DNA from: Comamonas testosteroni ATCC 11996
Lineage (GTDB): Bacteria > Pseudomonadota > Gammaproteobacteria > Burkholderiales > Burkholderiaceae_C
Assembly (NCBI RefSeq): GCF_000241525.1
Contig: NZ_AHIL01000017.1
Span: 1-35,463, forward strand
DNA: 35,463 nucleotides
Reading direction: 5' to 3'
A program made the translations under genes and the position numbers. Positions 1-35,463 of this stretch are shown in pieces (position 1 is the first letter of the stretch; each line of letters begins with the position of its first letter). The notes under the pieces are model-generated. The model ran no database searches, was not told the DNA's origin, and saw only the letters and a list, made by a program, of their open reading frames with translations.

Positions 1-27
1 GCTTTACAATTCGCGCGGAAATGAAAT

Positions 28-42
28 TGAGATTGATTCTTG
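28..42. promoter_or_regulatory. Candidate Fur box upstream of siderophore receptor
   Basis: The 15 bases TGAGATTGATTCTTG match the 7-1-7 Fur consensus (TGATAAT-N-ATTATCA) at about 10 of 14 positions and lie in an AT-rich stretch before the receptor gene. Iron repression of the downstream siderophore genes would fit, but the match is imperfect and the window begins only 27 bases upstream, so the full promoter is not visible. Confidence 0.35.
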
Positions 43-156
43 TTCTGTTTCTTTGCTGCCAGCCCGTATACGGTCTTTCCGTTCCAGCCACAGCGTCATT
101 GGTACTTCGGCATTCCCTTGTCTGAAGAGAACCCCCAGGTTTGTTTTTGTACGCTC

Positions 157-2379
157 ATGCTGGAACGCTCGTTTTGCCCCTTAGCCGGGGCTTTGCCATT
201 TCGTCTTCACACCACGGCTGTGGCCGTCAGTGTGCTCTGCCTGCTGCCCGGTGGCAGCCATGCACAAGAGGACGCAGCCTCGACACTTGCCGAAGTGACG
301 GTGCAGGAAAAGGCCATTCCCAATGTGTATGGGGAGTCAAGCGACTCCTATGTGGCCGCTGGAGTGGAGGTCGGCAAGGCGGCGCAGTCTTTGCGCGATG
401 TTCCGCAGTCGGTGACGGTGGTGACGCGCCAGCGCATGGACGATCAGGCCATGCGCACGCTCGATGATGTGATGAAGTACACCACCGGGATCACGCGCGA
501 AGAGACCTGGCTGGATACGACCTACATGTCCCGCGGCATGAACATCACCAACTTCCGGTTCGATGGCGGTGCTGCCAGCTCCTCTCGCTCGGGAAGCCGC
601 AGTCTGGACATGGCGCAGTTCGACAGCGTCAGTGTGCTGCGCGGGGCCGATGGCCTGTTCGGTGCAGGTGAGGCAGGTGGGGTTCTGAACTTCACCTACA
701 AGAGGCCACAGGCCAAACGTCAGACCCAGGTTCTGCTTTCCGGCGGAACCATGAGCAACTATCGCGCCGAGCTCGACACTACGGGCGCGTTGAACGAAAG
801 CGGCACTCTGCGTGGCCGTTTCGTGGCTGTGAACCATGACCGCAAGGAAATGGCAGCACCATCCAAGCTCAAGCGGCAGATGCTGTATGGAGCGCTGGAG
901 CTGGATCTGACATCCAGCACAGTCGCCACGCTGGGTGCCAGCTATCAGAAAGACCGAAATACGGGCTTCAATGCCAGCCTGCCGCGCTATGCGGACGGCA
1001 GCGATATCGGCTTTGCGCGCAATACCAACTTTGGCGCGCCCTGGAACTGGATCAATCGCGAAAACACCACGGTCTTTGCCAAGCTCGAGCAGCAGCTAGG
1101 CAACGACTGGCTGCTCAAGACCCAGCTCAGACATACCCGCTTCAATGAAGGCGTGAACGGCGCGGAGATCGAAAGTTCGCCGGATCCCGTCACGCTGCAG
1201 GGGGCGGACTGGTGGATCCATCAAGCCAAGTCACGCGAGCGTGAAACCAGCTTCGATATCAATTTGCAGGGCAGCTTTGACGCCTTGGGTCAGCGCCATG
1301 ATGTGATCCTGGGTTTCGATCAGCACCGCAACAGCAATACCAATCGAAGCCTGTGGCCGAGAGTGGGGCCGGCCGACGTCTTCAACCGGATTCCACCGGA
1401 AGACCCCGGTTATCCGCTGGGTGACTGGACCAGCGGCTCGCAGACAAAAACGCAAAAGAGCGGCCTCTATGGCTCTATTCGCCTGCGTCCCGTTGAGCGC
1501 TGGTCCGTGGTTTTGGGCGGACGCTATGTGCTGCAGGATCGCAATACCCAGCACGACATGAACGGTGCTCTCACGGCACAGAGTCGGGAATCGAATGTCT
1601 TTGTGCCCTATATGGGGCTGATGCATGAGCTGACCAAGTCGACCAATCTGTATTTCAGCACCGCCGAGATCTATCAGTCCCAGGCCGGAAAGTTCTCGGC
1701 ACCACTGCCGGGGACGCCGCTGGATCCGGTGCGTGGTCGTACCTACGAGCTGGGTGTCAAAAGCGAGCTGACCCCCAATCTGATTGCGAGTGCGGCATTG
1801 TTTCGTACCGATAAAAAAGGCGAGGCCGTTTACGACCCCGCTTATCCCCAGACCGATTGGCGCGGCGGTTGCTGCTACTTCCGCGACGGCTTCAAGCTGA
1901 GCCAGGGCATCGATCTGGAGATGACGGGGAGAATCACTCCCAATCTCCAGCTGGCGGTGGGCTATACCTACAACAGCAACGAAGACAGACGCAAGGACAG
2001 CGCCCAGTTCAGCACGGTCACGCCGCGCCATCTGTTCAAGGCCTGGGCGGACTATCGCTTGAGCGGCGATTTGCGCGGCTGGAGCGTGGGCGGCGGTGTG
2101 GTGGCGCAGAGCTCGAACTACCGGGCTTCGGGCATCAGCGCTTACAACCCGGCAACGGGCCGTTATGACGGAGCCTGGACACCCTACAACTTCACTTCCC
2201 CGGGTTACGCAGTCTGGTCGGCTCGTGTGGCCTATGCATTCAACAAGGATTGGAGCCTTGCGATGAATGTGGGGAACTTGTTTGACAAGACTTACTACAG
2301 CACGGTCGGCTATGCGGGTTACGGCAACTTTTACGGCGAAAAGCGTACGGTTACCGTGTCGCTCAAGGGCCGTTTCTGA
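157..2379 (+). CDS. TonB-dependent siderophore receptor
   Basis: Outer-membrane, TonB-energised receptor for a ferric siderophore (FpvA/FoxA-like class), 740 residues from the ATG at 157. The first possible start in the open frame is a TTG at 40; stops lie just before it. I prefer 157 because it gives a conventional signal peptide with a hydrophobic core (TTAVAVSVLCLL) and a likely cleavage after SHA. The plug domain follows, with the typical SVTVVTRQRMDDQ and VMKYTTGIT segments, then a beta-barrel ending in a terminal aromatic residue (VSLKGRF), as expected for BamA-dependent assembly. There is no N-terminal STN signalling domain, so it should not act as a surface-signalling transducer. It heads a plus-strand cluster with PepSY and MacAB-type genes, which supports siderophore uptake. 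The exact siderophore cannot be told. Confidence 0.93.
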   Translation: MLERSFCPLAGALPFRLHTTAVAVSVLCLLPGGSHAQEDAASTLAEVTVQEKAIPNVYGESSDSYVAAGVEVGKAAQSLRDVPQSVTVVTRQRMDDQAMRTLDDVMKYTTGITREETWLDTTYMSRGMNITNFRFDGGAASSSRSGSRSLDMAQFDSVSVLRGADGLFGAGEAGGVLNFTYKRPQAKRQTQVLLSGGTMSNYRAELDTTGALNESGTLRGRFVAVNHDRKEMAAPSKLKRQMLYGALELDLTSSTVATLGASYQKDRNTGFNASLPRYADGSDIGFARNTNFGAPWNWINRENTTVFAKLEQQLGNDWLLKTQLRHTRFNEGVNGAEIESSPDPVTLQGADWWIHQAKSRERETSFDINLQGSFDALGQRHDVILGFDQHRNSNTNRSLWPRVGPADVFNRIPPEDPGYPLGDWTSGSQTKTQKSGLYGSIRLRPVERWSVVLGGRYVLQDRNTQHDMNGALTAQSRESNVFVPYMGLMHELTKSTNLYFSTAEIYQSQAGKFSAPLPGTPLDPVRGRTYELGVKSELTPNLIASAALFRTDKKGEAVYDPAYPQTDWRGGCCYFRDGFKLSQGIDLEMTGRITPNLQLAVGYTYNSNEDRRKDSAQFSTVTPRHLFKAWADYRLSGDLRGWSVGGGVVAQSSNYRASGISAYNPATGRYDGAWTPYNFTSPGYAVWSARVAYAFNKDWSLAMNVGNLFDKTYYSTVGYAGYGNFYGEKRTVTVSLKGRF

Positions 2380-2390
2380 CGGGCGTAGCA

Positions 2391-2684
2391 ATGTCGCAAT
2401 CTGATGGGCTGCGCTCTGACTGGGGACTGGGATCGCGTCTGGCTGCTGCAGTGCTGGGCGGTTATGCCGTCTCCAGTGCCTGGGTGGTTTTATGTGGTGC
2501 GATGAGTCAATCTCGTGTGGAGACCATTCTGGGGGGCATGCAGTCCAGCTGGCTCTGGTACGTGGCTGCCGTGATTTGGGCTTTTTCTCCGGCATCGCCA
2601 CGGCGGATATGGGGCGTGCTGGGCATCGTGATGATCGGCATGCTCCTTGGCACCGCGGCGTTGATCTTCCTGAAGGGACGCTGA
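2391..2684 (+). CDS. DUF3649 family inner-membrane protein
   Basis: Small membrane protein of 97 residues with three likely transmembrane segments (around LAAAVLGGYAVSSAWVVL, SSWLWYVAAVIWAFS and WGVLGIVMIGMLLGTAALI). It matches the DUF3649 type that commonly sits between TonB-dependent siderophore receptors and PepSY-TM proteins in beta- and gammaproteobacteria. It begins 11 bases after the receptor stop, and its TGA overlaps the ATG of the next gene (TGATG), so the genes are very likely cotranscribed and translationally coupled. The molecular role is unknown; an accessory function in iron-siderophore handling is inferred only from context. Confidence 0.8.
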   Translation: MSQSDGLRSDWGLGSRLAAAVLGGYAVSSAWVVLCGAMSQSRVETILGGMQSSWLWYVAAVIWAFSPASPRRIWGVLGIVMIGMLLGTAALIFLKGR

Positions 2685-4405
2685 TGCAGCCGGCAAAGAA
2701 GGAATCGGGCGCAGGTAAAGGCAGCTTCCGTCAGGCTCAGGCATGGTTGCATACCTGGTGCGGCCTGTGGTTCTCCTGGCTGCTGTATGCCGTTTTTCTG
2801 ACGGGGACCCTGGCCGTCTTCGAGGAGCCCATCACCCATTGGATGACCCCCGAGCATCACGCCCATGAACAGGCCGAGGCCAGGCAGGAGGGCACTGTGC
2901 CGCAAGCGCAGTCTTCCCTGAGCCAGCGTCTGCAATGGGGTATGGCATATATGCAACGGCAGCACCCTGGTGCAGACATGTGGGAGCTGTGGCCCGCAGA
3001 CTCCAAAGGGGGCGGGGATTTACGCGTCTACTGGTTCGATCACGAGGGACAGTATGCGGCGGCCCAGCTGGATCCGAAGTCCGGCAGTGCCATGGATGCC
3101 GCTGACGTTCCCAAGGTGCGCCAGACACTGGGTGGCCATCATTTCGTGGATTTCCACTACCAGCTGCATGCAGGACAGCTCGGACTCTGGGTTGTGGGCA
3201 TCGCCGCGCTTGCCATGTTGGTGGCACTGGCCAGCGGAGTGATTACCCATAGACGAATCTTCAAGGACTTCTTCACCTTCCGCGCTCGCAAAGGGCAGAG
3301 AAGCTGGCTGGACATGCACAACGCCGTGGCGGTGCTGACGCTTCCTTTCCAGCTCATGATCGCCTATACAGGCATCGCCATATCCTGCGCGACCTTCATG
3401 CCTGCTGGCATTGCGGCCTACTTCGGCAGCAGTGCCGAAGCCGTCAAGTCTTTTCAGGTGGCGCTGAATGAACCTGGCAAGCCACAGCGTTCGGGTCAGT
3501 CCATGCCCGTGCCGGATCTGGAGTCCTTCGTGCTGCGCGGTCAGGCCTTGATCGGGCAACCGGTGCGAGCGGTGGTGATTGATTACCCGGGCGATGCAGT
3601 TGCACGCATTGGCATTTATGGATGGAATGAAGCCGACGATCTGAGCAAGCGTCTCAGCCCCAGCAGCGGTATGGCCATGTTCTCGGCCGCCACTGGAGAG
3701 TTGCAGCAGTTGCGCTTGCCTGGAGGTGTGGATGGCGGTGTGGCATCACTCACGCAATCGGTGATCGGCGGGTTGCATATGGCGACTTATGGCGGGCTGC
3801 CGCTGAAGTGGCTTTACTTCATTTGCGGGCTGGCCGGAAGCGCCATGATGGCCACTGGGGCGATTCTCTTCATGGTCAAACGGCGGGGCAGACATCAGGG
3901 GGAGTTTGGCTCCAGCACATCCACGGTCTACCGGATGATTGAAGCCGCGAATGTGGCGGCCATCGTGGGACTGGGCATCGCCTGCGTGGGATTTTTGTGG
4001 GCCAATCGTTTGCTGCCTGTCGAAATCTCGCAACGCTCCAGATGGGAGCTGGTGGTCTTCTTTGCGCTGTGGATTCTGGCTCTCATACATGCGCTGCTGA
4101 GGTCGCCGCCACTGGCTTGGCGCGATCAGATGGCAGCGCTGGCTGTGCTTTGTCTTCTGTTGCCCTTGCTGAATCTTGTGACGACTGGAGAGCAACTTGC
4201 TGCATACCTTCTCGATGGTGACTGGGAGAGCGCGGGGGTTGAGCTTTTCGCCCTTGCTGTCGGAGTGGCGGCGGCCGGCGCCTGGGCCTGGATGCGCAAG
4301 GCATCGGGCCTGAAGCCCGTGCGAAAGCAAATGGCTCGTGAATTGTCGAAAGACCTGCCTGCGGCTGCGGACGCAAGTGCCGCTAAGCAAGGGAGCCTGT
4401 CATGA
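2684..4405 (+). CDS. PepSY-associated transmembrane protein
   Basis: Inner-membrane protein of 573 residues. The start at ATG 2684 overlaps the previous stop; the open frame extends further upstream inside that gene but without a reason to use it. The N-terminus has the PepSY-TM hallmark LHTWCGLWFSWLLYAVFLTG, followed by a periplasmic PepSY-like region and further helices with conserved histidines (HHFVDFHYQLH; DMHNAVAVLTLPFQL). The C-terminal third adds several more transmembrane helices. Proteins of this family next to siderophore receptors are thought to reduce or release iron from siderophores (FpvG-like), but the substrate here is inferred. Its TGA overlaps the ATG of the next gene by four bases. 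Confidence 0.88.
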   Translation: MQPAKKESGAGKGSFRQAQAWLHTWCGLWFSWLLYAVFLTGTLAVFEEPITHWMTPEHHAHEQAEARQEGTVPQAQSSLSQRLQWGMAYMQRQHPGADMWELWPADSKGGGDLRVYWFDHEGQYAAAQLDPKSGSAMDAADVPKVRQTLGGHHFVDFHYQLHAGQLGLWVVGIAALAMLVALASGVITHRRIFKDFFTFRARKGQRSWLDMHNAVAVLTLPFQLMIAYTGIAISCATFMPAGIAAYFGSSAEAVKSFQVALNEPGKPQRSGQSMPVPDLESFVLRGQALIGQPVRAVVIDYPGDAVARIGIYGWNEADDLSKRLSPSSGMAMFSAATGELQQLRLPGGVDGGVASLTQSVIGGLHMATYGGLPLKWLYFICGLAGSAMMATGAILFMVKRRGRHQGEFGSSTSTVYRMIEAANVAAIVGLGIACVGFLWANRLLPVEISQRSRWELVVFFALWILALIHALLRSPPLAWRDQMAALAVLCLLLPLLNLVTTGEQLAAYLLDGDWESAGVELFALAVGVAAAGAWAWMRKASGLKPVRKQMARELSKDLPAAADASAAKQGSLS

Positions 4406-4743
4406 CCTTGTGGCAGTCATCGTTGCAGGCCTTTGCTCTTTCGATGGGAGGCATGACGGCTCTGGCTTTTGCCATGGACCGCCATTACGCGCAATTGACA
4501 TCTCTGGACGAGGTGCCGACAGCGCATCGCATGGCGCTGCGTGTGCTGGGAGCATTGCTTTTGCTGGCCGTCTGCCTGCCTGCCATACGTGGGTGGAGTG
4601 CAACGGTTGGCAGCGTGCTCGTGCTGGGCTTCTGGAGTCTGGGGGCTCTCGCGACGGTCGCGGGGCTTTCCTGGTCGGCTCGACACCTGGCGGTGGCGGC
4701 CGCCATGACGGCGCTGCTAGGGGGCGTCAGCCGCCTCTGGTGA
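4402..4743 (+). CDS. DUF3325 family membrane protein
   Basis: Membrane protein of 113 residues that begins with an ATGA overlap to the PepSY gene. It shows about three hydrophobic segments and the DUF3325-like pattern ALAFAMDRHYAQL near the N-terminus. DUF3649, PepSY-TM and DUF3325 proteins recur together behind TonB-dependent siderophore receptors, which supports the assignment. Function unknown; probably part of the same inner-membrane iron-release assembly. A 109-base gap without a clear terminator separates it from the efflux genes. Confidence 0.75.
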   Translation: MTLWQSSLQAFALSMGGMTALAFAMDRHYAQLTSLDEVPTAHRMALRVLGALLLLAVCLPAIRGWSATVGSVLVLGFWSLGALATVAGLSWSARHLAVAAAMTALLGGVSRLW

Positions 4744-4852
4744 CGGATCCCTTGAAGCCCGCAAGGCTTCTGATCTTCAATCGCTCCAATTCATGCCGTG
4801 GCCATGAGTTTCAGCAGCGACTGCGAATTGTTTTCTGGAAAGTGCAACGTTC

Positions 4853-6034
4853 ATGACGGTGGGACAAATCAAACGCTGGGGTAGCCTCGGGCTGCTGCTG
4901 GTCTGTGCTGGAGGTATTGCCCTGTGGTGGGGGAGTCGGCCCAGGGTCGAGTACCAGAGTGTTGCGGTTCAGCGCGGCGATGTGGAGTCCACCGTCACTG
5001 CCATCGGCACCTTGCAGCCCAGAACCTATGTGGATGTAGGGGCGCAGGTCTCGGGTCAGATCACCCGTTTGCTGGTCAGTCCAGGAACCAGGGTCGAGAA
5101 AGGGGCATTGCTGGTGGAGATCGACCCCAGCGTGCAGCGCGCCACCGTGGATGCGGGCAGAGCATCGCTGGCGAGCTTGCGCGCTCAGATTGCAGAGCAG
5201 CAGGCACAGCTGAAACTGGCCGGCCAGCAATTGAAGCGACAACAGCAGCTGGAGTCCGAAGAGGCGACCAGGCAGGAAGATGTGCAGATTGCCGAGGCCC
5301 AGGTGGCCGGAGCTGCCGCACGCATCGACCATCTCAAGGCACAGATGCAGCAAACGCAGGCCAGCCTCAAGGCCGATGAGGCGCGTCTGGGCTATACCCG
5401 CATCTACGCACCGATGTCCGGTACGGTGGTGTCCGTCGATGCGCGTGAAGGGCAGACCCTGAATGCGACCTATCAGACGCCCAATATTTTGCGTATCGCA
5501 GATCTGACTGCCATGACGGTCTGGACGGATGTATCGGAGGCCGATGTGCGGCGCGTGAGAGCGGAAATGTCCGTGTATTTCACGACGCTGGGCAGTGCAG
5601 GTCAGGAACAGGCGCGTCGGTGGAGCAGCCGGGTGAGGCAGGTGCTGCCTGCGCCGCCGGCCAGCGTCGCCCCCGCAGCGGGCAATGCGGCGGCGCCTGC
5701 GGCGGCCACCAAGGCCGTGACCTATACGGCATTGTTCGACGTGGATAACCAGGACGCGGAACTGCTGCCACAAATGACGGCGCAGGTGGTCTTTGTGACC
5801 GGCAGTGCGCAGCAGGCCTTGACGGTTCCATTGACAGCTCTTCAGTCAGAGAAAGATCAGCAATCGCAGAGCGTTCGGGTGCTGACAGCCAAACGGCAGC
5901 CTGAGCAGCGAAACGTGAAGCTCGGAGTACGAAGTCGCCATCAGGTGCAGGTGCTCGACGGTGTGGCCGAAGGCGAGCGGGTCATCGTCGGCGAGACCCT
6001 GATTCCTGGCGGTCTGCGGTGGCTGCAATGGTGA
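4853..6034 (+). CDS. MacA/PvdR-type periplasmic adaptor (membrane fusion protein)
   Basis: Periplasmic adaptor of 393 residues that would link a MacB-type ABC transporter to an outer-membrane channel. A single N-terminal membrane anchor (LGLLLVCAGGIALWW) is followed by the barrel-sandwich lipoyl half-motif (VGAQVSGQITRLLVSPG), a long alpha-helical hairpin rich in Q, A, L and K (roughly residues 90-180), the second lipoyl half (YTRIYAPMSGTVVSVDAREG), and beta-barrel and membrane-proximal domains. A Pro/Ala-rich loop near residue 270 is characteristic of the MacA branch. The stop overlaps the macB-like start, so the two are coupled. By analogy with PvdR of Pseudomonas the pump may secrete or recycle a siderophore; that role is inferred from the neighbouring receptor. 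Confidence 0.9.
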   Translation: MTVGQIKRWGSLGLLLVCAGGIALWWGSRPRVEYQSVAVQRGDVESTVTAIGTLQPRTYVDVGAQVSGQITRLLVSPGTRVEKGALLVEIDPSVQRATVDAGRASLASLRAQIAEQQAQLKLAGQQLKRQQQLESEEATRQEDVQIAEAQVAGAAARIDHLKAQMQQTQASLKADEARLGYTRIYAPMSGTVVSVDAREGQTLNATYQTPNILRIADLTAMTVWTDVSEADVRRVRAEMSVYFTTLGSAGQEQARRWSSRVRQVLPAPPASVAPAAGNAAAPAAATKAVTYTALFDVDNQDAELLPQMTAQVVFVTGSAQQALTVPLTALQSEKDQQSQSVRVLTAKRQPEQRNVKLGVRSRHQVQVLDGVAEGERVIVGETLIPGGLRWLQW

Positions 6035-7998
6035 GTGCGATGGAGCAGGTTCCGCTGATTTCGCTGCGTGGCATTCGCAAGCACTATGGCGGAGTGGGCG
6101 AGCAGCCGTCGGTGACCGTGTTGCACGGCATTGATCTGGATATTCGCGCGGGTGAGTACGTGGCCGTCGTCGGCAGCTCCGGTTCGGGTAAGTCCACCTT
6201 GATGAATATCCTGGGTTGCCTTGATAAACCGAGCGAAGGTTGCTATCGGTTTCAAGGTAAGGATGTATCCACGCTGGACTCGGATGCCCTGGCCTGGCTG
6301 CGTCGCGAAGCCTTCGGTTTCGTGTTTCAGGGCTATCACCTGATTCCCAGTGAAAGTGCCTCGGAGAATGTGCAGATGCCTGCGATTTATGCAGGCCTGG
6401 CCAAGGAGCAGCGGGTGCAAAGAGCCCAGCTCCTGCTCGAGCGTCTGGGGCTGGGGTCGCGCCTGGGCAATCGTCCCAATCAGCTCTCGGGCGGTCAGCA
6501 GCAGCGCGTGTCCATTGCGCGGGCGTTGATGAACGGCGGCCACATCATCCTGGCCGATGAGCCGACTGGGGCTCTTGACTCGCATAGTGGCGCCGAGGTG
6601 ATGGCTTTGCTGCGCGAGCTGGCCGATGCGGGACACACCATCATTGTGATCACGCATGATCGCGACGTTGCGGCTCAGGCAAGGCGTGTCATCGAAATCA
6701 GCGATGGACGCGTCGTCAATGACAGCGCTCCCGATGGTATTCAGAGCCGAGCAGAGGTGCCTCCGCTGACCCCGCAGCGCAACACCGCAACGTCGGCAAT
6801 ATCCTGGGTGGCTGAGATTTCCGAGGCTGCACGCAGTGCCTGGCGCGGCATGCGCATGAACCGGGTACGCACCAGTCTGACCTTGCTGGGCATCGTGATC
6901 GGTGTGGCCTCGGTGATCGTCATGCTGGCCATCGGTGAAGGCGCACGGCGCAAAGTGGTCGAGCAGATGGGCACCATGGGAACAGCCATTCTCTATATGG
7001 GCAGCAAACCACCGGCCAGCGGTGGACCAGCGGGCCAGATCACCGAAGACGATCTGGCCGCCATGCGGGAGTTGCCGGCGATACGCAGAGTCATGCCCGT
7101 CATCGGAGACCCTGTCACGGTGCGCTATGGCAAGGCCGACAAGCAGATCTATGTGTTTGCAGCCAGCGAGGAGATGCCGCTGGTCCACCACTGGAGGGTG
7201 GCCCAGGGGCGCTACTTCACGGATGTGGAGGACCGAGATCTGGCTCCACTGGTGGTGATAGGGCACAAGGCGCACCAGCATTTTTTCCCGGAGGTGGCCA
7301 ATCCATTGGGGCTGCAGCTGATCATCGGGAACTCGGCGTTCGAAGTCATCGGCGTCATGAGCGAGCGTGGGGCTGACTCCGGCGCCCAGGACTATGACGA
7401 CATGGTCTTCATTCCCTATCAGTCGGGGCGCGCGAGAGTCTATCAAGCGCAGACACAGCCCGATTACGTGGTCGTGGAGGCCAGCTCCTCGGAGCTGGTC
7501 CATGAAGCCGAAGAATCGATCCGCAGCCTTCTGCTGGCGAGGCACGGGGGGCGGGAAGACTTCGGCATCGGCAATGCAGCAGCTCGTATTCAGGCCGAAG
7601 CAGCAACTCGCCAGAGCATGGCCGTGATGTTGGGGCTGATTGCGGCAGTTTCACTGGTGGTCGGTGGTATCGGAGTCATGAACGTGATGCTGATGACGGT
7701 GCGCGAGCGGACCAGGGAGATCGGCATTCGCATGGCAGTGGGGGCTCGCCAGCGTGACATCCTGCGCCAGTTCCTGACGGAAGCCAGCATGGTGACCATT
7801 GTGGGTGGGGGCGTCGGTCTGCTTGCGGGACTGGGCATCGGGATGACGCTTCTTGTCTCGGGCGTACCTGTGATTTTTTCGGTGAAAGCCATGTTGGGTG
7901 CATTTGCCTGTGCGGTGCTCACCGGCCTGGTTTTTGGCTTCATGCCTGCCAGGACGGCGGCGCGTCTGGAGCCCGTGCGAGCATTGGCGGGAGAGTAG
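6028..7998 (+). CDS. MacB/PvdT-type ABC transporter, fused ATPase-permease
   Basis: Inner-membrane ABC transporter, 656 residues from ATG 6028 (GTG 6019 and ATG 6040 are alternatives). The N-terminal ATPase has Walker A GSSGSGKST, signature LSGGQQQR and Walker B IILADEPTGALD followed by an H-loop histidine (VITHD). The C-terminal half is a MacB permease: one transmembrane helix after SLTLLGIVIGVASVIVM, a large periplasmic domain, and three helices of the FtsX fold with the conserved GGIGVMNVML and VRERTREIGIRMAVGAR segments. It overlaps the adaptor gene and is followed three bases later by the outer-membrane channel gene. Together they would form a tripartite pump acting on periplasmic substrates. 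Macrolide export is possible, but the setting favours siderophore traffic. Confidence 0.93.
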   Translation: MVSAMEQVPLISLRGIRKHYGGVGEQPSVTVLHGIDLDIRAGEYVAVVGSSGSGKSTLMNILGCLDKPSEGCYRFQGKDVSTLDSDALAWLRREAFGFVFQGYHLIPSESASENVQMPAIYAGLAKEQRVQRAQLLLERLGLGSRLGNRPNQLSGGQQQRVSIARALMNGGHIILADEPTGALDSHSGAEVMALLRELADAGHTIIVITHDRDVAAQARRVIEISDGRVVNDSAPDGIQSRAEVPPLTPQRNTATSAISWVAEISEAARSAWRGMRMNRVRTSLTLLGIVIGVASVIVMLAIGEGARRKVVEQMGTMGTAILYMGSKPPASGGPAGQITEDDLAAMRELPAIRRVMPVIGDPVTVRYGKADKQIYVFAASEEMPLVHHWRVAQGRYFTDVEDRDLAPLVVIGHKAHQHFFPEVANPLGLQLIIGNSAFEVIGVMSERGADSGAQDYDDMVFIPYQSGRARVYQAQTQPDYVVVEASSSELVHEAEESIRSLLLARHGGREDFGIGNAAARIQAEAATRQSMAVMLGLIAAVSLVVGGIGVMNVMLMTVRERTREIGIRMAVGARQRDILRQFLTEASMVTIVGGGVGLLAGLGIGMTLLVSGVPVIFSVKAMLGAFACAVLTGLVFGFMPARTAARLEPVRALAGE

Positions 7999-8000
7999 GC

Positions 8001-9389
8001 ATGTACAAATGGAACGCAGTGCTGGCGGCTCTTGCTCTGGCTGGATGCGCGACAACGCAATCCAGTAACGAGACCCGGGGAATGTCTCTCGATATTCCTC
8101 ATGCCTGGGCGCAGGAGCAGGGGGCGGAAAACGAACAAGTCAGCGCCAGTTGGTGGCACAGTTTTGGCAGCCCGGAGCTCAGCGCACTGGTTGAGCAAGC
8201 CCGGACTCAAAGTCTGGATGTGGCGGCTGCCGTCGCGAGAGTGCAGCAGGCGGATGCCCGGGCAACTTATGCACGTGCGGCCCTGGTACCGGATTTGAAC
8301 GCAGATTTCGGGGCCACAAGATCTGCAGCGATGGACAGTCATACGGAAAGAGACGCCAGCACTTGGCGAGTGGGTCTGTCGAGTAGCTACGAGCTGGACT
8401 TCTGGGGGCGTCAGCGTGCTTTGAGAGACGCCGCAGAGTCCAACAGGCAGGCCAGCGTGTTTGACCGCGAGACCGTGAGACTGACGGTCACTGCCTCAGT
8501 CGCCCAGGCCTGGCTCCAGTGTGTGGGCTTGCGAGAGCGCGCCGCGATTGCCCAGCTCAACCTGGAGATTTCCGAGCGGCTCCTGAAGCTGGTCGAGTCC
8601 CGAGCCCGTTATGGGGCAGCGACCTCCGTGGAACTGGCTCAGCAGCGTGGCCAGGTTGCAGCACAGCAGCGTGTTGTGGCTTTGCTCCGAAAACAGATTG
8701 CAGATGCACACGCTGTGCTGGCACTGCTGTCGGGGCAATGGACTATGGATCTTGTGAGCGAGACCAGTCTTTCGAATCTGGCGATTCCAGGCGTTCACCA
8801 GGGTACGCCCGCGGATCTGATAACACGCAGGCCGGATGTGGCGAAAGCGGAGGCTCAACTGCTCGCGGCGGATGCGAATCTTGCCGCTGCCAGAGCAGCC
8901 ATGCTGCCGCGCGTGACGCTGACTGCGGGCCTGAGCTCCGAGAGCGAAAGGCTCGGCAGGCTGCTGGAGAATCCTCTGTCTTCTCTGGCTGCGGGAGTTC
9001 TGGCTCCGATCTTTGATGCAGGGCGACTTGCTTCGAACCGGGACCTGGCTGCAGCGCAAAAGCAGGAGCTTGTGATCGGCTACCGCAAGGCCATTCTGCA
9101 AGCCTTCAATGATGTTCAAACTGCATTGAATGCGGTTGACGGCGCGGAAAGACAGGCGGTGGTTCAGGCGCAGGAAGTGGCTCAGGCCCAGAGGGCTCTA
9201 TCACTGGCGGAAAGCCGATATAGGGCCGGGGCGGACAACTTGCAGACCTTGCTGGATGTGCAGCGTGTGGCCTATCAGAGCCGAGACCTGGCAGTTCAAA
9301 TACGACAGGAGCGCCTTCAGGCAAGCATCGCGCTTTACAGGGCCTTGGGAGGAGGCTGGAGGCGATTGCCGGAAGGGCCCGAGAGTTGA
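8001..9389 (+). CDS. NodT-family outer-membrane efflux lipoprotein (TolC-like)
   Basis: Outer-membrane channel of 462 residues completing the tripartite pump. The N-terminus is a lipoprotein signal with lipobox LAGC, so the mature protein starts at the cysteine near residue 15. Two OEP repeats follow; each has long coiled helices (for example QSLDVAAAVARVQQADA and AQRALSLAESRYRAGADN) and beta-strand pieces. The segment LITRRPDVAKAEAQLLAADANL is the hallmark of the NodT/OprM family. It starts three bases after the ABC gene and so belongs to the same operon; OpmQ in the PvdRT-OpmQ system is the nearest functional analogue. Confidence 0.92.
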   Translation: MYKWNAVLAALALAGCATTQSSNETRGMSLDIPHAWAQEQGAENEQVSASWWHSFGSPELSALVEQARTQSLDVAAAVARVQQADARATYARAALVPDLNADFGATRSAAMDSHTERDASTWRVGLSSSYELDFWGRQRALRDAAESNRQASVFDRETVRLTVTASVAQAWLQCVGLRERAAIAQLNLEISERLLKLVESRARYGAATSVELAQQRGQVAAQQRVVALLRKQIADAHAVLALLSGQWTMDLVSETSLSNLAIPGVHQGTPADLITRRPDVAKAEAQLLAADANLAAARAAMLPRVTLTAGLSSESERLGRLLENPLSSLAAGVLAPIFDAGRLASNRDLAAAQKQELVIGYRKAILQAFNDVQTALNAVDGAERQAVVQAQEVAQAQRALSLAESRYRAGADNLQTLLDVQRVAYQSRDLAVQIRQERLQASIALYRALGGGWRRLPEGPES

Positions 9390-9403
9390 GGGGGTTGAGC
9401 GTA

Positions 9404-9646
9404 ATGCAACGGTTGAGGGCAGCAGGACTGCGTCCGACCGTCGCCAGAATTGGCGTGCTTCAAGTCCTGCGGAGTTCTGCTCCCCACGCTCTCAGCAGGG
9501 ATGAGATATATCGCCAGCTATACCTTCGGGGGACTCCTGTCAGTGTGGGAACCGTCATGCAGGTAGTGGCACAGCTAAGCAGGTTGGGTGTTGTGCATCA
9601 CAACGGCAGACAAGGGCGTGAGTCTGGATATCTGCTGCTGGTCTGA
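9404..9646 (+). CDS. Half-length Fur-like DNA-binding protein
   Basis: Encodes 80 residues from ATG 9404, with a GAGGGGG ribosome site just upstream. It aligns with only the N-terminal winged-helix half of Fur: LRPTVARIGVLQVL, then LSRDEIYRQLYLRG, the recognition-helix region VSVGTVMQVVAQLSRLGVV, and a wing ending SGYLLLV. The C-terminal dimerisation and metal-binding half, with its HHDH and CxxC motifs (full Fur is about 140 residues), is absent, and no other frame downstream restores it. It lies 14 bases after the efflux operon. It may be a specialised local iron regulator, a Fur antagonist, or a truncated relic; the intact reading frame and good ribosome site favour a working gene. Confidence 0.7.
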   Translation: MQRLRAAGLRPTVARIGVLQVLRSSAPHALSRDEIYRQLYLRGTPVSVGTVMQVVAQLSRLGVVHHNGRQGRESGYLLLV

Positions 9647-9765
9647 GCGAGACGGCAAGATCATCTCGATCCGGGGGCATGTGCCGCCATACGGCTCTTG
9701 CAACTCGGCCTATGCTTCTGGCAGGCAAACTCGAGACCTGAGTTCCGAAGAGGGGCGCGAGCAAA

Positions 9766-9798
9766 AAAAGCCAGTTGCAGATGTTGCGACTGGCTTTT
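9766..9798. terminator. Bidirectional rho-independent terminator closing the siderophore operon
   Basis: A perfect 10-bp stem AAAAGCCAGT / ACTGGCTTTT with a 13-base loop. A- and T-tracts on both sides make it bidirectional. It ends the plus-strand siderophore/efflux operon before the integrated element begins. Confidence 0.85.
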
Positions 9799-9908
9799 CA
9801 ATGGGCAAATGTTCTGGGATCTGCCTGAATTTTGGCGGGGCTGTGGCACACGAATTAAGTCTTGAAATACGCATGAATACTTGGTTCTGTAGTTTGTTGG
9901 ATTGAACA

Positions 9909-9930
9909 TACCAACAAAAGTACCAACAAA
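9909..9930 (+). repeat. Left 22-bp direct repeat, candidate att site of the element
   Basis: A 22-base sequence (TACCAACAAAAG followed by TACCAACAAA) that recurs at 24901-24922 in the same orientation with one mismatch. It contains two tandem TACCAAC half-sites, and an inverted 8-mer TTTGTTGG at 9893-9900 pairs with CCAACAAA at 9911-9918. Such arrays are typical of tyrosine-recombinase core or arm sites. The two copies enclose the integrase and all phage-type genes, so I take this as the distal boundary. The exact crossover point cannot be fixed by eye. Confidence 0.6.
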
Positions 9931-10221
9931 TTTTGTTATGACTCCCTTTGCCGTCCAAATTTGGATGGCGCTGCTGTGGGTAGTGCGCCCTTGAGCGAAC
10001 GCGTCAAGCTGCCAGTCAAGCAGTGAGCATGCACAAGAAGCGCAGCAACTGATTGCGCATATCCCGACCTTGAATCTACCGATCCAAGCCACTTGGCTGG
10101 AATGCTCATGCGGGCTGCGCAGAATCCTTTTGTCTTGAGCACCAGCACAAAGCGTTTTGCTTCATCTCAGTAGCCTCACTGAGCACCATAGAGACATCCC
10201 AACACAAACCCGGATGCCTCC

Positions 10222-10410
10222 ATGACCGAAGCCCAAGCCCTCCAGAAATTCAACGAAGCCAAAGACCTGCTGCACCGCGCTCAGCAGGTATATGCGCAAG
10301 CTGAGAAAGCTTTGCAGGCCGCCTCGTATTCGTCCCCTGGCCAGCATTTCGCCAGCGGCACGGACAGCGAAGCTGATGCGACTCAAAAGCCCATGCTGAC
10401 GGACTACTAA
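10222..10410 (+). CDS. Small hypothetical protein of the element
   Basis: Encodes 62 residues: a predicted helical N-terminus rich in Ala, Gln and Lys (EAQALQKFNEAKDLLHRAQQ), then a polar tail. No family recognised. It is the first plausible gene inside the element, 51 bases before the larger coiled-coil gene, and the two share the heptad-like composition. The ribosome site is weak. The stretch from 9931 to 10221 before it holds no gene I can support; it contains a loose dyad TTTGT-N13-ACAAA at 10129-10151. Confidence 0.45.
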   Translation: MTEAQALQKFNEAKDLLHRAQQVYAQAEKALQAASYSSPGQHFASGTDSEADATQKPMLTDY

Positions 10411-10461
10411 GCCCGCTCTACAGCACCAAGAAGCCCATCAACTTCCGCCACGTCCATCACT

Positions 10462-11187
10462 ATGCAAGTCACCCCATACGAAGCCGCAAAAGCTGCATTC
10501 CAATCCGCCCTGGCTCAGTTTCAATCGACCCAATCGTCCTATCGTCAGGCTCAAGAAGACCTGCAAGGGCTGATGCAACAGCAGACCTCGCTGCAGGAGA
10601 AACAACAACAGTTTGAAGCGGCTGCCGACGCAGCTGAAAGCGAATTCAAAGAGCTGTTTGCCAAGAGCGGATTCAACGCCACCAAACTGGTGAACGACGC
10701 CATGAACAAGAAGGTGGCCAACAAGGACATGGCCAGCGAAGTCGCCGCAGCTCTGGATCACATTGCCCAGGCGATTCAAGACTTTCCATTCAAGCCTGAA
10801 GTGGCTGCCCTGGCGCAAAGCTACCAGTCCACCCTGGAGGCGGCACGCCGCAAGTACGCCGAAATGATGCTGGCCCAGGCACTGTCCGAAGTGCCGGAAA
10901 GCCTGCTCAAAGCCATTGCGCTGCAGAAATTTATGGCCAAGTCCGACGCCAGAGACTTCAAGGGATTGCTGCCCTTGGCGGATGACCTGAAAGAGATCAA
11001 GGCAAGGGCTATGACCCGCATCTTTGAAGCCATCGACAGCATGCCTGGCCAATGCGATCCAGCGGCTGAATTTGAAGCCGCAGGCATGGCCGTTGGCGGC
11101 GGTGAAGGCCTGCCCACAATCCCGCGCATGTCGCCTGCAGCACTTCACCGCAATCGTGTGCTGAATCCCAAGCATTCATCGCGCTGA
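10462..11187 (+). CDS. Coiled-coil protein, candidate capsid-related (Sid-like position)
   Basis: Encodes 241 residues, mostly alpha-helical. The N-terminal 80 residues are a Gln/Ala-rich coiled coil (SSYRQAQEDLQGLMQQQTSL), the middle is helical, and the C-terminus is Pro/Met-rich and likely disordered. No family is recognised with certainty. Its length and helical make-up are close to P4 Sid (about 244 residues, an external scaffold that makes the helper capsid smaller), and it lies upstream of an Ogr/Delta-like gene, as sid lies beside delta in P4. That parallel is positional and compositional only. It could equally be an unrelated structural or regulatory protein. Codon use is GC-rich and consistent with a real gene. 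Confidence 0.6.
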   Translation: MQVTPYEAAKAAFQSALAQFQSTQSSYRQAQEDLQGLMQQQTSLQEKQQQFEAAADAAESEFKELFAKSGFNATKLVNDAMNKKVANKDMASEVAAALDHIAQAIQDFPFKPEVAALAQSYQSTLEAARRKYAEMMLAQALSEVPESLLKAIALQKFMAKSDARDFKGLLPLADDLKEIKARAMTRIFEAIDSMPGQCDPAAEFEAAGMAVGGGEGLPTIPRMSPAALHRNRVLNPKHSSR

Positions 11188-11262
11188 CCCCTAGCACTGC
11201 TTCGCCGCAATGAGCGGTGCGGCGGGCAGTGCTCCAAGCCTTCAGTCCGCATGCATAGAGCC

Positions 11263-11466
11263 ATGAAAGCACAACCCAATCAGCCGTGCGATGAAAAGCT
11301 TTTGAGAATCGGTGCTGTTATTCAAAAAACCGGAATGGCACGAAGCACTATATACAAAAAAATCCGAAGCAAAGAATTTCCCGCTCCATTAGTTATTGCC
11401 AAACGCTTAGTTGCATGGCGTCAAAGCGATATAAATTCATGGATCAACTCTCTCAATAATCTGTAA
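11263..11466 (+). CDS. AlpA-family regulator / excisionase-like protein
   Basis: Encodes 67 residues from ATG 11263; an in-frame ATG at 11251 would add four. The sequence LLRIGAVIQKTGMARSTIYKKI followed by FPAPLVIAKRLVAWRQSDINSWI is the classic AlpA winged-helix pattern of P4 Vis and CP4-57 AlpA. Such proteins regulate integrase expression or promote excision. Its codons are noticeably more AT-rich than the neighbouring genes. The Ogr/Delta-like gene follows 17 bases later, so both are probably on one transcript. Confidence 0.85.
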   Translation: MKAQPNQPCDEKLLRIGAVIQKTGMARSTIYKKIRSKEFPAPLVIAKRLVAWRQSDINSWINSLNNL

Positions 11467-11483
11467 ATCCCGGAGGTAGAAGA

Positions 11484-11864
11484 ATGATGTTTAACTGTCC
11501 TCACTGTGGAGCCAAATCCCATTCGCGCACCAGCAGATTTGTATCTGATCTGGTGAGAGATGTTGTGTTTGTCTGCACTGATATTGAATGTGGTCATACG
11601 TTCCTGGCGCAATTGGCTGCAGTTAGAACCATCTCGCCATCGTCAAAACCCCGTGAGGGTATCTTTCTGCCAATGAGTGCACTGAAGCAGAAAATGATCC
11701 GGAATCAAGTTTCCCTGAATAAACAAGATGGCGGAGCCTACTCTATGGTTCTGTGCAAAAGCGCAGAGTACAAGAAATCTGAAAGCAAGCCCAAAGCCCA
11801 TTTCGAGATTCCAGCGCAAGACCCCATCATCAAGGCGCTGCATGGAGCGCCCGCAGCTTCATAG
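11484..11864 (+). CDS. Ogr/Delta-like zinc-finger late-gene activator
   Basis: Encodes 126 residues with a strong ribosome site (GGAGG at 11472-11476, seven bases from the ATG). The N-terminus is a clear Ogr/Delta domain: CPHC, then SRTSRFVSDLVRDVVFVC, then CGHTF, giving a Cys4 zinc site. P2 Ogr and P4 Delta use this fold to turn on the late genes of P2-type phages through host RNA polymerase. P4 Delta has two zinc fingers in tandem; this protein has one, with an 80-residue tail of no recognised family. Its presence next to AlpA and a primase-helicase is the best single hint that the element exploits a P2-like helper phage. Confidence 0.88.
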   Translation: MMFNCPHCGAKSHSRTSRFVSDLVRDVVFVCTDIECGHTFLAQLAAVRTISPSSKPREGIFLPMSALKQKMIRNQVSLNKQDGGAYSMVLCKSAEYKKSESKPKAHFEIPAQDPIIKALHGAPAAS

Positions 11865-11912
11865 GAATGAGCAAGCGCATGTTCTGCCTGTCCTGAAGTA
11901 AGATTGCACTCG

Positions 11913-11972
11913 ACTCCAGCTAGGCCCGCGAACCGAAAAGCGGGAGACCCTGCCCGCCTGCTGGAGTTTTTT
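11913..11972 (+). ncRNA. Structured RNA with terminator, C4-like antisense candidate
   Basis: An outer 8-bp stem ACTCCAGC (11913-11920) / GCTGGAGT (11960-11967) followed by T6 encloses an inner hairpin CCCGC (11925-11929) / GCGGG (11940-11944). This is a terminator of an elaborate, RNA-gene-like kind. The 3' part contains CCTGCTG, complementary to CAGCAGG at 11990-11996, which overlaps the ribosome site (GCAGGG, 11992-11997) of the gene starting at 12003. That geometry resembles C4 antisense RNAs of P1/P7-type phages, which block a downstream gene in the same transcript. The terminator is well supported; the regulatory role is inference. Confidence 0.5.
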
Positions 11973-12002
11973 GCATTCGGGGAATAGCACAGCAGGGCGT
12001 GT

Positions 12003-12623
12003 ATGGAAAATAAGAAATTTCTATTTGAAGAAAAATTCGATGTTGATGTTAAAAATCTATCAAATTATGAAGTTTGCATAGATCAAGCCGTTAGAGATAA
12101 CATTGAAATCTTTGAGAAAGAGTTGGCAAATATTGGCATCAAATGCTCCATAATTTATCCTGTAATACAAAGATTTCTAGATGAATACATAGATGTTGAT
12201 GATATTTACATCTATTTTTATGATCAAATACACAAACCTTATTTAATTGATGGCCTAATTTCTAAAATACTAATTATATTAATTGAGGTTCATGCATTAA
12301 AATCAACGCCTTGGGTTATAAAAGATGTTAATGAACTTTCAAAAAGAGTATTTATGACTCAAATTGAAATTTACAAATCTACATCATCAATATCCAGCTA
12401 TTCAATGGCTAAAAAAGGCGCTGATGCTAGGCACAAAGAAAACCGAGATTGCCGAGCTGATGTTTTTAAATGGGCTGACAAGAACATGAAGTCATATAAA
12501 AGCATGGATGCTGCAGCTCTAGCCATTGCGGAAAAACTGGTTCCACAAAAATTTAGAGCTGTGCGCCAATGGCTTACAGATTGGAAAAAATTACAAAAAC
12601 TACGCTCTACCGGCACAACGTAA
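12003..12623 (+). CDS. AT-rich hypothetical protein of the satellite
   Basis: Encodes 206 residues with start ATG 12003, five bases after the ribosome site GCAGGG. The first two-thirds are strikingly AT-rich, with many Ile, Tyr, Asn and Lys codons, unlike the surrounding genes. No family is recognised there; it looks mostly helical with an acidic middle (YIDVDDIYIYFYD). The last 70 residues (KKGADARHKENRDCRADVFK, MDAAALAIAEKLVP, FRAVRQWLTDWKK) have a different, more GC-rich make-up and resemble a C-terminal region I associate with small phage and satellite proteins. The gene looks like a junction of two sources. It may be the target of the structured RNA just upstream. Confidence 0.65.
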   Translation: MENKKFLFEEKFDVDVKNLSNYEVCIDQAVRDNIEIFEKELANIGIKCSIIYPVIQRFLDEYIDVDDIYIYFYDQIHKPYLIDGLISKILIILIEVHALKSTPWVIKDVNELSKRVFMTQIEIYKSTSSISSYSMAKKGADARHKENRDCRADVFKWADKNMKSYKSMDAAALAIAEKLVPQKFRAVRQWLTDWKKLQKLRSTGTT

Positions 12624-12721
12624 GCTCTGCCAGCACGGCTTAGCGCGTACCAGCAAAGAGGCTGGTCAAGCAGACAGCCGCATCAGACCATTGCCCCATT
12701 GTTCATCTCAATGAGGCCCAT

Positions 12722-12997
12722 ATGACCGCACAAGCACGCGCCACAACGCACGGCGTGAAGACCCTCACCGCAGCCCAAGCCTTTGAAACGCTTCCCGATT
12801 GCGCATACATCCGCGAACGCGATCTAGTCGCCCATCCGCGCCGCCAAGGCGTGGTGGGGCTGCTGCCGTTTAGCGCCTCTACCTTGTGGCGCAAGGTTAG
12901 TGCTGGAGACTTCCCCAAGCCGCAGAAGCTGGGTGCCAAAATTTCCGCGTGGAGGGTGGCTGATGTCCGTGCCTGGATGGCGCAGCAGCAGGCGTAA
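12722..12997 (+). CDS. AlpA-family phage regulatory protein
   Basis: Encodes 91 residues; a GAGG ribosome site lies just before the ATG. The C-terminal two-thirds match AlpA: LPFSASTLWRKVSAGDFPKP followed by KISAWRVADVRAWMAQQ. The N-terminal extension (LPDCAYIRERDLV) is usual for AlpA proteins of Burkholderiales elements. It stands directly upstream of the RNA leader and replication operon, a natural place for a regulator of that promoter or of excision. This is the second single-domain AlpA-like gene in the element. Confidence 0.88.
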   Translation: MTAQARATTHGVKTLTAAQAFETLPDCAYIRERDLVAHPRRQGVVGLLPFSASTLWRKVSAGDFPKPQKLGAKISAWRVADVRAWMAQQQA

Positions 12998-13170
12998 GGG
13001 GCAGGTCGATGACACAAAAGAAAAACGCCCCAGCCATCCAATCGGACAGCCAGAGCGCGGTAGCAGCGCCCATTCTACTGAGCCAGAAACAGCAGGCCAA
13101 TAGTGCAGTTGTACTGCTGCTGAAAAGAACTCATAGCCCATCGCGGGCCTTCCCATATCACAGCGCTTCA

Positions 13171-13186
13171 TGGCACAATTGCTGCA
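13171..13186 (+). promoter_or_regulatory. Candidate promoter of the replication-operon leader
   Basis: TGGCACAATTGCTGCA lies about 20 bases before the first immunity-like element. It can be read two ways. As a sigma-54 site it has GG and GC separated by exactly ten bases (TGGCAC and CTGCA against TGGCAC and TTGCA). As a sigma-70 site CACAAT is a weak -10 with TTCCCA at 13150-13155 as a weak -35. Either would start transcription just upstream of the leader elements. Confidence 0.35.
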
Positions 13187-13204
13187 AGCCGAGAGGCCCG
13201 GTGC

Positions 13205-13397
13205 TTGAAAACACCTTATTAGTAGCGTTTGCAACCCCCACCGACAAGCGGGGTTTTGTCATGCCCAAATTCTGGGGAATGGTGCGTTTGCATCATCCTT
13301 TTATGGTTACGGGCGGGATGGGCATATCCGTAAGGACTGCCGCACGACTACTGACGTGTTTTCAACATCCCGTCCACCTGTTGCGCTTGAAAACGTG
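13205..13397 (+). ncRNA. P4-type immunity leader RNA candidate (seqA / seqB / seqC)
   Basis: This non-coding leader between the AlpA gene and the replication operon has three matched elements. A (13205-13225) carries TTGAAAACAC then AGTAG; B (13348-13365) carries CTACT then GTGTTTTCAA; C (13387-13397) carries TTGAAAACGTG. B can pair with A over 10 plus 5 bp, and with C over 11 contiguous pairs including two G-U. B is the 3' side of the loop of a hairpin whose stem is GGGCGGGATG (13311-13320) / CATCCCGTCC (13366-13375); a GNRA-capped hairpin TCC-GTAA-GGA sits at 13327-13336. In phage P4 a small CI RNA carrying seqB pairs with flanking seqA and seqC to end transcription early and keep the satellite silent. 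The same layout here suggests the same mechanism. Confidence 0.6.
13233..13257 (+). terminator. Terminator or attenuator hairpin inside the leader
   Basis: The stem AACCCC / GGGGTT with T4 after it lies between elements A and B of the leader. In P4 immunity, premature termination happens within the leader, so this hairpin is a natural candidate for the site. The stem is short (about six pairs), so termination may be conditional. Confidence 0.5.
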
Positions 13398-13434
13398 GCA
13401 AGTGGCTTCCTGTGCTCCAGTAGGAAAGCAGACC

Positions 13435-13650
13435 ATGACCGTTATCACCCTGGCCAGCCGCAGCGCTGCGTCCGCATCGCCCCTCACGGGCACACCTGAC
13501 CCCATCCAACTGCACGCCGATGCGCATAACGCGCTCAGCATGGCGCTGCACTATCTCAGCCAGCCCAAGGCCAATGTTCCCGGTGCACGCCGCAAAGCCG
13601 TGCAGGCTCTGGCCGCTCTGCGTGGCCTCGATCTGAGCCTGGAGGGCTAA
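13435..13650 (+). CDS. Small hypothetical protein, first gene of the replication operon
   Basis: Encodes 71 residues from ATG 13435, with AGGAAAG as ribosome site. The open frame reaches back to 13009 but that part overlaps the structured leader and I regard it as non-coding. The protein has a polar N-terminus and a helical C-terminus (ADAHNALSMALHYLSQPKAN and AVQALAALRGLDLSLE). No family recognised. It precedes the next gene by three bases, starting a tightly packed plus-strand operon that runs to the helicase. In P4 a small regulatory ORF also occupies this place ahead of the replication gene. Confidence 0.6.
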   Translation: MTVITLASRSAASASPLTGTPDPIQLHADAHNALSMALHYLSQPKANVPGARRKAVQALAALRGLDLSLEG

Positions 13651-13653
13651 CCC

Positions 13654-14154
13654 ATGAAAACCCATCACAGCGCTGCCAAAGGGGCAGTGGAAGCTGCTGC
13701 ATTGTCTGGTGCATCCACAAGAGCAAGCGCCGCGCGCCAAAGCACGCAGCGCACCGCGAAGCCTCGCGATGTCTTTGACTGCATTGCTGCAGGTATTCCG
13801 CGTGCGGATTGGGAGTTGGCACTGGACACCGATGCGGCCAAGCAATGGAGTAACTGGCTGGGTGAGGATCTGCCTGTATCTGACACCTTGAAAGAGGCCG
13901 CTCAAGCGCAGCTCAAAACCAAAATGCTGAACCTCCGCGATGAGGTAGGGCATCTGGATGCTGCCCGCTCTGCATTGAACGCGGTGGCCACCATGACGGA
14001 TGAATGCGCCTTTCATGTGGGCCCCACTTTGGGCGTGCCTGCAAAGGACATGGCCAATCTGTTGCGCGTGGTGCATGCCGAGTTGGAGCGCCGTACGCAG
14101 GAGATTTGCAGCGCCGTCAATGAGGTGAGCATGGTCTGGAGGGTCAAAGCATGA
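13654..14154 (+). CDS. Hypothetical protein of the replication operon
   Basis: Encodes 166 residues with a disordered, Ala/Ser/Thr/Lys-rich N-terminus (about residues 1-35) and a helical body (SDTLKEAAQAQLKTKMLNLRD, DMANLLRVVHAELERRTQEI). No known domain recognised. It is joined to its neighbours by a three-base gap upstream and an ATGA overlap downstream, which implies translational coupling and a role connected with replication, immunity or DNA binding. Codon use matches the flanking genes, so it is very likely real. Confidence 0.7.
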   Translation: MKTHHSAAKGAVEAAALSGASTRASAARQSTQRTAKPRDVFDCIAAGIPRADWELALDTDAAKQWSNWLGEDLPVSDTLKEAAQAQLKTKMLNLRDEVGHLDAARSALNAVATMTDECAFHVGPTLGVPAKDMANLLRVVHAELERRTQEICSAVNEVSMVWRVKA

Positions 14155-14816
14155 ATGCCCTGCACCAGCCCTCTTTTAAGCGCCCGGCTGCGCCTGCTGT
14201 AGCCGATATTGCAACCGCCGTGATGAATGGCGTTCAGTGTCTGGATACCTCCGGGCTTGCCGCTTTGCTGGGTTGCGCCCCGCATCATGTGCGCCACCAT
14301 TTGGGCCATCGTCTTGACTTCCCCGCGCCGTTCATCGATCTGAGCCCGCGCCTGCGTTACTGGCGGGTCATCGACGTGTTGCAGTGGCTGTATCAGCCCG
14401 GCATGCGTGCCTTGAGCGTGGCAGACCTGGGGGCACCGCGGCTTGATGTCGGAGGCATTGCCGACTTGCTGGGTTGCTCACGCCAGCACGCCACTGCTGT
14501 GATTGCCAAGCGCAAAGACTTCCCCCCGCCGTGCATCAACGTCAGCAACCGCATGCGCACTTGGCTTTACCGGGATGTGCTGGCTTGGCTGGCCCCGCAG
14601 GGGGGCGAGTTTGGCAGCGGTGGCCACACTGCAGCCCCGGCGATTGTGGATGCCGATGGCGTGGCGCAAATGTTGGGTTGCACACGAGAGCATTTCACCG
14701 ACCGTCTGCTCAGGCAGGCCGGTTTTCCGCAGCCTTTTTTGTATGCCAGCCGCCGCCTGCGTTGGTGGCGTGTGAGTGATGTCCTGGCATGGCAGCAGAA
14801 AGGCGGTGCAGCATGA
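14151..14816 (+). CDS. Protein with three tandem AlpA-like DNA-binding domains
   Basis: Encodes 221 residues built from three repeats of one winged-helix-like unit, at about residues 31-82, 98-149 and 166-216. Each has the same order: LDTSGLAALLGCAPHHV / LDVGGIADLLGCSRQHA / VDADGVAQMLGCTREHF (helix-turn-helix), then a DFPAPF / DFPPPC / GFPQPF turn, then YWRVIDVLQWL / TWLYRDVLAWL / WWRVSDVLAWQ. Single units of this kind make up AlpA and excisionase proteins. Three fused copies would bind an array of spaced sites, for instance the GTAATC repeats at 18377-18637. It overlaps the genes on both sides (ATGA), including the primase gene. Its function as origin binder, excisionase or regulator is inference; the repeat structure is plain in the sequence. 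Confidence 0.8.
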   Translation: MNALHQPSFKRPAAPAVADIATAVMNGVQCLDTSGLAALLGCAPHHVRHHLGHRLDFPAPFIDLSPRLRYWRVIDVLQWLYQPGMRALSVADLGAPRLDVGGIADLLGCSRQHATAVIAKRKDFPPPCINVSNRMRTWLYRDVLAWLAPQGGEFGSGGHTAAPAIVDADGVAQMLGCTREHFTDRLLRQAGFPQPFLYASRRLRWWRVSDVLAWQQKGGAA

Positions 14817-15907
14817 GTGATTTGCTTCATGAAATCGCCCAGCGGTTGCAGTCGGACTATGAGTTCAAGCCTGCATCCGATGGCAAGCATTTGCGCAAGG
14901 GCCGCTGCCCTGGCTGCGATCACAAAAGCCTGTGGACTTACGCTGCCACGCCTTGGGTGGTGAAGTGCGAGCGGCTTAACCATTGCGGGTATGAGGCCCA
15001 CGCCAAAGACCTGTATAGCGATCTGTTTGAGAGCTGGAGCGAGCGCGCCCGCATGGCCGAAGAACGCAAGCCCGAAGCCGAGCGCAATCCGCACGCGGCT
15101 GCAGATGCGTATCTGCAGCAGGCCCGTGGCTTCGACTTGACGCGGATTCGTGGTCTGTACTCGCAGGAGCAATACTTTGACCAGCGCGCTGACCGGGGGC
15201 GCGGTGCAGGCACGGCCACGGTGCGCTTTGCTGTGGCCCAGACATGGTGGGAGCGCTTGATTGATAAGCCCGCGCGCTTTGGCAAGAAGAAGGCCAATTT
15301 CAAGCAGGGAGGGAGTTACGGTGGTCACTGGTGGGCCATGCCTGATCTGAGCTTTGCAGCACCGAATCCGGCCCAGCCTGAGGCCCCTGAGCCACCTAAG
15401 GAGCTGTGGCTGGTGGAAGGCATTTTTGATGCCATCGCGCTGGCCCATCACGGCATTGCAGCCGTCGCCCTGATGAGCTGCAACAACTACCCAGGCAAGG
15501 CCTTGGAGGCAGTTCGCGCGCAGATACAGCGCGAGGGCCAACAGGTGAAGGAGCCGCGCTTGGTGTTTGCGCTTGATAGTGACAAGGCCGGGCGGGATTA
15601 CACCCTGCGCCATGTGCGCAGGGCGCAGGAGGCTGGGTGGCGTTGCACAGCGGCGCAAATCCCGCAGCGCAGCGGCAGCGCCAAGCAGGATTGGAATGAC
15701 CTGCATTTGCGCGAGCTCCTGACGGAAAAAGACCTCAAGGAGTATCTGCATCAAGGTGCGCTGCTGGTGGCCGAGTCTGCCTCCGACAAGGCGCTGTTGA
15801 TCTACAACCACACGGGCCGCGCTGAGTTCGACTTGGAATATGGCAGCCGTCTGTATTGGTTCAAGCTCGATCTGGCCGCTTACAGCAAGGCCAAGGATGA
15901 CTTGTAA
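14813..15907 (+). CDS. Toprim primase, N-terminal part of a split primase-helicase
   Basis: Encodes 364 residues from ATG 14813, overlapping the previous stop by four bases. The N-terminus carries a zinc motif with Cys32, Cys35, Cys52 and Cys58 (RCPGCDHKSLW, VVKCERLNHCGY), as in phage primases. The Toprim domain follows with the Glu at 202 (WLVEGIFDAIAL) and the DxD at 255-257 (FALDSDKAGRD). The frame meets a TAA at 15905-15907 but continues without a shift for another 561 codons into the helicase half. A single change of CAA to TAA would explain this, and the joined protein (about 926 residues) has the domain order expected for a satellite primase-helicase such as the P4 alpha class. The truncated product may still make primers. 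Confidence 0.85.
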   Translation: MSDLLHEIAQRLQSDYEFKPASDGKHLRKGRCPGCDHKSLWTYAATPWVVKCERLNHCGYEAHAKDLYSDLFESWSERARMAEERKPEAERNPHAAADAYLQQARGFDLTRIRGLYSQEQYFDQRADRGRGAGTATVRFAVAQTWWERLIDKPARFGKKKANFKQGGSYGGHWWAMPDLSFAAPNPAQPEAPEPPKELWLVEGIFDAIALAHHGIAAVALMSCNNYPGKALEAVRAQIQREGQQVKEPRLVFALDSDKAGRDYTLRHVRRAQEAGWRCTAAQIPQRSGSAKQDWNDLHLRELLTEKDLKEYLHQGALLVAESASDKALLIYNHTGRAEFDLEYGSRLYWFKLDLAAYSKAKDDL

Positions 15908-15979
15908 AAAGGACAGGAAGAAGGGGACAAATACCTGTCAGAGCACGAGCTGCGAGAGAAGGCTATTGAGCAAGCCTCG

Positions 15980-17593
15980 GTGCTGCAGCCTATTGCCAAT
16001 TGCTTGCCCAAAGCGCTGTACTACCAGCGCAATGAGGTGACGCAGGAGGCTTGGTATTACTTCAGCATTGCCCAGCCGCATAAAAGCCTGCCCGTCAAAG
16101 GTAACTTCACAGCAGGCCATCTGACCTCGGCCAGCGAGTTCAAAAAGCAGCTGCTGCACCTGGCACCCGGAGCCTTGTATAGCGGCAGCAGCGCCCAGCT
16201 TGAGCGCATGATGCAACGCCAACTGGACAACATCAAAGAAGTGCAGACGGTGGATTTTGTGGGCTACAGCGCCCAGCACAAAACCTATCTGTTGGGCGAC
16301 TATGCGGTGCACGATGGCGCGGTGCTGGAGGCCAACGAAGAGGACTATTTCGAGATTGGAAAGCTCAGCATCAAAAGCCTGCAGCGCTCTATTCATCTGC
16401 ACATCAGCCGCGATGCAGAAGCCCAGGACAGAAGCTGGCAACAGCACCTCTGGTCAGCCTTTGGTGCTCCTGGCTATGTGGCTCTAAGCTACTGGTTTGC
16501 CAGTCTGTTTGCAGAGCAGATTCGGGCTGAGCAAATGTCGTTTCCGTTCCTGGAAATCGTGGGCGAGCCCGGCAGCGGCAAGACGACCTTGATCCAGTTT
16601 TTGTGGAAGCTGTTTGGCCGGGACTATGAGGGCTTCGACCCCAGCAAGTCCACGGCCGCTGGGCGTATGCGCACGTTCACGCAGGTCAGCAATCTGCCCA
16701 TTGTGCTGATCGAGAGCGACCGCGAAACCAAGACCGGCAACAGCGCCCATGTGAAAAGCTTTGATTGGGACGAGCTCAAGGACGCCTACAACGGCCGCAA
16801 TGTGCGCACCACTGGCGTGCGCACTGGTGGCAATGAGACCTATGACCCGCCGTTCAGGGCCAGCATTGTCATCAGCCAGAACAACCCTGTGCAGGCCAGC
16901 CAAGCCATCATGGAGCGCATCTGCCATATGACATTCACCACGCATGGCCACACGCCTGCCAGCTTTGAAAGTGCCAAGAAGCTGGAGACTTATGAGATGG
17001 AGCAACTGAGCGGCTTTCTGCTGGCCTGCCTACGCCAGGAATCTCAGGTACTCGACACCTTCAAGGCAGAAGCCGACAAGACCATTGCATGGTTGCTGCA
17101 GCAGGACGGCATTCACAAGCCGCGTATTGCCAAGAACCATGCACAGCTGCTGGTGGCCGTCATGGCCATGAGCCGGCTCATGCGTATGAGCGATGGGCAG
17201 TTTGATGCTGTGCGCTCATGCATCGTGGCCATGGCCCAGGAGCGGCAGCGGTCCATCAGTGCCGATCATCCTCTGGTGCAAGAGTTCTGGGAGATGTTCG
17301 ATTTCCTCGACAGCCTTCCGACCGAGGCGGTGAGAGGCACATTGCATGTACCGCGCCTGAATCACAGCCGGGACAAGCAGCTCATTGCCGTGAACCTGAA
17401 CGAGTTTGTAGAGCAGGCCAGCGTGCACCGCCAGCAAGTGCCTCCGCTGGCCGAGCTCAAGAAGGTGCTGCGCACCAGCAAAGCGCGCCGCTTTGTGGAC
17501 TCCAGCCGTGTCATCAACAGCGCAATCAAGACCCGTAATGCAGACGATGACCAGGGCAAGGCGGTGCGCTGCTGGGTGTTTGAGTTGGCCTGA
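15980..17593 (+). CDS. Helicase half of the split primase-helicase
   Basis: Encodes 537 residues from the GTG at 15980, in the same frame as the primase half; coding-like sequence begins directly after the TAA (KGQEEGDKYLSEHELREKAI). The ATPase has Walker A GEPGSGKTT near 16562-16588 and a later acidic segment (LPIVLIESDRET), with a downstream NP segment (IVISQNNPVQ) typical of phage-type AAA/SF3-like helicases. Whether it is translated is unclear. An AG-rich stretch after the stop (AGGAAGAAGGGG) could act as a ribosome site, but the nearest conventional start, GTG 15980, is too far from it. Reinitiation, readthrough or loss are all possible. Confidence 0.75.
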   Translation: MLQPIANCLPKALYYQRNEVTQEAWYYFSIAQPHKSLPVKGNFTAGHLTSASEFKKQLLHLAPGALYSGSSAQLERMMQRQLDNIKEVQTVDFVGYSAQHKTYLLGDYAVHDGAVLEANEEDYFEIGKLSIKSLQRSIHLHISRDAEAQDRSWQQHLWSAFGAPGYVALSYWFASLFAEQIRAEQMSFPFLEIVGEPGSGKTTLIQFLWKLFGRDYEGFDPSKSTAAGRMRTFTQVSNLPIVLIESDRETKTGNSAHVKSFDWDELKDAYNGRNVRTTGVRTGGNETYDPPFRASIVISQNNPVQASQAIMERICHMTFTTHGHTPASFESAKKLETYEMEQLSGFLLACLRQESQVLDTFKAEADKTIAWLLQQDGIHKPRIAKNHAQLLVAVMAMSRLMRMSDGQFDAVRSCIVAMAQERQRSISADHPLVQEFWEMFDFLDSLPTEAVRGTLHVPRLNHSRDKQLIAVNLNEFVEQASVHRQQVPPLAELKKVLRTSKARRFVDSSRVINSAIKTRNADDDQGKAVRCWVFELA

Positions 17594-17632
17594 CGCAAGG
17601 CACAGAAGATCAATGTTTCATGGGGAGGTTTT

Positions 17633-18226
17633 ATGACGCAAAACACTCATCTAACGGTGCTGGATGCACCAGCTCCGATGCTGGAGGCCCACAGCGGGCA
17701 GGTGATGGCCACCAGTTTGCAAGTGGCAGAGCATTTTGGGAAACGTCATGCGGATGTGATTCGAGCGGTCCGCAACTTGGGATGCTCGCCCGAATTCACT
17801 GAACGCAATTTTGCGCTCAGTGAATTTGTTGATGGTTCTGGCCGAAGCCTTCCAATGTTCCATATCACCCGCGATGGCTTTGCCATGCTGGCCATGGGCT
17901 TTACCGGCAAGGAAGCTATGCGCTGGAAAGAGGCCTACATCACCAGCTTCAACGCGATGGAGGCAAAGCTAAGGGCCCTGTATGTGGAGCCACTAGTCAG
18001 CGACAAGGCGTTTCGTCAAACCATCTCTCTGCGAGATAAGCTTACACTGCAGGAGCAGAGCCATCGGATTGCTATCAAAATAAAAGCGGAATCAGATTCA
18101 ACTGCCCGGCGCAATCTCTACTGGCAACTGCGCCAAGTCAACGATGCGCTGGGTATTCCTACGGAGAGCGCGGCCCGTTTGCTGGGTGCTGATGCGATTT
18201 TTCCAGTTCAAGAAACCGAGTATTGA
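17633..18226 (+). CDS. Rha-family phage regulatory protein
   Basis: Encodes 197 residues with a strong ribosome site (GGGGAGG) seven bases from the ATG. The N-terminal domain matches the pRha family: VMATSLQVAEHFGKRHADVI, then the conserved middle with FHITRDGFAMLAMGFTGKEA and ITSFNAMEAKLR. Rha proteins occur in lambdoid and P22-like phages and in satellites, where they affect growth in hosts lacking IHF; the C-terminal part varies and here is a helical, charged region (QEQSHRIAIKIKAESDSTAR). It lies 39 bases after the helicase gene and just before the putative origin, followed by a terminator. Confidence 0.85.
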   Translation: MTQNTHLTVLDAPAPMLEAHSGQVMATSLQVAEHFGKRHADVIRAVRNLGCSPEFTERNFALSEFVDGSGRSLPMFHITRDGFAMLAMGFTGKEAMRWKEAYITSFNAMEAKLRALYVEPLVSDKAFRQTISLRDKLTLQEQSHRIAIKIKAESDSTARRNLYWQLRQVNDALGIPTESAARLLGADAIFPVQETEY

Positions 18227-18247
18227 CCCCCTGCAAACGGCATGACC

Positions 18248-18269
18248 AGCCCCGGAAACGGGGCTTTTT
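18248..18269 (+). terminator. Terminator after the replication operon and Rha gene
   Basis: A 7-bp stem AGCCCCG / CGGGGCT with a GAAA tetraloop, followed by T5, 22 bases beyond the Rha stop. It closes the plus-strand replication operon. Confidence 0.88.
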
Positions 18270-18361
18270 CATGTCCGCCGGCATTGATGAATAAATAAGC
18301 ATTCGTGCCAAAACCAAGGGTTAATCCTTTGGAAAATCAGACTCCACCAAAATTCCGGGGA

Positions 18362-18661
18362 GGGGTCGGGAAAAGTGTAATCTGCGTAATCAGAGCGCTT
18401 GCTAACCTTGTGGGCCTTTGCAGGCAATGCTTTCAGAGAGGTGCTTGCTGTAATTTTTCCGTAGCCTAAGCGTAATCAGATTACAGAATTCAAAGTAATC
18501 TCTCGAAAATAGAAAAATCAATAAAAACAACGGGTTGCGAAGCTGCTGTAATCTTGATTACGCTGAATTACAGAAAGCTGTAACCCACGGAACCCAGCAT
18601 TCATGCGGGTTTGCAGGCGATTTTATGGGCTGATTACGGAGGTTACGCTTTTCCCGACCCC
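18362..18661. other. Candidate replication origin with iterons and long inverted repeats
   Basis: This 300-base non-coding block is framed by a 32-bp inverted repeat (18362-18393 and 18630-18661) with 29 matching positions, including GGGGTCGGGAAAAG at the outer edge. Inside are eight exact copies of GTAATC on either strand (18377, 18386, 18472, 18479, 18495, 18548, 18556, 18632), four of CTGTAAT/ATTACAG, and two palindromes (GTAATC-A-GATTAC and GTAATC-TT-GATTAC). Between the repeat clusters is an A-rich stretch (about 18501-18531). Iterons around an AT-rich segment beside a primase-helicase gene are the usual form of satellite origins. The 18270-18361 stretch before it holds nothing I can name. 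Confidence 0.6.
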
Positions 18662-18769
18662 ATCCCGTGAACGGCTGAAAAAAGCATGAGTTAGGTGTGC
18701 TGTCGGAACCCCGTTGGATGCTGCCCGGGGCTGGCCGGACAAAACCTATTCGTCGGTAATATCAGGCTC

Positions 18770-18883
18770 ATGGTCACTACCCGCAACATCATCATTTTTG
18801 CCGTCGCGTTCGTCTTGGCGCTTGGCATGGCAGGCCTGACTTACCCTTTGGTCTGGGCCCTATGCAGGGCCGTCTTCAAGTAG
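18770..18883 (+). CDS. Possible small membrane protein
   Basis: A 37-residue frame from ATG 18770 with one hydrophobic segment (IIIFAVAFVLALGMAGL) that would span the membrane once. An upstream start at 18695 is also open but that part looks non-coding. The ribosome site is weak and no family is recognised. It lies between the putative origin and the cargo genes. The following 18884-19131 contains a short open stretch (LPEAVARRMAASGWFSLEAD) with no start or homologue I recognise, probably a relic. Confidence 0.3.
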   Translation: MVTTRNIIIFAVAFVLALGMAGLTYPLVWALCRAVFK

Positions 18884-19131
18884 GTATCTGCTGATGTTGG
18901 TGTGGCCAAGCGTTGCGTGAACCGCCGAATGCTGCCAGAAGCAGTCGCCCGCCGCATGGCCGCGAGCGGCTGGTTCAGCCTGGAAGCGGACATCGACACA
19001 GGTACTCGGTAAACCGTCTCAACCCAATCTCGCCACGGACAAGCTCAAACGCAATGTTGAGATCCTGACCACTGCGGATGTTTCCTATCCCGGTGCACAA
19101 GATCGCTCAACAGGGCTACTGACAAAGGCGA

Positions 19132-21549
19132 CTACGTAGGCTTCACGGCGGGCTCAATGAATATGGCTAAGCGCACCGGTGCCACGTCTTCAGTGCGCCC
19201 GAATGTCAGTACCAGTCGTGAAACATCTGTGCGCCGGAATCCTCCCGTTGGTGCGGACGCTCGTACGTCGTAGATCATCAATCCTTCATCCTCTGTTCCT
19301 GGCGCTGCGTCAGCAGTCGCCTGCACAGAACTGACTTCGAGCTCTTCACCCTGACGCAATGCCCTAAACGCGGTTCTAAGAAGCAGCCCGGCGGCGTCGG
19401 CTCCCGCTGGCTTGGACACATGGTGGTAGGTTAGGCTTGGGAGCTTGAAATGTAGTGCGTCTATCTGTCGAATGATGGCAGCTGCATTTGAATCTGGTTC
19501 ATAGACGTGCACTTCGTCCGATAAGTGAAGTCGCCTCCATTGCGTGTCAGAGTTGGTGTACACAAAAGCGCCGGTCAAGGTAGCAACGAACAGACCGGTC
19601 TCTCGTGCAAAAGCCTTCGTGATCTTGAACTCTCCCTCAAAATCGTCGGAGATGGGCGTCAGCAAAGCCAGAGGGTCCTGCTCTGCCTCTTGTTTCCAGT
19701 GCGCTATGACAGAGTCAATATCAGCATCGGAAAGCTCATCGGAGCCGTTGGGGATGCGTTCCTTGATGTAAGCCTTCATTCGCTCCGTTGGCAGGCGCTT
19801 CAGGAGTCGCAGCTCTTCGTCCTGTGCCAAGAAACGCACCATCGCATCGTCAATAGGGCCAATCTCTATGTTCTCTTTGCGATCCGTGATGGCCTTGATC
19901 TCCTCACGATAACCAAGATCGAAATCCAACGGATCTGGGACGAGGTGAATCCGTCCTGCCTCAATGGCGTGTTCAAGGACCAGAAGCGTAAATGCGTTGC
20001 GAACGGTCTGCTCGCGATGTTTTGCCGGCTGATGAATCGGGCTGAGCTCCTTGCGCACCGTATCGGCGTTCATGAAAGGATGGACCACGACCAGTTCGTC
20101 TACATACGCCAACATGCCGGTGATTGACTCCGAAAGGAATCGCGGGTCGATCGAGCCCATGAAAAGCGCGCGAGAGCGTCGGCGCTGAGGGCTCGGAAGA
20201 AGGTCAATCAGTTGCGTGTCTCTGGGCCAGAGCGCTGCTTGAACCTTGTGTATGCGGATGACCTGTTCATCGCTGAGTGTGCGCCGCATGCGTAGCCATG
20301 AAGCGTCCGAGTCGTCCAACTCCAAGATGTTCTTTATGGCGCGAATCAAGGCGAGATTGCGTTCCCTGATGCTCATGACGCGCCAAGACGGGCGTAGATG
20401 CGGCTCAATGTCCGCGCAGCATTCCCTGAAGTTCAGCCCGCCCCCGCATCCACATGGATCCTCCGGGTGCGGGCTCAAGATTGGCTGAGGTTTGGCGGTC
20501 AATTCGTGAGCCTTCGATGTGCGGCCGAATTGGTCTCTGTAGGCAGTCGAGCCGTCGGCGTAGCCAATAAACACTTCGCCGCCAAACTTGAAAAGCCCAT
20601 CGCGGGGCAGAAGGATCGGCGCGATTTCTGCCCATGACAGGCTGCAGTAGCGCTCGGGATAGAGCCATTCAGGCCTACCTGCAGCGACGTACTGCTTGGC
20701 TCGTGACCGCAGCACAAGATTAATGGCATGCACTTCGACGTCTGTGAGCTGGCGTTCGCGAATCAAGGCGTCCGTGTGAGCCATCGAGCTACCACGAAAT
20801 CGAGCGTTGGTGCGACGAGCCAAATGATCAGCATTGGCAGGGTTTTCGGCGTATTCGAGGTTGGTCAGAATCAGGCAGTGATTGGCATCTAGCGCAAAGA
20901 TGGTCTGCGTCCCCACCATCTGAACTCCTGGCTCATTGGGGTACTGGCATCCTTTCGAGTCGGGCGCCATCTTCGGATTGAAGACTGTGACCGGATGGTC
21001 GCTAACCAAGAATTTGACGGTTGCCTTAGAGGCTGAAACGATTTCCCGCACGCATTCGGACCACATCGTGCAATGCATTTGGCGCAATGCCTGCATCTGC
21101 AGCATCAGGTCAAGCTGTGGCAGCCCGTTGTAGTGCTTCAGGATCCAGTCAAGACCCTTAGGCGTTCGCAACTTCTGAGCGTCTAGATAGCCGAAAAAGT
21201 CCTGAAACCTTCGATGGATCTGAGCTTGATTTCCTGATATCCATCCACGAATAGCGTCTGCCCCGGTCTTGTCGATGGGGCCGAAGACGAACGTCTCGAT
21301 ATCGTCGTTTAGGGTCGGGCCAAATCGTGTCGTGTATAGGTCTAGCTCAACGAAGGCCAGCTTTGGCCCTAGTTCTTCGACTTCGGGCTCAGCAAGGGTC
21401 TGCCCGTTAGGCAGGCTGTTGACACCCGGTTGGAGGTTTCGCACGTACAGCTTGTGCCTGCCTTTGGGCATGAATCCACGCTGATACCACTGCGGAACGT
21501 AGTGGTTGTCGCGCGTGACCTGCTTCTCTTTGTTTTTCGGTTGGTGCAT
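19132..21549 (-). CDS. Large DUF4238 / SEC-C cargo protein
   Basis: Encodes 805 residues, read on the minus strand against the satellite genes. The N-terminus has the DUF4238 signature RDNHYVPQWYQRGF (about residues 13-26), followed by a region with FLVSDHPVTVFNP as in that family. Near residues 365-380 is a SEC-C zinc motif (PCGCGGGLNFRECC). The rest, more than 400 residues, is unrecognised; it has LLPSPQRRRSRALFMGSIDP and an acidic C-terminal domain. DUF4238 proteins are often found in mobile-element cargo and defence neighbourhoods, but their activity is not established. Its place between the origin and the integrase is the cargo position in P4-like satellites. It is long, intact and isolated, and likely works alone. 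Confidence 0.75.
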   Translation of the reverse strand: MHQPKNKEKQVTRDNHYVPQWYQRGFMPKGRHKLYVRNLQPGVNSLPNGQTLAEPEVEELGPKLAFVELDLYTTRFGPTLNDDIETFVFGPIDKTGADAIRGWISGNQAQIHRRFQDFFGYLDAQKLRTPKGLDWILKHYNGLPQLDLMLQMQALRQMHCTMWSECVREIVSASKATVKFLVSDHPVTVFNPKMAPDSKGCQYPNEPGVQMVGTQTIFALDANHCLILTNLEYAENPANADHLARRTNARFRGSSMAHTDALIRERQLTDVEVHAINLVLRSRAKQYVAAGRPEWLYPERYCSLSWAEIAPILLPRDGLFKFGGEVFIGYADGSTAYRDQFGRTSKAHELTAKPQPILSPHPEDPCGCGGGLNFRECCADIEPHLRPSWRVMSIRERNLALIRAIKNILELDDSDASWLRMRRTLSDEQVIRIHKVQAALWPRDTQLIDLLPSPQRRRSRALFMGSIDPRFLSESITGMLAYVDELVVVHPFMNADTVRKELSPIHQPAKHREQTVRNAFTLLVLEHAIEAGRIHLVPDPLDFDLGYREEIKAITDRKENIEIGPIDDAMVRFLAQDEELRLLKRLPTERMKAYIKERIPNGSDELSDADIDSVIAHWKQEAEQDPLALLTPISDDFEGEFKITKAFARETGLFVATLTGAFVYTNSDTQWRRLHLSDEVHVYEPDSNAAAIIRQIDALHFKLPSLTYHHVSKPAGADAAGLLLRTAFRALRQGEELEVSSVQATADAAPGTEDEGLMIYDVRASAPTGGFRRTDVSRLVLTFGRTEDVAPVRLAIFIEPAVKPT

Positions 21550-22385
21550 GGATTGTTTCAGCAGCGTTTGGCAAAGCGTCTCGCATCAACCTCAGTTTGC
21601 GGTGAGCACTGGTACATGTACCTTCTTATTTTATTGACTGCTGCAATTTATCAACGACAGCAGCGTATTGTTAGCAGCCGATCACATCGAATCATGAAGG
21701 CCTTATGGCGGGGGACTTTGGCGGCTTCAGTGCACGCATTTACACCAAATATCGCCCAATTTATCGTGGGCACTTATCTGAAAAATTCCCCGTAATTTCA
21801 CGTAATTTTTATATTGCAGATTTTTCCAGCGAAGCCAGTCCTAATGGCGTTTTGAACCTTGCGACCTGCTCGTAATTTGCGACCCGCGAAGCCGGCAGGC
21901 GCGGCGGGGGCGTCATGGCGCGCCGCAGGTTTGGGCGGCGTACTTTGGTCAGTGCTGATGAAAACTGACCACACTTCAAAATGCAGCGGGAATGCAGTGC
22001 TACACATCGGTAGGTCTGTAAGGGGCAGGGTGCCCTGGGACGTCGCGTTTGTGGTTCGGCTGATCTGTGCCTTATGTGGAGGATGCCGCCGACTAGGTCT
22101 TTGCTGTGACCTGCTGAGTTCGGATAGATGCAGCCTGTCAGATTTTTCTTTGGTTGACCGTTCTACGTTAGGTGCTATTGTTCAACTCAAGGTGCGCAAT
22201 GAACGCGTTCTCTCAAAGCTCATGTGTACGCGTTGACGCGCTGCGCATCTTCTGATGCATGCCTACAGACTTGATCGAGCCAGTGGACATAAATTGGCCA
22301 CATAGCCCTGACGGCTCGCTTTGTTGGGCTGACATGCCGACGAGCTGGAATAGATGGCGCGATAAAATGCACTGAAAGGGAGAAC
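21550..22385. other. Gene-poor stretch between the two cargo modules
   Basis: No gene is supported in these 836 bases. The left part (21550-21860) is AT-rich and has three TCACGTAATTT-like or CGTAATTT copies between 21792 and 21881. At 21943-21972 a dyad GGTCAGT-N10-ACTGACC sits next to the sequence GTACTTTGG. Read on the minus strand (GGTCAGTTTTCATCAGC), it resembles the end region of IS21-family elements. I see no transposase, so at best a relic. The right end (about 22370-22385) holds the ribosome site of the Panacea gene. Confidence 0.4.
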
Positions 22386-22865
22386 ATGACAAATCCAATT
22401 GATGCCGCAGCATGGTTCATTAACCACGTTGATCGTGATAGCGGCGACTCTATGACGCCGCTTAAGCTGCAAAAGCTTCTTTATTACGCGCAAGCGTGGC
22501 ACTTGCTAGCGTTTGATAGGCCTCTTTTTCAAGAGGACATGCAGGCTTGGGCCCATGGACCAGTGGTGCCAAGCGTCTATCACGAGTTCAAGGAATATGG
22601 CTTTAACTCGATTCCGGAATACCATGGGGCCGACGAAATCGATGCCGATTCCGAGGGTATCTTGGCTCAGGTTGCTGACATTTACGGTGAGTTCTCAGCG
22701 AAGCGTCTTGAAGCGATGACCCATATGGAAGATCCCTGGAAGGACGCCAGAAGAGGACTAGCCCCAGAGGCTCGTTGTGAGGCTGTTATCTCCAAAGATG
22801 CCATCAAAGCCTATTTTCAACGGACATATGGTGAGATGACGGATGGCCAAGACGCAGCTGCCTAG
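22386..22865 (+). CDS. Panacea-domain (DUF4065 / SocA-like) antitoxin
   Basis: Encodes 159 residues with ribosome site AAGGGAG just before the ATG. The N-terminus shows the DUF4065 signature: DAAAWFINHVDRDSG, then MTPLKLQKLLYYAQAWHLL and AWAHGPVVPSVYHEFKEYG. This domain, now called Panacea, serves as the antitoxin in many toxin-antitoxin pairs with unrelated toxins, and as SocA-like adaptors. It overlaps the next gene by 23 bases, the tight arrangement expected of a toxin-antitoxin operon. The antitoxin role is from family knowledge and context; neutralisation has not been tested. Confidence 0.88.
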   Translation: MTNPIDAAAWFINHVDRDSGDSMTPLKLQKLLYYAQAWHLLAFDRPLFQEDMQAWAHGPVVPSVYHEFKEYGFNSIPEYHGADEIDADSEGILAQVADIYGEFSAKRLEAMTHMEDPWKDARRGLAPEARCEAVISKDAIKAYFQRTYGEMTDGQDAAA

Positions 22866-23334
22866 AGAAAAGATCCAAGCAAAAGCTAAGGCAACACTTC
22901 AGCTAAGCGAACGCGATAACCAGATTTTTGCTATCGCCGAAAGTGCTGATGTGCAAGGTGGTGACAATGCTAACCCTTACATCGCGCTCAAATATTTTCG
23001 GGATGCATACGAGTGTTTTTCTCATTGGGAGAAAGATGAACTCAAAGCCTTCACTGAGCTGATTAACGATCTTCGCAATAGGACTTGGAAGCAGGTTCTT
23101 CAAACGAGCGGCAAACGTGATAAGCGTGGGCTTGCGTATACACCCTACGACCCTGTCAAGACTGCCGAAGCCGCAAAGACTCATCTAGAGTCGGTCCGTG
23201 ACCAAATTTCCCCAGACATCACTTTTTTTGAACTACGCGTCGATCAGAATAAGTTGAGAGTTCATGGATTCCGAGCCCGTGCTGCTTTCTTTCTGGTGCT
23301 TCTAGATCGAGAGCACCGCGTCTTTCCGTCGTAG
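22843..23334 (+). CDS. Putative toxin partner of the Panacea antitoxin
   Basis: Encodes 163 residues, starting inside the end of the Panacea gene. The N-terminal two-thirds are helical and charged (LSERDNQIFAIAESADVQGG, KYFRDAYECFSHWEKDELKA). The C-terminus ends in beta-strand-like segments FFELRVDQNKLRVHGFRARA and AFFLVLLDREHRVFP, whose pattern recalls RelE/HigB-like mRNA interferases. I do not recognise a named family with confidence. Overlap with a Panacea antitoxin makes a toxin the most likely role. The 279 bases that follow (23335-23613) contain nothing I can support. Confidence 0.72.
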   Translation: MAKTQLPREKIQAKAKATLQLSERDNQIFAIAESADVQGGDNANPYIALKYFRDAYECFSHWEKDELKAFTELINDLRNRTWKQVLQTSGKRDKRGLAYTPYDPVKTAEAAKTHLESVRDQISPDITFFELRVDQNKLRVHGFRARAAFFLVLLDREHRVFPS

Positions 23335-23613
23335 CAGCGTTGTGAAAAGGCTGGTCCAACTCGCTGCTCGCCAGCACTGGTCCTCGCCTCTGGTCAAAAT
23401 TTGTTTGCCGCACTAGGCCTTGCCGAAAAGGCAAACTCTCCAAGGCGTCTGCTTGGGTAGGTCGCGAATAGGCCTATCTACCAAGCACTGAGACATGAAC
23501 GGCTGCATCGGTCACATGCTTTCTGCTCCAGTATGTTGGTCAGTTCCGGGAGCAGCGGCAGACAACGATGGCCAGCGTCCGCACCTGTCAACTTTGTCTT
23601 TACTTTCTAGGTG

Positions 23614-24849
23614 CTATGCCTGCCTGAACTGGATCACTTCGGCCCCGTGGCGCAGTGTTTCGAGATAGTCAGCCCATTGCTGCAAAACTTTTGCGCGCTC
23701 ATCGACGAAAGTAGCTCGGTCATAGGCACCGTTATGGGTCTTGCCACCCACGTGGGCTAGTTGAGCCTCGATCACGTCAATGTCGATCTTGAATACCTCG
23801 CGCAGCAGGGTGCGGCCAGTCGCACGGTAGCCATGCCAAGTGTGAATGTCCTTGTAGCCCATTGCGTGCAAAGCCGCATTGACGGCAGCTTCGCTCATGG
23901 GTTTGGCGTGGTCTCGGAGGCCTGGAAAGACATACTCGCGACCCGCTGTCACGGGATACAGCTTGCGTATGGCCACAACGGCTTGCCGGGGCAATGGAAC
24001 TTTGTGCGGCGCGCCGTTCTTCTTCCCCTCGACATTGCGTTTGAGGTCAGCGCTGGGGATAGTCCAGAGCCCTGCATCAAGGTCTAGATCAGCCCAGCGC
24101 ATGGTGCGTAGGTTGCCGGGGCGCTGGAACAGTATGGGGGCTATGTAGAGCGCTGTCCGCACCACAGGGCCGCCGCCATAGCCATCGCTGGCGCGCAGCA
24201 GTTCGCCCAGCTTGGCTGGGTCGGTGATGGCTGGGAAATGGCCCTTCTGGCGTGGTTTGAGGGCTTTCTTGATGTCCTGGGCAATGTCCCGTGTGGCGCA
24301 GCCTCTGGCGATTGCGTATTGCCAGACTCCTGATGCCGTGGTGAGCAGCCGGTGCGCGCTTTCCACTGCGTCGCGGTCTTGTACGCGCTCACATGCTCTC
24401 AACAATTCAGGCGGCTCAACTTCTCCAATCACACGCTGACCAAGAAAAGGGTACAGGTCTTTCTCCAGGCTTCGGGCTTCGCGGTCGTAGTGTGTCGTTG
24501 ACCATCCTGGCCGCTTGTTTGCCAGATAAGCGCGGGACATGGCTTCCACGGTGTTGAGCGCTGCCACCGCCTTGTCTTCTTTGAGGCGCTGCTTGTTCTG
24601 GCTGGGGTCTACGCCTTGCGCAAGCAGGGCGCGGGCATCGTCACGGCCACGTCGGGCTTGGGCGAGGGTGATAGCGGGATACACGCCGAGCGCCAGTGTC
24701 TTTTGTTTGCCCTCGAAGCGATAGGCCAACCGCCAATACTTGCCCGCCGCTTTGACGTGCAGGTACAGCCCACCACCATCGCTGTGTTTGTCGCCAGCTG
24801 CTTTGCCGCTGTGCTTGGTGTTTTTGATGAACGTATCGGTCAGTGCCAT
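23614..24849 (-). CDS. P4-type tyrosine recombinase (integrase)
   Basis: Encodes 411 residues. The N-terminus is the DUF4102 arm-binding domain of P4 integrases (DGGGLYLHVKAAGKYWRLAY, LALGVYPAITLAQAR). The catalytic domain has the first Arg in LFQRPGNLRTMRWADLDLD, the HxxR box HGYRATGRT (His about 339, Arg about 342), LAHVGG, and the nucleophile Tyr at about 376 in GAYDRATF. It is complete and should catalyse integration and, with an AlpA-like factor, excision. It reads inward from the right boundary repeat, 51 bases away, the standard arrangement for this class, and next to tRNA-Ser. Confidence 0.95.
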   Translation of the reverse strand: MALTDTFIKNTKHSGKAAGDKHSDGGGLYLHVKAAGKYWRLAYRFEGKQKTLALGVYPAITLAQARRGRDDARALLAQGVDPSQNKQRLKEDKAVAALNTVEAMSRAYLANKRPGWSTTHYDREARSLEKDLYPFLGQRVIGEVEPPELLRACERVQDRDAVESAHRLLTTASGVWQYAIARGCATRDIAQDIKKALKPRQKGHFPAITDPAKLGELLRASDGYGGGPVVRTALYIAPILFQRPGNLRTMRWADLDLDAGLWTIPSADLKRNVEGKKNGAPHKVPLPRQAVVAIRKLYPVTAGREYVFPGLRDHAKPMSEAAVNAALHAMGYKDIHTWHGYRATGRTLLREVFKIDIDVIEAQLAHVGGKTHNGAYDRATFVDERAKVLQQWADYLETLRHGAEVIQFRQA

Positions 24850-24870
24850 GTGGCCCCGTTGATCCTAGTT

Positions 24871-24922
24871 GTTGGTATCTGATTTTGGCTCTGATTGAGC
24901 TACCAACGAAAGTACCAACAAA
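24871..24922 (+). repeat. Right direct repeat and inverted arm site, candidate att
   Basis: The 22 bases at 24901-24922 match 9909-9930 with one change (21 of 22). An inverted GTTGGTA at 24871-24877 faces TACCAAC at 24901-24907. Both ends of the element thus carry TACCAAC half-sites in tandem plus an opposed copy. It lies 46 bases from the tRNA terminator and more than 100 from the tRNA gene, so insertion appears to be next to, not within, the tRNA. Confidence 0.6.
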
Positions 24923-24968
24923 AAGCTGGGTTGTCCTGAAGCGTGGTGCGATTACTTGCGACAAAGAA

Positions 24969-25001
24969 AAAACCCGCTTCCCTATGAGAGAAGCGGGTTT
25001 T
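24969..25001 (-). terminator. Terminator of tRNA-Ser
   Basis: A perfect 11-bp stem AAAACCCGCTT / AAGCGGGTTTT with an 11-base loop. On the minus strand the T-tract follows the stem, 33 bases past the end of the tRNA gene. It may also stop transcription out of the element. Confidence 0.9.
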
Positions 25002-25033
25002 GAAGCGATTTGACGTTGTGTGCGTCGATGTCC

Positions 25034-25123
25034 TGGCGGAGGCTGTGAGATTCGAACTCACGGAAGGATCACTCCTTCGGCAGTTTTCAAGACTGCTGGT
25101 TTAAACCACTCACCCAAACCTCC
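25034..25123 (-). tRNA. tRNA-Ser (anticodon UGA)
   Basis: On the minus strand the gene starts GGAGGTTTGGGTGAGTGG and ends with an encoded CCA. The acceptor arms GGAGGTT and AGCCTCC pair (one G-U), followed by discriminator G. The anticodon stem GCAGT / ACTGC encloses the loop CTTGAAA, giving anticodon TGA for UCA codons. A long variable arm and the TTCGAATC T-loop region confirm a class II serine tRNA. A possible -10 (TAGAAT) lies upstream at 25134-25139. The integrated element begins just beyond its terminator. Confidence 0.97.
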
Positions 25124-25332
25124 GGATGGCAGGATTCTACACAAGGATTGTGCGCCGTTCGGCATTGCGCGCATTTTGCTTTGTCTATGAAACCATAGCG
25201 CATGGCGCTTGCTGTATCTCGACTGGCATTCACTTTTCATCATGGCGTCTGCCATGGGCGTTTGCTGCGCGCGTTACAGCGCTGCCGTGAATGAACGAAG
25301 GGTTCAAAGTTCAAGACAAGGCATGGCACAAA

Positions 25333-25358
25333 ACAAAACGCCCCTGAGGGCGTTTTGT
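25333..25358 (-). terminator. Terminator downstream of malic enzyme
   Basis: An 11-bp stem ACAAAACGCCC / GGGCGTTTTGT with a CTGA loop, 39 bases past the maeB stop. The A/T-rich flanks make it work in both directions. Confidence 0.88.
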
Positions 25359-25396
25359 TGCTGCCTCGGGCGGGATGCCCGAGAGGTGCCGTTTGA

Positions 25397-27694
25397 TCAG
25401 CTGCGCAGTGCGATGGCCTGAGCTGCTGCCAGAGCGGTCATGTTGACCACGCGGCGCACGGTGGAGGAGGGGGTCAGCACGTGGGCGGAAGCCGAGCAGC
25501 CCATCAGGATGGGGCCGATGGTCGTGCCATGGCCGCCTGTGGTCTTGAGCACGTTGAACAGAATGTTCGCGGCGTCGAGGTTGGGGCAGATCAGCACGTT
25601 GGCTGCGCCCGTCAGCGAGGACTCCAGCAGGGAGTGGCTGCGCACGTTGGCGTCCAGGGCCGCATCGCCGTGCATTTCGCCATCGCATTCGATGCCGGGG
25701 TTGGCGGCGGCGAACAGGTCGCGTGCAGCGCGCATCTTGCGGGCCGAGCCGCGTGTGGACGAGCCGTAGTTGCTGTGCGAGAGGAAGGCCACCTTGGGTG
25801 GCAGGCCGAAGCGGGCCACTTCGTCGGCAGCCATCTTGGCGATCTCTGCCAGTTCTTCGGCGCTGGGAGCGTCGTTGATGTAGGTATCGGCCACGAACAG
25901 CGTGCCGGATTCCAGCATGACGGCGTTCACGGTGGCGAACTCGTTGGCGCCCTTCTTCAGGCCCAGCACATCTTCCAGATGGGCCAGGTGGCTGTCGAAG
26001 CGACCGACCAGACCGCACAGCATGGCATCGGCATCACCCAGGTGCACCATCAGGGCGGCGATCAGGGTGTTGGAGCGGCGCACGGCGGCCTTGGCGGCTT
26101 CGGGGGTGACGCCGTTGCGGCCCATCAGCTTGTGATAGGTTTCCCAGTACTGGCGGAAGCGGGGGTCATCTTCGGGATTGCAGATTTCCACGTCCTTGCC
26201 CAGCTGCATGCGCAGGCCGGCCTTGGCAATGCGGGCTTCGATGACGGCAGGGCGACCAATCAGGATGGGCTTGGCCAGGCCGTCGTCCACGGCAACCTGT
26301 ACGGCACGCAGCACGCGCTCGTCTTCACCTTCGGCATAGGCCACGCGTTGCAGATTGGCCTTGGCGGCTGCAAACACGGGGCGCATGAACATGCTGGTCT
26401 GGTAGACGAAGCGGGTCAGGCTTTCGCGGTAGGCGGCGATGTCCTCGATGGGGCGGGTGGCGACACCGGACTCGGCGGCAGCCTGGGCCACGGCGGGAGC
26501 GATGCGCAGAATCAGGCGCGTATCGAAGGGCGTGGGGATCAGGTAGTCGGGGCCGAAGGTCAGCTCCTTGCCCTGGTAGGCGGCGGCGACCTCGTCGCTG
26601 ACGTCCTGCTTGGCCAGGGCGGCGATTTCACGCACGCAGGCCAGCTTCATGGCTTCTGTGATCTTGGTGGCGCCGCAGTCCAGCGCGCCACGGAAGATGT
26701 AGGGGAAGCACAGGACGTTGTTGACCTGGTTGGGATAGTCGGAGCGGCCGGTGGCCACGATGCAGTCCGGGCGGATGGCCTTGGCCAGTTCGGGGCGGAT
26801 TTCGGGTTCGGGGTTGGCCAGGGCTAGGATGATGGGCTTGTCGGCCATGGTCTTGACCATGTCGGCAGTCAGCACGCCGGGAGCGGAGCAGCCCAGGAAC
26901 ACGTCGGCGCCGTCGACCACGTCGGCCAGGGTACGTGCTTCGGTGTTCTGCGCGTAGCGCTGCTTGGAGGCATCCAGACCACCGGGGCGGCCTTCATAGA
27001 TCACGCCCTTGGAGTCCACCATGAAGACATTGGAGCGCTTGATGCCCAGGCCCACCATCACGTCGACGCAGGCAATGGCTGCCGCGCCGGCGCCGGAGAC
27101 GGCCACCTTGACGGCACCGATGTCCTTGCCCACCAGTTCCAGGCCATTGAGCAAAGCGGCGCTGGAGATGATGGCCGTGCCGTGCTGGTCGTCATGGAAC
27201 ACCGGAATGTTCATACGCTTGGACAGCTCCTGCTCGATGTAGAAGCACTCGGGAGCCTTGATGTCTTCGAGGTTGATGCCGCCCAGGGTGGGCTCCATCG
27301 AGGCAATGATGTCGATGAGCTTGTCGGGATCGCGCTCGGCCAGTTCGATGTCGAACACGTCCACGCCGGCAAATTTCTTGAACAGGCAACCCTTGCCTTC
27401 CATCACTGGCTTGGACGCCAGCGGGCCGATATCGCCCAGACCCAGCACCGCGGTGCCGTTGGTGATCACGCCGACCAGGTTGCCGCGCGAGGTGTACTCG
27501 GCCGCGGTGGAGGGGTCCGCCTCGATGTCCAGGCAGGGGTAGGCCACGCCTGGCGAGTAGGCCAGGGACAGGTCACGCTGGTTGGACAGGGGCTTGGTAG
27601 GGGTGACGGAAATCTTGCCTTTGACGGGGCTGCGGTGGTATTCGCGGGCCGCATCGCGCAGGGCTTGTTCGGCGGAGGACAGGTTTTGTGTCAT
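25397..27694 (-). CDS. maeB: NADP-dependent malic enzyme with phosphotransacetylase-like domain
   Basis: Encodes 765 residues; cytoplasmic enzyme that converts malate to pyruvate and CO2 with reduction of NADP. The N-terminal malic domain has [33 protein letters not shown] and the HDDQHGTA motif, then a nucleotide-binding domain ([14 protein letters not shown]). The C-terminal third (about residues 430-760) is the phosphotransacetylase-like domain that marks the large MaeB form and in that family has regulatory rather than catalytic function. Length is normal for MaeB. The gene stands alone between terminators and supplies NADPH and pyruvate in central metabolism. Confidence 0.95.
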
Positions 27695-27784
27695 ACGAAA
27701 TATTTATCAGCAAGTTGCTTCTCGGAGCTTACCGGATGGCAAGAAGCATTTTGAGTCAGGTCTGTTTTGCTTCAACTGTATCGA

Positions 27785-27823
27785 CAACAAACCCCCTGGC
27801 GCACTGTGGGGCGGCAGGGGGCT
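27785..27823 (-). terminator. Terminator of the NCS2 permease gene
   Basis: Stem CCCCCTG (27792-27798) / CAGGGGG (27815-27821) with a 16-base loop, followed on the minus strand by TTTGTTGT, 44 bases past the permease stop. Confidence 0.75.
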
Positions 27824-27864
27824 TGGGCTGGCCGGTAAGCCAGCGTTCGCTTCAGGACTGGCGT

Positions 27865-29352
27865 TTAGTGAGCGTCAGCCTCACGTGCTGCGTTGATGGC
27901 AGCGCTGTTGTCTTTGGCGGCTCCGTTAAAGAAAAGATTCAATGCCACGGCGGTAATCGAGGACAGCAGGATACCGGATTCAATCAGTGGATGGATGGAA
28001 TGGGGCATCCACTGACGGAAATTAGGGGCAACCAGAGGAATCATTCCCACGCCGATAGACACTGCCACGATCATGGCGTTGTTCTTGTTGTTGCGGAAAT
28101 CCACGTTGGCCAGGATACGGATGCCGGTGGAGGCCACCATGCCGAACATCACCAGACCCGCACCGCCCAGAACCACGGTGGGCAGGGATTCGATCAGCGC
28201 GCCCATCTTGGGCAGTACGCCCAGAACGATGAGGATCACGCCACCGGCCACGCAGACCCAGCGGCTGAGCACGCCGGTCACGGCCACCAGACCCACGTTC
28301 TGGGAGAAACTGGTGTAGGGGAAGGTGTTGAAGATGCCGCCGATCAGGGTACCCAGACCGTCAGTGCGCAGACCGCGGGTCAGCTCGTCCTGCGTGATGT
28401 CGCGCTTGGCCATGTCGCCCAGGGCCAGGAACATGCCGGTGGACTCGATCATCACCACCACCATCACCAGACTCATTGTGAGGATCAGGATGGGGTCGAA
28501 GACGGGCATGGCGATCTGGAAGGGCAGCACCAGGGTGAACCACTCGGCCTTGGCGACCTTCTCGAAGTTCATCAGGCCCATGGCCACGGAGATCACGCCG
28601 CCGATCAAGATGCCCATCAGCACCGAGATATTGGCCAGGAAGCCCTTGGCAAAGCGTGCGATCAGCAAGATGGACAGCAGCACGATGCCGGAGACCGCAG
28701 CGCCTTGCAGATCGGCGTACTTGGGGTTGGGCATGGTGGGCAGCACAGAGAAGCCCTTGGGGATGGCTGGCAGCGAGGAGCCGGGAGCGCCGGCCATGGC
28801 CTGGGCCTCGGCCAGCCACTTCAGATGCTCGGGGTTGGGCACCGAAGGGGCAGTGGGGCCCACGGGGTTGCCGAAGATCCAGTTGATGCCCACACGCATC
28901 AGGCTGATGCCGATGACGGCGATGATGGTGCCGGTTACGACCGGTGGGAAGAAGCGCAGCATGCGGCTGATGAGCGGCGCAATGAGGATGGAGATCACCC
29001 CCGCGCCTATCACCGAGCCAAAGATCAGGCCTGCGCCGGCATTGCCGCCGGTGCTCTGTGCCATGGACACCATGGGGGCCACGCTGGCAAAGGTCACGCC
29101 CATCATCACGGGCAGCTTGATGCCGAACCACTGGGTTGCGCCCATGGCCTGGATCAGGGTGACCAGGCCGCAGACGAACAGGTCGGCAGAGATCAGGTGC
29201 GCGACCTGCTCAGGGGGCAGGTTCAGGGCACGGCCCACGATCAGCGGCACGGCGACGGCGCCTGCATACATGACCAGAACGTGCTGCAGACCTAAGGCGG
29301 TGAGCTTGCCAAATGGCAGAACCTCATCCACGGGATGCACTTGGGATGTCAT
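27865..29352 (-). CDS. NCS2 family purine (uric acid/xanthine) permease
   Basis: Inner-membrane transporter of 495 residues from ATG 29352, chosen because GAGGAG lies about ten bases upstream; a GTG at 29370 is an alternative. It shows the family features GLQHVLVMYAGAVAVPLIVG near the N-terminus and the nucleobase-ascorbate signature QNVGLVAVTG in the second half, with about 12-14 membrane segments. Members take up uric acid or xanthine with protons. The UraD-AllC gene about 4 kb away, for later steps of uric acid breakdown, favours uric acid or xanthine as substrate, but the exact specificity cannot be read by eye. Confidence 0.9.
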   Translation of the reverse strand: MTSQVHPVDEVLPFGKLTALGLQHVLVMYAGAVAVPLIVGRALNLPPEQVAHLISADLFVCGLVTLIQAMGATQWFGIKLPVMMGVTFASVAPMVSMAQSTGGNAGAGLIFGSVIGAGVISILIAPLISRMLRFFPPVVTGTIIAVIGISLMRVGINWIFGNPVGPTAPSVPNPEHLKWLAEAQAMAGAPGSSLPAIPKGFSVLPTMPNPKYADLQGAAVSGIVLLSILLIARFAKGFLANISVLMGILIGGVISVAMGLMNFEKVAKAEWFTLVLPFQIAMPVFDPILILTMSLVMVVVMIESTGMFLALGDMAKRDITQDELTRGLRTDGLGTLIGGIFNTFPYTSFSQNVGLVAVTGVLSRWVCVAGGVILIVLGVLPKMGALIESLPTVVLGGAGLVMFGMVASTGIRILANVDFRNNKNNAMIVAVSIGVGMIPLVAPNFRQWMPHSIHPLIESGILLSSITAVALNLFFNGAAKDNSAAINAAREADAH

Positions 29353-30022
29353 AAAAACATGTCTCCTCACTCTATATTGGCTTCAGGTTGGCATGCGATT
29401 CGCGAACGGCATGCAATCCATACAAAAAGTGTATACAGCTCATAACGCGCAGCATCTAGCGGTAAACCCTGCTCAAATTTCAGTTTCTGGATGGGATGTC
29501 AATGATTATGTTTTTCGCGCATAACCATCTAAGGTAATTACTGATTGCTATCAAATATGTAGCTAATGACCCTTTGTTTTTCTAATTTTCAGGATAAAAC
29601 ATATTGAAACCTTTTTGCATCAAGCGATAGTTGCTTTGTTTTTCATAGCAAAAATTGCGCGATATGCAATCGCAAGGAATCTGACTGCGGTTATGCGTGC
29701 GCAGGTTTCGGGTCTTGAAACATCTAGTGAAAGAAAGTGGATTGCCGCCTTGAGGCCGGTTGCATGCATTAGCGTTGAAGAAGGTGCAAAAAAGGGTGTC
29801 AAGCCCGAAATTGGTGCACCGCTGTGCAAAAGCGTGCATGGGGGCCTGCAAGGGGTTCATGCCTTGTCATGGATCTGAATTGGTGCAAAAACCATGCCGA
29901 GCTGCTGCACAAGCAAAAAAGGCGACCTTGAGGTCGCCTTGGGAGTGGGATTCGTCTGCGCAGCTGCAGGGCAGGCTGCCGCCTTGTGCCGCCTTGTGCC
30001 GCCTTGATGCCGCGTCTGAGCT
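29353..30022. other. Intergenic region with palindromic operator candidate and short tandem repeat
   Basis: No gene is supported here. At 29420-29437 the bases ATACA-AAAAG-TGTAT form a dyad joined to the palindrome TGTATACA, a plausible repressor site for the permease promoter. The stretch 29450-29760 is AT-rich and otherwise featureless. A 9-bp stem AAGGCGACC / GGTCGCCTT with TTGA loop (29919-29940) terminates the MFS gene, and TGCCGCCTTG is repeated three times in tandem at 29977-30006. Confidence 0.55.
29914..29940 (-). terminator. Terminator of the MFS transporter gene
   Basis: A perfect 9-bp stem AAGGCGACC / GGTCGCCTT with a TTGA loop; on the minus strand it runs into a T-tract. It lies 82 bases past the MFS stop. 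Confidence 0.88.
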
Positions 30023-31207
30023 TCAGTGCATTCCCGCCGCCATGGGCGAAGTCTGAACTGGACTGGTCTGACGTGGCGCGAAGCTGGCCATGAGCAGCGC
30101 CGCTGCTGCCGGTATGGCGGCCGCCCAGGCCAGCGAAGTCAGGTTCAGGCCGTGTGCGATCACCGCTCCACCGAGCCAGGCGCCCAGGGCATTGCCCAGA
30201 TTGAAGGCTGCGATATTGAGGCTGGATGCCAGATTCATGCCGGCCTCGCCCGCTGATTGCAGCACGCCCATCTGCAGCGGCGCGACGGTGGCAAAGGCGG
30301 CAATGCCCAGCAGCAGCACAAAGGCAATCGCCAGCGGCGTGCTCGCAAACATCCAGCGGCCCGCGATCAGCACCAGCATCAGGGCGGCCAGCGACACCCA
30401 CAGTGCGCGCGGCACTCCAAAGCGGTCGGCCAGCTTGCCGCCCGCATGGTTGCCCAGGGCCAGGCCCGCCCCGAACAGCAGCAGGGTGAACGCAATCATG
30501 TGGTTGTCCATTCCCGTGATCTGGGTCAGCAACGGTTCTATATAGGTATAGAGGGTGAAGACGCCGGCAAAGCCGATCACCGTCAACAGCAGGCCGCGCC
30601 ACATGGCGCCATTGCGCAGCACGGCCAGCTCCTGTGTCAGGCCCTGAGGGCTGGGCATGCTCAGTTCGCGTGGCACATGGCGCAGCAGGATCAGCAGTGC
30701 GATCACGCCGATGCCGCTGACGCTGGCAAAGGCCATGCGCCAGCCCCAGTGCTGGCCGATCCAGGTGCCGAAGGGCACGCCCAGCAGCGTGGCTAGGGTC
30801 AGGCCGGAAAACATCAGCGCAATGGCCGAGGCTTTCTTCTCGGGTGCCACCAGTTGTGTGGCGACGACCGCGCCCACGCCAAAGAAGGTGCCGTGGGTCA
30901 GCGAGGTCAGCACGCGTGCCGCCATCAGCCAGCCATAGCTGGGTGCCAGAGCGGCGGCGGCATTGCCGGCGATGAACAGCAGCATCAGGCTCAGCAGCAG
31001 CAGCTTGCGCGGCCAGCGGCGCGAGGCCAGCGTGAGCACAGGGGCGCCCACGGCGACGCCCACGGCATAGCCCGAGATCAGCGTGCCCGCCGTGGGGATG
31101 GAGATATGAAGATCCTGGCTGACCTGGGTCAGCAAGCCCATGATGATGAATTCCGTGGTGCCGATGCCGAAGGCACCGGCGGCCAGCGCAAGCAATGCTG
31201 CAGGCAT
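30023..31207 (-). CDS. MFS transporter, DHA1 (AraJ/YdhP-like) family
   Basis: Inner-membrane exporter of 394 residues with about 12 transmembrane helices. The start at 31207 has AAGGACG upstream and gives the standard N-terminus LALAAGAFGIGTTEFIIMGL, the mark of the AraJ/YdhP/PbuE branch of DHA1 drug or metabolite exporters; the longer open frame upstream is non-coding. The loop 2-3 motif appears as LTLASRRWPRKLLLL. The substrate is unknown: sugars, purine nucleosides and drugs are all exported by relatives. A LysR regulator is transcribed divergently and probably controls it. Confidence 0.9.
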   Translation of the reverse strand: MPAALLALAAGAFGIGTTEFIIMGLLTQVSQDLHISIPTAGTLISGYAVGVAVGAPVLTLASRRWPRKLLLLSLMLLFIAGNAAAALAPSYGWLMAARVLTSLTHGTFFGVGAVVATQLVAPEKKASAIALMFSGLTLATLLGVPFGTWIGQHWGWRMAFASVSGIGVIALLILLRHVPRELSMPSPQGLTQELAVLRNGAMWRGLLLTVIGFAGVFTLYTYIEPLLTQITGMDNHMIAFTLLLFGAGLALGNHAGGKLADRFGVPRALWVSLAALMLVLIAGRWMFASTPLAIAFVLLLGIAAFATVAPLQMGVLQSAGEAGMNLASSLNIAAFNLGNALGAWLGGAVIAHGLNLTSLAWAAAIPAAAALLMASFAPRQTSPVQTSPMAAGMH

Positions 31208-31311
31208 GAAAACGTCCTTGTGAAAATTCCGCGAAGGGCTGAACTGTGAACCTGCGGCAGAAGGCGCGCTAGCCCTTGATGCGGACATGCATTTGTTCCT
31301 GTGGGGAATAA

Positions 31312-31332
31312 ATCGCATCTTTATGATGTGAT
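31312..31332. promoter_or_regulatory. Dyad operator candidate between MFS and LysR genes
   Basis: ATCGCATC-TTTAT-GATGTGAT is an inverted repeat with 7 of 8 matching positions, immediately before the LysR start and in the divergent promoter region. LysR-type regulators bind such dyads, so self-control and control of the MFS gene are likely. No binding data can be inferred from sequence alone. Confidence 0.5.
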
Positions 31333-31334
31333 TC

Positions 31335-32309
31335 ATGAAGAAATCCATGGCTATGCCTTCGCTGCAGGAGCACAGCGCGGACCGCTTTGTGGAGCTGCAG
31401 ACCTTTGTGCAGGTGGCCCAGCAGGGCAGCTTCTCGGCAGCGGCGCGCCTGCGCGAGGTTTCGCCCTCGGCGGTCAGCAAGATCGTGGCCCGGCTCGAGA
31501 CCCGGCTGGGCGTGCAGCTGCTGCGCCGCAGCACCCGGCGGCTGGAGCTGACGGCCGAGGGAGAGCAATTGCTGGAGCAGGGGCGGCAGCTGCTGGCGGA
31601 CTGGCTGGCGCTGGAGTCCTCGGTCACCCGGCAGGGCCAGCCCACCGGCGTGGTGCGCATCAATGCCAGCTCGTCCACGGGCAACCGCTTGCTGGTGCCA
31701 CTGGTCGGCCCGCTCATGCAGACCTGGCCGGGACTGCAGCTGGACCTCAGCTTTACCGATCATGTCGTGGACCTGATTGCGGCCCGTGCCGATATCGCCC
31801 TGCGCTGGGGAGAGCTGCCGTCTTCGGACATGGTGGCGCGCAAGCTGGGTCACACGCGCCAGGTGATCGTGGCCTCGCCCGACTATCTGCAGCGCTTTGG
31901 CAGACCGCAGCATCCCGATGAGCTGGCAGGCCATGTGCGCATCGGCTGGAACTATCCGCGAGCCATTCCGCACTGGCCGTTTGTGGTGGCGGGCAACGCG
32001 GTGACGGTGAGCATGGGAGAGGTGCTGCGGGTCAATGATGGCGAAGCCATGGCCAATCTGGCCAAGGCCGGGGCGGGCCTGGCGCGGCTGTCGCTCTATC
32101 ACGCCTGGGACGACTTGCATGCGGGCAGGCTGCAGGCGTTGCTTGAGGATTTCAATCCCGGAGATCTGCAGCCCATCCATGCCGTGTATGTGGGCAAGCC
32201 CGGCCAGTTGCCAGTGAGGACGCGGGCGGTGCTGGATTTTCTGGCCAGCCATGTGGACCTCAGTCATGCCGAGCAAATGCCCGCCGGCCTGCTGCCTGGG
32301 CGCGCATAA
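31335..32309 (+). CDS. LysR-type transcriptional regulator
   Basis: Cytoplasmic regulator of 324 residues from ATG 31335; ATGs at 31347 and 31353 are real alternatives, since the first start abuts the dyad. The N-terminal helix-turn-helix is clear (FVQVAQQGSFSAAARLREVS, PSAVSKIVARLETRLGVQLL, RRSTRRLELTAEG), followed by the effector-binding domain (GVVRINASSSTGNRLLVPLV, ADIALRWGELPSSDMVARKL). It belongs to the broad DsdC/CrgA-like group. Divergent to the MFS exporter, it most likely regulates it; the inducer is unknown. Confidence 0.93.
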   Translation: MKKSMAMPSLQEHSADRFVELQTFVQVAQQGSFSAAARLREVSPSAVSKIVARLETRLGVQLLRRSTRRLELTAEGEQLLEQGRQLLADWLALESSVTRQGQPTGVVRINASSSTGNRLLVPLVGPLMQTWPGLQLDLSFTDHVVDLIAARADIALRWGELPSSDMVARKLGHTRQVIVASPDYLQRFGRPQHPDELAGHVRIGWNYPRAIPHWPFVVAGNAVTVSMGEVLRVNDGEAMANLAKAGAGLARLSLYHAWDDLHAGRLQALLEDFNPGDLQPIHAVYVGKPGQLPVRTRAVLDFLASHVDLSHAEQMPAGLLPGRA

Positions 32310-32340
32310 AAAAAGAGCCCGGACGAATCCAGGCTCCTTG
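32306..32340. terminator. Bidirectional terminator between LysR and M20 genes
   Basis: Stem GAGCC-C-GGA / TCC-A-GGCTC with CGAA loop, preceded by A7. On the minus strand it is a T7-tailed terminator for the M20 peptidase gene; on the plus strand it can serve the LysR gene. Confidence 0.8.
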
Positions 32341-32393
32341 AAAAACCTCCATCCAGTCTGGAGAAGGCTAGGCGTTCAAACGGTGTTTGGTGC

Positions 32394-33680
32394 TCAGGCA
32401 GTCAGGTCCACCAGCGAGCGGGCCACCACCTTGGTGGCGCGGCGCAGATCTTCCAGCACCAGGCGCTCGTCGGAGCGCTTGGCGTGCGATTCCAGCACGG
32501 TGCGGGGGCCGGCGCCGTAGATCACGCCGGGGATGCCGCGCTCGACGTACAGGCGCACATCGGTGTACAGAGGCGTGCCCACTGCGGGAGGCTTTTCGCC
32601 GAAGACGGCTTCGCCGTGGGCCTGGATGGCGTCCACCAGAGGCTTGTTGCCGTCCAGAGGTGTCATGGCGTTGGCCAGCAGCAGGCGCTTGATGTCCACG
32701 CGCACTGCGTCTTCACCGGTGTAGCCGCCCTGGGTGTTGAAGTCGGCGATGGCCTTGGCGATGACAGCGCGGATGCTGGCTTCGACTTCCACGGGATTCT
32801 CTTCAGGAATCATGCGGCGGTCGATCTTGAGCATGACCTTGCCGGGCACCACATTGGTATTGGTGCCGCCGTCGATGCGGCCGATGTTCAGGTAGGGGTG
32901 CTTGATGCCGGGCACCTTGGACGTGACTTGCTTGTACTTCACGTTCTCGGCATACAGGGCCGTGAGCAGCACGGCAGTGGCTTGCAGCGCGTCCACACCG
33001 GTGTGGGGCACGGCGGCGTGAGCCATCTTGCCCTGCACGGTAATTTCCATCTGCAGGCAGCCGTTGTGAGCGGTCACGACTTCATAGCTGAAGCCCGCTG
33101 CAATCATCAGGTCGGGCTTGGTCAGGCCCTTTTCCAGCAGCCAGCCGGGGCCCATGATGCCGCCGAACTCTTCGTCGTAGGTGTAGTGCAGCTCCACGGC
33201 GCCCTTGGAGGGCTTGGCCACGGCTTCCAGAGCACGCACGGCGAAAGTGAACGAGGCGAAGTCGCTCTTGCTCACGGCAGCGGCGCGGCCATACAGCTTG
33301 CCGTCTTCGATCTCGGCGCCGTAGGGGTCCTTGGTCCAGCCTTCGCCCGGAGGCACCACGTCGCCGTGGGCGTTCAGGGCGATGGTGCGGCCACCGTCAC
33401 CCTGCGCACCGTACTGGCGGCGCACGATCAGGTTGGTGATGGATTCCATGCCGTAGGCCTTGACGTCGGCTTCGGGCACGACGTGCTTTTCGGCGTCGAA
33501 GCCAAAGCCCTTGATCAGCTCGGCAGTGCGTTCGGCGTGGGGCGCGTTGTTGCCGGGAGGCGTGTCCGTGGGCACTTGCACCATGGCCTGCAGAAACTTC
33601 ACTTCTTCGTCGAAGTGCTCGTCAATCCATGCATCGATGGCGGCGTAGGTGGCTTGCTTGTCTTGATTCATATTGGTCAT
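32394..33680 (-). CDS. M20-family metallopeptidase/amidohydrolase
   Basis: Cytoplasmic di-zinc hydrolase of 428 residues. The start at 33680 overlaps the stop of the upstream gene by four bases, and the open frame further upstream is only that gene's shadow. Zinc ligands and catalytic residues are visible: ALNAHGDVVPPG (His and Asp), the adjacent YDEEFGG (catalytic Glu and ligand), and a late His in VLESHAKRSDE. A dimerisation domain lies between. ArgE, DapE and carboxypeptidase G2 are relatives. Coupling to a UraD-AllC gene suggests it acts on an amide or carbamoyl product of purine breakdown, perhaps a ureido compound, but the substrate is not known. Confidence 0.88.
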   Translation of the reverse strand: MTNMNQDKQATYAAIDAWIDEHFDEEVKFLQAMVQVPTDTPPGNNAPHAERTAELIKGFGFDAEKHVVPEADVKAYGMESITNLIVRRQYGAQGDGGRTIALNAHGDVVPPGEGWTKDPYGAEIEDGKLYGRAAAVSKSDFASFTFAVRALEAVAKPSKGAVELHYTYDEEFGGIMGPGWLLEKGLTKPDLMIAAGFSYEVVTAHNGCLQMEITVQGKMAHAAVPHTGVDALQATAVLLTALYAENVKYKQVTSKVPGIKHPYLNIGRIDGGTNTNVVPGKVMLKIDRRMIPEENPVEVEASIRAVIAKAIADFNTQGGYTGEDAVRVDIKRLLLANAMTPLDGNKPLVDAIQAHGEAVFGEKPPAVGTPLYTDVRLYVERGIPGVIYGAGPRTVLESHAKRSDERLVLEDLRRATKVVARSLVDLTA

Positions 33681-35452
33681 TGCTGTTCTTGAGCCAGTTG
33701 GTGGAGGAGGTGAGTGAAGGCATCCACGGACAGTTGCATGTCGTCGGAGGTAGAGGCTTCCAGCGGGTTGTGGCTGATACCGGCGTTCATGCCGCGCACG
33801 AACAACATGGCCTGGGGCATGATTTCGTGCAGCTTCATGGCGTCGTGACCGGCGCCGCTGGGCATGCGGAACAGGGGCACGCCCAGTGCATCGACAGCGT
33901 TTTCCCAGCGTTTCTGCCATTCGGGAGCGCTGGGTGCAGCCGCTGCCTTCATGGACAGATCGGTGCTGTAGCGCAGGCCGCGGCGTTCGGCGATCGCAGC
34001 CATCTCGGCCATGATGTCGTTGATCATGGCGTCGCGCTGCTCGTTGGTGGGAGCGCGCAGATCCAGCGAGAACTGGCAGCGGCCGGGCACCACGTTGACC
34101 GAGCCCGAGGGCACGTTCAGCTGGCCGATGGTGGCCACGCTGTCGCCGTCCTGGCCGGCGCGCTTTTCGATGTACAGCGACAGCTCGGCAACGCCGGCTG
34201 CGGCATCGCGGCGGCGGTCCATGGGCGTGGTGCCGGCGTGGCTGGCCATGCCGATGAATTCGCACGTGTAACGGGCGCTGCCGTTGATGGAGGTGACGAT
34301 GCCCAGGGGAATGTCCAGCTCGTTGAGCACGGGGCCCTGCTCGATGTGCACTTCCACAAAGCCCAGGTACTTGGCGGGGTCGCGCTCCAGCTTGGGAATG
34401 TCGTCGATGCACAGGCCGGCATGCAGCATGGCTTCGCGCAGCGTGATGCCGTCGGCGTCCTTTTGCTCCAGCCATTCCTGCTTGAAGTCGCCCACCAGGG
34501 CGCCCGAGCCCAGGAAGGTGGCCTTGTAGCGCTGGCCTTCCTCTTCCGAGAAACCCACCACTTCGATGTTGAAGGGCAGACGCTTACCTTGCTGGGCCAG
34601 TTGCTTGACGCAGGCCATGGGCACAAAGATGCCCAGGCGGCCGTCGTACTTGCCGCCGTTGCGCACGGTGTCGTAGTGGCTGCCGGTCAGCAGGGTCTTG
34701 GCGCCTTCGGTGGCGGCCTTGTAGCGGCCCACCACATTGCCCACGGCGTCGATCTCGACCTCGTCGAAGCCGATCTCGCGCATCCAGTGGCTGATGCGCT
34801 GGGCGCAGGCGCGGTGGGCATCGGTCAGGTAAGTCACCGTCAGCTGGCCTTTTTCGGCATAGCCGGGGTCGCTGTTGGTGGACAGGCGTTCCTGCCAGTC
34901 CCAGACTTCGTTGCCTTCGACGGGTTCGTAGCCGAACTTGTCGTTCAGGCGGATCTCGGCGATGCGGTGGATGTTGCGCAGTGCCTCGGCCTGTTCGTAG
35001 GCCGGGTGGTTGAACATGCGACGCTCGAAGGTCGCAATGATCTCGGCCTTGCTCAGACCCAGACCGCGCGCGCCGCGCACGGCCAGGATGAAGGGGAAGC
35101 CGAAGCGCTTGCCGTATTCGGCGTTGAGCTTGCGGATGTGCTCCAGCTCTTCGGGCGTGCAGTTGGTCAGGCCAGCCTTCTTCTGCTCATTCGTCGACTC
35201 GGCGGTGAGCGTGTTGGTCTCCATCTGCTTGCCGGCCAACTCCGGGTGAGCGCGGATCAGATCGAGCTGGGCCTGCTCGCTGGACTCGGCCAGCACCTTG
35301 GCCATGGCGTGCTTGATATGCGCCATGGACTTGAAGGGACGCTGCTCCAGTGCCTTGGCGGCAATCCAGGGCGAGTGCTCGTACAGGCCATCGAGCAGGT
35401 CGGTGGCGGTTGCCGCATCGGCGGCATTCAGTTGTTCCAGGGTCAAAGCCAT
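33677..35452 (-). CDS. Bifunctional OHCU decarboxylase / allantoate amidohydrolase
   Basis: Fusion of 591 residues joining two steps of uric acid breakdown. Residues 1 to about 165 are the UraD domain: HPELAGK with its catalytic His, FGFPFILAVRG, and FERRMFNHPAYEQAEALRNI. It decarboxylates OHCU to S-allantoin. Residues from about 175 on are an AllC-like M20 amidohydrolase: TGSHYDTVRNGGKYDGRLG (zinc His and Asp), EVVGFSEEEGQRY (Glu pair), HIEQGPVLN, and GMASHAGTTPMDRR. It splits allantoate to ureidoglycine, ammonia and CO2. The ring-opening step (allantoinase) lies between the two and must be encoded elsewhere. The gene leads an ATGA-coupled pair with the M20 peptidase. Confidence 0.93.
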   Translation of the reverse strand: MALTLEQLNAADAATATDLLDGLYEHSPWIAAKALEQRPFKSMAHIKHAMAKVLAESSEQAQLDLIRAHPELAGKQMETNTLTAESTNEQKKAGLTNCTPEELEHIRKLNAEYGKRFGFPFILAVRGARGLGLSKAEIIATFERRMFNHPAYEQAEALRNIHRIAEIRLNDKFGYEPVEGNEVWDWQERLSTNSDPGYAEKGQLTVTYLTDAHRACAQRISHWMREIGFDEVEIDAVGNVVGRYKAATEGAKTLLTGSHYDTVRNGGKYDGRLGIFVPMACVKQLAQQGKRLPFNIEVVGFSEEEGQRYKATFLGSGALVGDFKQEWLEQKDADGITLREAMLHAGLCIDDIPKLERDPAKYLGFVEVHIEQGPVLNELDIPLGIVTSINGSARYTCEFIGMASHAGTTPMDRRRDAAAGVAELSLYIEKRAGQDGDSVATIGQLNVPSGSVNVVPGRCQFSLDLRAPTNEQRDAMINDIMAEMAAIAERRGLRYSTDLSMKAAAAPSAPEWQKRWENAVDALGVPLFRMPSGAGHDAMKLHEIMPQAMLFVRGMNAGISHNPLEASTSDDMQLSVDAFTHLLHQLAQEQQ

Positions 35453-35463
35453 GTCGCAATCAA

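What the first reader, a model, noticed from the sequence alone, without database searches (positions are those of the whole stretch)
13171..13434. P4-style RNA immunity locus: B pairs with both A and C
The leader has A (TTGAAAACAC...AGTAG), B (CTACT...GTGTTTTCAA) and C (TTGAAAACGTG). B is complementary to A by 10 plus 5 bp and to C by 11 bp with two wobbles, and it forms part of a hairpin stemmed by GGGCGGGATG / CATCCCGTCC. P4 immunity uses exactly this plan: CI RNA with seqB pairs with flanking seqA and seqC and ends transcription early. It also lies in the right place, ahead of the replication operon, and contains a possible terminator between A and B.
Basis: partly seen in the sequence, partly recalled or inferred. 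Interest (0 to 1): 0.85.

Follow-up and report, generated by a model that had tools for sequence, protein, structure and literature searches.

The report
Satellite element's self-silencing immunity RNA
A phage-satellite-like element in a Comamonas-type bacterium carries a leader that likely makes a short RNA predicted to silence the element's own replication genes, because two stretches of that RNA match sites on both sides of it, and these matches have changed in step across dozens of related elements; the RNA family filed as "sRNA-Xcc1" shows the same layout, often just ahead of genes of phage-antirepressor type.

Summary
B (13312-13383) pairs with A and C as described. A second segment of B, the loop of its 3' hairpin (b', 13348-13354), pairs again upstream (b1) and again downstream, across the Shine-Dalgarno of the first ORF of the replication operon (b2). 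Phage P4 shows the same four sites. In 66 leaders the four helices hold in 58-64, against permuted means of 12-31. Among closest relatives that differ in a' or b', own partners beat swapped ones with some ties and no reversal. B is not an Rfam C4 match; it is a sub-threshold match to sRNA-Xcc1 (RF02221), described as an integron/virulence sRNA. RF02221 RNAs show the same plan and often precede antirepressor-type genes. I conclude that the window holds a C4/CI-type immunity RNA of a P4-like satellite, and that sRNA-Xcc1 very probably is of the same kind. Four of 59 copies in the genus lack their own targets; one of them has the specificity of elements in other genomes. RNA processing, trans action and termination are untested.

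The parts
13174..13179 (+). -10-like hexamer CACAAT, likely promoter of the leader
   Evidence: the best -10-like hexamer lies 25-32 nt before the a1 hairpin in 46 of 56 leaders scored (66 loci, 61 with the hairpin, 56 of them with enough flank); mean score 5.29 against 4.07 for shuffled flanks
13200..13215 (+). a1 target hairpin GGTG..CACC; pairing part 13205-13214 (site A)
   Evidence: 10 bp with a'; own a-a1 helix in 64 of 66 loci, permuted mean 22.9, max 37
13219..13225 (+). b1 target site
   Evidence: 7 bp with b'; own b-b1 helix in 64 of 66 loci, permuted mean 30.9, max 44
13233..13259 (+). terminator-like hairpin between A and B (AACCCC/GGGGTT, then TTGT)
   Evidence: such a hairpin in 41 of 66 leaders, shuffled mean 6.3, max 11
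13312..13383 (+). B RNA: predicted antisense immunity RNA (outer stem, GNRA-capped hairpin, b' hairpin, single-stranded a', closing stem, CCACC)
   Evidence: RF02221 35.2 bits over 13312-13382, below its cut-off 53; R1 91.5 bits, the window's own sequence being in the model, next match in the window 12.6 bits; fold z -3.5
13348..13354 (+). b' loop: specificity segment 1
   Evidence: 46 distinct b cores in 66 loci
13355..13365 (+). a': specificity segment 2
   Evidence: 15 distinct a cores in 66 loci
13387..13397 (+). a2 target site (site C)
   Evidence: 11 bp with a'; own a-a2 helix in 58 of 66 loci, permuted mean 18.6, max 32
13418..13425 (+). b2 target site (13418-13423) overlapping the Shine-Dalgarno AGGA (13422-13425)
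   Evidence: 6 bp with b'; at least 6 bp in 58 of 62 loci with a recognised SD (of 66), permuted mean 7.8, max 18; covers at least 2 nt of the SD in 54
13435..13650 (+). 71-aa ORF, first gene behind the leader and predicted direct target
   Evidence: start 9 nt behind the SD; no Pfam, PHROG or PADLOC family; similar ORFs at the same place in relatives
13654..14816 (+). two further operon ORFs (13654-14154; 14151-14816 with a helix-turn-helix match)
14789..15907 (+). primase N-terminal part (Toprim; phrog_1139 positions 3-339)
15980..17593 (+). second ORF matching the same primase family (phrog_1139 positions 364-888)
17633..18226 (+). Rha-type regulator
   Evidence: PF09669, phrog_995
12722..12997 (+). 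AlpA-family regulator upstream of the leader (place of ORF88 in P4)
   Evidence: PF05930; P4 map
11913..11982 (+). int-alpA RNA
   Evidence: RF02996 57.5 bits, above its cut-off
11484..11864 (+). Ogr/Delta zinc-finger activator
   Evidence: PF04606
11251..11466 (+). AlpA-family regulator
   Evidence: PF05930
10462..11187 (+). Psu-like protein
   Evidence: phrog_6165, E 5e-9
23614..24849 (-). tyrosine integrase
   Evidence: PF13356, PF22022, PF00589
9917..9930 (+). candidate attachment repeat, left (AAAGTACCAACAAA)
   Evidence: 14-bp direct repeat with 24909-24922; empty site not confirmed
24909..24922 (+). candidate attachment repeat, right, just upstream of the integrase

Best explanation
The leader at 13171-13434 likely encodes a short trans-acting antisense RNA (B, 13312-13383) of the C4/P4-CI kind, whose segments a' and b' match an upstream pair of sites (a1, b1) and a downstream pair (a2, b2 across the Shine-Dalgarno) and would thereby keep the replication operon of a P4-like satellite silent and make the cell immune to elements of the same specificity. 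Shown here: the four complementary pairs, their covariation in related elements, the predicted fold, the place between an AlpA gene and the primase operon, and the same plan in P4 and in the sRNA-Xcc1 family. Inferred: B is cut out of the leader transcript as a stable RNA; in the quiet state B made by the resident element pairs a1/b1 of nascent leaders, which would favour stopping at the hairpin behind b1, and pairs a2/b2 of any transcript that gets through, which would block translation of the first ORF and so expose the operon to polar termination. An incoming element with the same a'/b' would be silenced by the same RNA, one with another a'/b' would not. a' and b' would thus be the immunity code.
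For: Four helices held by 66 distinct leaders (the window included): own b-b1 in 64, b-b2 63, a-a1 64, a-a2 58, against permuted means 30.9, 11.8, 22.9, 18.6 and maxima 44, 22, 37, 32 of 10,000 permutations. Closest relatives that differ: b, 23 disjoint pairs, own above swapped upstream 21, tie 2, reverse 0, downstream 19/4/0; a, 21 pairs, 21/0/0 and 20/1/0. b2 lies on the Shine-Dalgarno. P4 has the same four sites: b 8 and 9 bp, a 7 and 7 bp, and Rfam calls that RNA C4. Context: Psu-like, Ogr/Delta, AlpA, primase, integrase. RF02221-type relatives: 113 loci, up z 11.6, down z 15.0, 0 of 5000 permutations each; 28 loci from an even class sample, 1 and 13 of 10,000 permutations. A family member exists as a discrete RNA: sRNA-Xcc1, one northern band near 100 nt, ends mapped to 88 nt (PMC2996969, passages). 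Copies without their own targets (4 of 59) fit action in trans.
Against: No transcript data for this element. Rfam's C4 model does not match 13000-13650 even at E 10, and RF02221 matches B only below its cut-off. The hairpin between A and B has a weak T run and is found in 41 of 66 leaders, not all. In fixed windows 8 of 66 leaders lack a 7-bp a-a2 helix, 3 lack b2, 2 b1 and 2 a1; L111 and one L106 copy are orphans, L110 has lost the upstream part, and L067's a1 lies outside the fixed window. Matches are short, so a single locus is rarely unique: own scores are in the top 5% of partners from other types in 23 (b up), 13 (b down), 47 (a up) and 29 (a down) of 66 loci, and in 21 and 32 of 113 RF02221-type loci; the case rests on the ensemble and the sister pairs. 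The genome pattern scan required part of the b' hairpin stem next to a' (YGTGTT), so variety of a' is under-sampled. Avoidance of equal specificities in one genome is not significant.
Confidence: 0.88

Rival explanations
1. The leader is a cis-acting attenuator: A-B and B-C pairings are exclusive folds of one transcript that set termination, and no free RNA acts in trans.
For: A-B pairing dominates the predicted fold of 13200-13440 (-85.4 kcal/mol, 4 of 200 shuffles as stable); all sites are in one transcript.
Against: b2 covers the Shine-Dalgarno and pairs with the loop segment, as reported for C4; four of 59 copies in the genus have B but no a1 and a2 sites, which a cis device could not use; a relative is a discrete RNA on northern blots.
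Confidence: 0.08
2. B acts only on translation: b'/a' block the ribosome-binding site of the first ORF, and the upstream matches are a decoy or titration site rather than a termination switch.
For: b-b2 and a-a2 are kept in 63 and 58 of 66 loci; terminator-like hairpin in only 41 of 66.
Against: a1 and b1 are kept as well as a2 and b2 (64 and 64 of 66) and change with a' and b' in sister pairs; for P4 CI, pairing with seqA and seqC is reported to cause termination (PMC4825925, passages).
Confidence: 0.25
3. B is a host-directed regulatory sRNA (virulence or stress regulator), as sRNA-Xcc1 has been described; the flanking matches are secondary.
For: Published view of sRNA-Xcc1: many predicted host targets (PMC2996969, passages), HrpG/HrpX control and integron cassettes (passages and reference title in PMC12444791).
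Against: The variable segments follow the flanking sites of the same element, not a fixed host sequence; the RNAs sit in phages and satellites just before antirepressor-type or replication genes.
Confidence: 0.04
4. The repeats are chance or a relic without function.
For: In this single locus the b' matches alone are within reach of shuffled flanks (287 and 140 of 2000).
Against: Covariation across 66 and 113 loci, beyond 5000 or 10,000 permutations, and in sister pairs.
Confidence: 0.01

Closest known systems
CI RNA of satellite phage P4 (Rfam C4, RF01695)
   Same: Place behind ORF88 (AlpA-like by recall; 'put. DNA-binding' in the record) and before the primase (alpha) operon; a1, then b1, then a terminator, then the RNA, then a2 and b2 over the Shine-Dalgarno.
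   Different: No match of 13000-13650 to the C4 model; the P4 hairpin behind b1 is followed by seven T, this one by a weak T run; the first ORFs were not compared.
C4 antisense RNA of phages P1 and P7
   Same: b' covers ribosome-binding sites, a' gives specificity, a few changed bases alter it (PMC5320573, passages); binding of ant mRNA around the ribosome-binding site, heteroimmunity (PMC12197685, passages).
   Different: C4 silences the antirepressor; here the operon encodes a primase; not found by the C4 model.
sRNA-Xcc1 (Rfam RF02221)
   Same: Same architecture; cross-detection in both directions below cut-off; same flank covariation.
   Different: About 87 nt against 72; B scores 35.2 bits against a cut-off of 53; many members stand before antirepressor-type genes.
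Group 1 C4-like sRNAs of Acinetobacter baumannii
   Same: Many copies per genome with variable a'; a superinfection role is one of two roles considered by the authors (PMC5320573, passages).
   Different: Found through the Rfam C4 motif; own flanking targets and covariation were not in the passages I saw.
int-alpA RNA (RF02996)
   Same: Present in the same element at 11913-11982.
   Different: A separate RNA; not studied here.

Membership tests
C4 antisense RNA (RF01695) | match to the Rfam covariance model | tested here: not met
   no C4 (nor c4-2) match up to E 10 in 13000-13650, whereas P4 gives 74.9 bits
C4 antisense RNA (RF01695) | outer stem, two inner hairpins, b' loop and single-stranded a' | tested here: met
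   predicted fold, alignment and structure of R1
C4 antisense RNA (RF01695) | a' and b' complementary to a1/b1 upstream and a2/b2 downstream, b2 at the ribosome-binding site | tested here: met
C4 antisense RNA (RF01695) | RNase P processing to a stable RNA of about 77 nt | not testable with these tools
   needs RNA data
P4 CI-type immunity | RNA lies between seqA and seqC in the leader of the replication operon | tested here: met
P4 CI-type immunity | premature transcription termination caused by pairing | not testable with these tools
   hairpin present, weak T run
sRNA-Xcc1 (RF02221) | score over the curated cut-off | tested here: not met
   35.2 bits against 53
sRNA-Xcc1 (RF02221) | same architecture and target plan | tested here: met
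P4-like satellite | integrase, Psu-like, Ogr/Delta, AlpA and primase genes | tested here: met
P4-like satellite | sid and epsilon/Ash homologues, cos site | not tested
   not searched for specifically
P4-like satellite | defined ends (attL/attR) | tested here: inconclusive
   14-bp repeat 9917/24909; no match in 53 genomes spans the joined site fully

The most novel reading that the evidence does not exclude
C4/CI-type RNAs form one large, coded immunity system of proteobacterial phages and satellites, which includes the whole sRNA-Xcc1 family. The a'/b' pair is the code. Copies stripped of their own targets (the Delftia orphans seen here, and by the same reasoning the integron-borne sRNA-Xcc1 of Xanthomonas and the five-copy array of Xylella, which I know from papers only) are portable immunity cassettes that silence antirepressor or replication genes of competing elements: RNA immunity carried against someone else's element.
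Probability: 0.4. Interest if true: 0.87.

Novelty: new variant of a known kind. Interest (0 to 1): 0.66.

Why it matters
It turns one suggestive leader into a readable immunity code: from sequence alone one could predict which satellites or phages exclude each other. It also offers a concrete function for a curated RNA family (sRNA-Xcc1) that papers treat as an integron-borne virulence regulator or an sRNA found in vesicles. cmscan prints no clan for sRNA-Xcc1 and clan CL00128 for C4. In the searches made (open-licence papers only) I found no paper that joins sRNA-Xcc1 with C4/CI: one paper holds both terms, in one table. I read passages of 4 of the 18 papers that name sRNA-Xcc1, so this is a tentative statement. 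Orphan copies offer a direct test of whether elements and integrons carry RNA immunity against competitors.

Tried and rejected
nadA riboswitch match at 13358-13394 (22 bits, cut-off 37.5): rejected; it is the B-C complementarity read as a stem. Other Rfam matches of 13000-13650 up to E 10 (ctRNA_p42d, NsiR1, Six3os1_1): chance scores.

DNA similarity of the leader to the plasmid and phage collections: no match. The related loci came from whole genomes and from pattern scans of viral and genome contigs.

Do elements of equal specificity avoid one genome? 0 of 107 within-genome pairs are identical, but the permuted mean is only 0.80 (859 of 2000 permutations as low). In three Delftia genomes 0 of 98 against 2.29 (302 of 5000 as low). 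Suggestive, not significant, and confounded by shared integration sites and descent.

Partners of the orphans: of three distinct orphan specificities (four copies) one equals the main specificity of other genomes' elements; the other two had no complete partner among the 59 genus copies. That one match could also reflect copying from a sister element.

Empty attachment site: not confirmed; the best matches in relatives begin at position 54 of the 154-base query or later, or cover only its left or middle part. First target ORF: no family in Pfam, PHROGs or PADLOC. An attempt to leave orphans out of the sister-pair test did not work (its filter found none), so one orphan pair is in the count as a tie.

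Rows dropped before counts: 5 short-flank loci; 3 short-flank loci and 8 of 121 without an outer stem; 4 of 66 and 20 of 113 without a recognised SD and start; 5 of 66 without the GGTG hairpin and 5 more with short flank. Of 42 places I gave 29 to (those with a fetched locus, one short-class locus left out), and 1 of 29 had too little flank. Searches counted the orphans as ordinary loci. ORFs under 50 aa were left out and ORFs cut at 150 aa (88 of 113 and 49 of 66 loci gave an ORF).

Full report
The sites. The stretch 13300-13385 folds into an outer stem, a GNRA-capped hairpin, a second hairpin with an 8-nt loop, a single-stranded stretch, and the closing stem followed by CCACC (-34 kcal/mol, z -3.5, 0 of 200 shuffles as stable; the loop there holds one isolated predicted pair). 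The single-stranded stretch a' (13355-13365, its first bases also in the second hairpin's stem) pairs with 13205-13214 (10 bp) and with 13387-13397 (11 bp, two G-U). Flanks shuffled with dinucleotides kept reach the sum of the four helices in 0 of 2000 trials; singly a1 in 10, a2 in 1, b1 in 287, b2 in 140. For this locus alone the a' matches are therefore significant and the b' matches are not.

Comparison. A pattern scan of a collection of 84,980 species genomes found 62 stretches; one record is named only to phylum, the others are Burkholderiales by title and recalled taxonomy (Comamonas, Delftia, Acidovorax, Hydrogenophaga, Malikia, Ottowia and others). The same kind of scan found 15 stretches in viral contigs. 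With loci this gave 66 distinct leaders with enough flank, the window included (5 dropped). They hold 46 distinct b cores and 15 a cores. Own helices of at least 6 bp (b) or 7 bp (a): b-b1 64 of 66, b-b2 63, a-a1 64, a-a2 58. With partners permuted among loci the means are 30.9, 11.8, 22.9 and 18.6, the maxima of 10,000 permutations 44, 22, 37 and 32. Because related loci can inflate such a test, I also took disjoint closest pairs by identity of the leader with the variable part of B masked. Of 23 pairs that differ in b, own partners beat swapped ones upstream in 21, tie in 2, never the reverse; downstream 19, 4, 0. Of 21 pairs that differ in a: 21, 0, 0 and 20, 1, 0. The ties include the pair of orphan copies, which have no targets. 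The b2 site is on the Shine-Dalgarno: 58 of 62 loci with a recognised SD have at least 6 bp within a 16-nt window at it (permuted mean 7.8, max 18), and in 54 the helix covers at least 2 nt of the SD.

Against this: in the fixed windows 8 of 66 loci have no 7-bp a-a2 helix, 3 no b2, 2 no b1, 2 no a1. The two Hydrogenophaga leaders L065 and L099 lack both downstream sites. Because the segments are short, own scores are in the top 5% of partners from other types in only 23 (b up), 13 (b down), 47 (a up) and 29 (a down) of 66 loci. The genome pattern fixed YGTGTT, so a' variety is under-sampled.

Leader anatomy. The best -10-like hexamer lies 25-32 nt before the a1 hairpin in 46 of 56 leaders scored; the window's is CACAAT at 13174-13179. 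No good -35 was seen for the window (TTCCCA, 4 of 6), and the consensus scan lists no promoter there. A terminator-like hairpin between A and B is found in 41 of 66 leaders (shuffled mean 6.3, max 11); the window's is 13233-13259, with a weak T run, and the stricter scan does not list it (it lists another, 13279-13296).

Relation to P4. P4 carries ORF88, then the cI region, then the operon that ends with alpha. Rfam names its RNA C4 (74.9 bits) and its upstream part isrK and, just under its cut-off, c4-a1b1. With the same helix script P4 shows b 8 bp up and 9 bp down, a 7 bp up and 7 bp down, the downstream sites 4 and 35 nt behind the RNA match, b2 over AGGA. Pairing of CI with seqA and seqC and termination are reported for P4 (PMC4825925, passages). 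The plan is the same; the sequence is not, since no C4 match appears in 13000-13650 even at E 10.

Relation to sRNA-Xcc1. The best Rfam match of B is RF02221 (35.2 bits, cut-off 53, E 2e-4). Short-class RNAs of relatives give 34-39 bits with RF02221, and R1, the model of the short class (17 sequences), finds RF02221 members at 38-41 bits. So I tested RF02221-type RNAs for the same plan. Their own flank complementarity exceeds all 5000 permutations upstream (z 11.6) and downstream (z 15.0), though it is in the top 5% for only 21 and 32 single loci; 89 of 93 with a recognised SD pair with it (permuted mean 39.4, max 54). This permuted mean is high because the segment used was long (30 nt). A sample not chosen by pattern, RF02221 in 27 of 370 genomes of the class at E 1e-3 (10 over the cut-off; 14 control genomes none), gave 28 usable loci of 29 examined (42 places in all): 1 of 10,000 permutations reaches the upstream value and 13 the downstream value; own exceeded the mean of the others in 20 and 24 of 28, so not in all. 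The ORF directly behind RF02221-type RNAs has antirepressor-type domains in many cases: of 88 ORFs, pRha 13, KilA-N 9, P22_AR_N 7, ORF6N 7, AntA 6, Bro-N 5, P22_AR_C 2 (one protein may count twice). Behind the short class this is not so: of 49 ORFs one has pRha and the other nine families listed have one member each. In four named phages the RNA scores over the RF02221 cut-off. It lies before genes annotated antirepressor in Bordetella phage IFTN1 and Escherichia Rac-SA53, overlaps the 5' part of a gene annotated anti-repressor, three genes ahead of a primase gene, in Smp131, and lies before a hypothetical gene in Moraxella phage Mcat15. In E. coli, 158 of 5426 genomes match the Rac leader query, 30 over at least 80% of it.

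Published view of sRNA-Xcc1. One northern band near 100 nt and ends mapped to 88 nt in Xanthomonas campestris, host targets predicted (PMC2996969, passages). Seven copies in Xylella Temecula1, five clustered in a genomic island (PMC12189769, passages). The most widespread Xanthomonas integron cassette carries it upstream of symE (PMC12444791, passages). The 2011 paper is not held (title seen in reference lists). PMC12189769 lists C4 and sRNA-Xcc1 in one table without joining them in the passages seen. Acinetobacter multi-copy C4-like sRNAs, with superinfection as one proposed role, are prior art for the immunity idea (PMC5320573, passages). I did not look at the Xanthomonas or Xylella sequences themselves.

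Element. Psu-like, AlpA, Ogr/Delta, int-alpA RNA, AlpA, leader, replication operon, Rha and integrase, between a 14-bp repeat at 9917 and 24909. I read it as a P4-like satellite of about 15 kb. Its ends are candidates only: no relative spans the joined site fully. The window's genus, in the sense of the held taxonomy, includes Comamonas and Delftia: by equal contig lengths G002 is C. testosteroni NFYY023, G006 D. tsuruhatensis NBRC 16741, G061 D. acidovorans NBRC 14950 and G036 a Delftia MAG.

Copies in the genus. R1 finds 59 copies in 25 of 53 genomes (RF02221-type copies among them). Four copies lack a1 and a2. Three of them (in L271, L276, L287) lie about 600 nt upstream of a complete leader; the fourth (L284) is near a contig end. 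By eye, the two in L271 and L287 keep the promoter-like TATCAT and the stretch next to B, lack the A-and-terminator part, and have an own terminator-like hairpin behind; L276 and L284 have another upstream sequence. One orphan, in G061, has the a' and b' of complete elements in G006 and G036 and of no complete copy in G061. Equal specificities never co-reside (0 of 107 pairs), but this is not significant.

Verdict. The new points are the b' loop with the Shine-Dalgarno site, the covariation evidence, the likely unification with sRNA-Xcc1, and the orphan copies. Shown: sequence, predicted fold, covariation, context. Inferred: a free processed RNA, action in trans, early termination, translation block, immunity.

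Noticed in passing
window 14789-15907 and 15980-17593: The primase family phrog_1139 is split over two ORFs (positions 3-339 and 364-888); whether this is a natural split or a broken gene was not examined, and the pieces were not joined.
   Followed up: no
L271 (G061:C31), L276 and L287 (G006:C14, C50), L284 (G061:C4): Orphan copies of the B RNA without a1/a2 sites; those in L271, L276 and L287 lie about 600 nt upstream of a complete leader, the one in L284 near a contig end.
   Followed up: partly
window 22843-23334: Weak PADLOC match to NsnC (E 3e-8) next to a SocA/Panacea-domain ORF (22386-22865): possible defence or toxin-antitoxin cargo of the satellite.
   Followed up: no
window 19132-21549, - strand: 805-aa ORF with DUF4238, no PHROG or PADLOC match, likely satellite cargo.
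   Followed up: no
window 11913-11982: int-alpA RNA (RF02996) between Ogr/Delta and an unidentified 206-aa ORF; worth the same covariation test with its flanks.
   Followed up: no
L190: A viral contig with two sRNA-Xcc1-type RNAs about 530 nt apart, each followed by an ORF that looks AntA-like by eye.
   Followed up: no
L291 (Escherichia phage Rac-SA53): An sRNA-Xcc1-family RNA stands before ant of a Rac prophage; 158 of 5426 E. coli genomes match this leader, which gives a convenient laboratory model.
   Followed up: partly
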